A DNA stretch of 64,000 nt from Caballeronia novacaledonica. Lineage in GTDB: Bacteria; Pseudomonadota; Gammaproteobacteria; Burkholderiales; Burkholderiaceae. The notes under the pieces were generated by a model. It was not told the origin of the DNA. It ran no database searches and worked only from the letters and a program-made list of their open reading frames with translations. The stretch covers positions 1-64,000 of the forward strand of contig NZ_OGTP01000007.1 in the NCBI RefSeq assembly GCF_900258035.1. Direction: 5' to 3'. The translations under genes and the position numbers were made by a program. This document shows, piece after piece, positions 1-64,000 of the stretch (position 1 is the stretch's first letter; the number at the start of each line of letters is the position of its first letter).

Positions 1-263
1 CAGACCTTGTTGATCGTCATGCCGGGCACCATGTCGGGCAAGCCGGCCTTGATGAGCGACTGGCGCGCCGGGTTCTGGCCCGAACCCGCCGCCAGCACCT
101 GGCCCAGAATCACTTCGCTCACCTGATCCGGCTTCACGCCCGCGCGCTCCAGCACGGCTTTGATTACCGTCGCGCCCAGTTCCGCCGCCGCGATCTTCGC
201 GAGCGAGCCGCCGAACTTGCCTACCGCCGTACGCGCGGCCGATACGATCACTACGTCAGTCAT
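1..263 (-). CDS. Acetyl-CoA C-acetyltransferase (thiolase), N-terminal part
   Basis: Only the first 87 or so codons are in the window; the gene runs off the left edge. The start [19 protein letters not shown] is the classical N-terminus of biosynthetic thiolases (AtoB/PhaA type), and the segment [20 protein letters not shown] leads up to the active-site Cys, which would lie just beyond the edge. The family condenses two acetyl-CoA to acetoacetyl-CoA or cleaves it, feeding PHB synthesis or fatty-acid and ketone-body use. Which role applies cannot be told without the neighbouring genes. The upstream region is the long gap at 264-1185. Confidence 0.93.
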
Positions 264-549
264 TTTCTATCCTCATCAAACAGCGAAACGTGAGCGGAAT
301 TTCCGCGCGCGTGAAATCCACACCACGCGGAAAAGCGTCCAGTTCGAATGGACGGGTGAGTTCGATGCGAAGAACTCGGGCAGATTGATGCGCAGCGTCG
401 CGTGCGGAGCAATGTCCGACCGACCGATGCATGAGCGAGCGACTTCAAAAGGCGTCGCGCCGACTACGGAATGACCTCGCCCGTGAGACAAGGTTCGCTC
501 CGCAGAAAAAATCCCGAACGGGATGCGGCAAACGTGCAGCCTGTTGCAT

Positions 550-567
550 GGCCCATTTAAATGGGCC
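550..567. promoter_or_regulatory. 18-bp perfect palindrome
   Basis: GGCCCATTTAAATGGGCC is perfectly self-complementary. It lies about 290 bases upstream of the thiolase start in an otherwise gene-free region and is followed by an AT-rich run. A homodimeric repressor operator or a ParB-type centromere site would look like this; nothing in the window decides between them. Confidence 0.4.
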
Positions 568-622
568 TCTAATAAAATCTCTCAGGTTCAGCACCGGCCT
601 TCTCTTTCACCTTGCCGCCGTA

Positions 623-640
623 AATCGCGCGAGCGCGATT
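623..640. promoter_or_regulatory. 18-bp inverted repeat
   Basis: AATCGCGC and GCGCGATT flank a 2-base centre. It is the second compact dyad within 75 bases of the 550-567 palindrome and may be a second operator for the thiolase promoter. Function not known. Confidence 0.3.
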
Positions 641-1055
641 CATCCGCGCGAACTTTCGCGCAGTCTTGCAGCGGGCAGGTTGGAAGTTATCCGGTTTTGG
701 GCGCTTGTGCGACGCACCAAATTAGTAATAATTCTAAACGGAAAATATGAGTAAAAAATTTCATATTGATAGGTATAAACCCTAAACCGGTTGAACAATT
801 ACCGACCTGATGTACGGTTTTTAGCAACATCGCTCGAACGCGCGTTCAATAATCATCCTATATGACAACGAAAATTGCGCAGGTTGTATGATGAATTGCC
901 GCTCTCGGGTAAATACGTAGTGCAGTGGACCGACGCTTTAACGTGCCGCCTGTCGTCGATGCTAAAGCATTCGCGCCGGTTTATTTCTCATAAACGAATT
1001 AACTACTGCGTATAACAAACTCGTCTTTATCAGAAAGGAAATCCAGCTCTCTAAC

Positions 1056-1088
1056 GCTGATATATGACGGCGTCATGAAAATATCAGC
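1056..1088. repeat. Nested dyad
   Basis: Outer arms GCTGATAT (1056-1063) and ATATCAGC (1081-1088) enclose an inner palindrome ATGACG-G-CGTCAT (1064-1076). It lies about 100 bases beyond the 3' end of the P450 gene. It has no poly-T tract, so an intrinsic terminator is unlikely; a protein-binding dyad is more probable. Confidence 0.35.
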
Positions 1089-1185
1089 CGTTAATCGATT
1101 GCTCATTGCCGCGACATATTGCCGTCCATCAGCGGGAATATCGGCTTCGGCGGATAGCGAAATCCGCTCGAAGCCTCACGCATCG

Positions 1186-3516
1186 TCAAAGCGCTAAAAC
1201 GATTTTTCCGCCCTTCGCGCGCGAGCAGCACGCCATCATCCGGTCGTTCGATTGCCGTTCGCCTTTCGTCAGCACCACGTCGCGATGATCGATCTCGCCG
1301 CCGAGCACCCGCACTTCACACGACCCGCACAGACCTTCTTCGCAGTCGCTCTGCACATCGACGTTCGCCCGTCTGAGCGTGGTGAGCAGCGTCTGATCGG
1401 CCGGGACGGTCAGCACGAGACCCGAATCCTTCAATTCGACCTCGAACGCGCGCTCGTGCTCCGGGTCGAGCGTGCCGAGCTTCGATTCGAAATGCTCGAT
1501 CTTGAGCGCATCTTCGGGCCAGGTTGCGCTCGCCTCGCCGAGCGCATCGAGCATGCGCGCCGGGCCGCATGCGTAGACGAGCGTGTCTTCGTTCACCGCG
1601 AGCGTCGCAAAATCGTTGCGCGTGCCTTCGTCCGACACGTACTCGCGCAGGCGATCGCCGTGCAGCGCGCGCATCTCGTCGAGCAAGGCCATCGACGTGC
1701 GCGAGCGTCCGCTGTAATGCACCTCGTAGTCGAGGCCGAGCGTGCGCGCGCGCCGCGCCATCGCGCTGATCGGCGTGATGCCGATGCCGCCCGCGATCAG
1801 CACGAGTTTTTTCGCGCGCTCGTCGAGACGGAAATGATTGCGCGGGCCGCGGATGCGCCATTGCGCGCCGCGTTTCACGTTCTCGTGAACCCACGCCGAA
1901 CCGCCGCGGCTTTCCGTCTCGCGCAGCACGGCGATTTCGAATGCGCCGGTGTCGCCCGGATCGCCGCACAGCGAATACTGGCGCGACAGCCCGGTTTCGC
2001 CGCAGACGACATCGATATGCGAGCCCGCCGTCCAGCGCGGCAGATCGCGGCCGTCCGCCGATACGAGCCGCACGCGCACGACGCGATCCGCGCAAGGCCG
2101 CACCGAATCGACGATCACCGCGCGGCTCACCGCATGCGACGACGGCTCGCCGATCCGCACCACCGCGCGCGGCTCGCGCACGGCCGGATTCGCGCGCTCG
2201 GGATTCATCGCCGGGTCCCATTCGACATAAAGATGCTCCGGCCCGCGAAACGACGTGTTCGGCACGTAGGTGAAACGCTGCTCGGCGAGCCGCATGTGCG
2301 GCATGCGGCGCGTGAGCTCGTCGAGGAAGACCTGCATCTCCATGCGCGCGAGGTTCTTGCCCATGCACTGATGCGCGCCGTAGCCGAACGTCAACTGATC
2401 GCTGGCGTTTTCGCGGCGGATGTCGAAGAGATCGGCATCGGCGAACTGATGTTGATCGTGATTCGCCGACGACGTGACGATCAACAGCTTCGATCCCGCG
2501 GGAATGTCGATGCCGCCGATCTTCACGTCCTTCGTCGCGAGCCGCCGCCACGCCGCGACCGATCCGTTATGACGCAAGCACTCCTCGACCGCGTTCGGAA
2601 TCAGGCCCGGGTCTTCGCAGATGTCGCGCCAGGCCTGCGGATGCTGCAGCAGGAGCTTCAACGCATTCGCGGTCGCGTTCGCGGTCGTCTCGTGCGCGGC
2701 GACGATGCCCGCCATCATCATCGAATGCAGATACGAGTCGGTGACGACTCCGGGCAATTCCTTTTGCTTGCGGATGCCGTATTGCATCCAGCCGGGACCG
2801 GACGGGTCTTCGCGCATCTTGTCGAGCACCTTGCCCGCGAATTGCCAGAACTTGCCGACGGCGTGCGCGACTTCGACCTGTTCTTCGGGCTTGGGCCGCC
2901 CCCACGTGTTCACCGTGTGCGCGATCGAGTAGCGGCGCAGCGTGTCCATGTCCTCTTCGGGCACGCCGAGAAAATGCAGCGCGACGGTGAGCGGCACTTC
3001 CCAGAGCATCTGATCGACGAGATCGGCGCGTCCGTCGTCGATGAAGCGATCGACGTACTCGCGTGCGAGCGCGCGCACCATCGGTTCGTGATGCGCGAGC
3101 GCTTCGGGCGTGAACGGGTCCATCAACGCGCGGCGGCGCGGCATGTGCGCGGGCTCGTCCTCGTTGACGAGCGTGCGGTTGAGCGCGAAGCCGTAAGACG
3201 CGAGCACCGCGTTCGCTTCGGGACCGGTCGGCGTGATCTTCTCCAGAGCGATCGACGGACTGAACGTGAGGTTGTCGCGAAAGATCGCCTTGATGTCGTC
3301 GTAGCGCGTGACGACCCAGTAACCGAGCTTCGGGCTGAAGAACACCGGCTCCTGTTCGCGCGCCCAGCGCACGTATTCGGGCGGGTCTTGTTGATAGCCG
3401 TCGCCGAAAGGATCGAACTCGGCTGCGCGCGCGCTCACGGGACAGCCGTTCGGCGCGCGCGATTCTTCACGGAAGGGGCATTGGGGCGCGGAGTGCGCGC
3501 CGGCCACGTCGGTCAT
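1186..3516 (-). CDS. Self-sufficient cytochrome P450 fused to FMN/[2Fe-2S] reductase (CYP116B-like)
   Basis: One 776-residue chain carries a monooxygenase and its redox partner. Residues 1-430 are the P450: I-helix AGIVAAHETT (269-278), ExxR pair (E312/R315), and heme loop FGYGAHQCMG with the thiolate at Cys384. Residues about 460-690 are a phthalate-dioxygenase-reductase-like module with the FMN motif RQYS and the nucleotide motif GGIGITP. The last 85 residues are a plant-type [2Fe-2S] ferredoxin with Cys725, 730, 733 and 763. Domain order and length match class VII (P450RhF/CYP116B) enzymes, which hydroxylate or dealkylate small organic substrates using NADPH. The substrate here is unknown. 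The start has a good Shine-Dalgarno (TGGAGACGAGC). The 46-base gap to the autotransporter gene upstream suggests possible read-through. Confidence 0.95.
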   Translation of the reverse strand: MTDVAGAHSAPQCPFREESRAPNGCPVSARAAEFDPFGDGYQQDPPEYVRWAREQEPVFFSPKLGYWVVTRYDDIKAIFRDNLTFSPSIALEKITPTGPEANAVLASYGFALNRTLVNEDEPAHMPRRRALMDPFTPEALAHHEPMVRALAREYVDRFIDDGRADLVDQMLWEVPLTVALHFLGVPEEDMDTLRRYSIAHTVNTWGRPKPEEQVEVAHAVGKFWQFAGKVLDKMREDPSGPGWMQYGIRKQKELPGVVTDSYLHSMMMAGIVAAHETTANATANALKLLLQHPQAWRDICEDPGLIPNAVEECLRHNGSVAAWRRLATKDVKIGGIDIPAGSKLLIVTSSANHDQHQFADADLFDIRRENASDQLTFGYGAHQCMGKNLARMEMQVFLDELTRRMPHMRLAEQRFTYVPNTSFRGPEHLYVEWDPAMNPERANPAVREPRAVVRIGEPSSHAVSRAVIVDSVRPCADRVVRVRLVSADGRDLPRWTAGSHIDVVCGETGLSRQYSLCGDPGDTGAFEIAVLRETESRGGSAWVHENVKRGAQWRIRGPRNHFRLDERAKKLVLIAGGIGITPISAMARRARTLGLDYEVHYSGRSRTSMALLDEMRALHGDRLREYVSDEGTRNDFATLAVNEDTLVYACGPARMLDALGEASATWPEDALKIEHFESKLGTLDPEHERAFEVELKDSGLVLTVPADQTLLTTLRRANVDVQSDCEEGLCGSCEVRVLGGEIDHRDVVLTKGERQSNDRMMACCSRAKGGKIVLAL

Positions 3517-3562
3517 GCTCGTCTCCAGATGGTTTTTTTAGCGTGACCCTAGTATGACCGGC

Positions 3563-6500
3563 TTACCACTTCCAGCGCACGCCCAACCCTCCGCCAATCG
3601 AACTGCGATTCGAGCCACCGACGTTGGTCGAATAGGCGACGTTCGCGAACAGACTGCCGCGCGCGCTCACTTTCGCGACGATGCCCGCGCCGAATTGCAC
3701 GGTCGTCGCGGAGACGCTCGTCGGGATGACGGTCGAGCCCGCGAAGGTCGCCGTGTCGGTCGCGCCGAAATAGCGCCACAGATTCGCGCGCAGATACGGC
3801 TCGAGCGTCGTGCCCGCTGCATCGACGTGGCCATAAAGCCGCACGCCGAGTCTGCCGATGAAACCGTTCGCCTCGTGGAAGGACACGGTCGAGATGCCGT
3901 CGTCGATGTCGTTCAGGCTTGCGTGTTGCCAGATGAGTTGCGCTTGCGGTTCGATCGCGAGCGCGGCGGAAAGCGGAACCGGCAGGCCCGCTTCGAACGA
4001 TGCGGCGAACGCGCTGCCGTGCGTCGAGGCGCCGACGCCGCGGTTCGATTGCGGCTCGGCCGTGAGCGAACTCCCGAGCAGCACGGCGTCCGTGTACCAG
4101 CCGCCCGGGCCGATGTGCGTCCAGTAGAGCCCCGCGCTATACGCGTTGAGCGACAGATGGCCGGCGTCGGCGTTCGGAAAGCCGAGCGCGAAGCCGTTGA
4201 CATCGCCGCTCGCGCGCGCGAAGCCGAGCAGGAAGCCGTAGTGATTGCGATGGCCGCCCGGCGTCGTGTCGGCGTAGATGTCGTGGCCGATCTGCACCCC
4301 GCCGATGCCGCCGCTGAATTCGGGATCGGCCGCGCCGCTGTTGTGCTGCGTCGCATGTCCACCCCAGACGCGCGCCCACGCTGCGGGGAGCATGCCATCT
4401 TCCGTCAACAGCGCTTGCTCGCCCTGTCGCTCGTGGAACGTGCCGATTTGCTGAACCGTCAGCTCGCGCGCCATTGGCGGCAGTTCGGCATAGACGGGCA
4501 CTTCCATGCGATAGAGCGGAGTCGGCGCCGAGCCGGCCGGCGGTGGCGGTGGAAGCGGCGGCGTGCCGGCGGCGGCCATCGGCGTTGGCGCGGGCACGGG
4601 CGGGGTTGGCGGGTTCGTTGGCGGATTCGTTGGCGGATTCGTTGGCGGGTTCGTCGGTGGATTGGTTGGCGGATTCGTCGGCGGAGCCGGGGCAGGCGCG
4701 GGCGCAGGCGGTACGCTCGAACGCAGATACCAGTTGTCCGCCGTTCCCCCGCTGACGCCGCCTTTGAAGAGGTAGTACGCGTAAGCGCCCGCCTCCGCCG
4801 GATGCGCGAGCGTGAACGCGCCCGCCGACGTCGCCGCGCCGTTCGTCGATTGCACGACGAGAATGCCGTCGCCCGTCGTCAGCGCGCCCGCACCACCGAC
4901 GTTCGTCACGCCGATCGATGTCGTTCCCGTGCCCGCGCCTTGCGCGATCACGAGTCTGTCGCTCGGCGAAGCGTCCGCGCCCAACGTGCTCTGCACGAGA
5001 AGCCGCCCGTCGTTGCCGGTGTAGTTGCCGCTCACGACGAACGCGTCGCTCGTGCCCGGGCCGCCATTGGTCAGATCGATCGTGCCCGCGTTGTTCAGCG
5101 CGACGAGCTGCCCGGCGATCGCCGGCTGTATCGACGTGCGTCCGATGCCGCCCGCGAAGATCGTGCTCGTCGCGTCGAGGTTGAGCGTGCCCGCGCCGGT
5201 CGCGGCATCGCCGAGCGTGAGTCCATTCGCGTCGAATGTAAGCTGCGTGCCGTTCGACGCGTTCACCGTCTCCCAATTGGAGAAACGCGCGAGCCCGTTG
5301 GTCTGCACGTTGTCGAACGTGAGCGAGTCCACGCCGGGACCGCCATCGAAAGCGGTCGTCGGAGCAAGCGCGCCCGCGTTCAGATTCCGGATCACGGCGG
5401 AGTCGTTGCCCGCGCCCAGCGAAACCGGCCCCGCGATCGTGCCGCCGCTCCACGTGAGCGTGTCGGCGCCGAACGTCGTCGCGACGCCCTGCCCGATCGA
5501 TCCGCCCGTGATCGTCAGCGCGTTGTTGCCGCTGCCGAGATTCACACGCCCGCCAATCGTTCCGCCCGACAGATTGAACGTGTCGTCGCTCTGAGCGGAA
5601 GTCACATTGCCGTCGATCTGACCGCCCGACATCTCGTAGATGTTCGCGCCCACATTCAAGTCCACGTTGCCGATGCGCCCGTTCGTGATGCGCACGACAT
5701 CGCCACTGACGATCGCGCCGACGATGCGCCCGCCCGACATCGTGAAGGTGTCGCGCCCATCGCCCTGATCGAGCGAATCGACCTGGCCCGCCGTCATCGT
5801 GAAGGCGTCGATGCCGTCGCCCTGGCGAATCTGACCCGTGACCGTGCCTCCGTTCATGTTGAACGTGTCGTTGCCGGTGTCGGTGCGCACCGCGACGCCC
5901 GCGCCTCCTGAAATCGCGCCCGTGTTGGTGACCGAGACACTGATCTTGCCGCTCGCAACGATGCCCTCGCCGCTCGTGCCGAGAATCGTGCCGCTATTGG
6001 TGATCGTTTCGGCGCCGCCCGCGACCGTCACGCCCGTCGCGCCCTGAATCGTCCCGGCGTTGTCGAGCGTGCCGCCGCCGTTCGCGATGATGCCGCTCGC
6101 GCTCTGGCTCACGATGTTCCCGCCCGTCGTGTTCGTGATCGCGGCGCGGCTGGCGACGAACATGCCCAATCCGCCCGCGCCATGCGCGACGATCGATCCC
6201 GTGTTGCTGATCGCGCCGGTCGTGGCGTCGAGCGAAACAATGCCGTGTGCGTTGAGGCCCGACACGTCGATCGTGCCGTTGTTCGTCAGCACGTTCTGGC
6301 CGACGCCGCCTACGATGCCGCCGTCGGCGAACATCGCGTGGGCCGACGCGCCGGTCGTCGTGATCGAGCCATTGTTGATGACCGTGTCGCCGCCGGTGTT
6401 CGCGCCCATGCCGACCGACCCCGAACCGCTCGTGACGAGCGAGCCGTTGTTGATCAACGTGCCGCCGCCCGGACTCGCGAAGTCGTTCATGGCCGCGGCG

Positions 6501-6988
6501 TTCGCTCCGGTCGTCGTGAGCGTGCCGCCGGTTTCGTTGCGCATCATGACGGCCGCTCCGCGGTTCAACATCGCTTCCGAACTGGCGCCGGCGGTGAACA
6601 CGGCGCCCCGGTTCACGAGCGTGTTGTGTCCGGACGCGGAGCCTTGGGAACTCATGCCGTCGAAATCGTTGCCGCTCACGCGCAGCGTGCCGGCATTCGT
6701 AACGATGCTGGCGTCGCGAACCAAAACCACGTTGTTGTCGATAACGTCGATTTCCGTTCCGGGCAGCACATTGATCGTGACGTTGACGCTGCCCGGCACC
6801 GCGATGATCGGCAAAGTGGACGGATTCGGCGGGCGCGTATCGCATGTGACCGTCTCGCCGGACTGCGGGGCGTTGTTGTCACATGCGCCGAGCACGGGCA
6901 GCGCGCGAAAGATATACGAGACACCGAGCGCAAGCGAGATCGCGTGCGCGCGCGGCCTCGATCGAACTGGAATCGACGAGCGACGCAT
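3563..6988 (-). CDS. Autotransporter outer-membrane protein (type Va)
   Basis: A 1141-residue secreted protein. A basic N-terminus and hydrophobic stretch form a signal peptide. About 700 residues of Gly/Asn/Thr-rich short repeats follow (many copies of NNG, TNTG, MSGG), typical of a beta-helix passenger. A proline-rich linker comes next (about residues 755-800), and the last 270 or so residues are an autotransporter beta-barrel ending in ...RWKW, with the aromatic terminal residue needed for Bam insertion. Shine-Dalgarno GGAGAACTC precedes the ATG. The passenger has no recognisable catalytic site, so an adhesin or aggregation role is an inference. Confidence 0.9.
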   Translation of the reverse strand: MRRSSIPVRSRPRAHAISLALGVSYIFRALPVLGACDNNAPQSGETVTCDTRPPNPSTLPIIAVPGSVNVTINVLPGTEIDVIDNNVVLVRDASIVTNAGTLRVSGNDFDGMSSQGSASGHNTLVNRGAVFTAGASSEAMLNRGAAVMMRNETGGTLTTTGANAAAMNDFASPGGGTLINNGSLVTSGSGSVGMGANTGGDTVINNGSITTTGASAHAMFADGGIVGGVGQNVLTNNGTIDVSGLNAHGIVSLDATTGAISNTGSIVAHGAGGLGMFVASRAAITNTTGGNIVSQSASGIIANGGGTLDNAGTIQGATGVTVAGGAETITNSGTILGTSGEGIVASGKISVSVTNTGAISGGAGVAVRTDTGNDTFNMNGGTVTGQIRQGDGIDAFTMTAGQVDSLDQGDGRDTFTMSGGRIVGAIVSGDVVRITNGRIGNVDLNVGANIYEMSGGQIDGNVTSAQSDDTFNLSGGTIGGRVNLGSGNNALTITGGSIGQGVATTFGADTLTWSGGTIAGPVSLGAGNDSAVIRNLNAGALAPTTAFDGGPGVDSLTFDNVQTNGLARFSNWETVNASNGTQLTFDANGLTLGDAATGAGTLNLDATSTIFAGGIGRTSIQPAIAGQLVALNNAGTIDLTNGGPGTSDAFVVSGNYTGNDGRLLVQSTLGADASPSDRLVIAQGAGTGTTSIGVTNVGGAGALTTGDGILVVQSTNGAATSAGAFTLAHPAEAGAYAYYLFKGGVSGGTADNWYLRSSVPPAPAPAPAPPTNPPTNPPTNPPTNPPTNPPTNPPTPPVPAPTPMAAAGTPPLPPPPPAGSAPTPLYRMEVPVYAELPPMARELTVQQIGTFHERQGEQALLTEDGMLPAAWARVWGGHATQHNSGAADPEFSGGIGGVQIGHDIYADTTPGGHRNHYGFLLGFARASGDVNGFALGFPNADAGHLSLNAYSAGLYWTHIGPGGWYTDAVLLGSSLTAEPQSNRGVGASTHGSAFAASFEAGLPVPLSAALAIEPQAQLIWQHASLNDIDDGISTVSFHEANGFIGRLGVRLYGHVDAAGTTLEPYLRANLWRYFGATDTATFAGSTVIPTSVSATTVQFGAGIVAKVSARGSLFANVAYSTNVGGSNRSSIGGGLGVRWKW
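4606..4677 (-). repeat. Six tandem 12-bp units in the autotransporter linker
   Basis: Six consecutive 12-base units of the type TTGGCGGATTCG (with GGGTTCG and TCGGTGG variants) encode NPPT repeats on the minus strand. Because the unit is a multiple of three, slippage would change linker length without breaking the frame. Confidence 0.85.
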
Positions 6989-7154
6989 GAGTTCTCCGAC
7001 CTCGCGGACGTTTTCGATTTACTCAGCAGTCCAGCGCATCGTTGCATCGTTGCATCGATGCGCGCGTCGCCGGTTTCCGCCTGCAATGCTATGGACAGGG
7101 TAGTGCACGCGATGGCTTACGCAAAGCGCGCACGATGGTGCGCCGCGCCGCAAG

Positions 7155-8318
7155 TCACACAGGCTTGCCCTCGCTCGACGCCCAGTTGGGCATCAACTGA
7201 TTGCTCGGCAGCGTCTCGTCGATGAGCTTTTCCGCGGTCTGCCGTCCCGCGACGGGCAGGCCTCGCGGATCGAGCGCGCCGATCTGCACCAGCACCGAAG
7301 CCTGATCCCAATAGATGTGTTCGTTGTATAGCTTGTCGCCGCGAAAGCGGATCACGGCGAGCATCGGGACTTCGAAGTATTTTCCCGTCGGCGCGAGTCC
7401 GGGCAGCAGCCAGTCGATTTCGCGATCGTGCGTCGCACAGAACACGAACTCGTCGACGACACGGTCCGCGCCGATCGTGCGCGACACCGGTATCAGTTTC
7501 GTGTCGGCCGGATTCGAGTGGACGAAGTGATACTTATAGAAACGCTTCAATTGATCGTGACCGACGCCGCCGGTCATCGTCGGAACGTGGTTCACGTAGG
7601 GTTCGGCGACCATCGTCGGCATGACGGCGTCGACGTCGCGCGTGCCGAATTCGAAATAGCAGTGCTGCTCCCACAGCAGATTCAGATCGAAGAGCGGGCC
7701 GAGCACCTTGCGCAGCATCGACAGCGTGCGCGAATAGGCCATCAGCGCGGCCGGTTTGTCGTAGCGTTCGCTGCCGGAAACGACGAAGCCCGCCGATGTG
7801 CCCGGATACACGTATCGCTCGATGTGCGGCCGGCCCGCAAGCGCGGCCTCGACTTCGCGCGAATCGTGCGCGCCGTGTTCGGCGAAGTGGAAGACCATCG
7901 GGCAGCGGATCGTCGGGATATCGGCGAGGCAGGCGGCGAAGTCGTCGGCGTAGTAGCAGGCGGCGCAATCGACGTCGGCCTGCGCGGCGATGCGAGTCGC
8001 GAATCGCCCGCCGCGCCCGAATCCGACGACGCCGACCTTGCCCGCATGGCGCGGCAACGCGCGAAGGCTATCGACGAGCGCCGCGAAGTTTTCGGCCGCG
8101 ATGCCGCCGGGCCGCGCATCATGCTCGGGAAGTTGCGGCGCAAGCACGACGTAACCTTCTTCGGCGTAGAGATCGGCCGTGTGGCGAACGAAGTCGTCGA
8201 GACCCGCCGTGTCGTGCAACAGCACGATGCCCGGTCCCGAACCCTTCGCGGGCTGCGCCATGTAGGCGGGAATGGTCGTGCCGTCGCGCAGGGTGATGTC
8301 GATGAACGCGCCGCTCAT
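7155..8318 (-). CDS. Dienelactone hydrolase-like domain (catalytic residues lost) fused to a SnoaL-like domain
   Basis: The protein has 387 residues. Residues 1-220 fold like dienelactone hydrolases (GIVLLHDTAGL, VVLAPQLPE), but the nucleophile elbow reads GFGRGG, with Gly101 where the family has Cys or Ser, and the usual GHGF histidine is replaced by Ala in YPGTSAGF. Residues 230-387 look like a SnoaL/NTF2-type barrel (WEQHCYFEFGTRDVDA, HIYWDQASVLVQIG). The first domain is therefore unlikely to be a normal hydrolase. The second may bind or transform a small ligand. It sits 51 bases after mntH on the same strand, but no functional link is evident. Confidence 0.82.
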   Translation of the reverse strand: MSGAFIDITLRDGTTIPAYMAQPAKGSGPGIVLLHDTAGLDDFVRHTADLYAEEGYVVLAPQLPEHDARPGGIAAENFAALVDSLRALPRHAGKVGVVGFGRGGRFATRIAAQADVDCAACYYADDFAACLADIPTIRCPMVFHFAEHGAHDSREVEAALAGRPHIERYVYPGTSAGFVVSGSERYDKPAALMAYSRTLSMLRKVLGPLFDLNLLWEQHCYFEFGTRDVDAVMPTMVAEPYVNHVPTMTGGVGHDQLKRFYKYHFVHSNPADTKLIPVSRTIGADRVVDEFVFCATHDREIDWLLPGLAPTGKYFEVPMLAVIRFRGDKLYNEHIYWDQASVLVQIGALDPRGLPVAGRQTAEKLIDETLPSNQLMPNWASSEGKPV

Positions 8319-8369
8319 TGTCCGTGTCTCCTTATATATAGAGCGTGTTTGCCCGCGCGCGCTTCGCGG

Positions 8370-9713
8370 CTACGGGAGCAACGTGTCGGCAAGCAGCTTG
8401 ACGTTGAGCACGACGATCACGCTCGCGATCAGCCACGCCAGCCCGCTCGTCCAGCGCGAAACGGCGAAGACGCCCATCTTGCGCCGGTCCGACACGAAAC
8501 GCACCAGTGGAATCACGGCGAACGGCAATTGCATCGACAGAATCACCTGACTGAGCACGAGCAACTGGCCCGTGCCCTTTTCGCCGTAGATCGCCGTGAC
8601 GACGATCACGGGAACGATAGCGATCGCGCGCGTGATGAGACGCCGCGCCCAGTTCGGGATGCGCAAGCGCAGGAACCCTTCCATCACGATCTGGCCGGCG
8701 AGTGTCGCGGTGACGGTCGAGTTCAGGCCCGACGCGAGCAGTGCGACCGCGAAGAGCGTCGATGCGATGCCCAGTCCAAGCAATGGCGACAGCAAGTGAA
8801 ACGCGTCGCCGATTTCCGCGACCTCCTCGTGGCCGCTCGCGTGAAACACGGCGGCGGCGACGATCAGAATCGCGGCGTTGATGAAAAGCGCGAGCGTCAG
8901 CGCGATGGTGCTGTCGACGGTCGCCCAGCGGATCGCGGCGCGCCGGGCCCGGACCGACTTGCCATATGCACGCGTCTGCACGATCGACGAATGCAGATAA
9001 AGGTTGTGCGGCATGACCGTCGCGCCGATGATGCCGATCGCCACGTAGAGCATTTCGCGATCCGCGACGATGCGCGGCGAAGGAATGAAACCGCGCAGGA
9101 CATCGGCGAGTGGCGGCGCGGCGGCGGCGATCTGCAACGCGAAGCAACTCGCGATCACGACCAGCAGCGCGATGACGAACGCTTCCAGCAGGCGAAAGCC
9201 TTTGTTGATCAGCAGCAGCAAAAGAAAGGCATCGAGCGCGGTCAGCAATGCGCCCGCGATCAGCGGAATGCCGAAGAGCAGTTGCAGCGCGATGGCGGTG
9301 CCGATCACTTCGGCCAGATCGCACGCGACGATCGCCGCCTCGCACGCCAACCACAGCATGAAGTTCACCGGCTTCGAATAGTGATCGCGACACGCTTGCG
9401 CGAGATCGCGTCCGGTCGCGACGCCCAGGCGGACCGCGAGCGCCTGCAGCAGAATCGCCATCAGATTCGACAGGAGGATGACCGTCAGCAGCGTGTAACC
9501 GAAGCGCGACCCGCCGGCGATGTCGGTCGCCCAGTTGCCCGGGTCCATGTAGCCGACGGAGATCATGTAGCCCGGACCGGCGAACGCGAGGAAGCGGCGA
9601 ATCCATTTGCCGCCGGCCGGAACGTGAACTGTCGCGTACACCTCCGGCAGACTCGGGCGGAACGCGTCGTCCTGCTCGGGCGGTTTCGGGGTGGGACGGA
9701 CAGGATCAAGCAT
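8370..9713 (-). CDS. mntH: Nramp-family divalent metal (Mn2+/Fe2+) transporter MntH
   Basis: A 447-residue inner-membrane protein with about 11 hydrophobic helices. It carries the Nramp metal-binding signatures DPGN (57-60) in TM1 and MPHNLYLHS (from residue 234) in TM6. The family imports Mn2+ or Fe2+ with protons and supports oxidative-stress resistance. I placed the start at the ATG of MLDPVRP because AGGAG lies 10 bases before it; an ATG seven codons upstream (9734) is possible but has no ribosome site. A dyad at 9823-9842 lies 110 bases upstream and could be its metal-responsive operator. Confidence 0.95.
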
Positions 9714-9818
9714 CGGCTCGTTTCTCCTGCGCATATCGGCGGTGGATGTCTTGAAAATATGCGCCGCGCCGGATGAACATTCAAGCGCGCCGGACCGGAA
9801 TGTCGCGCATTGAGTCCT

Positions 9819-9846
9819 GATGCTGATAATTCGACTTATCAGATGT
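9819..9846. other. dif-like recombination core or operator dyad
   Basis: Arms GATGCTGATAA (9819-9829) and TTATCAGATGT (9836-9846) flank a 6-base spacer. The perfectly inverted part is CTGATAA/TTATCAG. The 11-6-11 layout, with ATAA and TTAT next to the spacer, is that of XerC/XerD core sites; against the E. coli dif arms I count 8/11 and 6/11 matches. It lies 70 bases before a tyrosine recombinase gene. The alternative is a metal-regulator operator for mntH, transcribed the other way. Confidence 0.45.
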
Positions 9847-9915
9847 GGCGATTTTCCTTGTCAAATTCAGAACTGGTTGATAACCTCGCGCCAACTGACT
9901 GAAAAGAAAGCAGAA

Positions 9916-11880
9916 ATGGCTGGCAATACGGCACGCTCCGGACGGAGTTCGATGCAAGGCACGGTGGACAACGGTCACTTGCGCGCGCCGAGCCGGCTCA
10001 CGCGCCAGCACTTCGCGCTGTATCGCGGTTATCTCGATGGCGTGTCGGAGACGCAGTTGCACGCATCGTACGGCGATGCCAGCACCGACGTCCGCACCAC
10101 GCGACGGCTGATCACCGCCCTGCGCGACACGCTCTCCGTTCTCGCCCGGCGCGCGCAGGATACGGAAGCCGCGCACTTGCTGCGGCTTCGTCCGGGAAGT
10201 ATTCCGCTGTTCGAGCCGCAGCCCGCCGCTGCGGCCGCCACGCTGGAGGCGTTCCGGGAGAAGATCGATCCGGACGGCGTTTACGGCGAATCCGAGTTGC
10301 TTGCGCTGTACGAGGAAGCCTATCCGCCGGACGCCTCCCCTGCCCTGGACCGGCGCGCCGCGCGAAACGCGCGGTTGCGGCGCCGGCAGGCGGATGCGCT
10401 CGCGCGCATGGAGGCATCGCTCGCGCAGGATCCGAGTCCGGATCATCCTGTCGACGGCTGGTTCGAGCCCGCAGTCACGGCGCGGCTCACGGCGGCCGGG
10501 CTCGCGACCCTCGCGGATGTGATCGAGCTCATCGAACGCCGACGGCATCGCTGGTACACGGCGGTGCCACGGCTCGGTCCGAAAGGCGCGCAACGGGTGG
10601 TCGACTGGCTTCAGCTTCATGCTCAGGCGCTTCGGCACACGCTTTCACCGGTCGCGCTCGTTCCGCGCCGGCAGTGGCAAATGGACGATGTGGCGTCCAC
10701 GCAACCCACGGAACACGACGCGGTCGCGATTGCGCCGATCGAGGCGCTGCGTGTTCCGGCGGCGCTCGACGGATCGAAAGGCACGAATCGCGCGAGCACA
10801 GGCGCGCCGTTCGACACCGATATTCGCGCGATTTTTGCCTGGCTCGACGCCCGATCGGGCAGCGTACACACGCGGCGTGCGTATCGGCGCGAAGCCGAGC
10901 GCTTGCTGCTGTGGGCTTTGGTGGAAAAGGGCAAACCATTGTCGTCGCTGGATGGCGGCGAATGCGGCGAATACATCGACACGTTCTTGGCGGATCCGCA
11001 ACCAGCCGTTCGATGGATCGCCGCGCAACGGGGCGAGCGATGTTTCGCCGGCTGGCGCCCTTTCGCCGGCCCGCTTTCGGACCGCAGCCGCGAAACGGCG
11101 CGCTCAATATTGAGCGCGTTTTGCGAATGGCTCGTCGGCGAGGGTTATCTGGCGGTCAATCCGCTTGCCGGGTTCGCTCGCGTCGCGACGCCGCCCGTAT
11201 TCGAATCGGCCGTGCGCACGCTCGACCTGGCGCAGTGGACGTGCGTGCTGCAGTCGGTCGAGCGTGCCGAGTATTCCTTTTCGGAGCACCGCGACAGATT
11301 GGCGCTGCTTCTCGCCTACGCGACCGGCCTGCGTCGCGCCGAACTTGCGGCCGCCACGACGGACGCGCTCAGCGTGGGGCGGCTGCCGGGCGTTGACGGC
11401 GCGGTCTGGCGTCTTTCCGTCGATCAGGGTCGCGGCGCGCCACGCACGGTGCTTTTGCCGCCGGTCGTGATCGAGGCGATAACGGAAAATCTCGCCATGC
11501 GCGGCCTGCAAAGTCCCCTGGATTGCGCGGAAGGCACGCCGATCATCGCTCAGGCGCGCGGCGGGCGCATTCTGACGGCCGACGGCATCGGGAAGATTTT
11601 CAAGAGCATTTTCTCGGATGCCGCGGCGTTCATGGAGTCGCGGGCGTCCGGAAGCGGCCTGCATTTGAAGCGCGCCAGCACGCACTGGCTGCGCCACACC
11701 CATTCGACACACGCCCTCGCCCACGGCGCCGAACTGCGCGAAATCAGCGCCGGCCTCGGGCACGCCGACCTCTCCACGACCGCGCTTTATCTCAGAAACG
11801 AGGATACGAGTCGTTTCCTCGGCGTCGAAAAGCTGATTCGCAGCGCATCGATGGCGCTGAAATCTTCGGATCCATCCTAA
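9916..11880 (+). CDS. Large tyrosine recombinase (phage-integrase/Xer family) of the replicon maintenance block
   Basis: A 654-residue protein. The first 300 or so residues are an extra module of unclear function, resembling the accessory N-terminal domain (DUF3701 type) seen in Burkholderia integrases. Residues about 310-430 are a SAM-like core-binding domain, and 440-640 the catalytic domain with R473 (ATGLRR), H590-x-x-R593 (HWLRH), H616 (LGHADL) and nucleophile Y625 (TTALYLR). All expected catalytic positions except an obvious beta-hairpin Lys are visible. Start chosen at the ATG preceded by AAAAGAAAG; the 32 extra upstream codons have no ribosome site. Position next to parAB and rep suggests dimer resolution of a circular secondary replicon rather than phage integration. 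Confidence 0.88.
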   Translation: MAGNTARSGRSSMQGTVDNGHLRAPSRLTRQHFALYRGYLDGVSETQLHASYGDASTDVRTTRRLITALRDTLSVLARRAQDTEAAHLLRLRPGSIPLFEPQPAAAAATLEAFREKIDPDGVYGESELLALYEEAYPPDASPALDRRAARNARLRRRQADALARMEASLAQDPSPDHPVDGWFEPAVTARLTAAGLATLADVIELIERRRHRWYTAVPRLGPKGAQRVVDWLQLHAQALRHTLSPVALVPRRQWQMDDVASTQPTEHDAVAIAPIEALRVPAALDGSKGTNRASTGAPFDTDIRAIFAWLDARSGSVHTRRAYRREAERLLLWALVEKGKPLSSLDGGECGEYIDTFLADPQPAVRWIAAQRGERCFAGWRPFAGPLSDRSRETARSILSAFCEWLVGEGYLAVNPLAGFARVATPPVFESAVRTLDLAQWTCVLQSVERAEYSFSEHRDRLALLLAYATGLRRAELAAATTDALSVGRLPGVDGAVWRLSVDQGRGAPRTVLLPPVVIEAITENLAMRGLQSPLDCAEGTPIIAQARGGRILTADGIGKIFKSIFSDAAAFMESRASGSGLHLKRASTHWLRHTHSTHALAHGAELREISAGLGHADLSTTALYLRNEDTSRFLGVEKLIRSASMALKSSDPS

Positions 11881-11930
11881 TTTCGCGTTTACACAGGCGG
11901 GCGGCGTTGTAAAAATGCCCGGTGCAGGCA

Positions 11931-11956
11931 CTCAAGTACTTCAGAGTTTACTTGAG
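11931..11956. promoter_or_regulatory. Inverted repeat upstream of parA
   Basis: CTCAAGTA (11931-11938) and TACTTGAG (11949-11956) are perfect 8-bp arms with a 10-base spacer, about 100 bases before the parA start. Such sites upstream of parAB genes are usually the autoregulatory operator bound by ParA (which here has a helix-turn-helix region) or a centromere for ParB. Confidence 0.55.
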
Positions 11957-11975
11957 GTTTACCGGTTCGCCGTTT

Positions 11976-12015
11976 ATTCTTCGGTTTGCAGCTCGTTTTC
12001 CACCAACCGAAGAAT
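11976..12015. promoter_or_regulatory. Second inverted repeat upstream of parA
   Basis: ATTCTTCGGTT (11976-11986) and AACCGAAGAAT (12005-12015) are perfect 11-bp arms around 18 bases. It has no following T-run, so a terminator for the recombinase gene is less likely than an operator. It lies only about 40 bases before the parA ATG, where it could overlap the promoter or fold in the leader RNA. Confidence 0.55.
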
Positions 12016-12053
12016 TATTTGCTTACCCAGGCCCGCCAGTGACTGCGAATTCC

Positions 12054-13232
12054 ATGCTAAGCGCTCGGCTTCCCGAAGTCGATCAATCCGTTTCGATCGA
12101 AACGCTCTTGGGAGTGGCCGCCCAAGCCACTGACATTCTCAATCAGATCCGCGACGCGATGTTGGAGCCGTATCCGCGAAAGAGCGCGCCGACGTTTACG
12201 AGCGCGCAGGTCGCGTCTTTGTGCGGCGTCGACAAGCAGCGGTTTCAGTACCTGACCACCAAGGGCGGTCTGCCCGCGGGGACATCGAAGGGCGCGGGCC
12301 GCAGCAAGGAGTTCACGCTCGAAGAGGCGCTGACCTGGATTCGCGCGACGAAGGAGCGCGCGCGCCGGCCGGAAGGCAAGCGCGGTCGAATCGTGACCGT
12401 CGCGAACTTCAAGGGCGGCGTCGCCAAAACGACGACCGCCGTGTCGGCCGCGCAAGCCTTGACGCTGCTCGGGCGCAGGGTGCTGGTCATCGACTGCGAT
12501 CCGCAAGGCACAACGACGCAGTTGTGCGGATGGGCACCCGACGCCGAGATTTCGGACGATCAGACCCTTCTTCCGCTGGTGTACGGCGATCGTGAGACGC
12601 TGCACTATGCCGTGCAGGAAACGTACTGGCACAACCTGGATCTGATCCCGGCGTCGTCGTCACTCTTTGACGCCGAATTCGAGATTCCCGCCAAGGTTCT
12701 GAACGATAGCACGTTCGAATTCTGGGAAATCGTTCGCAAAGGCTTGATGCCGCTGGCGAACGAGTACGACGCAATCGTCATCGACACGCCACCGGCGCTC
12801 AGTTATCTGACGATCAACGCGTTGCTCGCGTCGGACGCGATCTTGCTGCCCTGCCCGCCCGAAGCGCTCGACTTCGCGAGCTCGACACAGTTCTGGCACC
12901 TTTTCGCCGATATCGCGAAGAAGTTGCCTGGCGTGCTCGAGCAAAAGCGCTTCGATTTCGTGAACGTAATCATGACAAAGGCGAAGTCGGACGATGTATC
13001 GCGCGTTGTGCGCGGCTGGCTTCAGAAGGCCTACGGCGATCGTGTGCTGCCCTTCGAGATTCCGGAATCGACCGTACCGAAGGGCGCATCGGCGCAACTG
13101 TCGACGGTCTACGACCTGTCGAAGCCAGACGGCAGCACGGCCGCATACAACCGATTCAAAGAGCCGCTCGACCGACTCGCCGAGCATCTCGACGCGCAAT
13201 TCGTTCGCGCGTGGAATCAGACGGAGGAATAA
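12054..13232 (+). CDS. parA: ParA-type partition ATPase
   Basis: A 392-residue type Ia partition ATPase. An N-terminal helix-turn-helix region (FTSAQVASLCGVDKQRFQYL) implies DNA binding and autoregulation. It is followed by the deviant Walker A KGGVAKTTT, switch I (DCDPQGTTT) and Walker B (DAIVIDTPPAL). The family pairs with ParB bound to parS and moves replicon copies apart along the nucleoid. The start could also be the GTG at 12039, which has AGG about 7 bases before it; the frame is open further upstream without a ribosome site. parB follows with no gap, so the two are co-transcribed. Confidence 0.93.
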   Translation: MLSARLPEVDQSVSIETLLGVAAQATDILNQIRDAMLEPYPRKSAPTFTSAQVASLCGVDKQRFQYLTTKGGLPAGTSKGAGRSKEFTLEEALTWIRATKERARRPEGKRGRIVTVANFKGGVAKTTTAVSAAQALTLLGRRVLVIDCDPQGTTTQLCGWAPDAEISDDQTLLPLVYGDRETLHYAVQETYWHNLDLIPASSSLFDAEFEIPAKVLNDSTFEFWEIVRKGLMPLANEYDAIVIDTPPALSYLTINALLASDAILLPCPPEALDFASSTQFWHLFADIAKKLPGVLEQKRFDFVNVIMTKAKSDDVSRVVRGWLQKAYGDRVLPFEIPESTVPKGASAQLSTVYDLSKPDGSTAAYNRFKEPLDRLAEHLDAQFVRAWNQTEE

Positions 13233-14204
13233 ATGGGCATCGGGGACAGACTCCTCGCCAAGACAGCGAACATCGGCAGCAAGCCGACGGACGCGGCGCA
13301 ATCACGTCCAGTCAATACGGAGCCGCGCACATCGCCCGGGCGGTTGATGGATGCTCAGCATCGCATCAACACCGCGCAGGCGCGGATCAAGGAACTCGAG
13401 TCGCAACTCGAGGAGCGAGCCGCGCTCGAAGTTCCGCTCGACGCGCTCGTTGAAGTGAATGGGCGGCGGCGAAAGCTCACCGCCGAGCAGTTTCAGGAAC
13501 TGAAAAACAATCTTGCCCAGCACGCGCTTGCCACGCCAATTTTGGTGCGCGCGTTGCCGGACAGTCGCTATGAAATCGTCGCGGGACACAATCGCGTCGC
13601 CGCGTATAAAGAGCTCGGACGCTCGACGATTCGCGCGAACGTTGCGTCGATCGAGGAAGGCGAGATCGAGTTTGCGGCGTTCTTTTCGAACCTGCTTTCG
13701 CCGTCGCTGACGGATTTCGAGAAGTACTGGAACTTCAAGCGATTGCAGGAATTGAGCGGACTTTCACGCGCCGAGATTTCCGAGAGCGCAGGATTGAGCA
13801 AGAGCCACGTCACGCGAATTTTTTCATTCGACGCGTTACCGGAAGCGGCCAAGCTTGCGCTCGCTGAAAAGCCCGAGCGACTGGGAAGCAACGCAGCGCA
13901 GAAGCTCGCGGCACTGACTGAAGCGGGCAAGGCGGACAAGGTGGTGGAGGCAATTCGCCGCCTGATCGACGACGAAAATTTCACTCAAGACAAGGCTGTC
14001 GCGCTCGCAACGGAAAAGCCGCGCGTCGCTGCTCCCAGTGCCACAGTCGTTCGATCAGGACGCAGAAAGGTTTGCGAGGTTTCCACGAGAAATGGCGTGG
14101 TCGGCGTTCGTTTCTTTGAAAAGGATGCGACCGATGCGGCGCAGTGGGGACAACGAATAGCCGACTTCATCAATAGAACGCTGAGTGAGTCGGAAGAGGA
14201 CTAA
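13233..14204 (+). CDS. parB: ParB-type centromere-binding partition protein
   Basis: A 323-residue protein with the ParB/Spo0J N-terminal nuclease-like domain (about 70-160: IVAGHNRVAAYKEL, where chromosomal ParBs have GERRxRA) and a central helix-turn-helix (GLSRAEISESAGLSKSHVTRIF, about 180-205) for parS recognition. A C-terminal dimerisation region follows. The GHNR version of the phosphate-binding box is common in plasmid and chromid ParBs. It begins directly after the parA stop with GGAGG nearby. No close match to a known Burkholderia parS is evident in the adjacent DNA. Confidence 0.93.
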   Translation: MGIGDRLLAKTANIGSKPTDAAQSRPVNTEPRTSPGRLMDAQHRINTAQARIKELESQLEERAALEVPLDALVEVNGRRRKLTAEQFQELKNNLAQHALATPILVRALPDSRYEIVAGHNRVAAYKELGRSTIRANVASIEEGEIEFAAFFSNLLSPSLTDFEKYWNFKRLQELSGLSRAEISESAGLSKSHVTRIFSFDALPEAAKLALAEKPERLGSNAAQKLAALTEAGKADKVVEAIRRLIDDENFTQDKAVALATEKPRVAAPSATVVRSGRRKVCEVSTRNGVVGVRFFEKDATDAAQWGQRIADFINRTLSESEED

Positions 14205-14225
14205 GGTTCTAGTAGGTTTTCTTTT

Positions 14226-14302
14226 GAAATCAACAACTTAATAAGTCGATTCGATTCAAGTCGGTTGAGCCTAGCAGAACCCCCTTAGAAATCAACGACT
14301 TG
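14226..14302. repeat. Iteron-like repeated motif
   Basis: GAAATCAACAACTT (14226-14239) and GAAATCAACGACTT (14288-14301) are 13/14 identical direct repeats. Between them the core recurs inverted: AAGTCGATT and AAGTCGGTTGA (reverse complements AATCGACTT and TCAACCGACTT). Four copies of a (A)AC-GACTT core within 77 bases, in both orientations, resemble an initiator-binding array. Confidence 0.5.
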
Positions 14303-14352
14303 CAATAACATCAACGGCGAGGCCGCTATGTGACGAGCAAGCTGTAGAAAGA

Positions 14353-14384
14353 CAAAAGCCTTCGGCGCCAACCGAAGGCTTTTG
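14353..14384. terminator. Rho-independent terminator, 13-bp stem
   Basis: CAAAAGCCTTCGG pairs with CCGAAGGCTTTTG around the loop CGCCAA. The A-tract on one side and T-tract on the other allow it to work in both directions. It probably ends parAB transcription and insulates rep. Confidence 0.75.
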
Positions 14385-14508
14385 AATATCGGGCTTAATT
14401 GCATATCGCCCGTTCCGCTTCCCGACGCCAATCGGGTCACGAGTACACACATCTCGGAGTTTAGCGGAACGCGATAAGCAGTCAAGCGTTTGTCTTCCAT
14501 TTTTCGAA

Positions 14509-15840
14509 ATGGACGTACTTGATATGCGTATCGCGCAACTTTCCGTTGCAGGCGAGGTTATTTCTCGCCCTAAAGAATCTAATCCGGTGTCGGCGGTAGC
14601 TGACCAACTCGCTCTCGATGAGTACGCTTGCGATCGATCGAATCTTCCTTGGGTGATTTTTCGCGCAGCGCATCGCGCGACCCATACGACCGCCCTGCCC
14701 GCACGTGCGCGCGCCCTGCTCGCAGCGCTCGCTCGAACCGTCGATGCCTCCCGCCCATACGCGCCGATCTTTGCCCGGCGTGAACTGCTCACCGGACGCG
14801 CCCAGCAATCCATGCGCACGTTCTACCGCAGCATGGACGATCTCGAAAGCGCCGGCTTTATCACCCGCCCGCCGCAGACACGCTATGGCGCGGCTGGACT
14901 GTTCGGCCGCGCCTACATTCATCTGACGTCGAAAGCAGCCGTCTTGCTCGGACTTGTCGAATCCATAGACGAGTCCGACAAACGGACCGCCCCGACTTCG
15001 GAGGAGGTCGCCGGCACCGAAAGCACCGTTTCTTTGGCTCCGCCGTCTGCCACGGTGGCAGACCGCCCTATATATAAGGATCTATTCCCTACTACTCAAA
15101 AGAGACAACCAGGACGCCTTCCCGCGGACCTCACGCGTCTGCTGCCTCTGGGATTTCGTGAATTCCTGATCTTCAAGCTGATGCGCGAAGCAAAACTCCA
15201 CGGAAAGCTCCTGTCCGATGTCGTTGAAGCCAGCTGGCATCATCTGCACCGCGCGACGCATCCGATTAGCTATCTCCGGACATTGCTTCGCGCCCCCGTC
15301 GACTTTGCCTATCGCGTACGAAGCCAGCGAGACGCGCAAGTCGAGGAGCGAAATCAGCGCACGCGTTCGAAACGCGTCGACACGGCGATCTCGGGTCTTG
15401 CCGGCCAATCCTTTGCCAGCCGCGACGGATTGCGACGCTATCGTGTTTCTGAGGATGCCCGCTCCGTTCTCGTTCATCATCGCCACGAGAATCAGCCGCG
15501 GGTACACGCTGGCGGGTGGGCACCAGATTTCCTTGCCGCGATCGAGGCAGGCCATATCGTGCCGTTCGACCACAAAGTCTCTGATGACGTCCACGGACAT
15601 GCTCCACAACTCGCGTCAGAGCGTCCCGCCGAACTCGATCGTCGATCCGAGGCCCACCTCAACGATCTCAGAACGTTCCTACGCTTGAAGCAAGCTGGCG
15701 CCGCCCCATCTACGACACAGAGGGAAACGACGAAGCCGCCGGGTCAAAACCGCTCGGCCTCGTTTCCTTTGAGTTCGCTCTTACAGACGATATCGCGAGT
15801 GGCGTCATCGGCGAGGACGCGCGCGACCGAAACCGGATGA
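14509..15840 (+). CDS. Putative replication initiation protein of the secondary replicon
   Basis: A 443-residue basic protein of a family that I know only from its place beside parAB on Burkholderia secondary replicons. Residues about 60-150 form a winged-helix-like region (AQQSMRTFYRSMDDLESAGFITR, then a wing ending LTSKAAVLLGL). Residues about 200-285 are a second helical, Arg/Lys-rich region (LPADLTRLLPLGFREFLIFKLM). The C-terminal 80 residues look disordered. Context (iteron-like repeats upstream, par genes next door) supports an initiator role; sequence alone does not prove it. An ATG five codons in (14524) is an alternative start. Confidence 0.65.
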   Translation: MDVLDMRIAQLSVAGEVISRPKESNPVSAVADQLALDEYACDRSNLPWVIFRAAHRATHTTALPARARALLAALARTVDASRPYAPIFARRELLTGRAQQSMRTFYRSMDDLESAGFITRPPQTRYGAAGLFGRAYIHLTSKAAVLLGLVESIDESDKRTAPTSEEVAGTESTVSLAPPSATVADRPIYKDLFPTTQKRQPGRLPADLTRLLPLGFREFLIFKLMREAKLHGKLLSDVVEASWHHLHRATHPISYLRTLLRAPVDFAYRVRSQRDAQVEERNQRTRSKRVDTAISGLAGQSFASRDGLRRYRVSEDARSVLVHHRHENQPRVHAGGWAPDFLAAIEAGHIVPFDHKVSDDVHGHAPQLASERPAELDRRSEAHLNDLRTFLRLKQAGAAPSTTQRETTKPPGQNRSASFPLSSLLQTISRVASSARTRATETG

Positions 15841-15891
15841 GCTTAGATCAGACAAATGACACGCCCTGAGCACAGTCGACAAGTTTTCAAA

Positions 15892-15925
15892 TTAACTGCT
15901 GCGTCGCAACAAACGCTGATATACT
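15892..15925 (+). promoter_or_regulatory. Possible rpoD promoter
   Basis: TATACT at 15920-15925 is a good -10 element, preceded by an AT-richer stretch; no convincing -35 at 17 bases is visible. It would give an untranslated leader of about 180 bases before rpoD. Confidence 0.35.
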
Positions 15926-16111
15926 CTAAGGTTGCGCCTTAATGGGCGATTGGAAAACGCAAGTACCGCGTCTGGATGCGGTTTGCGTGTTTTGCTCGAT
16001 GCGATTTTCAGCAAGCCGTCCGTGGTCGAAGCTGTCATCGAAATCATGGCGAGCCGTTACGCTCGCTGCCGGGGATCTGTCGTCGCCGAGCAAACCTGTC
16101 GAGGAGAAAGT

Positions 16112-18118
16112 ATGGCAAGTTTTGATCGGGAAGATTCGGAGCTGGATATCGTCGCGCCGGCGCGCAAGGCACCCGGCCGGCGGGCGAACAAAGGGAAGGG
16201 CCAGGCCGGCACGATACAGCCCGATGTCGCGATGACCGCGGAGCAGAATGAAGAGCGGCAACGTCAGATGCGCGCGCTCATCCAGTTGGGCAAGGAGCGC
16301 GGTTATCTCACGCACGCCGAGATCAACGACCATCTGCCGGACAACTTCGCTGAAACGGCGGCGATGGAAACCATCGTCAGCACGTTTCACGATATGGGTG
16401 TCGCGGTCTACGAGCAGGCGCCCGACGCCGAAACGCTGCTCTTGAGCGACGCCGCCCCGAGCGTGGTCACGGACGAGCAATCGGACGAAGAAGCGGAAAA
16501 CGCGCTGTCGACCGTCGATTCCGAATTCGGCCGCACGACCGATCCCGTTCGCATGTACATGCGCGAAATGGGCGCGACCGAGCTGCTCACGCGCGCTGGC
16601 GAAATCGCCATTGCGAAGCGGATCGAAGACGGCTTGCACGAGATGATTCAGGCGATCGCGGCTTGCCCGTCGACCGTCGCGACCATTCTCGCGGATGCGG
16701 CGCAAGTCGAATCGGGCGAGCTGAAGATCGACGATCTGGTCGATGGCCTGAAGGAAGAAGACACGGCGGACGAAGACATTTCGACTCCCGATACGACCGA
16801 TTCCGCCGAAATCGATACGGATTCCGACGATTCGGACAGCGACGACGATGACGACGACGATCTCGACGGCGGCGGCGATGCCGGCGCGTCGAACGAAGCG
16901 CGTCTGAAGCAACTGAAGGCCGACTGCCTCGAGATCTTCGCGCGCGTGCGCGAGTTGTCGGAACAGGCGAGCAGTACTAAGGGTTCCGGTGCGGTCGCGA
17001 CGAAGGCTGTCGAAAAAACGCGCGCCGAAATCCAGCGCGAGCTCGGTTCGATTCGCTTCACGGCGAAGACCATCGATCGTCTGTGTGTCGACGTTCAGCA
17101 GCGCGTGGCGCAGGTGCGGGACATCGAGCGTCGCGTGTTGCAGATCGCCGTGGATCGTTGCGGCATGCCGCGCGAGAAGTTCGTCGAATCGTTCGTCGGT
17201 CACGAAACCGACCTCGAATGGACGACGCGCGCGGCGGCGGGCTCGAAGCAATACGGCGCGTCGCTCGAGCGCAGCCTGCCGGCGATTCAGTCCGAGCAGC
17301 AAAAGCTCATCGACATCGAAGGCACGGTCGAGATGCCGCTCAAGCAACTCAAGCAGATCAACCGCCAGATGACGGCTGCCGAGCTGAAGATGCGTCAGGC
17401 CAAGCGCGAGATGATCGAAGCGAATCTGCGTCTCGTCATTTCGATCGCGAAGAAGTATGTGAATCGCGGCATGCAGTTCCTGGACCTGATTCAGGAAGGC
17501 AATATCGGTCTGATGAAGGCGGTGGACAAGTTCGAATATCGTCGTGGCTGGAAGTTCTCGACGTATGCGACGTGGTGGGTTCGTCAGGCTGTGACGCGTT
17601 CGCTCGCCGATCAGGCGCGCACGATTCGCGTGCCGGTTCACATGATCGAAACGATCAACAAGCTGAACCGCATCTCGCGCGAGATTTTGCAGCAGACGGG
17701 CCAGGAAGCGCATCCGTCGGTGCTCGCCGAGCGCATGGAAATGCCGGAAGAGAAGATCCGCGGCATTCTCAAGATCGCGAAGCAGCCTGTGTCGCTGGAA
17801 ACGCCGGTCGGTGAAGATGCCGACGCGACGCTCGGCGACATGATCGAAGACCAGGGCGCCGCGTCTCCGGCGGATGCCGCCGTGCACGCGAACATGCGCG
17901 CCGCGATCGACGATGCGCTCAACGCGCTGTCGCCGCGCGAGGCGAAGGTGTTGCGTATGCGCTTCGGTATCGACACGGCTTCGGACTACACGCTCGAAGA
18001 GCTGGGCAAGCAGTTCGACGTGACGCGCGAGCGTATTCGCCAGATCGAGAGCAAGGCGATGCGCAAGCTCATGCACCCGAGCCGCGCCGACAAGCTGCGT
18101 CCTTTCCTGGATCGCTGA
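16112..18118 (+). CDS. rpoD: Primary-type RNA polymerase sigma-70 factor RpoD
   Basis: A 668-residue full-length group-1-type sigma factor. Region 1.1 ([13 protein letters not shown]), region 1.2 ([11 protein letters not shown]) and a non-conserved insert with an Asp-rich tract (about 235-255) are followed by region 2 with the -10-binding helix ([19 protein letters not shown]), region 3 ([15 protein letters not shown]) and region 4 with the -35 helix ([20 protein letters not shown]). Start chosen at the ATG after GAGGAGAAAG; the frame is open 60 codons upstream but without a ribosome site. Normally rpoD lies in an rpsU-dnaG-rpoD operon on the main chromosome. Here it follows a plasmid-type maintenance block, so it is probably a second copy. 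Confidence 0.96.
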
Positions 18119-18154
18119 TCCTGCGAGGCGTCCGGACCCGTCCGGACGAACTCG

Positions 18155-18193
18155 AAAGCGCGTGCCGCCGATTCAGGCGGCACGCGCTTTTTT
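18155..18193 (+). terminator. Rho-independent terminator of rpoD
   Basis: Stem AAAGCGCGTGCCGCC / GGCGGCACGCGCTTT, loop GATTCA, followed by TTT. It begins 37 bases after the rpoD stop. Confidence 0.9.
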
Positions 18194-18208
18194 ATTTCCG
18201 TGACGACA

Positions 18209-18562
18209 TCAACCGTGCGCGGTGCCTTTGGGCATCTTCGCCGCCGCGCACACCTGCAGCGCGGCGATCGCTTTATCCGCGAGCGTGAGCGTTTCCTCGC
18301 AGGCGCGACGTTCGCGGAAGATCGAGCATCCGCCGCCCGCGTTGACGCGCGCCACGGCGTTGCGCACCTTGTCCAGCGCGGATTGCGGCGAACCAGTATC
18401 GCGGATGATCGAGGCGACATCGAACGCGCTGCCCGCGTCGGTTTCGACGTAGCCGGGGCATTGCGTTTGCGCGTGCGCCGCGACGCAGATCAATCCGAAC
18501 GCGGCGACGGCGCAGCGAAGCGAAAGCGCGCGGGCAAAAAGAGAGCGGAAGAGGGCATCCAT
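18209..18562 (-). CDS. Small secreted Cys-containing protein, unknown function
   Basis: A 117-residue protein with an N-terminal signal peptide ending in VAAHAQ and four mature cysteines (QTQCPGY, GGGCSIF, RRACEE, LQVCAA). It matches no family I recognise. The start is uncertain: an ATG nine codons upstream (18589) would give a longer leader, and neither has a strong ribosome site. It is transcribed towards the rpoD terminator. Confidence 0.65.
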   Translation of the reverse strand: MDALFRSLFARALSLRCAVAAFGLICVAAHAQTQCPGYVETDAGSAFDVASIIRDTGSPQSALDKVRNAVARVNAGGGCSIFRERRACEETLTLADKAIAALQVCAAAKMPKGTAHG

Positions 18563-18750
18563 AGGCGTCACCAGCGTCAGATATCGCATCGAAAGAACGG
18601 GCACGTCCGGCGAATTCGTGTGGATATCCTGAGCATCGCCGGGCAAGTTCTTGATGTGAAACGCATTTCATCCGGCGAACGAAATTCGCGCGCTGCTTCG
18701 TTTCCCATTCTGAACCGGATCAAAAGTCGCGTCGACCGCGCACAAAATCG

Positions 18751-18871
18751 TTAAATCTGAAAGGTCCGGACAGTTTGTCCGAGTTCGCGCGCCTGCGCGT
18801 CCAGCGACAGCGCCGCGTCGTCGATGCCGCTGCCTTGCTCGCGTGGCGCCGTCGCGATCGCTCGATTCGAC
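18751..18871 (-). pseudogene. Remnant of a methyl-accepting chemotaxis protein C-terminus
   Basis: One minus-strand frame reads ...AIATAPREQGSGIDDAAL, then DAQARELGQTVRTFQI and a stop. The first half matches the chemoreceptor signalling tip flank (IxxASxEQxSGIxQV). The second matches the extreme C-terminus (ALxxQAxxLxxxVxxFxI). The long Ala/Glu-rich helix normally between them is absent, and no start or upstream receptor sequence is present. Confidence 0.6.
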
Positions 18872-18961
18872 GTGCGCATTCACCTCCATGATGTCCCCGA
18901 TTTGCGGCGCTGCTTTCCAACGAAAGGGACAGATGCCCGCACGCCGCACGGGCATTCGCGA

Positions 18962-19666
18962 TCAGTCGCGCTTCGGGATTTCCAGGCCGCGTTTCACGGC
19001 AGGCCGCGCGAGGAAAGCTTCGAGCACGCGCTCGACGTTCGTGAACTCGTGAAAGTCGACGAGTTCGCGCGCTTCGTAAAAGCCGATCAGATTGCGCACC
19101 CACGGAAACAGCGAAATATCCGCGATGCTGTATTCGTCGCCCATGATCCATTCGCGGCCATCGAGCCGCTTGTCGAGCACGCCGAGCAGCCGCTTCGATT
19201 CCGCGACATAACGCGCGCGCGGCCGCTTGTCTTCGTATTCCTTGCCCGCGAACTTGTGGAAGAAGCCGACCTGCCCGAACATCGGGCCGACGCCGCCCAT
19301 CTGGAACATCAGCCATTGCAGCGTTTCGTAGCGTTTCGCCACGTCGTCGGGCATCAACTGGCCGCTTTTCGCCGCGAGATACACCAGAATCGCGCCGGAT
19401 TCGAACAGCGGCAACGGCTCGCCGTTCGGCCCGTCCGGATCGATGATCGCGGGAATCTTGTTGTTCGGATTGAGCGACAGAAACGCGTCCGACATCTGGT
19501 CGTTCTTGTCGAAGCGCACGAGATGCGGCTCGTAGGGCAGGCCGGTTTCTTCCAGCATGATCGAAACTTTCACGCCGTTGGGCGTCGGCAGCGAATAAAG
19601 CTGGATGCGCTCCGGATGCTGAGCGGGCCATTTCACGGTGATGGGAAAATCGGAGAGCGCGGTCAT
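18962..19666 (-). CDS. Glutathione S-transferase, YfcG/YghU (Nu-class) type
   Basis: 234 residues: thioredoxin-fold N-terminal domain with the TPNGVKVSIMLEE active-site segment typical of YghU/YfcG proteins, NKIPAI cis-Pro loop and FESGAILVYLA glutathione site, then an all-helical C-terminal domain (WIMGDEYSIADISLFPWV). The E. coli relatives have disulfide reductase activity with glutathione and use Thr/Asn in place of the classical Tyr/Ser/Cys. Cytosolic. It is flanked by the chemoreceptor remnant and a 378-base gap. Confidence 0.92.
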   Translation of the reverse strand: MTALSDFPITVKWPAQHPERIQLYSLPTPNGVKVSIMLEETGLPYEPHLVRFDKNDQMSDAFLSLNPNNKIPAIIDPDGPNGEPLPLFESGAILVYLAAKSGQLMPDDVAKRYETLQWLMFQMGGVGPMFGQVGFFHKFAGKEYEDKRPRARYVAESKRLLGVLDKRLDGREWIMGDEYSIADISLFPWVRNLIGFYEARELVDFHEFTNVERVLEAFLARPAVKRGLEIPKRD

Positions 19667-20044
19667 GTAAGGTCCGTTTCTAGTCGAACCGCGAATATAA
19701 CCATTTCGCCGGAATCGTGTTCCGCACGGCCGCGATGCGCCGTGTCACGGAACGGACGCATCGGAAAGCAAGGATTGAGGGATCTCGAACAGACGTCGCC
19801 TGTCGAAGCGCAGAGTCTGTCATTACCTCGAATACAAAGACGATTGTAGGAATCGCTGAACGACACGAGGATTGCGCGTAGCGCCCCAGGTCAAGAAGTC
19901 AACCGACAAAGAACAAACCAAGCCCTTGCGGGAACAATGCAGCGCGTGCGCGGAGTGCGGGCCGGTTCGCTGGCTCGCTTATTGCATCGACGCGGATGCC
20001 CAAGCATCCGTGTCGGACTTTACGAACCGTTGGTTACCGCTGCC
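19667..20044. other. 378-base intergenic region
   Basis: Divergent region between the GST gene (minus) and the secreted protein at 20045 (plus). It contains a hairpin CGGATGC-CCAA-GCATCCG at 19993-20010, about 35 bases before the next start, which could fold in the leader RNA. No other structure stands out. Confidence 0.6.
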
Positions 20045-20548
20045 ATGAAAACCGCTCCTCTCGCAACGCTCACCGCATTCGCTGCCGTGGTCGGGGGACT
20101 GCTGCCCAGCCTGTGCGATGCAACGCCTCTCGAAAGCCAGCTCGACTGCAAATCCAGTGCGCACCGATTCATTGCGCCGCTCGTCGCCGACAAGTCGATC
20201 GACGCGCGTCCCATGCGCGTCGAGGCCAACTCCGTGAACGCATTCAAGCCGACGCACGGCAGCGATCTCACCGCGTATGGCTTCCGCGTCTTCGCCGTGC
20301 TGGGCTACGAGCAGGGCGACGACATGTTCAAGCGCGGCAGCGGCCAGCCGATCAACGATTCCGCGTACGGCGTCGTGGTGCTCGCGGCGTCGGAAACGGT
20401 GGAAGCGAAGGTGCGCGAATCGGGCAGCACGGCCGTCGTCAAACAGGTCGTGCCGATGGTGATGACCGCCGTCTTTTGCGATGGCAGCGGCGCACACAAC
20501 ACGACGACGGCGGGCGCCGTCACGACGGAAGCATCGCGTAACCGCTGA
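20045..20548 (+). CDS. Secreted protein of unknown function
   Basis: A 167-residue protein with a clear signal peptide (MKTAPLATLTAFAAVVGGLL, cleavage near LCDATP). The mature part has two cysteines (LDCKS and VFCDG) and a repeated Val-rich region. No family recognised. The upstream in-frame extension of 36 codons lacks a ribosome site, so the ATG of the signal peptide was chosen. Confidence 0.72.
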   Translation: MKTAPLATLTAFAAVVGGLLPSLCDATPLESQLDCKSSAHRFIAPLVADKSIDARPMRVEANSVNAFKPTHGSDLTAYGFRVFAVLGYEQGDDMFKRGSGQPINDSAYGVVVLAASETVEAKVRESGSTAVVKQVVPMVMTAVFCDGSGAHNTTTAGAVTTEASRNR

Positions 20549-20619
20549 TTCATCGTCGATAATGTTCTCCCGATTCGCGCGCGCAGGTGTCGCGCGCCCA
20601 ACAACAGGAGAACGCCGAC

Positions 20620-21387
20620 ATGTCCGACGCAGCCAACCAGTCTCAACGAATCGCCATCGTCACCGGAGCGGGCAGCGGCATCGGGCGTGCGGCGGCGCTC
20701 GCGCTGCTTCATGACGGCTGGTCGGTCGTGCTGGCGGGAAGGCGTCCCGCGCCGCTCGACGCGGTGATCGGCGAATCGAACGCCGGCGGCCGCGCGCTCG
20801 CCGTGCCGACCGATGTCTCCGATCCGCAATCGGTCGAAAAACTCTTCAAGGCGGCGGTCGAGCGCTTCGGCCGCGTCGATCTGCTGTTCAACAACGCAGG
20901 CGTTTCGAATCCGCCCGGACCGTTCGAGGACTGGACGCCCGAGCAATGGCGCAATGTCGTCGACGTCAATCTGAACGGCATGTTCTTTTGCCTGCAACAG
21001 GCGTTCCGCACGATGAAGGCGCAAACGCCGATGGGCGGCCGCATCATCAACAACGGCTCCATTTCCGCGAGCGCGCCGCGCCCGAATTCGGCGGCCTACA
21101 CCGCGACGAAGCACGCGGTGCAGGGCCTGACGAAAACCGCATCGCTCGATGGCCGCAAGTACGACATCGCGGTCGGACAGATCGACATCGGCAATGCGTT
21201 CACCGAGCTGTCCGAGCGCATGTCGCGCGGCGTGCCGCAGGCGAACGGCGAGATCGCCGTCGAACCGATGATGGACGTGAAGATCGTCGGCCAGTCGGTG
21301 CTGTACATGGCGAATCTGCCGCTCGAAGCGAACGTGCTGTTCCACACCGTGATGGCGACCAAGATGCCGTTCGTCGGACGCGGTTGA
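20620..21387 (+). CDS. Short-chain dehydrogenase/reductase (SDR)
   Basis: 255 residues with the classical SDR layout: TGAGSGIG cofactor motif near the N-terminus (residues 15-22), NNAG, catalytic Ser in NGSISA, and YTATK with the catalytic Tyr-Lys. Arg residues after beta-2 (AGRRP) favour NADPH. Substrate cannot be predicted. The ribosome site AGGAG lies 10 bases before the ATG. Confidence 0.92.
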
Positions 21388-21394
21388 GCGCTTT

Positions 21395-21625
21395 CTACGC
21401 AGTCCGATACCAGACGCGTATGCCCGAATACCAGTGGCTGACGCTGGTATCGTCGCCGGCGCCGAACGTCGAGAGACTCTCGACGTTCAGCACGTCGATA
21501 TCCTTCTCCGCGATCCACCGGTTCGCGCGCTCGACGAGCGCCGCGCCGTTCTCGTACACGTTGCCCTTGATGATGTGATGCTGCAGGACCTGTCGCTCGA
21601 AGTCTTCGTAAGCGATCTTTGCCAT
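21395..21625 (-). CDS. Small conserved-looking protein, unknown function
   Basis: 76 residues, starting MAKIAYEDFERQ and ending SGIRVWYRTA, with a good Shine-Dalgarno (AGGAGACAACGG). Mixed alpha/beta composition, no signal peptide and no membrane segment. It lies convergent to the SDR gene with only 7 bases between stops. Not assigned to a family. Confidence 0.7.
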   Translation of the reverse strand: MAKIAYEDFERQVLQHHIIKGNVYENGAALVERANRWIAEKDIDVLNVESLSTFGAGDDTSVSHWYSGIRVWYRTA

Positions 21626-21798
21626 CCGTTGTCTCCTGTGTTTTCGTTTTGATGCGCCGGGGAATCGGCGCGCGTTCATGTTGCGGCGCAGCGCTATCGC
21701 CGCATGACGCGTTCTGCCGATTCGAGCATCATATGGCCTGACACACGCTCGTGCGAATCGGTTTATCCCGCGTTCGCGCGCGAGACAAGGAGAGCACG

Positions 21799-23796
21799 AT
21801 GGACATGCGGCAACGCGAGCACATCGAGGCAGTCGTCGCGGCGACGACGCGGGCGGAACCGGTCGTGTCCGCGCCCGCGCCGCTGCGCACGCACGAAAGC
21901 ATCATCCAGTCTTCGTGGCGGCGTTGCGTGCATCAATACGGGCTCGATCCGTCGCGCATGCAGGAAGCGCGCATCCTGCCGCAGACGCGCCTGCGCGAGC
22001 ATCAGCAGCGCATCGACGATTTCGCGCGCATCGCCCGTCACGGTCTCGAAACGCTCTACGAGCAGGTCGCAGGCATGGGCTACGTCGTGCTGCTGACCGA
22101 TGCGCTCGGCGTGACCGTCGATTACATCGGAGATTCGAACACGGACTTCGCGCTGCGCCGCGCGGGTCTCTATCTCGGCGCGCAATGGAGCGAAGCCGGC
22201 GCCGGCACGTGCGCGGTCGGCACCGCGCTCACGACGGGCCAGGCGCTCACCGTGCATCAGGTCGATCACTTCGACGCGACGCATATTCCGCTGACCTGCA
22301 CCGCCGCGCCGCTTTACGATTCGCGCGGCGCGCTTGCCGCGATTCTCGACATTTCCGCGCTCACGTCGCCGCAAGCGCGCGACAGCCAGAATCTCGCGCT
22401 GCAGCTCGTGCGCATCTACGCGGGACACATCGAGAACGCGAATTTCCTGCGCACGCATCGGCAGGACTGGATTTTGAAGCTGAACGCGTCGCCGGAATTC
22501 GTCGATGTCGATCCCGAATATCTGATCGCGCTCGACGCGAGCGGGCGCATCGTCGGACACAATCGCCGCGCACACACGATGCTCGCGGCAGAAATCGGCC
22601 GGCCGATCGCGCCCGGCGCGGTTGCAGCCGGAGCGGCGGCGTCGCTGATCGGCGTGCCGTTCGATACGCTCTTCGATACGCGCATTGAAGAACTGGGCCG
22701 CTTCGTGTACTCGCGGCCGAGCGAATTGCGCGCGGTGCCGCTCGCGAAATCGGGCGCGCTGCTCTACCTGAGCGTGATGCCGCCCGCGCCGTGCTTCACG
22801 CCGGCTGCGAACGCGGCTTTGCCACGCAACGTCGAAGTGCCTGCGCCGCTGGCCGCGCTGAGCGGCGGCGATGCCGCGCTCACGCGTCAACTGGAACGCG
22901 CCGCGAAGCTCGCCGATTCGCCGATCAACCTGCTCGTCAACGGCGAAACCGGCAGCGGCAAGGAGTTCTTCGCGAAGGCGCTGCATGGCGCGAGCGCGCG
23001 TCGCGCGGGGCCGTTCGTCGCGGTGAATTGCGCGGCGATTCCGGAGACGCTCATCGAAAGCGAATTGTTCGGGCATCTGCCGAACAGCTTCTCGGGCGCG
23101 GGCGCGAAGGGCAAGCGCGGACTCATTCAGGAAGCCGACGGCGGCACGCTCTTTCTCGATGAAATCGGCGACATGCCGCGCGAACTGCAATCGCGTCTGC
23201 TGCGCGTGCTGGCCGAAGGCGAAGTGCTCGCGATCGGCGCGTCGCGGCCCGTATCGGTCGATGTGCGCGTGATTTCCGCGACGCATCATTCGCTCGACGC
23301 GCTCATGCAGGACGGACGTTTCCGCGAAGACCTGTACTACCGTCTGAACGGCGCGCGCTTCACGCTGCCGCCGCTGCGCGAACGAAGCGATCTCGACTGG
23401 CTCGTCGACAAATTTCTCGAAGGCGCGGTTTCGCTGACGCCGGCGGCGCGCGAGCGGTTGCATCGGCATGAATGGCCGGGAAATCTGCGCGAGCTCAGCA
23501 ACGTGCTGCGTTATGCGCGCGCGGTGTGCTCGAACGGTCTGATCGATGTCGACGACCTGCCGGAAGGCTTCGCGGGCGCGCCCGCGCCGGTCGAGCCGCC
23601 GCGGCGTGTCATCGAGGATTTCGATCCGCATCGCCTGCCGCCCGAAGGGATGCTGCTGATGCAGTATCTGCGCGCCGCGAGCTGGAATCTGAGCGCGGTC
23701 GCGCGGCAGATCGGCGTGAGCCGCATGACGTTGTATCGGCGCATGGCGCGCTATGGCATCCGCTCGCCGAATCAGCGCGACGCGAACGGGCACTGA
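21799..23796 (+). CDS. acoR: Sigma-54-dependent activator AcoR of acetoin catabolism
   Basis: 665 residues: N-terminal sensor with a GAF-type domain (about 80-220), AAA+ domain with Walker A GETGSGKE (382-389) and Walker B LFLDEIGD (Asp454-Glu455), and a C-terminal Fis-type helix-turn-helix ([18 protein letters not shown]). In Ralstonia AcoR activates the aco operon in response to acetoin. The sigma-54 contact loop, normally GAFTGA, reads NSFSGA (429-434), a variant. Ribosome site AAGGAG precedes the ATG. The aco operon and a -24/-12 promoter follow directly. Confidence 0.93.
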
Positions 23797-23798
23797 AC

Positions 23799-23850
23799 GC
23801 CGATACGCCTGTACGCCCGCCGATACACCTGCCGCTGTGACACCTGTCAC
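23799..23850 (+). promoter_or_regulatory. Candidate AcoR upstream activating sequences
   Basis: A direct repeat GCCGATACGCCTG (23799-23811) and GCCGATACACCTG (23819-23831) is followed by the dyad GTGACA-CC-TGTCAC (23837-23850). It sits 75-125 bases before a -24/-12 promoter, where sigma-54 activators bind. Confidence 0.6.
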
Positions 23851-23923
23851 GGCTGCGCCCCGTACACCCTCGGAATCGCCCGTTTTTCGCGGGTTATCCC
23901 TCGCTTTTTCGCGCTCGTTCGAC

Positions 23924-23938
23924 TGGCATAGCGCTTGC
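23924..23938 (+). promoter_or_regulatory. Sigma-54 (-24/-12) promoter of the aco operon
   Basis: TGGCATAGCGCTTGC matches the consensus TGGCAY-N5-TTGC exactly, 40 bases before the acoX start. This fits control by AcoR. Confidence 0.9.
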
Positions 23939-23977
23939 CTTTATCCGCCGCACAAAACACAAAACGGAGACACTGGC

Positions 23978-25027
23978 ATGCGTGAAAGCGCGGCGCCGCT
24001 CGTCGGCATCATCGCCAATCCTGTTTCGGCGCGCGATATCCGGCGCGTCATCGCGAACGCGAACAGCCTGCAGCTCGCGGACCGCGTGAATATCGTGTTG
24101 CGGCTGCTTTCGTCGCTGGCGTCGTGCGGCGTCGGACGCGTGTTGATGATGCCGGACCGCGAAGGCCTGAAGGTCATGCTGGAGCGGCATCTCGCGCGCA
24201 AGCACGGTCCGGATGCCGGGCTCGCCAAAGTCGAATTCCTCGACATGCCCGTGACCGCGCGTGTCGACGACACCTTCCGCGCCGCACGCACGATGCGCGA
24301 AGCCGGCGTCGATGCGCTCATCGTGCTCGGCGGCGACGGCACGCATCGCGCGGTCGTGCGCGAGTGCGGGCAAGTGCCGATCGCGGGTCTTTCGACGGGC
24401 ACGAACAACGCCTATCCGGAAATGCGCGAGCCGACCATCTCGGGCCTCGCGGCGGGACTCTACGCGACGGGCCGCGTGCCGCCGAACGAAGCGCTCGCGT
24501 CGAACAAGCGGCTCGACATCGAGATACGCGATCCGAACGGCAACGTGCGCCGCGACATTGCGCTCGTCGATGCCGTCATCTCGCACGAGCATTTCATCGG
24601 CGCGCGGGCGCTGTGGAAGATCGACACGCTCGCCGCCGTCTACGTTTCTTATGCCGATCCGCAGGCGATCGGCATGTCGGCGATCGCGGGTCTGCTCGAA
24701 CCGCTCGGGCGTCACGATCCGGGCGGCGTCGCGATCGAGCTCGCCGCGCGCGGGCAGGGCGAATTCGATCTGCACGCGCCGATCGCGCCGGGCCTCGTCG
24801 AAGCCGTGCCGATCGCGAACTGGACGCGCTTGTCCGATGGCGTGCCGCATCGCGTGAAGCAGCGCTCGGGCATCGTCGCGCTCGACGGCGAACGCGAGCT
24901 CGCCTTCGGCCCGGCCGATGAAGTCACGATCACGCTGAAGGAAAACGCCTTTCGCAGTATCGACGTGGCCGCGTGCATGCGTTACGCGGCCACGTCCGGG
25001 CTGATGCGTCGGCTCGAGCTTCGCTAA
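23978..25027 (+). CDS. acoX: AcoX, ATP-NAD kinase-like protein of the acetoin operon
   Basis: 349 residues. It has the ATP-NAD/diacylglycerol kinase-type motif GGDGTHRAV (about residue 118) and GLSTGTNNAYP, as in AcoX proteins of Ralstonia and Clostridium. AcoX is found in many aco operons but its exact role is not established. First gene of the operon, ribosome site CGGAGA, start at the ATG of MRESAAPLVG; the frame is open 75 codons upstream across the promoter, so that extension is rejected. Confidence 0.9.
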   Translation: MRESAAPLVGIIANPVSARDIRRVIANANSLQLADRVNIVLRLLSSLASCGVGRVLMMPDREGLKVMLERHLARKHGPDAGLAKVEFLDMPVTARVDDTFRAARTMREAGVDALIVLGGDGTHRAVVRECGQVPIAGLSTGTNNAYPEMREPTISGLAAGLYATGRVPPNEALASNKRLDIEIRDPNGNVRRDIALVDAVISHEHFIGARALWKIDTLAAVYVSYADPQAIGMSAIAGLLEPLGRHDPGGVAIELAARGQGEFDLHAPIAPGLVEAVPIANWTRLSDGVPHRVKQRSGIVALDGERELAFGPADEVTITLKENAFRSIDVAACMRYAATSGLMRRLELR

Positions 25028-25045
25028 TCCACCAAGGAGACAACC

Positions 25046-26044
25046 ATGACAGCGTCGCAACAGCATGCGGGCGGCTTGCCGCTCTCTAAGGAAGAACTGC
25101 TGGGCGCGTATCGCAAGATGCGCACGATTCGCGATTTCGAGGAGCGCCTGCACGTCGATTTCGGACGCGGCGACATTCCCGGCTTCGTGCACCTGTACGC
25201 GGGCGAGGAAGCGGCGGGCGTCGGCATCATGACGCATCTGAACGATGGCGACCGCATCGCGAGCACGCATCGCGGACACGGACATTGCATCGCGAAGGGC
25301 GTCGATCCGGTCGCGATGATGAAGGAGATCTACGGCAAGAAAGGCGGCTCGTGCAACGGCAAGGGCGGCTCGATGCATATCGCCGATTTGTCGAAAGGGA
25401 TGATGGGCGCGAACGGCATTCTCGGCGCGGGCGCTCCGCTGATTTGCGGCGCGGCGCTCGCGGCGAAGTTTCGCGGCAAGGGCGAAGTGGGCATCACGTT
25501 CGCGGGCGACGGCGCGTCGAACCAGGGCACGTTCCTCGAAAGCCTGAATCTCGCGGCCGTGTGGAATCTGCCGGTGATCTTCGTGATCGAGAACAACGGC
25601 TATGCGGAATCGACGGCGCGCGATTACGGCACGGCGGTCGACAGCTATGTCGATCGCGCGGCGGGCTTCGGCATTCCGGGCGTGACCGTCGACGGCACCG
25701 ATTTCTTCGCGGTCCACGAGGCGGCGGGCGAAGTCATCAAGCGCGCGCGGGAAGGCGGCGGTCCGGCGCTGCTCGAATGCAAGATGATCCGCTTCTACGG
25801 CCACTTCGAAGGCGATGCGCAGACCTATCGCGCACCGGGCGAACTCGACGATATCCGCTCGAACAAGGATTGCCTGAAAAAGTTCGCGGCCGCCGTCACG
25901 CAAGCCGACGTGATTTCCCCGGCGGAACTCGACGCGATCGACAAGGAAGTCGCCGCGCTGATCGACCGCGCGGTGCAGGAAGCGAAGGACGCACCCTTGC
26001 CGACCGCCGCCGATCTGCTCACCGATGTCTACGTCAAATATTGA
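25046..26044 (+). CDS. acoA: Acetoin dehydrogenase E1 component, alpha subunit
   Basis: 332 residues, thiamine-diphosphate enzyme of the pyruvate-dehydrogenase E1-alpha family. The TPP/Mg motif runs from GDGASNQG (154-161) to IENN (181-184). HRGHGH and GKGGSMH are typical of acetoin/2-oxoacid E1-alpha. With AcoB it cleaves acetoin, releasing acetaldehyde and passing the acetyl group to AcoC. Ribosome site AAGGAGACAACC; 18 bases separate it from acoX. Confidence 0.96.
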   Translation: MTASQQHAGGLPLSKEELLGAYRKMRTIRDFEERLHVDFGRGDIPGFVHLYAGEEAAGVGIMTHLNDGDRIASTHRGHGHCIAKGVDPVAMMKEIYGKKGGSCNGKGGSMHIADLSKGMMGANGILGAGAPLICGAALAAKFRGKGEVGITFAGDGASNQGTFLESLNLAAVWNLPVIFVIENNGYAESTARDYGTAVDSYVDRAAGFGIPGVTVDGTDFFAVHEAAGEVIKRAREGGGPALLECKMIRFYGHFEGDAQTYRAPGELDDIRSNKDCLKKFAAAVTQADVISPAELDAIDKEVAALIDRAVQEAKDAPLPTAADLLTDVYVKY

Positions 26045-26062
26045 AACGAGGAGACAACCATC

Positions 26063-27079
26063 ATGGCCCGCAAACTGAGCATGAAGATGGCGATCAACGA
26101 AGCCATCGATCAGGAAATGACGCGCGATCCGAGCGTGATCGTGTTGGGTGAGGACATCGTCGGCGGCGCTGGCGCGGACGGCGAGAAAGACGCGTGGGGC
26201 GGCGTGCTCGGCGTGACGAAAGGGCTCTACGCGAAGCACGGCGACAGATTGCTCGATACGCCGCTCTCGGAATCCGCGTATGTCGGCGCGGCGATCGGCG
26301 CTGCGGCGTGCGGCATGCGGCCGGTCGCGGAACTGATGTTCATCGACTTCATGGGCGTGTGCTTCGACCAGATCTTCAATCAGGCCGCCAAGTTCCGCTA
26401 CATGTTCGGCGGCAAGGCGGAGACGCCCGTCGTGATTCGCGCGATGGTCGGCGCGGGCTTTCGCGCGGCGGCTCAGCATAGCCAGATGCTCACGTCCGTG
26501 TTCACGCACATTCCCGGCCTGAAAGTCGTCTGCCCAAGCACGCCTTACGACACCAAAGGCTTGCTGATCCAGGCGATCCGCGACAACGATCCCGTCATCT
26601 TCTGCGAGCACAAAAATCTCTATGGCTTCGAGGGCGAAGTGCCGGAGAACTCGTATGCGATTCCGTTCGGCGAGGCGAACGTCGTGCGCGACGGCAAGGA
26701 CGTGTCGATCGTCACGTACGGACTGATGGTGCATCGCGCGCTCGAAGCGGCGGCGACACTGGCGAAGGAAGGCATCGAGGCGGAAGTCGTCGATTTGCGC
26801 ACGCTGTCGCCGCTCGATATCGACACGGTGCTCGAAACCGTCGAGAACACGGGGCGGCTCGTCGTCGTCGATGAAGCGAATCCGCGCTGCAACATCGCCA
26901 CCGATATTTCCGCGCAAGTCGCGCAACAGGCGTTCGGCGCGCTGAAGGCCGGCATTCAGATGGTCTGCGCGCCGCATACGCCGGTGCCGTTTTCGCCGAC
27001 GCTCGAAGACCTGTACATCCCGAGCGCCGCGCAGATCGCCGACGCCGCCCGAAAAACCATGAAGGGAGGAAAGCACTGA
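26063..27079 (+). CDS. acoB: Acetoin dehydrogenase E1 component, beta subunit
   Basis: 338 residues of the transketolase-like E1-beta family: pyrimidine-binding domain with VLGEDIVGGAG and DTPLSESAYVGAA, and C-terminal transketolase domain (VSIVTYGLMVHRALEAA). It forms the alpha2beta2 heterotetramer with AcoA. Stop and acoC start overlap by one base, implying translational coupling. Confidence 0.96.
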   Translation: MARKLSMKMAINEAIDQEMTRDPSVIVLGEDIVGGAGADGEKDAWGGVLGVTKGLYAKHGDRLLDTPLSESAYVGAAIGAAACGMRPVAELMFIDFMGVCFDQIFNQAAKFRYMFGGKAETPVVIRAMVGAGFRAAAQHSQMLTSVFTHIPGLKVVCPSTPYDTKGLLIQAIRDNDPVIFCEHKNLYGFEGEVPENSYAIPFGEANVVRDGKDVSIVTYGLMVHRALEAAATLAKEGIEAEVVDLRTLSPLDIDTVLETVENTGRLVVVDEANPRCNIATDISAQVAQQAFGALKAGIQMVCAPHTPVPFSPTLEDLYIPSAAQIADAARKTMKGGKH

Positions 27080-28203
27080 TGTCCGCAATCACACCGATCG
27101 TGATGCCCAAATGGGGCTTGTCGATGAAGGAAGGCACGGTCAACGAGTGGCTCGTGGAGGAGGGCACGGAGATTACCGTCGGCATGCCGATTCTCGATGT
27201 CGAAACCGACAAGATCGCCAATGCCGTCGAAGCGCCCGACGCCGGTTTGCTGCGGCGCAAAGTGGCGCAGGCGGGCGATACGCTGCCGGTGAAGGCGCTG
27301 CTCGGCGTGCTCGCGGCCTCCGACGTGAGCGACGGCGATATCGATGCGTATGTGTCCTCGTACGTGACGCCCGCCGAGGACGAGGAAGCGGGCGAGGAAG
27401 CGGCGGCGTATCACTTCGTCGATGTCGATGGCATCCGCGTGCGCTATGCGTCGCGCGGCGGGGAAGACGCGAACCGGCCTGCGGTGCTGTTCATCCACGG
27501 ATTCGGCGGCGATCTCGACAACTGGCTCTTCAATCTCGACGCGCTCGCGGAGAAGCATCGCGTGTTCGCGCTGGATTTGCCGGGCCACGGACAATCGACG
27601 CCGAAAGTGCCGGGAACGTCGCTGGCGGATCTCGCGGGCTTCGTCGGCAAGTTCATGGACGCGGTCGGTCTGGAAAAGGCGCATCTCGTCGGACACTCGA
27701 TGGGCGGCGGCATCGCGGCGCAGATGGCCGTCGATCAGCCGGCGCGCGTGCAATCGGTATCGCTGATCTCGCCGGCCGGTTTCGGCGACGAAGTGAACAA
27801 CGCGTACACCGAAGGCTTCGTCACAGCCGAATCGCGCCGCGAGCTGAAGCCGGTCGTCGAGTTGCTGTTCGCGAACCCCGAGCTGGTGAGCCGCCAGATG
27901 CTCGACGATCTCCTGAAGTACAAGCGGCTCGACGGCGTCGGCGACGCGCTGACATCGCTCAACGGCGGACTGTTCGCGGGCGGCAGGCAGAGCGCGCAGC
28001 CGGGCGGCAAGCTCGCCGCGACGGGCAAGCCGGTGCTCGTGATCTGGGGCGAAAAGGACCGGATCATTCCCGCCGCGCACGCGAAGCAGGCGCCGGAAGG
28101 CGCGACCGTGCGCGTGTTCGACGATGCCGGGCACATGAGCCAGATGGAGAAGGCGAACGAAGTAAATGCGCTGTTGAAGGAGCACGTGGGCAAGGGCGGC
28201 TGA
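27079..28203 (+). CDS. acoC: Acetoin dehydrogenase E2-type subunit: lipoyl domain fused to alpha/beta hydrolase
   Basis: 374 residues. The N-terminal lipoyl domain (1-80) has the lipoylation site ETDKIAN at Lys45. A short acidic linker leads to an alpha/beta-hydrolase fold (about 110-374) with oxyanion motif IHGFGGD, nucleophile GHSMGG (Ser207), acid in WGEKDRIIP and His in DAGHMS. This is the Ralstonia-type AcoC, not the classical E2 core with a catalytic HxxxD. It carries the acetyl group from E1 to CoA. The E3 (AcoL) gene usual for such complexes is absent from this locus. Confidence 0.94.
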   Translation: MSAITPIVMPKWGLSMKEGTVNEWLVEEGTEITVGMPILDVETDKIANAVEAPDAGLLRRKVAQAGDTLPVKALLGVLAASDVSDGDIDAYVSSYVTPAEDEEAGEEAAAYHFVDVDGIRVRYASRGGEDANRPAVLFIHGFGGDLDNWLFNLDALAEKHRVFALDLPGHGQSTPKVPGTSLADLAGFVGKFMDAVGLEKAHLVGHSMGGGIAAQMAVDQPARVQSVSLISPAGFGDEVNNAYTEGFVTAESRRELKPVVELLFANPELVSRQMLDDLLKYKRLDGVGDALTSLNGGLFAGGRQSAQPGGKLAATGKPVLVIWGEKDRIIPAAHAKQAPEGATVRVFDDAGHMSQMEKANEVNALLKEHVGKGG

Positions 28204-28220
28204 CGTTTTCCCAACCTGCG

Positions 28221-28253
28221 GCGCCCCGCCGGAGCAGGCCGCCGGCGGGGCGC
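28221..28253 (+). terminator. GC-rich hairpin after acoC
   Basis: GCGCCCCGCCGG and CCGGCGGGGCGC form a 12-bp stem around 9 bases, 17 bases past the acoC stop. There is no clear T-run, so termination may be partial. Confidence 0.55.
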
Positions 28254-28324
28254 GCTCGTGTTTCGCGGTTATTGGCTAACATGCGTGGATGGCGTCGTTC
28301 GCGACGCGCCCGGACATCGATTCC

Positions 28325-29068
28325 ATGCCCTTCCAACTGATCGATCCCGCTTCCCTTTCCGGCGATCCGCTCGACGCCGAGGAAGCGCTTCTCTCGCGGG
28401 CGGCCGCCGGCGAGGCCGTCGCGCACGTCTGGGAAGCGCCCGTTTCGCTGGTCGTGCCGCGCAGCTATCAGCGTTACGCGGCGCTCGCCGATGCGCGCGA
28501 GGCTTTCGCACAGCGCGGATGTCCTGTCTGGCTGCGTCTGTCGGGCGGCGGGCTCGTGCCGCAGGGCCCCGGCATTCTCAATGTGAGCCTCGCGTATCCG
28601 GTGCGCGCGCCGATGGGCACGCTCTCCGAGGCCGTCTACCTGCATCTGTGCCGGATTCTCGCGGAATCGCTCAACTCGCTCGGCGTGCTGACGCACTGGC
28701 AGGCCGTCGAAGGCTCGTTCTGCGATGGCCGCTTCAATCTCGCCTGGGGCCCCGGCGACGACGCGCGCAAGATCGCGGGCACGGCGCAGTACTGGCGGCG
28801 CGTGCCGCACGGCGACACGGATCAGCCGCTGTACGCGGTGCTCGCGCACGCCGTTCTGCTCGTCGATGCCGATCCGATCGAAATCAACGAGCGCGCCAAC
28901 GCATTCGAAGCGATGATCGAAAGCGGACGCCGCTACGAGGAAATGAGAGTGGTGACCGTCGCGCAGGCGCTCGCCTACGAATGTTTTTCGCTACCCGCCG
29001 ACCTGCGCGAGCGCGTGCGCAGGGCGTTGATCGACCGCGTGAAGGACGCGCCGCTGCCGGAACAATAA
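28325..29068 (+). CDS. Lipoate-protein ligase-like protein (BPL/LplA family)
   Basis: 247 residues of the biotin/lipoate ligase catalytic fold: LRLSGGGLVPQGPG (lipoyl-AMP loop) and the catalytic-lysine motif RKIAGTAQ. The C-terminal accessory domain of E. coli LplA is absent, as in many short homologues. Placed right after acoC, whose Lys45 must be lipoylated, it may modify AcoC. The start is uncertain: an in-frame ATG 12 codons upstream (28289) is also possible, and neither has a strong ribosome site. Confidence 0.85.
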   Translation: MPFQLIDPASLSGDPLDAEEALLSRAAAGEAVAHVWEAPVSLVVPRSYQRYAALADAREAFAQRGCPVWLRLSGGGLVPQGPGILNVSLAYPVRAPMGTLSEAVYLHLCRILAESLNSLGVLTHWQAVEGSFCDGRFNLAWGPGDDARKIAGTAQYWRRVPHGDTDQPLYAVLAHAVLLVDADPIEINERANAFEAMIESGRRYEEMRVVTVAQALAYECFSLPADLRERVRRALIDRVKDAPLPEQ

Positions 29069-29086
29069 AAACGCATCGAGGTGGCC

Positions 29087-29917
29087 ATGCCGCTCAGAAG
29101 TGCTTCGAACGGGTTCTTCTTCGCGCTGTGGGTGGCCGTGTGCGCGGCCGCGCCCGAATTTCTGTGGCAAGGCCTCTTTTCCGTCTTCGGCCATTTTTCC
29201 CTGACCGATGCCGCCGCCGCGCTTTTGATCGGCGCCATTCTCGCGTTCTTCGTCGAGCCTGTTCTGGAGCGCGTGCGCAGTCTCGGCGACGCGCCCGCGC
29301 ACGCGGAGAAATCGCCGGCCTTCGCCGCGTGCGAGGCGCTGAGTTTTGCGGTCGTCGCCGTCTGCGTGCACGAGGCGATCACCGTGTATGTCGCGGCCAG
29401 TCATTCGAACGAGCACGCGGGCGAAAATCTCGCCAAAGCCGTCGCGCAGGCGCTGCAATGGGCGATCACACCGTTTTTCATCACGCTGGCGTGGATGGCG
29501 GCGCGCGCGCCCTCGTGGATTGCATGGTCCGCGGCGGCGCTGGCGGTGGTCGTCAGCTTCGTCGCCGGCGTGATATTCGGATGGAGCGCGCACGTGCTCC
29601 TGACGAGCGTGATTCCGGCGACCTGCGTGCTGATCGCGGGATGCATCATCGTGCGGGAACAATGGGATGCGTCGACTTTCAGGCGCTGCGCCCGCGCGAC
29701 CGGCGTGATCGCGCTCGCATGGCTCGTGCTGACGGGTGCGCTGCAGCTCGTGTTATGGCTCGCGCACGTGCAGGCGTTTCGCGTCTATGAACGATCGGAG
29801 TTCTGGAGCGACCTGCGGTTTTACATCGGCTGGGTGACGGGCTTGCTCGTCGCACCGGCGTACGTGCCCGACGCGCCGCCGCACGCCAGCGGCGACGACC
29901 GGCACGTGCGGCGTTGA
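29087..29917 (+). CDS. Integral membrane protein, unknown function
   Basis: 276 residues with about seven hydrophobic helices in pairs, the last ending before LLVAPAYVPDAPP. No transporter or enzyme signature that I recognise. The ATG at 29087 has GAGG six bases before it; a GTG two codons earlier is less likely. It follows the lipoate ligase by 18 bases, so it may share its transcript. Confidence 0.78.
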   Translation: MPLRSASNGFFFALWVAVCAAAPEFLWQGLFSVFGHFSLTDAAAALLIGAILAFFVEPVLERVRSLGDAPAHAEKSPAFAACEALSFAVVAVCVHEAITVYVAASHSNEHAGENLAKAVAQALQWAITPFFITLAWMAARAPSWIAWSAAALAVVVSFVAGVIFGWSAHVLLTSVIPATCVLIAGCIIVREQWDASTFRRCARATGVIALAWLVLTGALQLVLWLAHVQAFRVYERSEFWSDLRFYIGWVTGLLVAPAYVPDAPPHASGDDRHVRR

Positions 29918-29925
29918 CGCGTTTG

Positions 29926-30441
29926 TCAGTACGTTCCGGGCGGCGGCTGCCAGCCGGGCGGAGGCGGCGGCGGCGGTGTGGTGCTGTACGCGCCGGAAGG
30001 CTGGACCATGCGCGTGGCGCCGCGCACCGGCACTTTGTCGCCGGCGGCGTACATGCATTGCAGATAGGCGTAATCGTAGCGTTGCTGCACGTTGTAACCC
30101 GATGCCTGCGATGCGCCCGCGCCGACCGCGCTACCGGTCAGCAAGCCCGCCCCCGCGCCGATGGCCGCGCCCGTGCCGCCGCCGAACGCCGCGCCCGCCG
30201 CCGCGCCGATCGCAGTGCCGACGACCGCGCTGCCGACCGCGCTGTTGGTTGCCGCCTGATTGGCATCCACGCCGCCGACCTGATTGAGGGCGAACTGGCG
30301 GCATGAGGAATCGTCGGCGCGGAACTGGTCGAACGTTTTGGTGCTGCCGGGCAGCGCCATCACGCTGGGGCCGGTCGGCATCACGGTACAGGCCGAAAGG
30401 CCGATTGCCGCGAGGAGCAGGGCAAGCCTTGAATGGTTCAT
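29926..30441 (-). CDS. Outer-membrane lipoprotein with glycine zipper
   Basis: 171 residues. Signal peptide with lipobox LSAC (Cys near residue 18). The middle (about 70-115) is a Gly/Ala-rich alternating segment (GAAAGAAFGGGTGAAIGAGAG), a glycine-zipper membrane motif. The C-terminus is a poly-Pro tail. The family is common in Burkholderia with no assigned function. Start chosen at the signal peptide; upstream codons are Arg-rich and unsupported. Confidence 0.85.
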   Translation of the reverse strand: MNHSRLALLLAAIGLSACTVMPTGPSVMALPGSTKTFDQFRADDSSCRQFALNQVGGVDANQAATNSAVGSAVVGTAIGAAAGAAFGGGTGAAIGAGAGLLTGSAVGAGASQASGYNVQQRYDYAYLQCMYAAGDKVPVRGATRMVQPSGAYSTTPPPPPPPGWQPPPGTY

Positions 30442-30490
30442 GGAATCTTGCGAATTCGCTTCGTTGTCTGTTTCGGGGCGCCGGGAGGCA

Positions 30491-30841
30491 TTAGTTCGAC
30501 GGCGGCGGCGTGGCCGGAACGGGACGCCATGCATCGGCACATTGCTTCACGTACGGGTAGTAGGCCTTCGCGGACTCGCAGTAGTACCACATGCCGGGTT
30601 GCTGCGCGGGCGCGCCCGGATCGGCGGCGGGCTGGCCCTGCTCGACATACTGGACCGGCGCGGACGGCTGGACGACCACAGGCGGCGGCGGATAGTAGTA
30701 GTACGGCGCGGGCGCCACGGGATACGGGTAATACACGGGTCCGCCGACCCACACGCCGACGCGCGCCCAGGCGTACGCATTGGCGGTCACGCCCGCGCTC
30801 GCGATCAGCGATAGCGCGATAAAAGCCTTCAGGCGATTCAC
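30491..30841 (-). CDS. Secreted Tyr/Pro-rich protein, unknown function
   Basis: 116 residues. GTG start with GGAGAAGTTC before it, signal peptide ending ANAYAWA, then a Tyr/Pro-rich stretch (YYPYPVAPAPYYYYPPPP). The conserved tail WYYCESAKAYYPYVKQC has two Cys. This tail occurs in many small Burkholderia envelope proteins of unknown function. It lies 49 bases upstream of the zipper lipoprotein on the same strand, so co-transcription is likely. Confidence 0.82.
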   Translation of the reverse strand: MNRLKAFIALSLIASAGVTANAYAWARVGVWVGGPVYYPYPVAPAPYYYYPPPPVVVQPSAPVQYVEQGQPAADPGAPAQQPGMWYYCESAKAYYPYVKQCADAWRPVPATPPPSN

Positions 30842-31015
30842 GAACTTCTCCAGGAAAAATTGTTTGCGGTGTCGATGCCTATAACGGAAATCCGACCTCC
30901 GCTGTTGACCCCGCACAGCGCATCTTTCAACGCTATTCCACTTGCTAGAGAAATTCAATTACACGAACCGGCCCGTATTTTTCGGCGCGTTACCCGGTAA
31001 TAAAGTGTCGCGATT

Positions 31016-31771
31016 TCAGGCGCGCAGCACGGTAATTCCGGCTTGTTCGATCGGCTCGGTCAGCTTCGTGTCGGCTGCTTCTTCGACGATGACCGTCTGC
31101 GCCAGTTCGATCCCGCCGATCCTGTACGCCGACGCCGCATTGAGCTTCGCCGCCGACGCGAGCACGACGGTTTCCGCTGCCCGCGCCGCGAGCGCGCGCT
31201 TGATGTGCGCTTCCTCGAAATCGCCGGTGGTGAGTCCGGCGGCCGGATGCACGCCGGTCACGCCCATGAAGTAAATGTCCGCATGGATGTGCGACATCGC
31301 TTCGACGGCAGCCGCGCCGACGGTCACGATCGAATGCTTGTAGAGCTTCCCGCCGATCAGCACGACTTCGACCGATGCGTGCTCGGCCAGCGCAACCGCG
31401 ACGCTCGGGCTATGCGTGACGACTGTCGCGCGCAGCGTTTCCGGCAGTTGACGCACGAGCAGCGCGGACGTCGTGCCGCCATCGACGATCACGACCTGTC
31501 CCGGCGCGATCATCTCCGCCGCTTTCTTCGCGATGCGCCGTTTCGCCTCCGACTCCATTTCCTCGCGCCGCGCGAACGGCGCCAGCGCCGGCGAAGCGGG
31601 CAATGCGCCGCCGTGCACGCGCTGTAGCAGCCCTTCGGCGGCGAGTTCGCGCAGATCGCGCCGGACGGTGTCCTCGGAAATGCCGAAACGCGCGCTCAGT
31701 TCCGTCGCGAGCACTTGCCCGTCGCGCTTGAGGGCGTCGAGGATCGCTTTCTTGCGTTGGCTGGTCAACAT
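31016..31771 (-). CDS. DeoR/GlpR-family transcriptional regulator
   Basis: 251 residues. N-terminal DeoR-type helix-turn-helix (LATELSARFGISEDTVRRDLREL, about 18-40), then the sugar-phosphate-sensing domain with VIVDGGTTSALLVRQL and the C-terminal motif of the family. These proteins repress sugar-metabolism genes and release on binding a phosphorylated sugar. It is divergent from the Nudix gene (82 bases), which suggests control of that gene and itself. Upstream in-frame codons beyond the ATG run into the divergent gene and are rejected. Confidence 0.92.
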   Translation of the reverse strand: MLTSQRKKAILDALKRDGQVLATELSARFGISEDTVRRDLRELAAEGLLQRVHGGALPASPALAPFARREEMESEAKRRIAKKAAEMIAPGQVVIVDGGTTSALLVRQLPETLRATVVTHSPSVAVALAEHASVEVVLIGGKLYKHSIVTVGAAAVEAMSHIHADIYFMGVTGVHPAAGLTTGDFEEAHIKRALAARAAETVVLASAAKLNAASAYRIGGIELAQTVIVEEAADTKLTEPIEQAGITVLRA

Positions 31772-31852
31772 GGGTTGCACGAATTTTCTTGATATTGCAC
31801 GATACTGCACGTTACCATGCGTCGAACGAATTGTCGAACAACAGGTGATCCG

Positions 31853-32440
31853 ATGGAAACGAACGACCGCGTGCGCATCCTCAAAACCGAAGTCCTGTCC
31901 GACGACTGGTACGTTCTCAGAAAAGTTACGTTCGACTTCCAGCGCCGCGACGGCGCGTGGCAGCGTCAGAGCCGCGAAACTTATGATCGCGGCAACGGCG
32001 CGACCATCCTGCTGCGCGACCGCAAAACCGGCAACGTGCTGCTGACGCGCCAGTTCCGCATGCCCGCGTTCGTCAACGGCCACGACGGCATGTTGATCGA
32101 ATCGCCCGGCGGCTTGCTCGACGATGCTTCACCTGAAGAGCGCATCCGCGCCGAAGTGGAAGAGGAAACGGGCTATCGGGTGCATCGCGTCGAAAAGATT
32201 TTCGAGGCGTTCATGAGCCCCGGATCGGTGACGGAGAAGCTCTACTTCTACGTCGGCGATTACGACAGCGCGATGCGCGTGTCGGAGGGCGGCGGCGTCG
32301 AGGAAGAGGGCGAGGAGATCGAGACGATCGAAGTGCCGCTGCAAACGGCCATGCAGATGATCGAGCGCGGCGAAATCATGGACGGCAAGACGATCATGCT
32401 CCTGCAATACGCCGCCCTGAAAGCGCGCTCAGGCGAGTAG
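31853..32440 (+). CDS. nudK: Nudix hydrolase, GDP-mannose pyrophosphatase NudK-like
   Basis: 195 residues. The Nudix box is [20 protein letters not shown] followed by TGY, with the metal-binding EVEEE; the box Arg is Ala, as some NudK proteins vary here. The N-terminus ([21 protein letters not shown]) and [17 protein letters not shown] loop match NudK, which hydrolyses GDP-mannose to GMP and mannose-1-phosphate. It overlaps the modC 3' end by 12 bases tail to tail. Confidence 0.88.
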
Positions 32441-33574
32441 CGACACCGCCTTGACCTGCGCCCACAAGCGCGTGCCTTCGACGATGCCCAGCCGGTCTAT
32501 CGAACAGCGCGTGACGCGCGCGAGCAGCGGCGAGCCGTCGACATCGAGGCGCACCACGGCTTGCGACGGATTGGCGTCGTCCGCAATGCCGACGACCGTC
32601 GCGGGCAGCACGTTGAGCACGCTGCTGCGCTCATGCTCGTGCGTGCCGGTGATGAGGCTCACGTCGCGCGCTTTCACGGTCACGCGCATCGTCTTGCCGC
32701 GGGCCATCGGCGCATGCACGACGGCGAGCTTCACGCGCGATCCCGGCAACGCGAGCGTGAGCAGGCCATAGGCGCTGTCGTATCCGTCGACGATACCTTC
32801 GAACACGACCGATGCGTCGTCCGCGAGCGCGAGCGGCAGGTCGAGCCGGGCGAGCGTATCGGCGATCGGACCGCTCGCGAGCGCGCGGCCGCCTTCGAGC
32901 AGCACGAGATGATCCGCGAGGCGCGCGACTTCTTCGGGCGCGTGGCTCACGTAGAGCACGGGGATATCCAGCTCGTCGTGCAGACGCTCCAGATACGGCA
33001 GGATTTCGAGCTTGCGCTTCTGATCGAGCGACGCGAGCGGTTCGTCGAGCAAGAGCAGACGCGGGCTCGTCAGCAGCGCCCGCGCGATGCCCACGCGCTG
33101 CCGCTCGCCGCCCGACAAACCGGCGGGCATGCGGTCCAGCAGATGCCCGATGCCAAGCAGTTCCGCCGCCTGCGAAAGATCCACGCGCCGCTCCGAAGCC
33201 CGCACGCGATCGAGCCCGAAGCGCAGATTCTTCTTTACGTTCAAATGCGGAAAGAGGCTCGCTTCCTGAAAGACGTAGCCGAGCGGGCGCTTGTGCGTCG
33301 GCAGAAAGATGTTGCGTTCGGTATCGAGCCACACTTCGCCATTGACGACGAGCCGCCCGACGCGTGGCCGCGCGAGCCCCGCGAGGCATCGCAGAAGCGT
33401 GGTCTTGCCGGAACCGGAATGGCCGAAGATCGCGGTGACGCCGCGTCCGGGCAGCGTGATATCGAGATCGAACGTGAAGCCCTCGTGCTCGACGAGAAAG
33501 CGCGCCGCGATGGCTTCGTCGGAAGTGCGGTGCGCGCGGCCGAGCGCCAGACGGGAAGAAGTGAGTTCAGACAT
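32429..33574 (-). CDS. modC: Molybdate ABC transporter ATP-binding protein ModC
   Basis: 381 residues. Walker [10 protein letters not shown] (51-59), Q-loop FQEASLFPH, signature LSGGERQR, Walker [13 protein letters not shown]. The C-terminal third is a molybdate-binding TOBE/Mop domain ([21 protein letters not shown]), which separates ModC from sulfate or iron ATPases. It powers uptake through ModB. It overlaps the modB 3' end by 8 bases; last gene of the operon. Confidence 0.96.
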
Positions 33575-34247
33575 GAGCCGTAACGGAACGCCGGCTGGAA
33601 TAGAGCATCAGCAGAACGATGAACGAGAAGACCACCATACCGCCGGCGAGCCAGTGCGCCTGAGCGTATTCGAGCGCCTCGACGTGATCGAAGATCTGCA
33701 CGGACACGACCCGCGTGCGCCCCGGAATGTTGCCGCCGATCATCAGCACGACGCCGAATTCGCCGACCGTATGCGCGAAGCCGAGAATCGTCGCCGTGAC
33801 GATGCCCGGCCGCGCGAGCGGCAGCGCCACCGTGAAGAACGTGTCCCACGGACCGGCGCGCAGCGTCGCGGCTGCTTCCAGCGGACGGCGGCCGATCGCT
33901 TCGAACGCGTTCTGCAACGGCTGCACGACGAAGGGCATCGAATAGATCACCGAGCCGACCACGAGCCCCGTGAACGTGAACGGCAACAAGCCGATGCCGA
34001 GCGCCTGCGTCAGCTTGCCGACATAACCGTTCGGCCCCATCACCACGAGCAGATAGAAGCCGATGACGGTCGGCGGCAGCACGAGCGGCAGCGCCACCAC
34101 CGCGCCGACGACGCCCTTCGCCTTCGAGCGCGTGTGCGTGAGCCACCACGCGATCGGCGTGCCGACGACGAGCAGGAGCGCCGTCGCCAGCGACGCCAGT
34201 TCGAGCGTCAGCGTGATGGCCTGGAGATCGGCGCTATCGAGCGGCAT
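33567..34247 (-). CDS. modB: Molybdate ABC transporter permease ModB
   Basis: 226 residues, five to six transmembrane helices, with the binding-protein-dependent permease EAA loop ([25 protein letters not shown]) that docks ModC. It lies 8 bases after modA and overlaps modC, as in typical modABC operons. Confidence 0.96.
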
Positions 34248-34255
34248 CGACGGAA

Positions 34256-35330
<1,075 letters not shown>

Positions 35331-36128
35331 GTGACCGACGCATCGAATCTGCAACGCCTGAAGCTCGGCATCGAAGGGCACGTCGCGCGCGTGACGCTCG
35401 ATCGGCCCGACGTGCGCAACGCGTTCGACGACGCGACCATCGTCGAGCTGACGGCCGCCTTCCGCGCGCTGGATGACGACGCCAACGTGCGCGTCATCGT
35501 CCTCGCCGCGAACGGCCCGGCGTTCTGCGCGGGCGCGGACCTCAACTGGATGAAGCGCATGGCGGGCTATTCGGAAGCGGAGAACCGCGCCGACGCGCTC
35601 GGCCTCGCGACCATGCTCAACACGATCTACGCGTGCGGCAAGCCGGTGATCGCGCGCGTGCAGGGCGACGCGTATGCGGGCGGCATGGGCCTCGTCGCGG
35701 TGTGCGATATCGCGGTCGCGGCGGACACGGCGCACTTCTGTCTCTCGGAAGCGAAGCTCGGCCTGATGCCCGCGACGATCGCGCCCTACGTGATCCGTGC
35801 GATGGGCGCGCGCGCGGCGCATCGGTACTTCGTGACGGCGGAACGCTTCGATGCCGCCGAAGCGTTGCGTCTGAACTTCGTGCACGAAGCCGTCGCCGCC
35901 GATCAGCTCGACGTGTGCGTCGATGCGATCGCCGCGAGCATCGCCGCGAACAGCCCGAACGGCGTGCGCGAATGCAAGCGGCTCGTCGCGGATTTCGCGG
36001 ACAAGGATATCGACGAAGCATTGATCGGCGAGACCGCCGAGCGCATCGCGCGGATTCGCGCATCGGACGAAGGGCGCGAAGGCGTGCGCAGTTTCCTCGA
36101 AAAGCGCAAGCCTGCGTGGCTCGGCTGA
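35331..36128 (+). CDS. Enoyl-CoA hydratase/isomerase family protein
   Basis: 265 residues of the crotonase fold: oxyanion loop AFCAGADLNWMKRM, second loop GDAYAGGMGLVAVCDIA, and Glu in LSEAKLGLMP. The AGADLNWM segment and overall length resemble 3-methylglutaconyl-CoA hydratase (LiuC) of leucine degradation, but no other liu genes are near, so the exact substrate is open. The GTG start has CGGAGACGA before it; the ORF is open 45 codons upstream without a ribosome site. Confidence 0.88.
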   Translation: MTDASNLQRLKLGIEGHVARVTLDRPDVRNAFDDATIVELTAAFRALDDDANVRVIVLAANGPAFCAGADLNWMKRMAGYSEAENRADALGLATMLNTIYACGKPVIARVQGDAYAGGMGLVAVCDIAVAADTAHFCLSEAKLGLMPATIAPYVIRAMGARAAHRYFVTAERFDAAEALRLNFVHEAVAADQLDVCVDAIAASIAANSPNGVRECKRLVADFADKDIDEALIGETAERIARIRASDEGREGVRSFLEKRKPAWLG

Positions 36129-36143
36129 GCGGAGCACATCGAC

Positions 36144-36812
36144 GTGATTACGCTGCACCATTGCGTGAGCGCGCGCTCGTTCCGGCCGCTCTGGGCGCTG
36201 GAAGAGATCGGCGTGCCCTATGAACTGAAGATGTTGCCGTTTCCGCCGCGCGTGTTTGCTCGCGGCTTCAAGGACGTGAATCCGCTCGGCACGATTCCGG
36301 CGTTCGAGGACGATGCGCTCTTCATGACCGAATCGTCGGCGATCTGCCAGTATCTGGCGGCGCGCTACTCGCCGGGCGCGCTCGACGTCGCGCCGCACGA
36401 GGCGGATTTCGGCCGCTATCTCAACTTCCTGCATTTCGGCGAAGCGACGCTCACGTTTCCGCAGACGCTCGTTCTGCGCTATGCGCATCTGGAGCCGCCG
36501 GAGCGTCTGCAGCCGCAGATCGTCGACGATTACGCGCGGTGGTTCCACGCACGCCTGCGCGCGCTCGCGCCGCGTCTCGAAACGCAGCCGTATCTGTGCG
36601 CCGGGCGCTTCACGGCGGCGGATATTTCCGTCGGCTATGCGCTGATGCTAGCGGAGCTTCTGGAGTTGAGCGGCGGCTTCGCACCGTCGATTGCGGATTA
36701 TTGGCATCGCCTGCGCGAACGCGATGGTTTTCTCCGCGCGATACGCGCGCAGGAAGCCGCGGCGCTCGCCCAGGGCGTTTCGACGACGCCTTCGCCGCGG
36801 CTGCGCCCGTAG
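36144..36812 (+). CDS. Glutathione S-transferase family protein
   Basis: 222 residues, GTG start. N-terminal thioredoxin fold beginning VITLHHCVSARSFRPLWALEE, with Ser-Arg-Ser at the active-site position, cis-Pro in GTIPAF and TESSAICQYLA for glutathione gamma-Glu binding. The C-terminal helical domain contains GRFTAADISVGYAL. It lies 15 bases after the hydratase, so the two are probably co-transcribed. Substrate unknown. Confidence 0.9.
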   Translation: MITLHHCVSARSFRPLWALEEIGVPYELKMLPFPPRVFARGFKDVNPLGTIPAFEDDALFMTESSAICQYLAARYSPGALDVAPHEADFGRYLNFLHFGEATLTFPQTLVLRYAHLEPPERLQPQIVDDYARWFHARLRALAPRLETQPYLCAGRFTAADISVGYALMLAELLELSGGFAPSIADYWHRLRERDGFLRAIRAQEAAALAQGVSTTPSPRLRP

Positions 36813-36935
36813 TTACCCTCCTTCAAGTCCCCTCGTCCGGAGGGCTGTGCGATGCATCGCGCGGCCGTACTCTTCACATCACGCGCTGACGTTCACGCGC
36901 ACCGATTCAGAGAGACTTTCCTGACGAGGTTGGCG

Positions 36936-37118
36936 ATGGTTTTCCTTTCCTGGTTCCTGTCGGTCGTTGTCGCGCTGCTCGCGACGGCCACCATTGCGAT
37001 GGCGCTGCCGCGCTCCGCCGCGGACGAATTGAACGCCACCGCGCCGCAGTCGATTTTCAGCATCGAGATGAATCGCATCGACGCGGTGCTCGCGGCCTGT
37101 ACGCCGAATGCCGATTGA
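36936..37118 (+). CDS. Small protein with N-terminal hydrophobic segment, unknown
   Basis: 60 residues: MVFLSWFLSVVVALLATATIA is a signal or anchor sequence, followed by a polar tail with one Cys. GAGG lies six bases before the ATG. Nothing supports a function, and it may not be real; composition and ribosome site are the only evidence. Confidence 0.4.
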   Translation: MVFLSWFLSVVVALLATATIAMALPRSAADELNATAPQSIFSIEMNRIDAVLAACTPNAD

Positions 37119-37399
37119 AGGCGCGCCGGAGGTTAGCGTCGTCGAATCAATGCGTTGCAGCAAAGGCCAAGACGATATCCACAGGGTTTTGCACCGAAAC
37201 GGTGGACAACCTAAAGCGTCGAGACCTAAGTGCCTGAAAAGTAACCCCAAGCCTTGCGCGAGGGGCGCGCCGGGAGACCAACCCAATCGACGAGATCGAA
37301 GCTCCGTGCGGATGCCGCGCCGCGACAGACGGCGAATTCCGCTATATTCGAGCGCTGATGCGCGCCTGACGGACCGCATCGCACGGAGACCCGCGACGG

Positions 37400-38521
37400 A
37401 TGACCCAGCACGAAATTGCCGCAAACGACTACGACGAATTCCGTTCGGGCATCGTGGAAGTGCTCGAAAGCGCCCGGCGCGCGGCCGCGCGCAGCGTCAA
37501 CGCGATCATGACGGCGTCGTACTGGGAAATCGGACGGCGGATCGTCGAATCGGAGCAGGGCGGAACGCAGCGGGCGGCTTACGGGGAGACGCTCATCGCG
37601 CGGCTGGCCGCCGATCTCACGAGCCGTTTCGGCCGAGGATTCGGCAAGGCGAACCTCGCCAACATGCGCGCGTTCTATCTGCAATGGCCGCGCGAGAGGA
37701 TTTTCCAGACGCCGTCTGGAAAATCCACGACGGACTCGCCAATGCTCCAGACGGCGTCTGGAGAATCCGCACTCGCCGCGCTCGCCGCCCGCTTCGTGCT
37801 GCCGTGGTCGGCCTACGTGCGTCTGCTCTCCGTGAAGAGCGACGCGGCGCGCGCCTTCTACGAGAGCGAAGCGCTGCGCGAGGGCTGGTCGGTCCGCCAG
37901 CTCGACCGGCAAGTGAACAGTCAGCTTTTCGAGCGGCTCGCGCTGTCGCGCAACAAGGCGGCGTTGCTGGAAAAGGCCGCCGAGCGCGCTCCCGGCGATG
38001 CCATCACGCCCGAGGAAGCCATCAAAGATCCGTTCGTTCTCGAATTCCTCGACATCAAGGACGAATATTCCGAGTCGGATCTGGAGGACGCGCTGATCCG
38101 GCGCCTCGCCGATTTCCTGCTCGAACTCGGCGACGATTTCGCTTTCGTCGGACGACAGAGACGCTTGCGTATCGACGACACGTGGTTCCGCGTCGATCTG
38201 CTGTTTTTCCATCGACGGCTGAAGTGCCTCGTGGTCATCGATCTGAAAGTCGGGCGATTCAGCTACGCGGACGCCGGGCAGATGCATCTCTATCTGAACT
38301 ACGCGCGCGAGCACTGGATGAAGCCGGGCGAAAATCCGCCGGTCGGGTTGATTCTGTGTGCGGGAAAGGGCAGCGCGGAGGCGCGCTACGCGCTGGACAA
38401 CCTGCCGAACAAGATTCTCGCGGCCGAATATCAGACGGTGCTGCCCGACGAAAAGCTGATCGCGGAAGAACTGGAGCGTTCGCGCGAGGCGCTGGATGCG
38501 CGGCGCGGCAATGCCGGCTAG
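37400..38521 (+). CDS. DUF1016 family PD-(D/E)XK nuclease (YhcG type)
   Basis: 373 residues. N-terminal DUF1016-N helical domain (ASYWEIGRRIVESEQGG, LSRNKAALLEKA) and C-terminal nuclease domain with VDLLFFHRRLKCLVVIDLK, giving the D...(D/E)xK metal site. These proteins occur in many bacteria; proposed links are restriction or DNA repair, not settled. Between the domains, residues 102-123 contain two copies of a (F/L)QT(P/A)SG(K/E)S peptide encoded by DNA palindromes, where most family members have none. Neighbours give no defence-island context. Confidence 0.88.
   Translation: MTQHEIAANDYDEFRSGIVEVLESARRAAARSVNAIMTASYWEIGRRIVESEQGGTQRAAYGETLIARLAADLTSRFGRGFGKANLANMRAFYLQWPRERIFQTPSGKSTTDSPMLQTASGESALAALAARFVLPWSAYVRLLSVKSDAARAFYESEALREGWSVRQLDRQVNSQLFERLALSRNKAALLEKAAERAPGDAITPEEAIKDPFVLEFLDIKDEYSESDLEDALIRRLADFLLELGDDFAFVGRQRRLRIDDTWFRVDLLFFHRRLKCLVVIDLKVGRFSYADAGQMHLYLNYAREHWMKPGENPPVGLILCAGKGSAEARYALDNLPNKILAAEYQTVLPDEKLIAEELERSREALDARRGNAG
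37698..37763. repeat. Two palindromic elements inside the DUF1016 gene
   Basis: First copy: 14-bp arms GGATTTTCCAGACG and CGTCTGGAAAATCC around one base (37698-37726). Second: 9-bp arms CTCCAGACG and CGTCTGGAG around one base (37745-37763). Centres are 42 bp apart, exactly 14 codons, so both are read in the same phase. Shared core: TCCAGACG-N-CGTCTGGA. Confidence 0.9.
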
Positions 38522-38546
38522 CGCAGGAATTACGTGGCGAACTGGC

Positions 38547-38577
38547 AAAAAAAAGCCCGCTTCAGTTGAGCGGGCTT
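38547..38577 (-). terminator. Rho-independent terminator (minus strand)
   Basis: AAGCCCGCT and AGCGGGCTT pair around a 7-base loop; the run of A at 38547-38554 gives a U-tract on the minus-strand RNA. It ends the cytochrome c operon and may also stop the nuclease gene from the other side. Confidence 0.85.
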
Positions 38578-38709
38578 GAATCCACATCGGTTGAGACATG
38601 GAGGAGACAGGTGTAAGTATAAACCCTTAAGCCTCCGCGTCAATACCTAAAACAAAAAAAATCGCAATCGGGTGTGCACCGCAGCGAATTTGCAACAGCT
38701 TGTCGCCGT

Positions 38710-39027
38710 TCACGGCTTGCCGAGGCTGTGGTAATACGCCGCCAGATTGGCGATATCCGCGTCCGACAAGGTTTTCGCCATCAACGACATCATCTCGTTC
38801 TTGCGCTCGCCCGAGCGGAAATCGCTGAGCGCCTTCACGAGATACTCCTCCGTCTGTCCGGCGAGATTGGGCGCTTCCGGCAGCTTCGACATTCCGTCGA
38901 TGCCGTGACACGCCGCGCACGCCGACGCCTTCGCGCGCCCGGCCTTCACGTCGCCGGCGGCGAACGCGGCGTGCGGCATCGCCGCGAGCATGCCCGCCAG
39001 CAAAGCCGCCGTCAGCGCGCCCCTCAT
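38710..39027 (-). CDS. Periplasmic c-type cytochrome
   Basis: 105 residues. Signal peptide ending HAAFA, heme motif CAACH (37-41), and Met79/Met80 as likely distal ligand (NEMM). A class I monoheme cytochrome. Its ATG overlaps the stop of the sorbosone-dehydrogenase-like gene by 4 bases, so it is translationally coupled and very likely that enzyme's electron acceptor. Confidence 0.93.
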
Positions 39028-40292
39028 TTGGCCCCCGTATACGAGATGCGGTAGATCGCGCCCGCGTAGTCGTCGGAGACGAGAAGCGAGCCGTCCTGCA
39101 GCATTTGCACGTCGGCGGGGCGGCCCATGTACTCGCCGGTCGGCGTGAGCCAGCCTTCCGCGAAGACTTCCGCCTCGCCCGCGGTGCCGTCGTCCTTGAT
39201 CGGGATGAACATGAGGCGCGCGCCGATCGGCTTCGTGCGGTTCCAGGAGCCGTGCTCCGCATCGAAGATGCCGCCCTGATATTTCTGCGGGAACATCTTG
39301 CCGTTATAGAACGACATGCCGAGATCGGCGGCGTGCGCGGCGAACTCGACCTGCGGGAACACGACGCCCGCCGGCGGGTTCTGGTCCTTGTACTCGACCG
39401 TGCGCACCTTGCCGCCGCCATACCACGGGAAGCCGAAATTCTCGCCGCCCTTGGACGCGTGGTTCAGTTCGCCGGGCGGGATGTCGTCGCCCATGCCGTC
39501 GACCTGGTTATCGGTGAACCAGAGCGTCTTGTCCTTCGGACTGAAGTCGAGGCCGACCGAATTGCGCACGCCGTGCGCATACACTTCGCGGTTCTTGCCG
39601 TCCTGATCCAGACGAATGATGCCGGCGAGCCCGTTGCGGTCGAGTTCCGCGAGCTTGTCTTTCGGCGGCACGTTCCACGGCTGGCCGAGCGCGATGTACA
39701 GCTTCTTGTCCGGCCCGATGCGGCAGTAGCGCGCGCCGTGATTGAAGCTTTCGAACTGCGCCGGGATCAGCTTGCCCTGCGGCACGACGACCGCCGCCGC
39801 GACATCCGGTCCGCCTTCGCCGAAGAACTGCGCCGCCGGAAAGCCGAGCACGCGATTCTGCTCGACGACGTAAAGCACGCCGTCCGGCGAGAAGCACACG
39901 CCGTTGGGCACCTTGAACGTCACCGACGACGCGAACTGCACGACATCGCTTGCGACGCGCTGCTTGGTCCGATCGGTCACCTGCCACACGCGATTCTTGC
40001 GCGTGCCGACGAAGACGACGCCCGTCGACGGCTCGATCGCCATGGCGCGGGCTTCCGGCACGATCGCATACAGCTCGATCTTGAAGCCCGGCGGCAGCTT
40101 GATCTGCTCGAGATTCTTGCGCAGCGCGTCGGCGGTCTGGCCGGCTTGCGGGACGGTTTCCGCCGGCGTGGAATTGCCGGTCTGACGGAAATTCGACAGC
40201 GTGCTGACGTTGTCCTGCGCCGCGTTCGCGTACGGCAGGCAGGCGAACATTGCACCGACGGCCAATGGCAAAAGCTTGAGCGTTGCGTTCAT
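39024..40292 (-). CDS. PQQ-dependent sugar dehydrogenase-like protein (sorbosone dehydrogenase family)
   Basis: 422 residues. Signal peptide ([17 protein letters not shown]), then a six-bladed propeller of the glucose/sorbosone dehydrogenase family ([67 protein letters not shown]). The family oxidises sugars or other alcohols in the periplasm with PQQ. PQQ binding cannot be confirmed by eye. Ribosome site AGGAGACAACCAG. The ORF is open 65 codons upstream, rejected as lacking a start site and overlapping no conserved sequence. Confidence 0.9.
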
Positions 40293-40499
40293 CTGGTTGT
40301 CTCCTGTTGTTGTCGACTGGCTTTGGGAAATTGCACTGAACAACACACGACTACTTTCGCCGAAGCGCGCAGCCCGGAAAGCAACCCGACGCGAACGCCG
40401 CGACGCTGCCCTGCAAATGAAATCAATCTTAGGATAGAAAACGCTTATGTAAGCACTGGATGACCCATTTTCAGGGCCGGCCGCCACGTTGTGCGGACG

Positions 40500-41258
40500 C
40501 TATTTGCGTCCGTCGAAGAGAAACACGTCGGCGCGATTCGGGCTCGGCAGCGCGACGACGAGACGCGCGCTGTCGAGCACCGCGTTACCGGTCACGGTCG
40601 TGTCGGGGAGCGGGCAGGGCGCGGGGCCGAACGTCACCGAGACGTCGTAGGCGTTCGTGCCTTCGTGCGGCGCCGCCGTGCCCTTGAAGATGCAGCCGGA
40701 GGTCGTCGTGCCGGCCAGATAGCCGTCGCCCGCGACCGTGATGCGCGTCTGCGTCGTTCCGCCGAGCGACATGCCGCGCCCGCTGTAGAGCCCGCCGAGA
40801 TTGGCGCGGGTCGGCGCGATGTCGAGAATCGTCGCGGCGTTGCCGGAGAACGCGAGGCCCGCGCTGCCGTCCTTGTTCGCGACGCTTCCATCGACGGCCG
40901 GCGCGTGCGCGAAGTCGACGCTGAACACGGCCGGCGATGCGCTCGCCCGGCCGATGCGATAGTCGAAAGCCGAGTCGCTGGTGAAGCGTCCGGCGCTCGA
41001 TTGCGCGCCGTTCTTCGCCACCGCGACGCCCGCGAGCCCCGTGCCGCCCGCGCCGCCGTAGAAGAGATAAGCGGTGCCGTCGAAGAGCATGAGCAACGTG
41101 GCTTGTGCGGCGCTGCCTTTGAGCGTGCCTTTGTAGACGCCGCCGGAGGGCAGCGTCGTGGTCACGGTGCCGGGCGGTGGCGGGGCATTGGAGCCGTCGG
41201 TGGAACACGCAGCGAGAGCGACGGCGCAAACCACGATGGGAATCGCGTTTCTTGTCAT
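40500..41258 (-). CDS. Lipoprotein of unknown function
   Basis: 252 residues. Signal peptide with lipobox LAAC (Cys18), then a Ser/Thr/Gly-rich beta domain with repeated short strands (GVYKGTLKGSAAQATLLML, LGGLYSGRGMSLGG), similar in style to other Burkholderia surface lipoproteins. No catalytic motif seen. Confidence 0.82.
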   Translation of the reverse strand: MTRNAIPIVVCAVALAACSTDGSNAPPPPGTVTTTLPSGGVYKGTLKGSAAQATLLMLFDGTAYLFYGGAGGTGLAGVAVAKNGAQSSAGRFTSDSAFDYRIGRASASPAVFSVDFAHAPAVDGSVANKDGSAGLAFSGNAATILDIAPTRANLGGLYSGRGMSLGGTTQTRITVAGDGYLAGTTTSGCIFKGTAAPHEGTNAYDVSVTFGPAPCPLPDTTVTGNAVLDSARLVVALPSPNRADVFLFDGRK

Positions 41259-41438
41259 TCAGGACTCCGGTCGCGAGCGGTGAGAGTTCTGTATAAGCGC
41301 TTCAATCATGCAGGTCAAGCGCGCCGCGCTTCATCATTCAGCGCTCATTCAGCCTCTTTACGATGCATTCCATGGCGACGCGACACACGCAACGCGAGCC
41401 GAACCCAACAAGACATCGTCCGATCTGAGGAGCAAAAC

Positions 41439-41915
41439 ATGAACAAGTCGACTATCGCGGTATGCGCACTGGCCGTTGCCTGCACGGTGGGAATGAGCGG
41501 CTGCGCGTCGATGGGCAGTTCCGCCGACGTGTACAACAGCATGCAAACGCAGCACGAAGAAACGGTGCGCATGGCGACCGTCGAAAGCGTGCGCGGCGTG
41601 ACGATCGAAAACAACGACGGTCAGTCGAGCCCGCTCGGTGCGCTCGGCGGCGGCCTGCTCGGCGCGGTCGCGGGCAGCGCGGTCGGACGCGGACATGGCT
41701 CGTTGCTCGCCGGTGTGATCGGCGGACTGGCCGGCGCCGTGGCGGGCGATCAGGTGCAGGACCATTTCGAACAGCAGAGGGGACTCGAGATCACGGTGCG
41801 GCTCGACAACGGCGATCTGCGCGCGATCACCCAGGCCGCCGATGGCCAGATGTTCTACGCCGGCCAGCGCGTGCGGCTCTTGTCGAGCGGCGGGATCACG
41901 CGCGTGACCGCGTGA
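41439..41915 (+). CDS. SlyB/Pcp-type outer-membrane lipoprotein
   Basis: 158 residues. Lipobox MSGC (Cys21), then a glycine-zipper region (LGGGLLGAVAGSAVGRG and GVIGGLAGAVAGD, about 70-105) and a C-terminal domain with ITVRLDNGDLRAITQ, the pattern of SlyB/PCP lipoproteins that stabilise outer-membrane complexes. Ribosome site GAGGAGCAAAAC. The in-frame extension upstream is an antisense shadow of the neighbouring gene. Confidence 0.9.
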   Translation: MNKSTIAVCALAVACTVGMSGCASMGSSADVYNSMQTQHEETVRMATVESVRGVTIENNDGQSSPLGALGGGLLGAVAGSAVGRGHGSLLAGVIGGLAGAVAGDQVQDHFEQQRGLEITVRLDNGDLRAITQAADGQMFYAGQRVRLLSSGGITRVTA

Positions 41916-41961
41916 CGTACGAGGAAGCGGCCGCTTGCTTCTTCGTGCGTTCGGCGCGGTT

Positions 41962-42357
41962 CTAGCGATAAATCGACGCCTGCGTGCCGCTCTTCGCGCG
42001 GCCCCAGATTTGCTCGTCGGTGAGCGTCGTTTCGATCAGTTCGACGGGCGCTTCGCCGTCTCGAATCACCGCGACGCGAAAGCCGTCGATCGGTTCGTAC
42101 GGGCCGAGCAGCACCGTCTTGCCTTCGATCGCTTTCGTCAGGTCGCTGACCTTGAACGCGGCGTGCGGCACGGTGCGCATCAACTCGGGCAGCGCGCTGC
42201 CTTCTTCGAAGCGATGATATTGCACGTGCATGAGTTCGCACTCGGCGTCGCTCGTATGCATGCGGAACTGCGCGCTGTAGCGCTCGCCTGCGCGCGGCTC
42301 GTGCGTCGGGATACCCATGTGATGGAATTCATAGGTGACGCCGTTTCGGATGAACAT
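41962..42357 (-). CDS. VOC/glyoxalase-fold protein, unknown substrate
   Basis: 131 residues. The order GIPTHEPRAGERY, MHTSDAECELMHVQYHRFEEGS, RTVPHAAFKVSDLTKAIEG and GFRVAVIRDGEAPVELIE is that of single VOC-fold metal proteins, with His and Glu in ligand positions (HVQYHRFEEG, VPHAAFKV, PVELIE). It follows the 55-codon peptide gene by 21 bases on the same strand. Substrate unknown. Confidence 0.82.
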   Translation of the reverse strand: MFIRNGVTYEFHHMGIPTHEPRAGERYSAQFRMHTSDAECELMHVQYHRFEEGSALPELMRTVPHAAFKVSDLTKAIEGKTVLLGPYEPIDGFRVAVIRDGEAPVELIETTLTDEQIWGRAKSGTQASIYR

Positions 42358-42378
42358 CGGGGCTCCGGTGGTTCAGCT

Positions 42379-42546
42379 TCAATACGCCCCCGCCATCGGC
42401 AAAAGCAGATAAGGCAGGAGGTCTTCATAGCGCATCGGCTCGGACGAGGCGATTGCGTCGACGTTCGTTTCCTCGGACGATGCATCGCGCTCCGGCTTCC
42501 CGGCGATCAGCGATGCCGCCGCGATGGGCGTCGGTTCGATCTTCAT
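42379..42546 (-). CDS. Orphan 55-residue peptide, unknown function
   Basis: A strong ribosome site (AGGAGGG, four A, then ATG) precedes a 55-residue peptide: N-terminus MKIEPTPIAAASLIAG, an acidic middle (DASSEETNVDAIASSEP) and a hydrophobic end LLPYLLLPMAGAY. It has no signal peptide and matches no family I know. It is first in a minus-strand pair with the VOC-fold gene and divergent from the pyruvyl-transferase-like gene by 57 bases. The leader-then-hydrophobic-core shape recalls RiPP precursors, but no maturase is recognised nearby, so this stays speculative. Confidence 0.6.
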   Translation of the reverse strand: MKIEPTPIAAASLIAGKPERDASSEETNVDAIASSEPMRYEDLLPYLLLPMAGAY

Positions 42547-42603
42547 TTTTCCCTCCTGTCCTGCGATGTGTGAGGGAAGTTTGATCGTGGAGATTAGACG
42601 ATC

Positions 42604-43824
42604 GTGAGCACGCAGACCCAATCGGCCAACGCTGGCCCGGCGTCGAAGCCGCGCTTCATCGTCTTCGGCGCCTTCGATCGCCACAACTTCGGCGACATGC
42701 TGTTCGCGCACGTCGTCGCGCGTCTGCTCGCGGAGCGCCGTCCGGACGTCGAACCCGTGTTCGCCGGATGCGCGCAGCGAGACTTGCGCGCGCTCGGCGG
42801 TCACGACGTCGCCGCGCTTTCGCAACTGGCAAAGCGCTGGCGTGAAGAGCCCGTCACGCTGATCCACGCAGGCGGCGAACTGCTGACGTGCGACGCATGG
42901 GAAGCGGCCGTCATGCTGCAGAAGCCCGAAGAAGCGCAAACTCGCATCGCCCGATACGGCTCGCGCCCGGCGGACCGCATCGCCTGGGCGCGCGCCGAGC
43001 TCGGCACGGAGGCGCTCGCGCCCTATGTCGTCGGCCGCGAGACGTTCGCGCATCCCGCGTCGATCTGCTTCAACGCGATCGGCGGCGCGACGCTCGACGC
43101 CCGCGACGCCGCATTCCGCGAAGAAGTGCTGACGAAACTCCGATCGGCCGACCGTGTCAGCGTGCGCGACGCGCAAACGCAAGCCACGCTGAAGCGCGCG
43201 GGCATCGATGCGCGGCTCGTTCCCGATCCGGCATCGATGGTCGCCGAACTTTTCGACGCCCGCATCCGCAAGCATTCGAGCGCACGGCGCGGCTATCTGG
43301 CGGTTCAATTCAGCGCGGATTTCGGCGACGACGCCACGCTCGCGCAACTCGCGCATCAACTGGATCGGCTCGGCAAGACGACGGGCCTCGGAATCGTGCT
43401 GTTTCGCGCGGGCGCGGCGCCGTGGCACGACGACATCGCCGTCTACGCGCGCCTCGCCGCGTGCATGCGCCACGCGGCCGTGACGATCTTCGAGTCGCTG
43501 AACACATGGGACATTTGCGCGTTGATCGCGAATAGCGACGGTTTCATCGGCAGCAGCCTGCATGGACGGATCGTCGCGATGGCGTACGGCTTGCCGCGCG
43601 TGAATATCCGGCACGCGGACGCCGCCAAGCAGCGCGCGTATGTCTCGACCTGGGAAATCGCGGACGCGCCGGGCGTCGTGCCGATCGCGGACACGCACGC
43701 GGCGATGCGTGAAGCACTGTCGATGAATCGCGCAGTGCTTCGAGAAAAGGCGTCGGCGCTGGCGAAGGCGTATCGCGCGGCGTGCGCTTCGATCATGAAC
43801 CCGCAAAAGCCAGATACGCCTTGA
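42604..43824 (+). CDS. Polysaccharide pyruvyl transferase family protein
   Basis: 406 residues, GTG start with GGAG 11 bases upstream. N-terminus RFIVFGAFDRHNFGDML is the family's GxxxxxNxGD motif. SADRVSVRDAQTQATLKRAG, DPASMV and the C-terminal SDGFIGSSLHGRIVAMAYGLPRVNI (the SxRLHxxI-type signature) complete it. Members add ketal-linked pyruvate to sugars in capsules or teichoic acids, yet no other glycan gene is near. The 3' end overlaps the LysR gene by 32 bases tail to tail. Confidence 0.87.
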   Translation: MSTQTQSANAGPASKPRFIVFGAFDRHNFGDMLFAHVVARLLAERRPDVEPVFAGCAQRDLRALGGHDVAALSQLAKRWREEPVTLIHAGGELLTCDAWEAAVMLQKPEEAQTRIARYGSRPADRIAWARAELGTEALAPYVVGRETFAHPASICFNAIGGATLDARDAAFREEVLTKLRSADRVSVRDAQTQATLKRAGIDARLVPDPASMVAELFDARIRKHSSARRGYLAVQFSADFGDDATLAQLAHQLDRLGKTTGLGIVLFRAGAAPWHDDIAVYARLAACMRHAAVTIFESLNTWDICALIANSDGFIGSSLHGRIVAMAYGLPRVNIRHADAAKQRAYVSTWEIADAPGVVPIADTHAAMREALSMNRAVLREKASALAKAYRAACASIMNPQKPDTP

Positions 43825-44662
43825 CCGCCGCCGCCCGCTCGAAGCGCCGGTACACCATCGCCACTTCGGACGGCACCGCTTTTCCCGCGATTTCCCGATA
43901 CTCCACGCCCGGCACCGTCACGCACTGCGCGAGCGAGCGCGGCACGACGGCGACATCGCCGCCCAGCGACACATGCGCGAGCACGTCCGCGAGCGTGCCC
44001 GGCTGCGCGACGACCCGCGCCGTGAAGCGCCCGCGCCGCGCCACTTCGAGCGTGCCGGATTCCTGCTCGGGCACGACGAACGACTGATCGCACAGTTGCG
44101 CCGGCGTGATGACGCTCGACGCCGCCAGCGGCGAATCGGCCGGCAGCGCGACGATGAACGCATCGCGATGCACCGTGCGCGCCTCGACGCCTTCCGGGTA
44201 CGGAACCGGCGGCCGCACGTAGGCGATATCGATGCGCCCTTCCATCAACAGCGCGCCGGCCTCGCGCATCACGATTTCCTCGATGCCGATCTCGACGAGC
44301 GGATAGCGCGCCCGAAAACCGCGCACCGTCGCCTGCAACACGCCCGAGTACACCGCCGACGCGACATAGCCGATGACGATCTTCCCCAGTTCGCCACGCT
44401 CCGCCAGCGCCGCGCGTTCGGCGCCGCGCGCGAGATGTTCGAGCGCGCCGACGGCCTCGTCGTGATAGGCCTCGCCGGCGGCCGTCAGCGCGACCGATCG
44501 CTTGGTCCGATGAAACAGCCGCACGCCGAGGAGCCGCTCGGCTTCCTGAATCTGCTTCGTGAGCGCGGGCGGCGCGATACCGAGTTCTTCCGCCGCGCGC
44601 GCGAAGTGCAGATGCCGGGCGACGCTCAGAAAACAGCGCACATGACGCAATTCGACAGGCAT
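43793..44662 (-). CDS. LysR-family transcriptional regulator
   Basis: 289 residues. N-terminal winged helix (RHVRCFLSVARHLHFARAAEELGIAPPALTKQI, 5-37) and a periplasmic-binding-like effector domain with IVIGYVASAVYSGVLQ. The AAEELGIAPPALTKQIQEAE type helix resembles BenM/CatM-like LysRs for aromatic or organic acids. Divergent from the MFS exporter gene, 104 bases apart, so it probably controls it. Confidence 0.92.
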   Translation of the reverse strand: MPVELRHVRCFLSVARHLHFARAAEELGIAPPALTKQIQEAERLLGVRLFHRTKRSVALTAAGEAYHDEAVGALEHLARGAERAALAERGELGKIVIGYVASAVYSGVLQATVRGFRARYPLVEIGIEEIVMREAGALLMEGRIDIAYVRPPVPYPEGVEARTVHRDAFIVALPADSPLAASSVITPAQLCDQSFVVPEQESGTLEVARRGRFTARVVAQPGTLADVLAHVSLGGDVAVVPRSLAQCVTVPGVEYREIAGKAVPSEVAMVYRRFERAAAVKAYLAFAGS

Positions 44663-44672
44663 TGTGTATTCA

Positions 44673-44691
44673 CGAATTCGATAATTATTCG
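44673..44691. promoter_or_regulatory. Candidate LysR operator
   Basis: CGAAT (44673-44677) and ATTCG (44687-44691) are inverted around 9 AT-rich bases, just before the LysR start and upstream of the MFS gene. Size and place fit a LysR recognition site. Confidence 0.5.
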
Positions 44692-44766
44692 ACGATTCTA
44701 TGCCAATGACAGGAAAGACAGACGCCATTAGCATCGGGAGACTTTCTCGCTTTTTCGCGCACCGCC

Positions 44767-46317
44767 ATGTCGAACATATCCGGGAACCGCTTCGTCCTGC
44801 TCACCGCCTCCGCGACGTGCGCGCTCATCACACTCGACACGAACGTCGTCGCGGTGGCGCTGCCGTCCATCGCACGCGATTTCCACGCCGGTTTCGCCGA
44901 TGTCGAATGGGTCGTGAGCGCGTACATGGTCGCGTTCGCGGCGTGCCTGCTGCCCGCGGGCGCGCTCGCCGACCGCATCGGCCGCAAGAAAATGCTGATC
45001 GCGGGCCTCGCCGTGTTCTCGCTGGCGTCGCTCGGTTGCGGACTCGCACCGTCCGCGCTGGCGCTGAATCTCGCGCGCGCGGCGAAGGGCTTCGGCGCGG
45101 CGATGCTGCTGACGTCGGCGCTGGCGATCATCGCGAACACGTTTCACGAAGGCGCGGCGCGCGCTCGCGCGTGGGCGATCTGGGGCACCTGCATGGGCGT
45201 ATCGACGACCATCGCGCCGCTCGTCGGCGGCGTCATCACGCAATGGGCCGGCTGGCGCTGGATCTTCCTGATGAATCTGCCGATTTGCGCGCTGCTCGCG
45301 GCGTGCGCGTGGCGCGGCATGCGCGAATCGCGCAACCCGCACGCGGGAGCGCTCGATCTCGCCGGCAGCGCGCTCTTCGCGGCCGCGCTCGCGCTCGGCA
45401 TCTGGGCGCTGATCGACGCGCAAGCCGACGGCTGGACCCACTGGCGCACGGTGGCGCGCCTGGCCGCGTGCGCGGTGCTGTTCATCGTCTTCGTGCGGGT
45501 GCAGCGCTCGCGCCCGCACGCGATGATCGACCTCGCGCTCTTTCGCCAGCCGCGCTTCGTCGCCGCCGTGCTCGCGATGTTCGGCTACGCGGCGTGCGCG
45601 CAAGTGATGATGACCTTCCTGCCGCTCTATCTGCAGAACGCATTCGGCCTGCCGGCGGTGCGCGCGGGCCTCGGCATGCTGCCGTTCGCGATCGCGATGG
45701 TCGTCGGTCCGCATATCGGCGCGTCGCTCGGCAGGCGCGTCCCGGCGATGGCGCTGTTGACGCTCGGCCTCGCGACCATCGGCGCGGGCAATCTGCTGAC
45801 GGCGCTCTTCGCGGGCATGTCGAATTATTCGATGATCGCGGTCGGCATGATCGTCACGGGACTCGGCGCGGGCATGCTCAACGGCGACACGCAAAAGGCG
45901 ATCATGGCGTGCGTGCCGCCGAACCGCACGGGCATGGCGTCCGGCATCAGCACGACGACGCGCTTCACCGCGATCGTCACGTCGGTGGGCGTGCTGGGCG
46001 CCGTGCTCGCGACCCGCACGCACGCCGCGCTCGATACCCACGCGTCGAGCCTCGCCGATCCGCCGCGCGTGCTCGATCCCGCGTTCCTCTCGCGCCTGCT
46101 CGCGGGCGATCTCGCGCACGCGGGCGGCAGTCTCGCCGGGCCGCAGGGCGCGTCGCTCATGCGAATCGCGCGGGAGAGCTTCGCGAGCGGTTTCGCGGCA
46201 TCGCTCGGCGTGGCGGGCGTTTGCGCGCTGACGATCGCGGCGGCGGTCTGGTTGCTCGCGGGCCGGGTGCGCGTCGAAGGAGGCGCGGAGGCGTCGGGAT
46301 CGGCATTGGCCGAATGA
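44767..46317 (+). CDS. MFS multidrug efflux transporter, DHA2 (EmrB/QacA) family
   Basis: 516 residues with 14 predicted helices. Motif C-like region and DHA2 signature LDTNVVAVALPSIARDFHAGFADVEWVVSAY in helix 1-2, loop 2-3 motif A GALADRIGRKKML, and motif near helix 5 GVSTTIAPLVGGVI. The family expels drugs or toxic metabolites with protons. The divergent LysR gene probably regulates it; an SDR gene follows 66 bases downstream. Confidence 0.92.
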   Translation: MSNISGNRFVLLTASATCALITLDTNVVAVALPSIARDFHAGFADVEWVVSAYMVAFAACLLPAGALADRIGRKKMLIAGLAVFSLASLGCGLAPSALALNLARAAKGFGAAMLLTSALAIIANTFHEGAARARAWAIWGTCMGVSTTIAPLVGGVITQWAGWRWIFLMNLPICALLAACAWRGMRESRNPHAGALDLAGSALFAAALALGIWALIDAQADGWTHWRTVARLAACAVLFIVFVRVQRSRPHAMIDLALFRQPRFVAAVLAMFGYAACAQVMMTFLPLYLQNAFGLPAVRAGLGMLPFAIAMVVGPHIGASLGRRVPAMALLTLGLATIGAGNLLTALFAGMSNYSMIAVGMIVTGLGAGMLNGDTQKAIMACVPPNRTGMASGISTTTRFTAIVTSVGVLGAVLATRTHAALDTHASSLADPPRVLDPAFLSRLLAGDLAHAGGSLAGPQGASLMRIARESFASGFAASLGVAGVCALTIAAAVWLLAGRVRVEGGAEASGSALAE

Positions 46318-46383
46318 CGGTCTCGCCGCACGCCGCGTTCCGTCCTATGCTTGTTCTGGCGAATCGAACGGAGCGAGCGCGCC

Positions 46384-47085
46384 ATGAACAGCCTGGAAGG
46401 AAAAATCGTCGCCGTCACGGGCGGCTTCGGCAGTCTGGGACTCGCGACGGCGCGCGTGCTCGCCGAGCGCGGCGCGCGCGTCGCGTTGATCGGACACGGC
46501 GGGCCGTCGGACGCGTTGCCCGCGCCGCTCGCCGATGCGTGCGTCGTCACCGGCATCGATCTGACGGATGCGAAGTCGGCGCAAAGCGCCATCGACACGA
46601 TCGTTCAGCGAACGGGCGGCCTGCACGCGCTCGTCAACGTGGCGGGCGCGTTCAGTTGGCAAACGGTCGCGGACGGCAGCGCCGACACCTGGCAATCCAT
46701 GTTCGATGTCAACGTGAAGACCGCGCTCAACGCGTCGAAGGCGGCGCTCGCGCACTTGAGCGCGCAGGCAGGCGGGCGCATCGTCAATATCGGCGCGCTC
46801 GCGGCGATGAAAGCGGGCATGGGCGTGGGCGCATACGCGGCATCGAAGGCCGCGCTGCTGCGCCTGACCGAAGCGCTCGCGGAAGAGCTGAAGGACAAGG
46901 GCGTCACGGTGAACGCGGTGGTGCCGTCGGTCATCGATACCGCGCCGAATCGCCGCGACATGCCCGACGCCGATTTCTCCCGCTGGGTGAAGCCGGAAGA
47001 ACTCGGCGCGGTGATCGCGTTCCTGCTTTCGCCCGATGCGCAATGCATCACGGGCGCGGCGATTCCCGTGACGGGCCGCGTCTGA
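46384..47085 (+). CDS. Short-chain dehydrogenase/reductase (SDR)
   Basis: 233 residues: GGFGSLG cofactor motif (residues 13-19, a variation of TGxxxGxG), NVAGA in place of NNAG, Ser position replaced (NIGALAAMKAG has Ala where the catalytic Ser usually stands), and YAASKAALL with Tyr-Lys. The missing Ser should reduce classical dehydrogenase activity. May belong with the upstream exporter. Confidence 0.88.
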   Translation: MNSLEGKIVAVTGGFGSLGLATARVLAERGARVALIGHGGPSDALPAPLADACVVTGIDLTDAKSAQSAIDTIVQRTGGLHALVNVAGAFSWQTVADGSADTWQSMFDVNVKTALNASKAALAHLSAQAGGRIVNIGALAAMKAGMGVGAYAASKAALLRLTEALAEELKDKGVTVNAVVPSVIDTAPNRRDMPDADFSRWVKPEELGAVIAFLLSPDAQCITGAAIPVTGRV

Positions 47086-47088
47086 CGC

Positions 47089-48132
47089 TCAGCGCGTCTG
47101 CGCCTTGAACGCCTCGCCCTGCATGCCCGCGCGATCCACGGCCGCGATCCGGTTGCGGCCGTTGTCTTTCGCCTGATACAACTGCGCGTCGGTGAGATTG
47201 ATGAACGCCGTCACGTCCATGCGCTCGCCGGGCACGACGGTGCCCACGCCGAAGCTCGCCGTCACTTGCTGATCGTGCGGCGAGCGCACGTGCGGGATCG
47301 CTTTTTCGGCGATGAACGCGCGGCAGCGCTCCGCGATGCGCATCGCGGCTTCGGCGTCGGTATCGGCGAGAATCAGCGCGAATTCCTCGCCGCCGAAGCG
47401 GCCGAGAAAATGCCGCGGGCCGGCCGCCTCGCCGAGCACGCCCGCGATGCGCTTCAGGCATTCGTCGCCCTGAACGTGGCCGTAGTAATCGTTGTAGGAC
47501 TTGAAGAAGTCGATATCGATCATGACGAGCGACAGCGGCTTTTTGGATTCTTTCGCGGCGTTCCATTCGCGCGCCATGACGTCGTCGAAACGGCGGCGGT
47601 TGCCGACGCCCGTCAGGCTGTCGCTGAACGACAGGCGCTCCAGTTCCTGCTGCAACTGCGCGAGCTTTTCCTCGGTGCGCTTGCGTTCGCTGATGTCGAA
47701 CATGAAGCCGATGAGCGCCTCGACCTCGCCTTCCTCGTTGCGCTCGACGTGCACGACGTCACGCAGCCACACATAGCCGCCGTCGCGGGTGAGCGCGCGG
47801 TAATCGGCTTCGTGATCCGTGCCCGCTTTCGATTGCGAGACGCAGAAGTTGACGACGGCTTCGCGGTCGTCGGGATGCATGCGCTCGGCCCAGTCGTGCA
47901 CCGTCTTCCACGACGACGGCGCCCAGCCGAGCAGCGACTCTATCTGCGGCCCGATGTAGGCGAATTCCATGCTCGCCCAGTCGATTTTCCAGGGAATCGC
48001 CTTGGTCGATTCGAGCAGCGTGCGATAGACGGCGTGATCGTCCTCGCCGAGCGCGCGTTCGGGCGGCGCGAGTGTGTCTTCGTGGCGCAGGAACGCGGCC
48101 TTGAGCGGGCTTTCGGATGAGTCGCGATTCAT
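47089..48132 (-). CDS. Diguanylate cyclase with PAS sensor domain
   Basis: 347 residues. PAS domain with PAC (about 30-165: FAYIGPQIESLLGWAPSSWKTVHDWAERMHPDDR) and a GGDEF domain with the active-site motif GGEEF (247-251) and DSLTGVGNRRRFDD. It makes cyclic di-GMP from GTP. The product-inhibition site RxxD before GGEEF is not kept (sequence PRHFLGRF), so feedback inhibition is probably absent. Start at the ATG of MNRDSSESPLK; cytosolic, no membrane segment. Confidence 0.92.
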   Translation of the reverse strand: MNRDSSESPLKAAFLRHEDTLAPPERALGEDDHAVYRTLLESTKAIPWKIDWASMEFAYIGPQIESLLGWAPSSWKTVHDWAERMHPDDREAVVNFCVSQSKAGTDHEADYRALTRDGGYVWLRDVVHVERNEEGEVEALIGFMFDISERKRTEEKLAQLQQELERLSFSDSLTGVGNRRRFDDVMAREWNAAKESKKPLSLVMIDIDFFKSYNDYYGHVQGDECLKRIAGVLGEAAGPRHFLGRFGGEEFALILADTDAEAAMRIAERCRAFIAEKAIPHVRSPHDQQVTASFGVGTVVPGERMDVTAFINLTDAQLYQAKDNGRNRIAAVDRAGMQGEAFKAQTR

Positions 48133-48239
48133 CGTGTCGGGGTGCGGCGGTGGCGGGTTTGCGGATACGTGTGTTATCGGCAGGAATTGGGCGGTTCTGA
48201 AGGGTGACATCGGTCCAGAAGCGGCGACGCGCGGGGAGT

Positions 48240-48357
48240 GTTTCGGACTTTACTGGTGTCGAGCATGAGTGCATGCGCCTATGCTCGTCGGGTGGCTTCA
48301 ATGCCACATAAGGTGGTCTCGTACCTTTGCCCCGACCTGGTTCGGGGCTTTTTTTGT
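48240..48357 (+). ncRNA. Candidate small structured RNA
   Basis: In order: CGAGCAT (48260-48266) pairing with ATGCTCG (48281-48287), GTGGC (48292-48296) pairing with GCCAC (48303-48307), then GCCCCGA (48329-48335) pairing with TCGGGGC (48342-48348) plus TTTTTTT. No coding gene on this strand leads into this terminator. The 5' end is not defined; no good promoter was found, only TTTACT near 48249-48255. Confidence 0.45.
48329..48357 (+). terminator. Strong Rho-independent terminator
   Basis: A 7-bp GC-rich stem (GCCCCGA/TCGGGGC, loop of 6) is followed directly by seven or more T. Strand plus. No gene upstream on this strand explains it. Confidence 0.88.
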
Positions 48358-48488
48358 CTTTGCGGATTGCGTCGGACCGGCGCCTGTTCGAGTCGCGCAG
48401 GCATTGGCTCGAGGCTTCAAGCATTCGAAGCGCCGTTCGGCATAACGAACGGCGAGCACGACCATCGCGGACGTTTCAGACGAGCAAC

Positions 48489-49016
48489 TCAGCGCATGTC
48501 GGCCAGCGCCGCTTCGGAATGCAGCAGCATGTGTTCCAGACCGGCGCGTGCATCCTCCGGTGCTTCCACGAGAAATACCGATTCGCGTAACGCGAGGTCA
48601 GCGCTCAGACTGCCGTCGAAAAACGAGCGCAGCCCCGCTTCCGACGCGACGATGACATTGCTGCGCAGCGCCGCGTCCGGGTTCGTCACGTCCGGAATGT
48701 CGGGAACGATGTCCGGATCGAAGCCATCGACGGTCGCGTGAAAAAATCCCCAGGTGTCGGTCTCGATCAGGAACACATAGAAGTCAGGCAGCGCCAGAAT
48801 CTGCTCCGGCGTATGGGTCGCCTCGATACGCGCTTGCAGCAGGTTCAGCGCATCGATCGCGGACATGCGGGCGCGAGCCGCGGCGAGCGGCCCCTGCGCC
48901 TCTTCCATCTGCTCGACACGCCCCGCTTCGATAGCCTCGCGCGTGGCCACCGCGACGGTCAGCGCCGACGGATGGCCGACACCGAACTCGATCTTGAAAT
49001 TGCATATGGCGCACAT
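48489..49016 (-). CDS. Hypothetical protein with N-terminal CxxC
   Basis: 175 residues beginning MCAICNFKIEFGVGHPSA. The CxxC could bind metal or be redox-active. Two alpha-helical stretches and an alpha/beta middle (LPDFYVFLIETDTWGFF) follow. No family recognised. It lies 9 bases after the alkyl sulfatase gene on the same strand and is probably co-transcribed with it. Confidence 0.75.
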   Translation of the reverse strand: MCAICNFKIEFGVGHPSALTVAVATREAIEAGRVEQMEEAQGPLAAARARMSAIDALNLLQARIEATHTPEQILALPDFYVFLIETDTWGFFHATVDGFDPDIVPDIPDVTNPDAALRSNVIVASEAGLRSFFDGSLSADLALRESVFLVEAPEDARAGLEHMLLHSEAALADMR

Positions 49017-49025
49017 CGCGGCACC

Positions 49026-51080
49026 TCAAGGCGTGACGATGTTGAAGTAGAACTCGAACGAGTCGAGCCACGTGAGAAACTCGCCGAGTTTCTGGCTGTT
49101 GCCGTCGACCTTCGCGGTGCCCGACATGATCAACTTCTGCATGTTGGTGGCGCCCAGCATGATGTTGTTCAGGTCTTCCCGCGTCATCGTGATCGATGCG
49201 TCGGCGGCGTTCGAAGTCTTGCCCTTCGAATAGTGGATCGCGCTGTTCTCCACGCCGAGCACGACCTGCTCTTTCGTGTCGGTGAGGGCGAGATTGAAGC
49301 TGACGCTCTTTCCCGCCGCCCGGTCGCCATTGAGCCGGATGCCGAGGAAGTCCAGGAACATGTCGAGCGGCATGGCGCGGATCGTGTCCGGGCTTTGAGG
49401 CTGCGGCGCGGGTACTTTCTGGATGCCGTTGCGCAATTCCATCGCGCCCGTCAGATAGAAATTACGCCACGGAGCCGATTCGGCCTGATAGCCCAGTTGC
49501 TCGTACGCGTCCGCAAGCAATTGCTTGGCGGCAACGTTCTGCGGGTCCGCGAACACGACGTGATTCATGACCTCCGCGACCCAGCGGTAATCGCCCTTGT
49601 CGTACAACGCATGGGCTTTCCGGATCACGGCTGGCGCGCCGCCCATAAATTCGACGTACCGCTTGCCGCTCTCCGTGGGCGGAAGCCGATGCAGGTTGGC
49701 CGGCACGCCGTCGAAGAAGCCGAGACGCAAGTTGTATTGCGCGACCGCGTCGTGATAGACCGTGCCGTAATAGCTTCGGCAATACCAGTGTTTGGCGAGA
49801 CTGTCCGGCAGGCGGATGACTTCGCCGATTTCCAGCGGCGTTTGCCCCATGTTCGCGAGACGCAGCGTCTGGTCGTGCAGATAGCGATACATGTCGCGCT
49901 GAGCGACGAGAAACGAGAGGATGCGGTCGTTGCCCCAGGTTGGCCAGTAGTGCGACGCGAAGAGCACTTGTGCATCGCCGCCGAACATGTCGATCGACGA
50001 TTGCAGATACTTCGACCAGAGCAGACCGTCGCGGACTTTCGCCCCGCGCAGCGTGTAGAGGTTGTGGAGCGTGTGCGTCGCGTCCTCCGCCGCGCAGAAC
50101 GCCTTGAGCTTCGGCATATAGAACATGAACTCGGAAGGCGCCTCGGATTCGGGCGCCATCAGCACTTCGATGTCCACGCCATCGAGCGTCATTTTCTGGC
50201 CGGTCTTTTCCGCGAAGATGGTCGGAAAGGCCAGCGTGATGGTGCCGACCGACGTCGTCTTGCCGAGCCCGCCGTCGACGATGCCGGTCGGACTGCGCGG
50301 CAAAAGCGAGCCGTACATGTAACTGGCTCGCCGGCCCATCGCATTGCCCGCGATGACGTTTTCGCCCACGGCCGCTTCGGTAAATCCGACGGGCGCGACG
50401 ATCTTCACCTTTCCCGATTGCAGATCCTGATCGCTGACGAGCCCGCGAACGCCGCCGTAGTGATCGACGTGACTATGTGTATAGATGACGTGCGTGATCG
50501 GCTTGTCGCCCAGATGCGGAATCACGAGCTGCTTCCATACGGTGGAAGCGACCTCCGTTGTGATGAACGGATCGACGACGATGTAACCCTGAGCGCCGCG
50601 AATGATGCTCATCACCGAAAGATCGTAGCCGCGGACCTGCCAGATGCCGTCCACGACCGTGTAGAGGCCGTGATTCATGTTGAGCTTGGCATTGCGCCAG
50701 AGGCTCGGATTCACGGTCGGCGGCGCGTTGTTCTCGGGGCCGCCGCTCACGAACGAAAACTGCTGAAGGTTCCAGGCGGGAATGTTCCCTTGTCCCGGAA
50801 TGACGACCGGCTCAGGCAGCGTCGCGATCAGGCCGCGGCGGGCGTCTTCGAAATCCTGTGCATCGGCGAAGGAGAGAAAGTTCGCATATTGCTGGTTGAT
50901 GTCGAGCGTCGCGCGTGTCGCGGGTTTCGATGCCGCGCCCGTGGGCGTCATCGGTGCGTTCGTCTGCGCGAGCGCATCTCCAACGACGCCGGATAGTCCG
51001 GTCGCCGCGCCGGCAATCGCCACGTTCTTGAGGAATACCCGTCGAGCTTCGCCGTCTGCTGGATTTTTTGGCTGAGACAT
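49026..51080 (-). CDS. Alkyl sulfatase (SdsA1-type metallo-beta-lactamase fold), Tat-exported
   Basis: 684 residues. Twin-arginine motif RRVFLKN (13-19) with hydrophobic region, then the metallo-beta-lactamase domain with THSHVDHYGG (His202, His204, Asp206, His207) and later metal ligands (FCAAEDATHTLHN). A dimerisation domain and a C-terminal SCP2-like domain (LIMSGTAKVDGN) complete the layout of Pseudomonas SdsA1, which hydrolyses SDS and other alkyl sulfates. Ribosome site GGGGAGAAGGC; upstream codons rejected. Confidence 0.94.
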   Translation of the reverse strand: MSQPKNPADGEARRVFLKNVAIAGAATGLSGVVGDALAQTNAPMTPTGAASKPATRATLDINQQYANFLSFADAQDFEDARRGLIATLPEPVVIPGQGNIPAWNLQQFSFVSGGPENNAPPTVNPSLWRNAKLNMNHGLYTVVDGIWQVRGYDLSVMSIIRGAQGYIVVDPFITTEVASTVWKQLVIPHLGDKPITHVIYTHSHVDHYGGVRGLVSDQDLQSGKVKIVAPVGFTEAAVGENVIAGNAMGRRASYMYGSLLPRSPTGIVDGGLGKTTSVGTITLAFPTIFAEKTGQKMTLDGVDIEVLMAPESEAPSEFMFYMPKLKAFCAAEDATHTLHNLYTLRGAKVRDGLLWSKYLQSSIDMFGGDAQVLFASHYWPTWGNDRILSFLVAQRDMYRYLHDQTLRLANMGQTPLEIGEVIRLPDSLAKHWYCRSYYGTVYHDAVAQYNLRLGFFDGVPANLHRLPPTESGKRYVEFMGGAPAVIRKAHALYDKGDYRWVAEVMNHVVFADPQNVAAKQLLADAYEQLGYQAESAPWRNFYLTGAMELRNGIQKVPAPQPQSPDTIRAMPLDMFLDFLGIRLNGDRAAGKSVSFNLALTDTKEQVVLGVENSAIHYSKGKTSNAADASITMTREDLNNIMLGATNMQKLIMSGTAKVDGNSQKLGEFLTWLDSFEFYFNIVTP

Positions 51081-51094
51081 GCCTTCTCCCCATT

Positions 51095-51115
51095 CGCGAA
51101 CCTTCGGTGTTCGCG
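51095..51115. promoter_or_regulatory. Inverted repeat upstream of the alkyl sulfatase
   Basis: CGCGAAC and GTTCGCG around 7 bases, just 15 bases before the gene's start codon. It could fold in the leader or act as a repressor site. Function not known. Confidence 0.35.
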
Positions 51116-51265
51116 CTAAAAAACCGCCGGATTGATTTCGACTGTTCAACTTTTTGTAGCGATATCCGAAAAGTGCGCTTTCGGCGGTGGTTTAAATTGA
51201 TCGCGGGGATATTCAGATAGGCAGCGTTAATGCAATTCGCAAAACACTTCTTTTGATCGGGATAT

Positions 51266-52477
51266 TCACGCCTCGCGTGCCACCGAGAAATGCACGACAT
51301 CCGTGCGCGCTTCATCGAAGGCCGCTTCGCAATAAGCCAGATACAAACGCCACGTGCGCAAGAATTTCTCGTCGAATCCCTGCGCGCGAATCTCGTCGAC
51401 ATGCGCTTCAAACGCGTTGCGCCAATATCGCAAAGTGCGGGCATAGTCCGCGCCGAAAGAAAGCGTCATGTGCGCGTGAAGCCCCGCCCGCCGCGTCGCG
51501 CGCACGAAGCGATCCGGACTCGGCAACATGCCGCCCGGAAAAATCGTCTCCCGAATGAAATCGCTCGACGCGCGATAAGCGGGAAAGCGCGCATCGTCGA
51601 TCGTGATCGACTGCACGAGCGCCTTTGCGCCCGGCGCCAGGCAGCGGCGCAGCGTGCGGAAATAAATCGGCCAGAATCGCTCGCCGACGGCCTCGAACAT
51701 TTCGATCGACACCACCGCGTCGTATTGCCCGTGCAAATCGCGATAATCGCGCAACTCGATATCGACGAGCCGGTCCAGCCCCTCGCGCGCCGCGCGCTCG
51801 ACCGCAAACGCGTGCTGCGCAGGCGAAATCGTCACGCCATGCACGCGAATGCCGAGACGCGCCGCATGCAGCGCAAAGCCGCCCCAGCCGCACCCGATCT
51901 CCAGCACGCGCATGCCCGCCTTCAGCCCGAGCGTCTCGACGATCCGCCGATGCTTGCGATGCTGCGCCGCTTCGAGCGAAAGACCGGCGTCGCCGTCGAA
52001 CCAGGCGCTCGAATACGTCCACGTCGGATCGAGCCAGAGCGCGTAGAACGCATTGCCGATGTCGTAATGCGCGTGAATGTTGCGGCGGCTGCCCGCGCGC
52101 GTATTCGTCCGCAGCCGATGCCGCACGTTATGCCAGCACCGCGCGACGAAGCCGCCCACGACCGTGCGCGCGATCGCCGGTTCGTTGCGGATCGCGAGCC
52201 GCAGCACGGCGCAGGGATCGGGCGTGTCGAGCCATCGCTCGCGGTACGCCTCCGCAAAACCGATGTCGCCCGCCCGCAAAATCGCCCGGCACGCGCGCCA
52301 GTCGTGGATGGAAAGACGCGCGGCCGGCTGCATCAGCGGATCGCCGAACACGCAGCGCCCGCCATCCGGCGTGACGAGCACCAGATGCCCGACGCGAATG
52401 CGCCGCAGCAGGCTCAGAAAGATCCGCGCGGACAGCCGCAATTCCGTCGGCGCGCAGAAGGACCGGAGCAGGTTCAT
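51266..52477 (-). CDS. Cyclopropane-fatty-acid synthase-like SAM methyltransferase (I)
   Basis: 403 residues. The CFA synthase family motifs are present: SRRNIHAHYDIGNAFYALWLD, SAM loop VLEIGCGWGGFALHAA, VTISPAQHAF, SIEMFEAVGERFW and FIFPGG-like FPGGMLPS. It alkylates unsaturated phospholipid acyl chains using S-adenosylmethionine. It overlaps the DUF1365 gene by 4 bases and is the last gene of the ECF operon. Confidence 0.93.
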   Translation of the reverse strand: MNLLRSFCAPTELRLSARIFLSLLRRIRVGHLVLVTPDGGRCVFGDPLMQPAARLSIHDWRACRAILRAGDIGFAEAYRERWLDTPDPCAVLRLAIRNEPAIARTVVGGFVARCWHNVRHRLRTNTRAGSRRNIHAHYDIGNAFYALWLDPTWTYSSAWFDGDAGLSLEAAQHRKHRRIVETLGLKAGMRVLEIGCGWGGFALHAARLGIRVHGVTISPAQHAFAVERAAREGLDRLVDIELRDYRDLHGQYDAVVSIEMFEAVGERFWPIYFRTLRRCLAPGAKALVQSITIDDARFPAYRASSDFIRETIFPGGMLPSPDRFVRATRRAGLHAHMTLSFGADYARTLRYWRNAFEAHVDEIRAQGFDEKFLRTWRLYLAYCEAAFDEARTDVVHFSVAREA

Positions 52478-53244
52478 GATCGGGCCTTGTCGTTCGGTTC
52501 TTCGGTGTCCGCCGGATGCCTGCCGAAAAAGGGCACGCGTTTCATCCAGAGCCGCAGCGCCTGCCAGTGAATGCGCACGATGACCATCGCGGCGAAAAGC
52601 GGCGAGCGCAGCGTCGTGCGCCACACCAGCGCGCGGGTGAGCGGCCGCGCGACGAGACCGATTGCAGTGCGGATCAGAAGACCGTCGCGGTCGCAATAAT
52701 CGATCGAAACGGACAGACGGTCTCCATGACGGCGCACGCGAAACGCATAGTCGCCGGTGACGTCGCAAAAGGGCGAAACATGCAGCGTCTTGCGGCAGAC
52801 GAGCACGGTGTCGTCGGTGATCGGCGCGTGATCCTTCGCGCTCAGCAAGTACCCGCGATGCTCGCCGAACGTGTTGCGCACATCGGCGTAAAGCGCGCGC
52901 AACGCGCCCGCGCGGTCGTGACAGAACCAGAAGCTCACCGGATTGAACGCGTAGCCGAAAACGCGCGGGATCGTCAGCAGATGGATTTCGCCATCGGCGG
53001 GAATGCGCGCCTGCGCGAGGCACGCGCGCATCCAGAGATCGAGATCGCAGTCGTGGCGCGGACCGTAATCGCGCCTGAAAAGGGCGAGCGGCCGTATACG
53101 GTCGATGCCGAATCCCACGCGATGAAGCGCATCGAGTTGCGCGACATCGCAATAAACGTAGCTCGCCGGATACTCGAAGCGATGCCGCGCCGGGCGCAGC
53201 CGCTCGTGCATCACGCGGCCCGTCAGCCATTGCGCCGTCTTCAT
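52474..53244 (-). CDS. DUF1365 family protein
   Basis: 256 residues. Motifs GRVMHERLRPARHRFEYPASYVY and FGYAFNPVSFWFCHD with NTFGEH are diagnostic of DUF1365. Genes of this family sit next to FAD oxidoreductases and CFA-type methyltransferases in many Proteobacteria; no defined reaction is known to me. 4-base overlaps with both neighbours show tight coupling. Confidence 0.92.
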   Translation of the reverse strand: MKTAQWLTGRVMHERLRPARHRFEYPASYVYCDVAQLDALHRVGFGIDRIRPLALFRRDYGPRHDCDLDLWMRACLAQARIPADGEIHLLTIPRVFGYAFNPVSFWFCHDRAGALRALYADVRNTFGEHRGYLLSAKDHAPITDDTVLVCRKTLHVSPFCDVTGDYAFRVRRHGDRLSVSIDYCDRDGLLIRTAIGLVARPLTRALVWRTTLRSPLFAAMVIVRIHWQALRLWMKRVPFFGRHPADTEEPNDKARS

Positions 53245-54542
53245 GGTTTGGCCCATGCCGGCTGCACGCCGAAGTCGCGCGCGACGCGCAATGCCGACTT
53301 CAGCCCGTCCTCGTGAAAGCCATAGCCGGTCCACGCGCCCGCGTGCCACGTGCGCCGCGCGCCCTGAATGCGCGGCAGACGCGTTTGAGCATCGATGGCG
53401 GCCAGATCGAAAAGCGGATGCTCGTATTCGTAGCGGCCGTGCTCCGTGCCGGGCGCGGGTTCATCGACGGGATTGAGCGTGACGATCACGGGCGTCGTGA
53501 ACGGCAAGGGCTGAAGCTGGTTGAGCAGATAGCTCACGCAGACCGGCACGGCCGCGTCGCGCGCAAGCCCCGCCCGCGCGCCGATGTAGTTCCACGCCGA
53601 CCACACGCGGCGGCGGCGCGGCAACAGCGCCCGATCCGTGTGCAGCACCGCGACGTTGCGCTGATAGCGCACGGCGCCGAGCAACGCGCGTTCTTCGTCG
53701 GAAGCGTCGTCGAGCAGGCGCAGGCTCGTCGGCGCGTGCGTGGCGAGCACGACGGCGTCGAAGCGCTCGGGGCCGGCTTCGTCGGTCATCACGATGACGC
53801 TGTCGCCGTCGCGGCGAACGCCTCGCACGGGCGTTTGCGTGCGCACGTCGTCGAGCGTGGCCGCGATGCGCCGCACATACTCGCGCGCGCCGCCCGCGAC
53901 CGTCTTCCACGGCGGGCGGCGATTCACCTGCAACAGCGCGTGATTCAGGCAGAAGCGCAGGAACGTCGCGGCGGGAAAGCGCAGGATGTCGTGCGCCGCG
54001 CTCGACCAGATCGCCGCGGCCATCGGCAACAGATAGTGGCGTCGAAACGGCGCGCCGTAACCCGCCTCGACGAGCAGTTCGCCAACCGAGCAGCGATTCG
54101 CGCTCACGCGCTCCAGATGCGCGTGCGCCGATGCATTGAACCGCACAATATCGCGCAGCATGCCGAGAAACGACGGCGAGAACAGGTTGCGCCGCTGCGC
54201 GAACACGGTGTTGAGATTCGTGCCCGCCCATTCGAAGCGGCCGCCGTCGAGGGAAACGGAAAACGACATGTCGCTCCGATGCGCGACGACGCCGAGTTCA
54301 TCGAAGAGCGCGACGAGGTTCGGATAGGTGCGATCGTTGAACACGAGAAAGCCTGTATCGACGGGATGCTGCATGCCGTCGAGCGCGACATCGACGGTAT
54401 GCGTGTGTCCGCCGAGATAATCGGCCGCTTCGAAAAGCGTCACGCGATGCTTGCGCGAAAGCAGATAAGCGCTCGCGAGACCGGCGATCCCCGCGCCGAT
54501 CACCGCGATGCGCTGCTGTCTTTCTTTTGTCGATGCGTTCAT
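53241..54542 (-). CDS. FAD-dependent oxidoreductase (amine oxidase-like)
   Basis: 433 residues. Rossmann FAD motif VIGAGIAGLASAYLLSRK (14-31), then substrate and FAD contacts (GGHTHTVDV, VDTGFLVFNDRTYPNL), and a C-terminal FAD contact WTGYGFHEDGLKSA. The family lies in the ECF/ChrR-type operons of Rhodobacter and relatives, where homologues are implicated in fatty-acid modification (furan fatty acids). That link is from memory and not tested. Confidence 0.92.
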   Translation of the reverse strand: MNASTKERQQRIAVIGAGIAGLASAYLLSRKHRVTLFEAADYLGGHTHTVDVALDGMQHPVDTGFLVFNDRTYPNLVALFDELGVVAHRSDMSFSVSLDGGRFEWAGTNLNTVFAQRRNLFSPSFLGMLRDIVRFNASAHAHLERVSANRCSVGELLVEAGYGAPFRRHYLLPMAAAIWSSAAHDILRFPAATFLRFCLNHALLQVNRRPPWKTVAGGAREYVRRIAATLDDVRTQTPVRGVRRDGDSVIVMTDEAGPERFDAVVLATHAPTSLRLLDDASDEERALLGAVRYQRNVAVLHTDRALLPRRRRVWSAWNYIGARAGLARDAAVPVCVSYLLNQLQPLPFTTPVIVTLNPVDEPAPGTEHGRYEYEHPLFDLAAIDAQTRLPRIQGARRTWHAGAWTGYGFHEDGLKSALRVARDFGVQPAWAKP

Positions 54543-54646
54543 GACAGGCGGTCTCCTCGCGCCGGAAGGTCTCCTCGCGCCGCGTGAATCGGGCTGTTTC
54601 CGATAGATACGAAAAGACCGCGCAAGCGGATGCAGGCGCGGCGACG

Positions 54647-55252
54647 TCACTCGCGCTGGCCGGGGCTTTGAAATCCGGGCAGGCCGATCTGCTCGGGCGA
54701 TTGCGGCACGCGCCGGAAACGCGCGGTGTCGTAGCCCATTGCGTCGAGACGCGCGAGCAGCGAGCGATAGACCTCGTCGCTCATCGATGGCTCGCGCGAG
54801 AAGATCCAGCCGAGCTTCTTGTTCGGATAGCCGAGGATCGTGTAGCGATAATCCGGATCGACGTAGAGCGTGAGTTGCGTCACGTGAACCGGCCAGAACG
54901 GTTGCACGCTCCATTCGCCGCCGTTGCTGCCGGGCTTCACGGTGTCGACGAAACGATGCGTCGTTTCCGCGTGTTCGAAGCCGTTCTTGCGGCCGTGAAA
55001 GACGTCGTCGATCTTGCCGTCGGGGCGCAGCGACCACTCGACGTGCGTGCCGACGAAGTCGCGTTCCGCGAAGTACGGAATATTCGCGATGACATACCAG
55101 CGCCCCATGTAACGCGGCACATCGACGGGCACGGTTTCAAGCGGCCGATCCGCGCGCGGATTCGAATTCGGCGGACTCGAACAGCTCGCCAGCGCCGCGG
55201 CGACGCCCGCCGCCACGAGCGCGGCCACGAGCACGCGATGCGCGTTTTTCAT
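54647..55252 (-). CDS. blc: Outer-membrane lipoprotein lipocalin Blc
   Basis: 201 residues. Signal peptide with lipobox LASC, then lipocalin motif GRWYVIANIPYF (the GxW of the barrel), and VTQLTLYVDPDYRYTILGYPNKKLGWIFSRE. Blc binds lysophospholipids or fatty acids, consistent with a lipid-remodelling operon. The start overlaps the upstream methyltransferase stop by 4 bases; 104 bases separate it from the FAD oxidoreductase. Confidence 0.92.
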   Translation of the reverse strand: MKNAHRVLVAALVAAGVAAALASCSSPPNSNPRADRPLETVPVDVPRYMGRWYVIANIPYFAERDFVGTHVEWSLRPDGKIDDVFHGRKNGFEHAETTHRFVDTVKPGSNGGEWSVQPFWPVHVTQLTLYVDPDYRYTILGYPNKKLGWIFSREPSMSDEVYRSLLARLDAMGYDTARFRRVPQSPEQIGLPGFQSPGQRE

Positions 55253-56367
55253 GATGTCACCTTCATCGGACGCTTCTCGAACAGAACCTGCGCGACGCCC
55301 CATTCGCCGCCGCGCGCGTAGCCGAAGAGTTCGGCGACCGCCATGTAGAACATGCGCCAGCGCTGGAACCAGATCGCGGCCGCGTCGCCGTAGACGTCGC
55401 TAAACATCGGCAGGACGCGATCGCGGGCGGCGTCGAGCGCGGCGAGCCATTGGTTCGCGGTGCGCGCGTAGTGCGTGCCGTTAATCCACCATTGGCGCGT
55501 GACGCGCAGATCGTCCTGGAAATGCAGGAGCAGCGACGCCGACGGCATCGTGCCGCCCGTGAAGAAATAGCGCGACATCCAGTCGCCGCCGTCGCGCGAC
55601 GTGAAGTGATACGCGAGCGTCTCGTGCGCGAAGTGGTGGACAAAAAGTCGTCCGTCGTCGGCGAGCCAGCGGGCGATCTTCGCGAGCAGCAGGCCGTAGT
55701 GCTTCATGTGCTCGAACATTTCGATCGACACGATGCGGTCGAACGGCGCTTCGGCGCGCCCGAATTCGAAATCGACGATATCGCCCGTCATCACACTCAG
55801 ATTGACGATTCCGCGCTGCCGCGCCCGCGCTTCGATGAACGCGCGCTGCCCGTGAGCATTCGACAGCGCGACGATTTGCGCGCGCGGATAACGCTCCGCC
55901 GCCCACAACGCGAACGAGCCCCAGCCGCAGCCGAGATCCAGAATGCGCTGGCCGTCCGCGAGTTGCGCGCGCTCGGCATAGCATTCGAGCATCGCGAGTT
56001 CGGCTTGCGCGAGCGTCTCGCCGCCGCGCGGATAGAAGCCGCACGAATACTTCACACGCGGGCCGAGATGCGCCTCGAAGAACGCGTCCGGCAATTCATA
56101 GTGCTGTGCGTTGGCCGCTTGTGTGGCGATTGCGATCGGGCTCGCGCGCAGTTCGGCGAGCAGGCGGTCGAAGGCTTCGGTACGCAGCGCGTTGTCGCTC
56201 GCGTGTTCGTCGATGAGACGCCGGCGGATCAGCAGGCGCATGCCGGCGCGCACGAGCGCATCGGGCACGAAGCCGCGCTCGCACGCGCGCACGATGCGGC
56301 TTTCGTCGAGCGCGGGCATGTCGGCGGGTGTGGCGGGCGTTTCGCGGGCGGCGATGTTCATCGGCAT
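55249..56367 (-). CDS. Cyclopropane-fatty-acid synthase-like SAM methyltransferase (II)
   Basis: 372 residues. IATQAANAQHYELPDAFFEAHLGPRVKYSCGFY, SAM loop ILDLGCGWGSFALWAAE, VALSNAHGQRAFI and SIEMFEHMKHYG are family motifs. It differs clearly from the other methyltransferase of this operon, so the two likely act on different lipids or steps. AGGAACGAC precedes the ATG; a second ATG two codons later is possible. Confidence 0.92.
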   Translation of the reverse strand: MPMNIAARETPATPADMPALDESRIVRACERGFVPDALVRAGMRLLIRRRLIDEHASDNALRTEAFDRLLAELRASPIAIATQAANAQHYELPDAFFEAHLGPRVKYSCGFYPRGGETLAQAELAMLECYAERAQLADGQRILDLGCGWGSFALWAAERYPRAQIVALSNAHGQRAFIEARARQRGIVNLSVMTGDIVDFEFGRAEAPFDRIVSIEMFEHMKHYGLLLAKIARWLADDGRLFVHHFAHETLAYHFTSRDGGDWMSRYFFTGGTMPSASLLLHFQDDLRVTRQWWINGTHYARTANQWLAALDAARDRVLPMFSDVYGDAAAIWFQRWRMFYMAVAELFGYARGGEWGVAQVLFEKRPMKVTS

Positions 56368-56380
56368 GTCGTTCCTTTGT

Positions 56381-57160
56381 TCACACGCGCTTGCGCGGCC
56401 ACGGAATCAGCGCGCTCGTCGTGCGCATGTAGTCGCGATAGCCGTCGCGCGTTTCGGCCAGACGCGCTTCCAGAACCGGAATGCCCGATACCTTCAGCAA
56501 CAGCCACGCCATCAGCGCGGGCGGCGCGAGCGTGGCCCAGCTCCACGGCAGTTCGATCGACAGCACCGCGTAGGCGAGCCAATGCACGCACTCGAAGAAG
56601 TAATTCGGATGACGTGAATAGCGCCACCATCCCTCGCGGCACACTTTCCCGCGATTCGCGGGATCGGCGACGAAGCGTTTCAGTTGACGGTCGGCGGCGG
56701 CTTCGCCCGCGACGGCGATGATCCAGACCGCCGCGAACCCCGCGATGCTCAGCGGACTCGCCGCATCGTCCGCATAGGCCGGCACGAAAAAAGCGATGGC
56801 GAGCAGCACCGAAATGAACGCCTGCAACTGGAAGAACCCGAACATGTTGCGCGCGGCATGCGTGCCCCAGCGCTCGCGAAACGCGCGATAGCGCGGGTCT
56901 TCGGGCTTGCCGTGATTGCGCCGCCACAGATGCCGCGCGAGTCTTGCGCCCCAGACGGCGCCGCCCGCGGCCACGCACACGCGATTGACCATCGCCCCGG
57001 TTCCGCAAGCCGCGATGAACAGCGCGGCCGCGCCGAGCGTGGCGGCCCAGACCGGATCGACCATGCCGGCGTTTTTCGTGCGCAACTGCCAGAGCCACGC
57101 GACGGAAAACACCAGCACGAATCCGATGACGACGATGGAAACAGCAAAGATGACTGGCAT
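56381..57160 (-). CDS. DUF1295 membrane protein (steroid 5-alpha-reductase-like fold)
   Basis: 259 residues, seven or so hydrophobic helices. GWWRYSRHPNYFFECVHWLAY near residue 185 is the conserved NADPH-binding motif of the steroid-reductase/ICMT-like family, and PWVEARLAETRDGYRDY-type tail is present (EARLAETRDGYRDYMRTT). Likely an inner-membrane reductase acting on a lipid; substrate unknown. Confidence 0.9.
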   Translation of the reverse strand: MPVIFAVSIVVIGFVLVFSVAWLWQLRTKNAGMVDPVWAATLGAAALFIAACGTGAMVNRVCVAAGGAVWGARLARHLWRRNHGKPEDPRYRAFRERWGTHAARNMFGFFQLQAFISVLLAIAFFVPAYADDAASPLSIAGFAAVWIIAVAGEAAADRQLKRFVADPANRGKVCREGWWRYSRHPNYFFECVHWLAYAVLSIELPWSWATLAPPALMAWLLLKVSGIPVLEARLAETRDGYRDYMRTTSALIPWPRKRV

Positions 57161-57287
57161 GACCGCTCCGCAAACATGCGTTCACGGAGCAATACGGATG
57201 CCGCGCACGAGCGGATGCAGCGAGATGAGGGCGAACAAAACCACGACGGAGCGCGCGATGCGCATCCAGCGCCTCGACCGCGAAGCG

Positions 57288-58019
57288 TCAGGTCGAATGC
57301 ATCTGGCCGGTCGCGAGTACCGCGCCCGTCGGCGCGCCGGTCGGCGATCCGCCCGGCGGCTCGTCGGATACCGCGAGCACGGCCTGCGCGTTCATCTGCG
57401 CGACGATCTCGGGCGGCAGGGTCATCGTCGCGGGCTGATCGGCGGGGAAGACGCCGAGCGCGATCGGCTTCGCGTTGGGCGGGATGAGCCAGAGTTCCGT
57501 CGCACGATTCGCGGGCACCTTCACGCGCGACGCGGGCACGACGACCATGCGCGCGCGCCGCACGTCGACGGTCGCGATCCAGTGCACGAGGCCGTCCTTG
57601 CGCGCGATCGTCGCGACGAGATATTCGCTCGGCACGGCTGCCGTCGGCGGTGCTTGCGGCGCTTGCCGCAGCAAGCCGAATGTGACGCCGAGCAGCACGA
57701 GCGCGGCGACGCTCGCGCCGATCGTCAGCCAGCGCCAGACGCTCAGGCTGTCGCGCCAGCGCTTGGGTTCCGGCGCGCGCTGCGGCGTCATGAAACCGAG
57801 ATCGCGCCGGATGCGCGTCCACACACGCTCCGGCGGCGCGATCGCACGGACGTCTTCCGCGAGCGGCGCGAGGCGTTGCTGCCAGTCGTCGAGCGTGCGC
57901 TGCAACGCCGGATCGCGCGACACGTCCGCTTCGAGCGCCGCGCGTTCCTGCGCGCCGAGCACGCCGAGCGCGTGCTCGGCGCAGCGCAGATCGTCGTCGT
58001 CGCGGGCGGGCGTGTTCAT
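57288..58019 (-). CDS. RskA-family anti-sigma factor
   Basis: 243 residues. N-terminal cytosolic anti-sigma domain (AEHALGVLGAQERAALEADV, DWQQRLAPLAEDV), one membrane helix (WLTIGASVAALVLLGVTFGLL, about 95-115), and a periplasmic RskA C-terminal domain (GLVHWIATVDVRRARMVVVPA). It should hold the ECF sigma at the membrane until a signal arrives. Its ATG overlaps the sigma stop by 4 bases. Confidence 0.94.
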   Translation of the reverse strand: MNTPARDDDDLRCAEHALGVLGAQERAALEADVSRDPALQRTLDDWQQRLAPLAEDVRAIAPPERVWTRIRRDLGFMTPQRAPEPKRWRDSLSVWRWLTIGASVAALVLLGVTFGLLRQAPQAPPTAAVPSEYLVATIARKDGLVHWIATVDVRRARMVVVPASRVKVPANRATELWLIPPNAKPIALGVFPADQPATMTLPPEIVAQMNAQAVLAVSDEPPGGSPTGAPTGAVLATGQMHST

Positions 58020-58606
58020 TGTTCGAGGCAGGTCTTGAGTTGCATGAGGCTGCGGCGAATCCAGCTTTTCATCGTGCCGAGCGGGACGGCGAGCCGCTGC
58101 GCCAGCTCGCTATACGTCGCGCCGGTGAAGAAGGCCTCGCGGATCGCGCTCTTCTGTTGCGGTTCGAGCCGGTCGAGACAATCTTCGAGCCGGCGCCGCT
58201 CCTGGCTGGATTCGGCCGCGACGGAGGGCGTCGGCGATTCGTCGGCGATCTCGGGCGTGTCGTTCTCGCCGAGCAGTTCCTCGCGATGCTGCCGCATGCG
58301 GTCGATCGTGCGATTGCGCCCGAGCGTGACGAGCCATGTGACCGCGCTGCCGCGCGCCGGATCGAAGGTGTCCGCGCGCCGCCATGCGGTGGCGAAAACC
58401 TCTTGCAGGATGTCTTCGGCTTCGCCGCGATCGTGGATCATGCGCACGATCACGCCGAACACGCGCGGCGACGTCGCGCGATACAGCTCGGCGAACGCGT
58501 TCTCGTCGCCCTTCGCTACGTTCGCGAGCATCCGGTTGACGCGCTCGCGGCGCAGCCGGTCGGCGTCATCGAAATTCTCGGTGCTGCCTGAGGTGTCGTC
58601 CGTCAT
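58016..58606 (-). CDS. ECF RNA polymerase sigma factor
   Basis: 196 residues with sigma regions 2 (FAELYRATSPRVFGVIVRMI, AEDILQEVFATAWRR, WLVTLGRNRTIDRMR) and 4 (QKSAIREAFFTGATYSELAQRLAVPLGTMKSWIRRSLMQLK). Regions 1 and 3 are absent, as in the ECF class. Head of an eight-gene operon. A sigma-K/RpoE type paired with RskA; the regulon is likely stress and lipid remodelling. Start at the ATG of MTDDTSGSTE; upstream frame extends but lacks a ribosome site. Confidence 0.93.
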   Translation of the reverse strand: MTDDTSGSTENFDDADRLRRERVNRMLANVAKGDENAFAELYRATSPRVFGVIVRMIHDRGEAEDILQEVFATAWRRADTFDPARGSAVTWLVTLGRNRTIDRMRQHREELLGENDTPEIADESPTPSVAAESSQERRRLEDCLDRLEPQQKSAIREAFFTGATYSELAQRLAVPLGTMKSWIRRSLMQLKTCLEQ

Positions 58607-58650
58607 GGGCAGAATGAGCCGGGCTGTGCTTCTGGCTGGGTATGTCGCGC

Positions 58651-58681
58651 AATATAGCACTGCGCCTCGCGGCCCACTTAT
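58651..58681 (-). promoter_or_regulatory. Possible promoter of the ECF operon
   Basis: On the minus strand TGCTATATT (58651-58659) is an extended -10 element, 45 bases before the sigma gene. A -35 is not obvious. Confidence 0.35.
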
Positions 58682-58776
58682 CGTTTTCATGTCGATGCCG
58701 ATTTGCGTCGCGACCCGCGTCGCTTCATACGACGATACGGACGGCGAGCCCCGCGGGATGCAAGCGCGCGCGAATG

Positions 58777-59220
58777 CTACTTGCGCGACGACAGCATCGT
58801 TCCCCGGCAGCCCGACGCGAGACATCGGCACGCATAGAGCCGCTTGAGCGCGGCGGTGCGGCGCCCTTCGACGGTCAGGCAATAGTCGATGAACAATTCC
58901 TGTCCCTTCTCGATCGGCCGGATCGCGCGGATGAACACGCGCTCGCCGTCCTGTTCCGCTTCGCAGTTCGGTGCGCAACTGTGATTCAGCCAGCGCGCGG
59001 AATTGCCGCCGCGCGCGCCGTCGATGACGCTGCCGTCGTCGAGACCGAAGAGGAACGTGTGGCCCTCTTCCGCAACCGATTTCGCGTGCATGCGCTGCGC
59101 TTCCTTCCACGACAGACGCTCGCCCTTGTATTCGAGCAGCAACGCGCCCGTGGGCAGATCGGCGAGCGCGAATACGCCGCGGCCATGAACGGGCGAAGTG
59201 CGGACAGTGATTCGACGCAT
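58777..59220 (-). CDS. SET-domain protein (putative lysine methyltransferase)
   Basis: 147 residues, essentially only a SET domain: HGRGVFALADLPTGALLLEY (SET-N), NHSCAPNC (79-86, cofactor/knot motif), ELFIDYC (108-114), and a post-SET Zn-type cluster with Cys131, 133 and 138. SET domains methylate lysines on proteins with SAM; bacterial members have been tied to ribosomal or histone-like targets, but none is known for this one. Confidence 0.93.
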   Translation of the reverse strand: MRRITVRTSPVHGRGVFALADLPTGALLLEYKGERLSWKEAQRMHAKSVAEEGHTFLFGLDDGSVIDGARGGNSARWLNHSCAPNCEAEQDGERVFIRAIRPIEKGQELFIDYCLTVEGRRTAALKRLYACRCLASGCRGTMLSSRK

Positions 59221-59311
59221 GGTGTGACGGTTCACAGTGAGGAGGTTGAATATTTGAGTGAAGGCGTGAGCATCGTTATGATGTGGCCGTCATAAATCGC
59301 TGTCACGTCCA

Positions 59312-59515
59312 ATGCCCGCAGTTTCGCCCCACAAGAGCAGGAAGCGCAAGCCGTTACGCGGCTCGCTTGCGCGATATCGCAACAGGATCGTCGAGGTACT
59401 CGGGGAGGCGCGCGGCCAGCGCGTGATGATACGGTCGATCCACGACGACGGCGTGGAGCGGCGCACGGCAGTCAAATGGATCAACCTGCTGCCGCTGGAA
59501 ACCGAGTTGTTCTAA
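59312..59515 (+). CDS. Small basic protein, unknown function
   Basis: 67 residues, Arg/Lys-rich (KSRKRKPLRGSLARYRNRIVEV), ending LPLETELF. Composition suggests nucleic-acid binding. No known family; the ribosome site is weak. The 3' end overlaps the next minus-strand gene by 4 bases. Confidence 0.65.
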   Translation: MPAVSPHKSRKRKPLRGSLARYRNRIVEVLGEARGQRVMIRSIHDDGVERRTAVKWINLLPLETELF

Positions 59516-59790
59516 TCCCGCGACAGTCCGCGCGCCTGTTCGAGCAGCGCGGCCGCGGCGAGCAATTCCTTTCTTCCGGCCATCGTGAGCGCGGCGATCG
59601 CGGTGTCCTTGAAGAGTTCGTCGTCGGATGTGAGCGGCGCGCGCGAATCACCGGCACGCGCCTGACGCAGCCGAAAAAACGCCAGCATCTCGAACGCCTG
59701 TGCGCGCTGATCTTCGCTCGCGCCTGCCGCGACCAGTTCCGCCGCGCCCGTGAGTTGAGCCAGCGCGTTTTTGTAGTCTGCCCGTTCCAT
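59512..59790 (-). CDS. Small alpha-helical protein, unknown function
   Basis: 92 residues, Ala-rich helical throughout (QLTGAAELVAAGASEDQRAQAF). No signal peptide. Not assigned. Convergent with the small basic protein gene. Confidence 0.7.
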   Translation of the reverse strand: MERADYKNALAQLTGAAELVAAGASEDQRAQAFEMLAFFRLRQARAGDSRAPLTSDDELFKDTAIAALTMAGRKELLAAAALLEQARGLSRD

Positions 59791-59889
59791 CGCCGCGTTT
59801 CCCCCAAATTGGTTGCCGATAATTCTCGCGCGTTTTGGTTCAAACTAGCGCATCTGACATCGACGCGAAACAACCAACGGAGACGACGC

Positions 59890-61278
59890 ATGGCGGCAAG
59901 CGAAGCGGTTAGGGCATTGCGTGAAGCGCTCGGCGCGCAGGTCGTGGCGCTGCCCGACGAATTCGGCGACAGGCGCGTCGCGGACTGGAGCGGCTTGCCC
60001 GGCGCGACGCCGCTCGCAATCATCCGTCCGCGCAGCACCGATGAAGTCGCGCAGGCGCTCGCTATCTGCGCGAAGCACCGGCAGCCGGTCGTGACGCAAG
60101 GCGGTTTGACCGGGCTCGTCGGCGGCGCGAATCTGCTCGGCGGCGAAGTGGCGCTGAGTCTCGATCGCATGAACCGCATCGTCGAGATCGATGAAGTCTC
60201 CGCGACCATGACCGTCGAAGCCGGCACGCCGCTGCAAGTGGTCCAGGAAGCGGCGAGCGCGGCGGGCTTCTACTTTCCGCTCGATCTCGGCGCGCGCGGA
60301 AGCTGTTCCATCGGCGGCAATCTCGCGACGAACGCGGGCGGCAACCGCGTCATCAAGTACGGGATGATGCGCGATCAGGTGCTCGGCGTCGAAGCCGTGC
60401 TGGCGAGCGGCGAGATCGTCGGCGGGCTGAACAAGATGATCAAGAACAACAGCGGCTACGATCTGCGGCATTTGTTGATCGGCAGCGAAGGCACGCTCGC
60501 CGTGATTACGCGCGTCGTGTTGCGCCTGCGTCCGAAGCCCACCGCGACCGCCACCGCATGGTGCGGACTGCCGGATTTCGCCGCCGTCACCACGCTGCTC
60601 ACGCGCGCGCAGGCGAGTCTCGCGCCGGGCGTGTCCGCGTTCGAGGTGATGTGGGCCGGCTATCACGATACGGTCATCGCCAATCTGAAGAATCTGCGCG
60701 CGCCGCTCGCCGATGCGCATCCGTTCTATGTGCTGCTGGAAAGCGTCGGCACCGATCCCGCGCGGCACGGCGAAGCCTTCGAGGAATTTCTCGGCGGCAT
60801 GCTCGAAGCGGGCACCGTGACCGATGCGGCGATCGCGTCGAACGAGGCGCACGCGCGCGATTTCTGGGCGATCCGCGACGCGCCCGGCGAATACGATCGC
60901 TTCATCCCGAACTACGCGGCCTACGACGTGAGCTTCTCGATCGCGCAAGTGGGCGACGCGGCCGCGCAATGCGAGGCGCGTCTGCGCGCGCGCTGGCCCG
61001 ACGCGATCGTGATGACATACGGCCATCTGGGCGACGGCAACATTCACATCGTCGTGGACCTGCCCGGCAGAGGAAAGCAGGACCACGACGACATCGATGC
61101 CGTCATCTACGACGTCACGCGCGAGTTCGAAGGCTCGATTTCGGCGGAGCACGGCATCGGCTTGAAGAAGCGCGACTATCTGCACCTCGCGCGCCGCGAA
61201 ACCGATATCGCGTCGATGCGTGCGATCAAGGCATCGCTCGATCCGCACGGGCTGCTCAATCCGGGCAAGGTGTTCTAG
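59890..61278 (+). CDS. FAD-linked D-2-hydroxyacid dehydrogenase (D-2-hydroxyglutarate dehydrogenase-like)
   Basis: 462 residues. FAD-binding PCMH domain (PVVTQGGLTGLVGGANLLGG) with GARGSCSIGGNLATNAGGNRVIKYG, and C-terminal FAD-oxidase domain with YGHLGDGNIHI and EHGIGLKKR. Length and motifs match D-2HGDH/GlcD-type enzymes that oxidise D-2-hydroxyacids and pass electrons to the respiratory chain. Substrate cannot be fixed by eye. Confidence 0.92.
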   Translation: MAASEAVRALREALGAQVVALPDEFGDRRVADWSGLPGATPLAIIRPRSTDEVAQALAICAKHRQPVVTQGGLTGLVGGANLLGGEVALSLDRMNRIVEIDEVSATMTVEAGTPLQVVQEAASAAGFYFPLDLGARGSCSIGGNLATNAGGNRVIKYGMMRDQVLGVEAVLASGEIVGGLNKMIKNNSGYDLRHLLIGSEGTLAVITRVVLRLRPKPTATATAWCGLPDFAAVTTLLTRAQASLAPGVSAFEVMWAGYHDTVIANLKNLRAPLADAHPFYVLLESVGTDPARHGEAFEEFLGGMLEAGTVTDAAIASNEAHARDFWAIRDAPGEYDRFIPNYAAYDVSFSIAQVGDAAAQCEARLRARWPDAIVMTYGHLGDGNIHIVVDLPGRGKQDHDDIDAVIYDVTREFEGSISAEHGIGLKKRDYLHLARRETDIASMRAIKASLDPHGLLNPGKVF

Positions 61279-62330
61279 CCGCGCTTGTGCGCGTGCCGGT
61301 GATGAACGTCGGGGAAATGCGCGTGTGAATGCGTGATCGGCAGATGTTCGTGCGGATGCGTATGCGGCTCGTCGCCGGAATACGGAAAGTCGTGCACATG
61401 CCGATGATGCTCGTCATGCACATGCCGATGCGTATGTTCGAGCCGCTCGTGCGTGTGCTTGTGTTCGTGGCGCTCGCGCACGTGCAGCCATACGCCGAGC
61501 GTCATCAGCGCGGCGGCGATCCAGAAGGAGGCGCCCGGCGCCTGCGGCCACATCGCGAGCGAGAGCGCGACGCCAAAGACCGGTCCGACCGAAAAGTACG
61601 CGCCCGTGCGCGCCGTCCCGAGACCGCGCAGCGCGATCACGAACAACACGAGGCTCACGCCGTAGCCGCCGAAGCCGGTCGTCATCGCGCCGATGACGAT
61701 GTGCGGCGCGGGCAGGCGCGCGCCCATCGCGAACGCGATGCCGAGATTCGTCGCGCCCGCGACGAGGCCCTTCGCGCAGGCGATCACCACCGCGTCGGCG
61801 GTCGAGATTTTGCGCGTCAGATTGTTATCGATGGCCCAGCACAGGCACGCCAGCGCGATCAGAAGCGCGCCGGCCGTTGCGTGAGTCGCGCCCGGCTCCC
61901 ACGCAAGCACGACGCCGCCCGCGACGATGGCGGCCATGCCGAGAAACACGGAGAAATCCACGTTCTCCCGGAACACGATCCACGCGATCGCCGCCGTCAG
62001 CACGCCTTCGAGGTTGAGCAGGAGCGAACTTGTCGCGGCGGGCGTGCTCGTGAGTCCGAGCATCAGTAGCGCCGGCCCGGCGACGCCGCCGAACACGATC
62101 GCGCCCAGCAGCCATGCGATGTCCCGCGCATGCAGGCCGGGGTTCGTCGCGCGCACGAACGCGCGGCCGAGCAGAATCGCGCCGAGGCCGACGCCGCTGC
62201 CGAGATAGAACAGGCCGGCGACCATGAACGGCGGCATCGGGCCGAGCAGCGCTTTGGCGATCGGCGTGGTCGCGCCGAAGAGCGCGGCGGCGGCGAGCGC
62301 GGTGAGGATGGCGGTGAATCGGTTTTGCAT
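61275..62330 (-). CDS. DMT/EamA permease with a histidine-rich C-terminal tail
   Basis: 351 residues: ten hydrophobic helices in two EamA repeats (about 1-275), then a 70-residue cytoplasmic tail with 24 His in HxH and HH pairs (for example HEHKHTHERLEHTHRHVHDE). Such tails occur on nickel, cobalt or zinc exporters or chaperones, so a metal-related function is likely, although EamA proteins usually carry metabolites. The 3' end overlaps the FAD oxidase by 4 bases tail to tail. Confidence 0.9.
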   Translation of the reverse strand: MQNRFTAILTALAAAALFGATTPIAKALLGPMPPFMVAGLFYLGSGVGLGAILLGRAFVRATNPGLHARDIAWLLGAIVFGGVAGPALLMLGLTSTPAATSSLLLNLEGVLTAAIAWIVFRENVDFSVFLGMAAIVAGGVVLAWEPGATHATAGALLIALACLCWAIDNNLTRKISTADAVVIACAKGLVAGATNLGIAFAMGARLPAPHIVIGAMTTGFGGYGVSLVLFVIALRGLGTARTGAYFSVGPVFGVALSLAMWPQAPGASFWIAAALMTLGVWLHVRERHEHKHTHERLEHTHRHVHDEHHRHVHDFPYSGDEPHTHPHEHLPITHSHAHFPDVHHRHAHKRG

Positions 62331-62480
62331 GAGGAAAATCGTCGAGTGAGCGCCGAACTTCAGTGTAGGCGACATCGAAACTTCGGAAGATTCGTCGCCT
62401 GCCGCGTTCTCATTCTTCGCTCATTTTCGTCGCGCAGAATGCCTCCCATCGACAGACAACTGCAAACCCGGAGACGAAAA

Positions 62481-62771
62481 ATGAAAGCGATCAGATACGC
62501 GATGGTGGCCGCCAAACTGACCTTTGGCCTGGTGACGGTGGCGCAGGCGCATCCGTTCATCGGCGTGGGCATCGTGGGCGGGCCGGTGTTTCCGGTTGCA
62601 TCGAGTTCGCAGAGCGCGCCGCCGCTGCCGGTCTTCGCCCGCGCGACGGATTCGGGCCCCGCGCCGCTGCCGCCTGAAGCGCCGCCGGTGCGTTACGTGC
62701 AGCCTGCCATCGGCAATATCGCGGCGATCATGGGGCGGGGCAACGTTTCGGGCCTTCAGAGCGGCGTGTGA
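62481..62771 (+). CDS. Small secreted Pro/Gly-rich protein, unknown function
   Basis: 96 residues. Signal peptide ending VAQA, then PFIGVGIVGGPVFPVA and a Pro/Ala-rich middle (PPEAPPVRYVQPAI). Ribosome site CGGAGACGAAAA. Common type in Burkholderia; no function known. Confidence 0.75.
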   Translation: MKAIRYAMVAAKLTFGLVTVAQAHPFIGVGIVGGPVFPVASSSQSAPPLPVFARATDSGPAPLPPEAPPVRYVQPAIGNIAAIMGRGNVSGLQSGV

Positions 62772-62845
62772 TCGGACAATCGCGCTCACATCGACGCGAA
62801 AAAGATTCGTTTGTGGCGGCGGTCGCGCGGCGTTAGGCTGACCGG

Positions 62846-63184
62846 ATGACTGAAATCATCGACTACGCGGCCATCGCCGATGCCGCCCGCGACGGCTACA
62901 TGAACCGCGTCATTTCGAGCGCCAACGATCACGATGTCCACATCAGCGTGATGGACGGGCCTTATCGATGGCACTTTCATCCGAATTCGGATGAAACGTT
63001 CGTGTCCGTCGAAGGCACGCTCGTCATCGAGTTCGAGGAAGGCGCCGTCGAATTGCGCGCCGGGCAATTGCTGACCGTGCCCGCGGGCAAGCCGCATTGC
63101 ACGCGGCCGGGCGGCGCGCGATCCGTCAACCTGACTTTCGAGAAAAAGGACGCGCAAACCGTGTTCTGCGACGCGCCGCGTTAG
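62846..63184 (+). CDS. Small cupin-domain protein
   Basis: 112 residues. A single cupin barrel: the first motif (WHFHPNSDETFVSVEGTLVI) with HxH-E ligands and the second (GQLLTVPAGKPHCTRPG) with the last His. Probably a metal enzyme or sensor of unknown substrate. Overlaps the truncated LysR gene by 4 bases tail to tail. Confidence 0.88.
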   Translation: MTEIIDYAAIADAARDGYMNRVISSANDHDVHISVMDGPYRWHFHPNSDETFVSVEGTLVIEFEEGAVELRAGQLLTVPAGKPHCTRPGGARSVNLTFEKKDAQTVFCDAPR

Positions 63185-63807
63185 CGCGCGGCACGCGTTT
63201 CCGGATGCTCGACGAGCCGCCGCGCCGCGGGCTGCAACGCTTCGAAATCCCTGAAGCACACGACGAAACGCCGTTTCGCGAACGCGTCGGAGAGCGGGAT
63301 CGCCTCGACGCCGAGCGCCTGCCGATACGTTCCCGCGACTTCCATCGGCACGACGCTGATGCTCAATCCCGCCGCGACGACGCGAAACGCCGCGTCGAAA
63401 CTCGACACGATCACGCGATACGACATCGTCTTGCCGGCCTGCGCGGCCGCGCGCTGCAGCATCGTATGAACGGCCGTTGCGGGCGGAAGGCCGACATGCT
63501 CGAATCCCAGCGATTCCTCGAAGCTCACCGAAGGCCGACGCGCGAGCGGATGACCGGCGGGCACCGCGAGCGCAAGCCGGTCGTGCCGATACGCGCGAAG
63601 CTGCAAGCCGCGCAGATCGACGCTGTCCCAGCACACGCCGACCGACGCCACGCCTTCGCGCAGTTGCCGCACGAGATCGTGCGATAGCCGCTCTTCCACA
63701 TCGACCTTGATGTTCTGATTCGCGGGCTCGCGCATGAACGACGCGATATCGTCGAGCAGCGCTTCCGCAATCGCCGACGCCGACGCGCAAATGCTCACGC
63801 GCCCCAT
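63181..63807 (-). pseudogene. LysR-family gene lacking the DNA-binding domain
   Basis: 208 codons begin MGRVSICASASAIAEALL, which is the linker-to-effector-domain junction of LysR proteins, and run to the end of the effector domain (ISVVPMEVAGTYRQ). The winged-helix N-terminus of about 80 residues is missing; the same frame upstream hits a stop within about 15 codons. It lies head to head with a broken MFS gene. Confidence 0.85.
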
Positions 63808-63809
63808 GA

Positions 63810-64000
63810 GACCGCCGCCGAACGACGAAGAGCCTGCTGTATTCGTTCGTCATCGCGTTCGCGCTGCCCGTCGGACCGCTGCTCGCGATGTTTTACGCCG
63901 ACCGCATTCAGCGGAAGTATCTGATCGTCGGCGGCGCGCTCGTCGTGATCGCGAGCGGTCTCGCGTTCGGACAAATGCGGTCGCCCGCCGCGCTCATCGC
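63810..64000 (+). pseudogene. MFS transporter fragment lacking its N-terminal half
   Basis: The open frame reads TKSLLYSFVIAFALPVGPL, then FYADRIQRKYLIVGGALVV, typical of the mid-protein (helix 7-8) region of MFS permeases. A stop at 63807-63809 lies 5' in the same frame, and no ATG gives a natural N-terminus. It runs off the right edge, so the C-terminal part may be intact. Confidence 0.82.

Follow-up and report, generated by a model that had tools for sequence, protein, structure and literature searches.

A variable in-frame palindrome in DUF1016/YhcG nuclease genes covaries with residues of the encoded protein

Locus and palindromes

The DNA analysed here, a stretch of 64,000 nucleotides from Caballeronia novacaledonica that we call the window, contains a gene for a nuclease of the DUF1016/YhcG family (Table 1). 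Family membership is based on its protein passing both Pfam cut-offs (PF17761, E 2.2e-42, 144.8 bits against a cut-off of 32.8; PF06250 (YhcG_C), E 1.7e-57, 194.1 bits against 32.5), with DUF1016_N occupying residues 18-179 and the YhcG PDDEXK domain residues 206-354 (Pfam). The top PADLOC matches are models named PDC-S02; NCBIfam gave no match for the protein, and among solved structures a search by sequence gave 0 matches and a profile 5 weak, chance-like ones. The PD-(D/E)XK residues Asp266, Asp281 and Lys283 are all found in the protein, and among the genes of a 368-gene set that have the residue, Asp266 is conserved in 350/350 and Lys283 in 348/349. The closest plasmid match to the gene is from Caballeronia insecticola (91.7%). 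Directly past the gene, at 38546-38580, lies a hairpin-like stretch with an A run ahead of AGCCCGCT...AGCGGGCTT, by eye a possible terminator.

Within this gene, 312 and 354 nt past the ATG, two copies of the motif TCCAGACGNCGTCTGGA, each with 0 mismatches, stand at 37704-37720 and 37746-37762, the starts being 42 nt apart, and allowing up to 3 mismatches over the whole window returns the same two matches only. In 100 dinucleotide shuffles it matched 0.45 times on average, with two or more matches in 7 shuffles. Both copies are read in the same frame, the first as QTPSGKS and the second as QTASGES. The core of the second is perfect (9-bp arms, 37745-37763), and half-site positions 2-8 are identical in the two. 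The first-pass annotation, which had described two in-frame copies 42 bp apart, the first with perfect 14-bp arms, matches the window exactly. It had also proposed a search for the palindrome elsewhere in the genomes with such genes, and in the host this confines it to the gene: in the 6.78 Mb genome both the full motif and its core CAGACNNNGTCTG (10 bases, CAGAC-NNN-GTCTG) occur at the two window sites and nowhere else, compared with 4 occurrences of a reversed control of the core. The pattern GTCTGNNNCAGAC, a reversed control, has 74 occurrences in one genome of the same genus (G056), probably as part of an unrelated repeat. The host genome also has a second DUF1016_N match, outside the window (G000 contig C20:363153-363545), which has one in-frame TAA and holds two palindromes of another type, TCCGAATCNNNGATTCGGA, 48 nt apart.

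Table 1. Features of the nuclease gene, in positions of the window
Feature	Positions	Strand	Description
DUF1016/YhcG nuclease gene	37400..38521	+	373-codon open reading frame, 373 aa; DUF1016_N and YhcG PDDEXK domain (Pfam, PADLOC)
Codons 84-88	37649..37663	+	residues 84, 87 and 88 are proposed readers of half-site positions 7, 8 and 5
Palindrome 1	37698..37726	.	perfect 14-bp arms 37698-37711 / 37713-37726; centre 37712; encodes IFQTPSGKS; fits 7/7 residue-base rules
Palindrome 2	37742..37766	.	12-bp arms with one mismatch, 37742-37753 / 37755-37766; centre 37754; encodes QTASGES
Trp136 and codons 137-140	37805..37819	+	near-invariant Trp (192/194 genes); residues 137 and 140 are proposed readers of positions 3 and 4
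Codons 165-166	37892..37897	+	proposed readers of half-site positions 3 and 2
Asp266 ... Asp281-Leu-Lys283	38195..38248	+	nuclease active-site stretch; conservation across family genes

The palindrome across the family

Relatives were taken from genomes of the same genus, order, class and phylum, from the best 80 of at least 574 genome loci, from plasmid and E. coli records, and from two viral scans that gave 73 loci (one further viral scan gave no matches). Identical genes were collapsed ahead of all counts and linkers were delimited by profile alignment. The sampling is uneven, with a majority of Betaproteobacteria and other Pseudomonadota, and many of the named genes come from metagenome bins.

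A linker palindrome of at least 9/11 pairs is present in 247/280 non-identical genes, against 92/4240 equal-length windows of the same genes. An enlarged set, spanning bacteria, archaea and phages, has at least 9/11 pairs in 318/368 genes and at least 8/11 in 354/368. Archaeal bins (e.g. loci L124, L129, L150 and L156) and phage contigs carry the palindrome, as do named Actinomycetota, Deinococcota, Cyanobacteriota and Rhizobium plasmids, in a weaker form in L307 and L308. Its place is fixed: the centre falls on a first codon position in 246/247 genes and, in short-linker genes, stands exactly 18 nt ahead of the near-invariant Trp codon in 132/137. One locus, L180, has an even-centred palindrome with perfect 14-bp arms (AGATTGTGAACACGCGTGTTCACAATCT) where the others are odd-centred. 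In two Deinococcus plasmid loci (L302 and L310) the ends of a methyltransferase gene and the DUF1016 gene overlap, and in L302 the next gene encodes a restriction subunit S.

The sequence of the palindrome varies greatly across the family while its symmetry is kept. The unit spans about 9 residues and the site about 19-35 bp, with a consensus half-site of AATT, some seven variable bases, and CA next to a central C or G; at each of half-site positions 3-9 the family uses three or four of the possible Watson-Crick pairs. Both arms change jointly among same-genus relatives (ATTTTCCAGACGCCGTCTGGAAAAT in the window, ATTTCGCAGACAGCGTCTGCGAAAT in L018, GATTGTGCAGACGCTGTCTGCACAATC in L031), and L046, also of this genus, has a different core, GATTTCCGAATCACTGATTCGGAAATC. 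The TCCGAATC type lies in DUF1016 genes at 15/15 places among 58 genomes. The first-pass annotation described the peptide as variable among DUF1016 genes, and so it proves, changing in relatives while the palindrome persists; a fixed peptide written in non-palindromic codons in relatives, which would have spoken against that annotation, was looked for and is not what these genes have.

Nature of the constraint

Inverted repeats with a centre of 1-3 nt would fold in a transcript, and a stem in mRNA tolerates G-U pairs, the hallmark we looked for in RNA hairpin regulation. Across 92 thinned palindromes (1012 pairs, with expectation from column composition), Watson-Crick pairs number 900 of 1012 against 471 expected, and among mismatches G:T (10 against 64 expected) is more depleted than A:C (33 against 80). 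As there is no G-U excess among the mismatches, a DNA site is favoured over an mRNA hairpin, and we reject the latter on these counts. Pairing that reaches position 2 around a 1-nt centre, and bases that follow protein residues (see below), likewise make a stem in the transcript highly improbable.

Another reading is that the flanking residues suit a peptide that the palindrome merely happens to encode, and the coupled residues 84 and 137-140 do border the linker. Synonymous recoding of the same peptides, however, gives 5.25 expected pairs against 9.88 observed, with p<=0.01 in 254/280 genes, although this test is somewhat generous in that the observed centre is the chosen maximum. Moreover, at positions -9 to -7 the Val codon is GTG in 63/64 genes with Arg84 and GTC in 53/57 genes without it, and Leu, Arg and Ser codons there show the same third-base behaviour. 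A third base that follows a distant amino acid, despite an unchanged encoded residue, implies that nucleic acid is being read. With synonymous codons tracking residue 84, and with the same rules obeyed by upstream copies in non-coding DNA and by those at a different place in the gene, we reject the peptide reading as well, and regard it as no likelier than the hairpin.

Residue-base covariation

Covariation was assessed in the 230/280 genes with a palindrome of at least 9 pairs and enough aligned columns (effective number 128.6). Half-site distance, corrected for overall protein distance, correlates best with residues 81-92, just ahead of the palindrome, and the peaks of partial correlation flank it (0.216 for residues 81-92, 0.155 for 136-147). 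Because these peaks lie on both sides of the palindrome, the partial correlation by itself was compatible with linkage.

By mutual information, the strongest residue-position pairs are 84-7, 137-3, 166-2 and 165-3, followed more weakly by 87-8, 140-4 and 88-5. The covarying residues 84, 88, 137, 140, 165 and 166 (and less surely 87) are all encoded outside the palindrome. In a within-clade permutation all seven pairs exceed 500/500 shuffles, these being picks from the top of the mutual information list, of whose other high pairs 80-5 was tested as a comparison; the neighbouring residues 85, 86 and 90 give no signal, and 80-5 and 91-8 a weaker one. When relatives with different residues at one of these places are contrasted, the base differs as predicted in 47/49 cases for R84 (G7), 48/51 for S137, 23/27 for R/K165, 20/26 for R166 and 12/16 for E87, with none in the opposite sense. 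The associations are chemically sensible and fit direct readout of the DNA: Arg166 goes with C2, i.e. G on the partner strand, Arg/Lys165 with C3 and Val/Leu/Ile165 with A3, and Ser137 with A3 and Thr137 with G3. If codons 84-88 lie in a helix, residues 84, 87 and 88, spaced i, i+3 and i+4, would share one face.

The seven pairs were then used as rules for genes outside the training set. The test set comprised 44 of 80 new genes; a gene was dropped if it had under 9 pairs, offered too few aligned columns or was over 80% identical to any training gene. Five of the seven rules predict the base better than either baseline, the majority base or the nearest training protein; 88-5 does as well as the latter, and 87-8 fails. 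Neighbouring residues perform near the majority baseline, if slightly above it (141-4, 18 against 12; 139-4, 16 against 12; 167-2, 34 against 29). These values and the silent neighbours 85, 86 and 90 speak against pure linkage as the cause of the covariation. Ranking a gene's own site by the seven rules, with no relatives above 60% identity in training, gave a mean AUC of 0.958 (n 152), or 0.915 against the sites of nearer genes only, and 0.640 with random columns; the seven residues were chosen on overlapping data, which makes the 44-gene test the cleaner of the two. The window gene, with Ala at residue 84 and C at position 7, fits 7/7 rules.

Specificity can switch between close relatives, as in a pair that is 90% identical with Arg84/G7 in one and Thr84/C7 in the other. 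Paralogues within one genome tend to have sites that differ more than those of genes at an equal distance in other genomes (for example 0.66 against 0.55 for the bin of 35-50% identity), in a small comparison of 51 same-genome pairs, of which 1 is identical.

Further copies

Copies per DUF1016 gene were counted, as had been suggested at the outset, and 69/280 genes have two or more in the linker, spaced chiefly 36-54 nt apart (most commonly 48, 39 and 42). Further copies tend to match the gene's own core, with 94 found in 174 genes against about 20 expected from the cores of other genes (86 matches in 739 control scans). Tandem copies that differ at positions 6-9 remain symmetrical there, which would reflect either tolerant reading of each position or a mutational process, such as template switching, that brings the symmetry back.

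Copies also occur outside the linker. An extra palindrome upstream of the gene fits 7/7 rules in L022, L023, L024, L026, L029, L030 and L037 and 6/7 in L032; we count these eight loci as one event because they are close relatives. In the annotated record of one of these loci (L408) the upstream copy is intergenic, its centre 63 nt ahead of the start. At ten loci an in-gene palindrome stands 126 or 129 nt ahead of the Trp codon, and six of these agree with 6-7 of the 7 rules and the other four with 4. L078 has lost its linker copy, and its moved copy fits 7/7. The remaining 29 palindromes from the search for copies elsewhere fit 0-5 rules.

Some other palindromes lie upstream of DUF1016 genes. 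One close to TGTCAAGGAATCCTTGACA is found in L380 (-447 and -393 nt from the Trp codon), L207 (-429) and L337 (-379); it does not follow the residue rules and is perhaps the operator of another regulator. In L103, at -504 nt from the Trp codon, stands the palindrome GATTGTCTCCGCAGCGCGGAGACAATC, which has the core of a DUF1016 subfamily other than that of the adjoining gene.

Role of the palindrome

We propose that the palindrome is very probably a DNA recognition site read by the product of the gene in which it lies. The idea that the element is a DNA target of the encoded protein had been raised from the window alone, and the covariation of its bases with protein residues suggests that it is probably right. 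A dimer would bind the palindrome, with residues 84, 87 and 88 and residues 137, 140, 165 and 166 placed near the DNA.

What might the site be for? The likeliest role, judging from sequence comparison, is autoregulation, and we hold this tentatively, at a little short of an even chance. Binding at the intragenic operator would repress the gene and keep the nuclease low, one clade would have a second copy of the operator upstream of the start codon, and diverging specificities would keep related genes from regulating one another. Since the site, judged by the TCCGAATC type in 58 genomes, is present only in the gene and appears to be read by the gene's product, an operator for self-control is the simplest explanation, which the upstream copies also fit. 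A transcription roadblock is one possible reason for its place some 300 nt into the coding sequence.

The main rival, to which we give roughly one chance in four, is self-targeting or sibling exclusion, where the nuclease would cut DNA bearing the palindrome, for example that of an arriving element with this same DUF1016 gene, the copy already resident being protected, and where frequency-dependent selection would make the site hypervariable. The conserved active site and the Arg84/Thr84 switch between close relatives are in keeping with this, as are the presence of these genes on plasmids (467/72,556 records) and in phage records (15/50,697) and the position of the gene downstream of a DNA methyltransferase gene in two Deinococcus plasmids. 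Against it, the palindrome persists unbroken within its own gene, no protecting partner common to the examined loci was seen, and on reading the list of open reading frames from 35.2 to 42 kb no restriction-modification gene adjoins the window gene. A more speculative idea, which we rate a shade lower again, is that DUF1016 proteins are self-recognising nucleases whose in-frame hypervariable target serves as an identity tag, by which the protein would distinguish its own gene from sibling elements, such that DNA with the same tag is cut or excluded, or such that the tag keeps the protein harmless. Since no more than about 250 nt span reader and tag, one recombination cassette could swap both, and if the identity-tag idea is correct, cassette replacement of the two would drive new specificities.

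Two further explanations have little left to recommend them. Quasi-palindrome correction, in which template switching at replication matches the arms without any function, would account for the symmetry at positions 7-9 where tandem copies differ and may act alongside selection; as the whole explanation it is very improbable, with the fixed place, the residue-base rules and the held-out success all left unexplained. Marginally less credible is a selfish element like the Rickettsia palindromic elements (RPEs), inserting itself into genes in frame, for which speak the in-frame coding palindromes, the genes with multiple copies and the copies at a second place. We reject such a mobile element, given the fixed place in one gene family, the lack of copies in the rest of the window's genome, and the confinement of the TCCGAATC type to DUF1016 genes. 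The earlier suggestion of an element that propagates within the family while keeping the gene readable therefore stands in part: the palindrome does multiply in frame inside the gene, but a free-moving element is not supported, the palindrome having a fixed place in the family, no copies elsewhere in the host genome and a sequence that tracks the protein's amino acids.

Relation to known systems

The lac O2 and gal O-I operators and parS inside spo0J are palindromic binding sites within coding sequence, and parS lies in the gene of its own binding protein. The DUF1016 site resembles all three in being palindromic and coding, and parS also in its place in the binder's gene; it differs from them in being family-wide, hypervariable, coevolving with encoded residues and often tandem in frame.

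Three classes of repeat also bear comparison. As far as the available portions of the sources describe them, RPEs are selfish elements of about 100-150 nt in intergenic regions, RNAs and coding sequences (PMC4316617), PARCELs are amphipathic repeats of 25 residues in a range of proteins, often those of membranes, with no claim of a protein that reads the DNA (PMC2996958), and REPs are short, extragenic, high-copy palindromes (PMC3733652). On those descriptions, the DUF1016 site is like RPEs in being palindromic DNA translated in frame, but it measures about 19-35 bp, is bound to one gene family, and has two copies in one gene instead of dispersed copies. It shares in-frame coding dyad symmetry and tandem copies with PARCELs, but its unit of about 9 residues is not a 25-residue amphipathic one. 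With REPs it shares a short palindrome, but it is coding, with two copies in the genome instead of many extragenic ones.

YhcG is described as a predicted PD-(D/E)XK nuclease, akin to the Holliday-junction resolvases of archaea, whose N-terminal domain has no assigned function (PMC1189080), and E. coli YhcG as associated with HsdMRS and McrABC and as synthetically lethal with dnaB, dnaN and parE alleles (PMC2672614). In the literature on YhcG/DUF1016 within our reach, which takes in little of subscription journals and preprints, we found neither an intragenic palindrome nor DNA recognition by the N-terminal domain. The family is widespread and poorly understood. If our proposal of a self-encoded recognition site is correct, every gene spells out the target of its own N-terminal domain, and binding, regulation and cleavage become testable together in any family member, E. 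coli K-12 YhcG among them. Hundreds of proteins, each with its own site, would then offer naturally occurring data on a code of protein-DNA recognition, and a coding sequence would be under joint constraint from its peptide and from a DNA site read by the protein to which that peptide belongs.

Alleles in Escherichia coli

The yhcG gene of E. coli K-12 has three palindromes around CAGAC-NNN-GTCTG, with outer arms unlike each other, and the allele of an O157 strain is 78 nt shorter and has one. The alleles of K-12 and strain KBN3987 agree closely at both ends (97-98% identity over nt 0-239, 95-100% from nt 540 to the gene end) and to 47-67% over nt 240-419, a cassette that includes the palindromes and codons 84-88. 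Compared at L294 601-1713 and L204 3828-4955 (the latter being K-12 yhcG), E. coli alleles have a differing central cassette (nt ~240-540) between near-identical ends, like an exchanged specificity block. K-12 yhcG has Arg at the near-invariant Trp site, where five other in-frame E. coli alleles examined have Trp. Broken E. coli yhcG genes are common, with annotated frameshifts, IS insertions or a missing C-terminal part in L293, L296, L297, L298 and L299.
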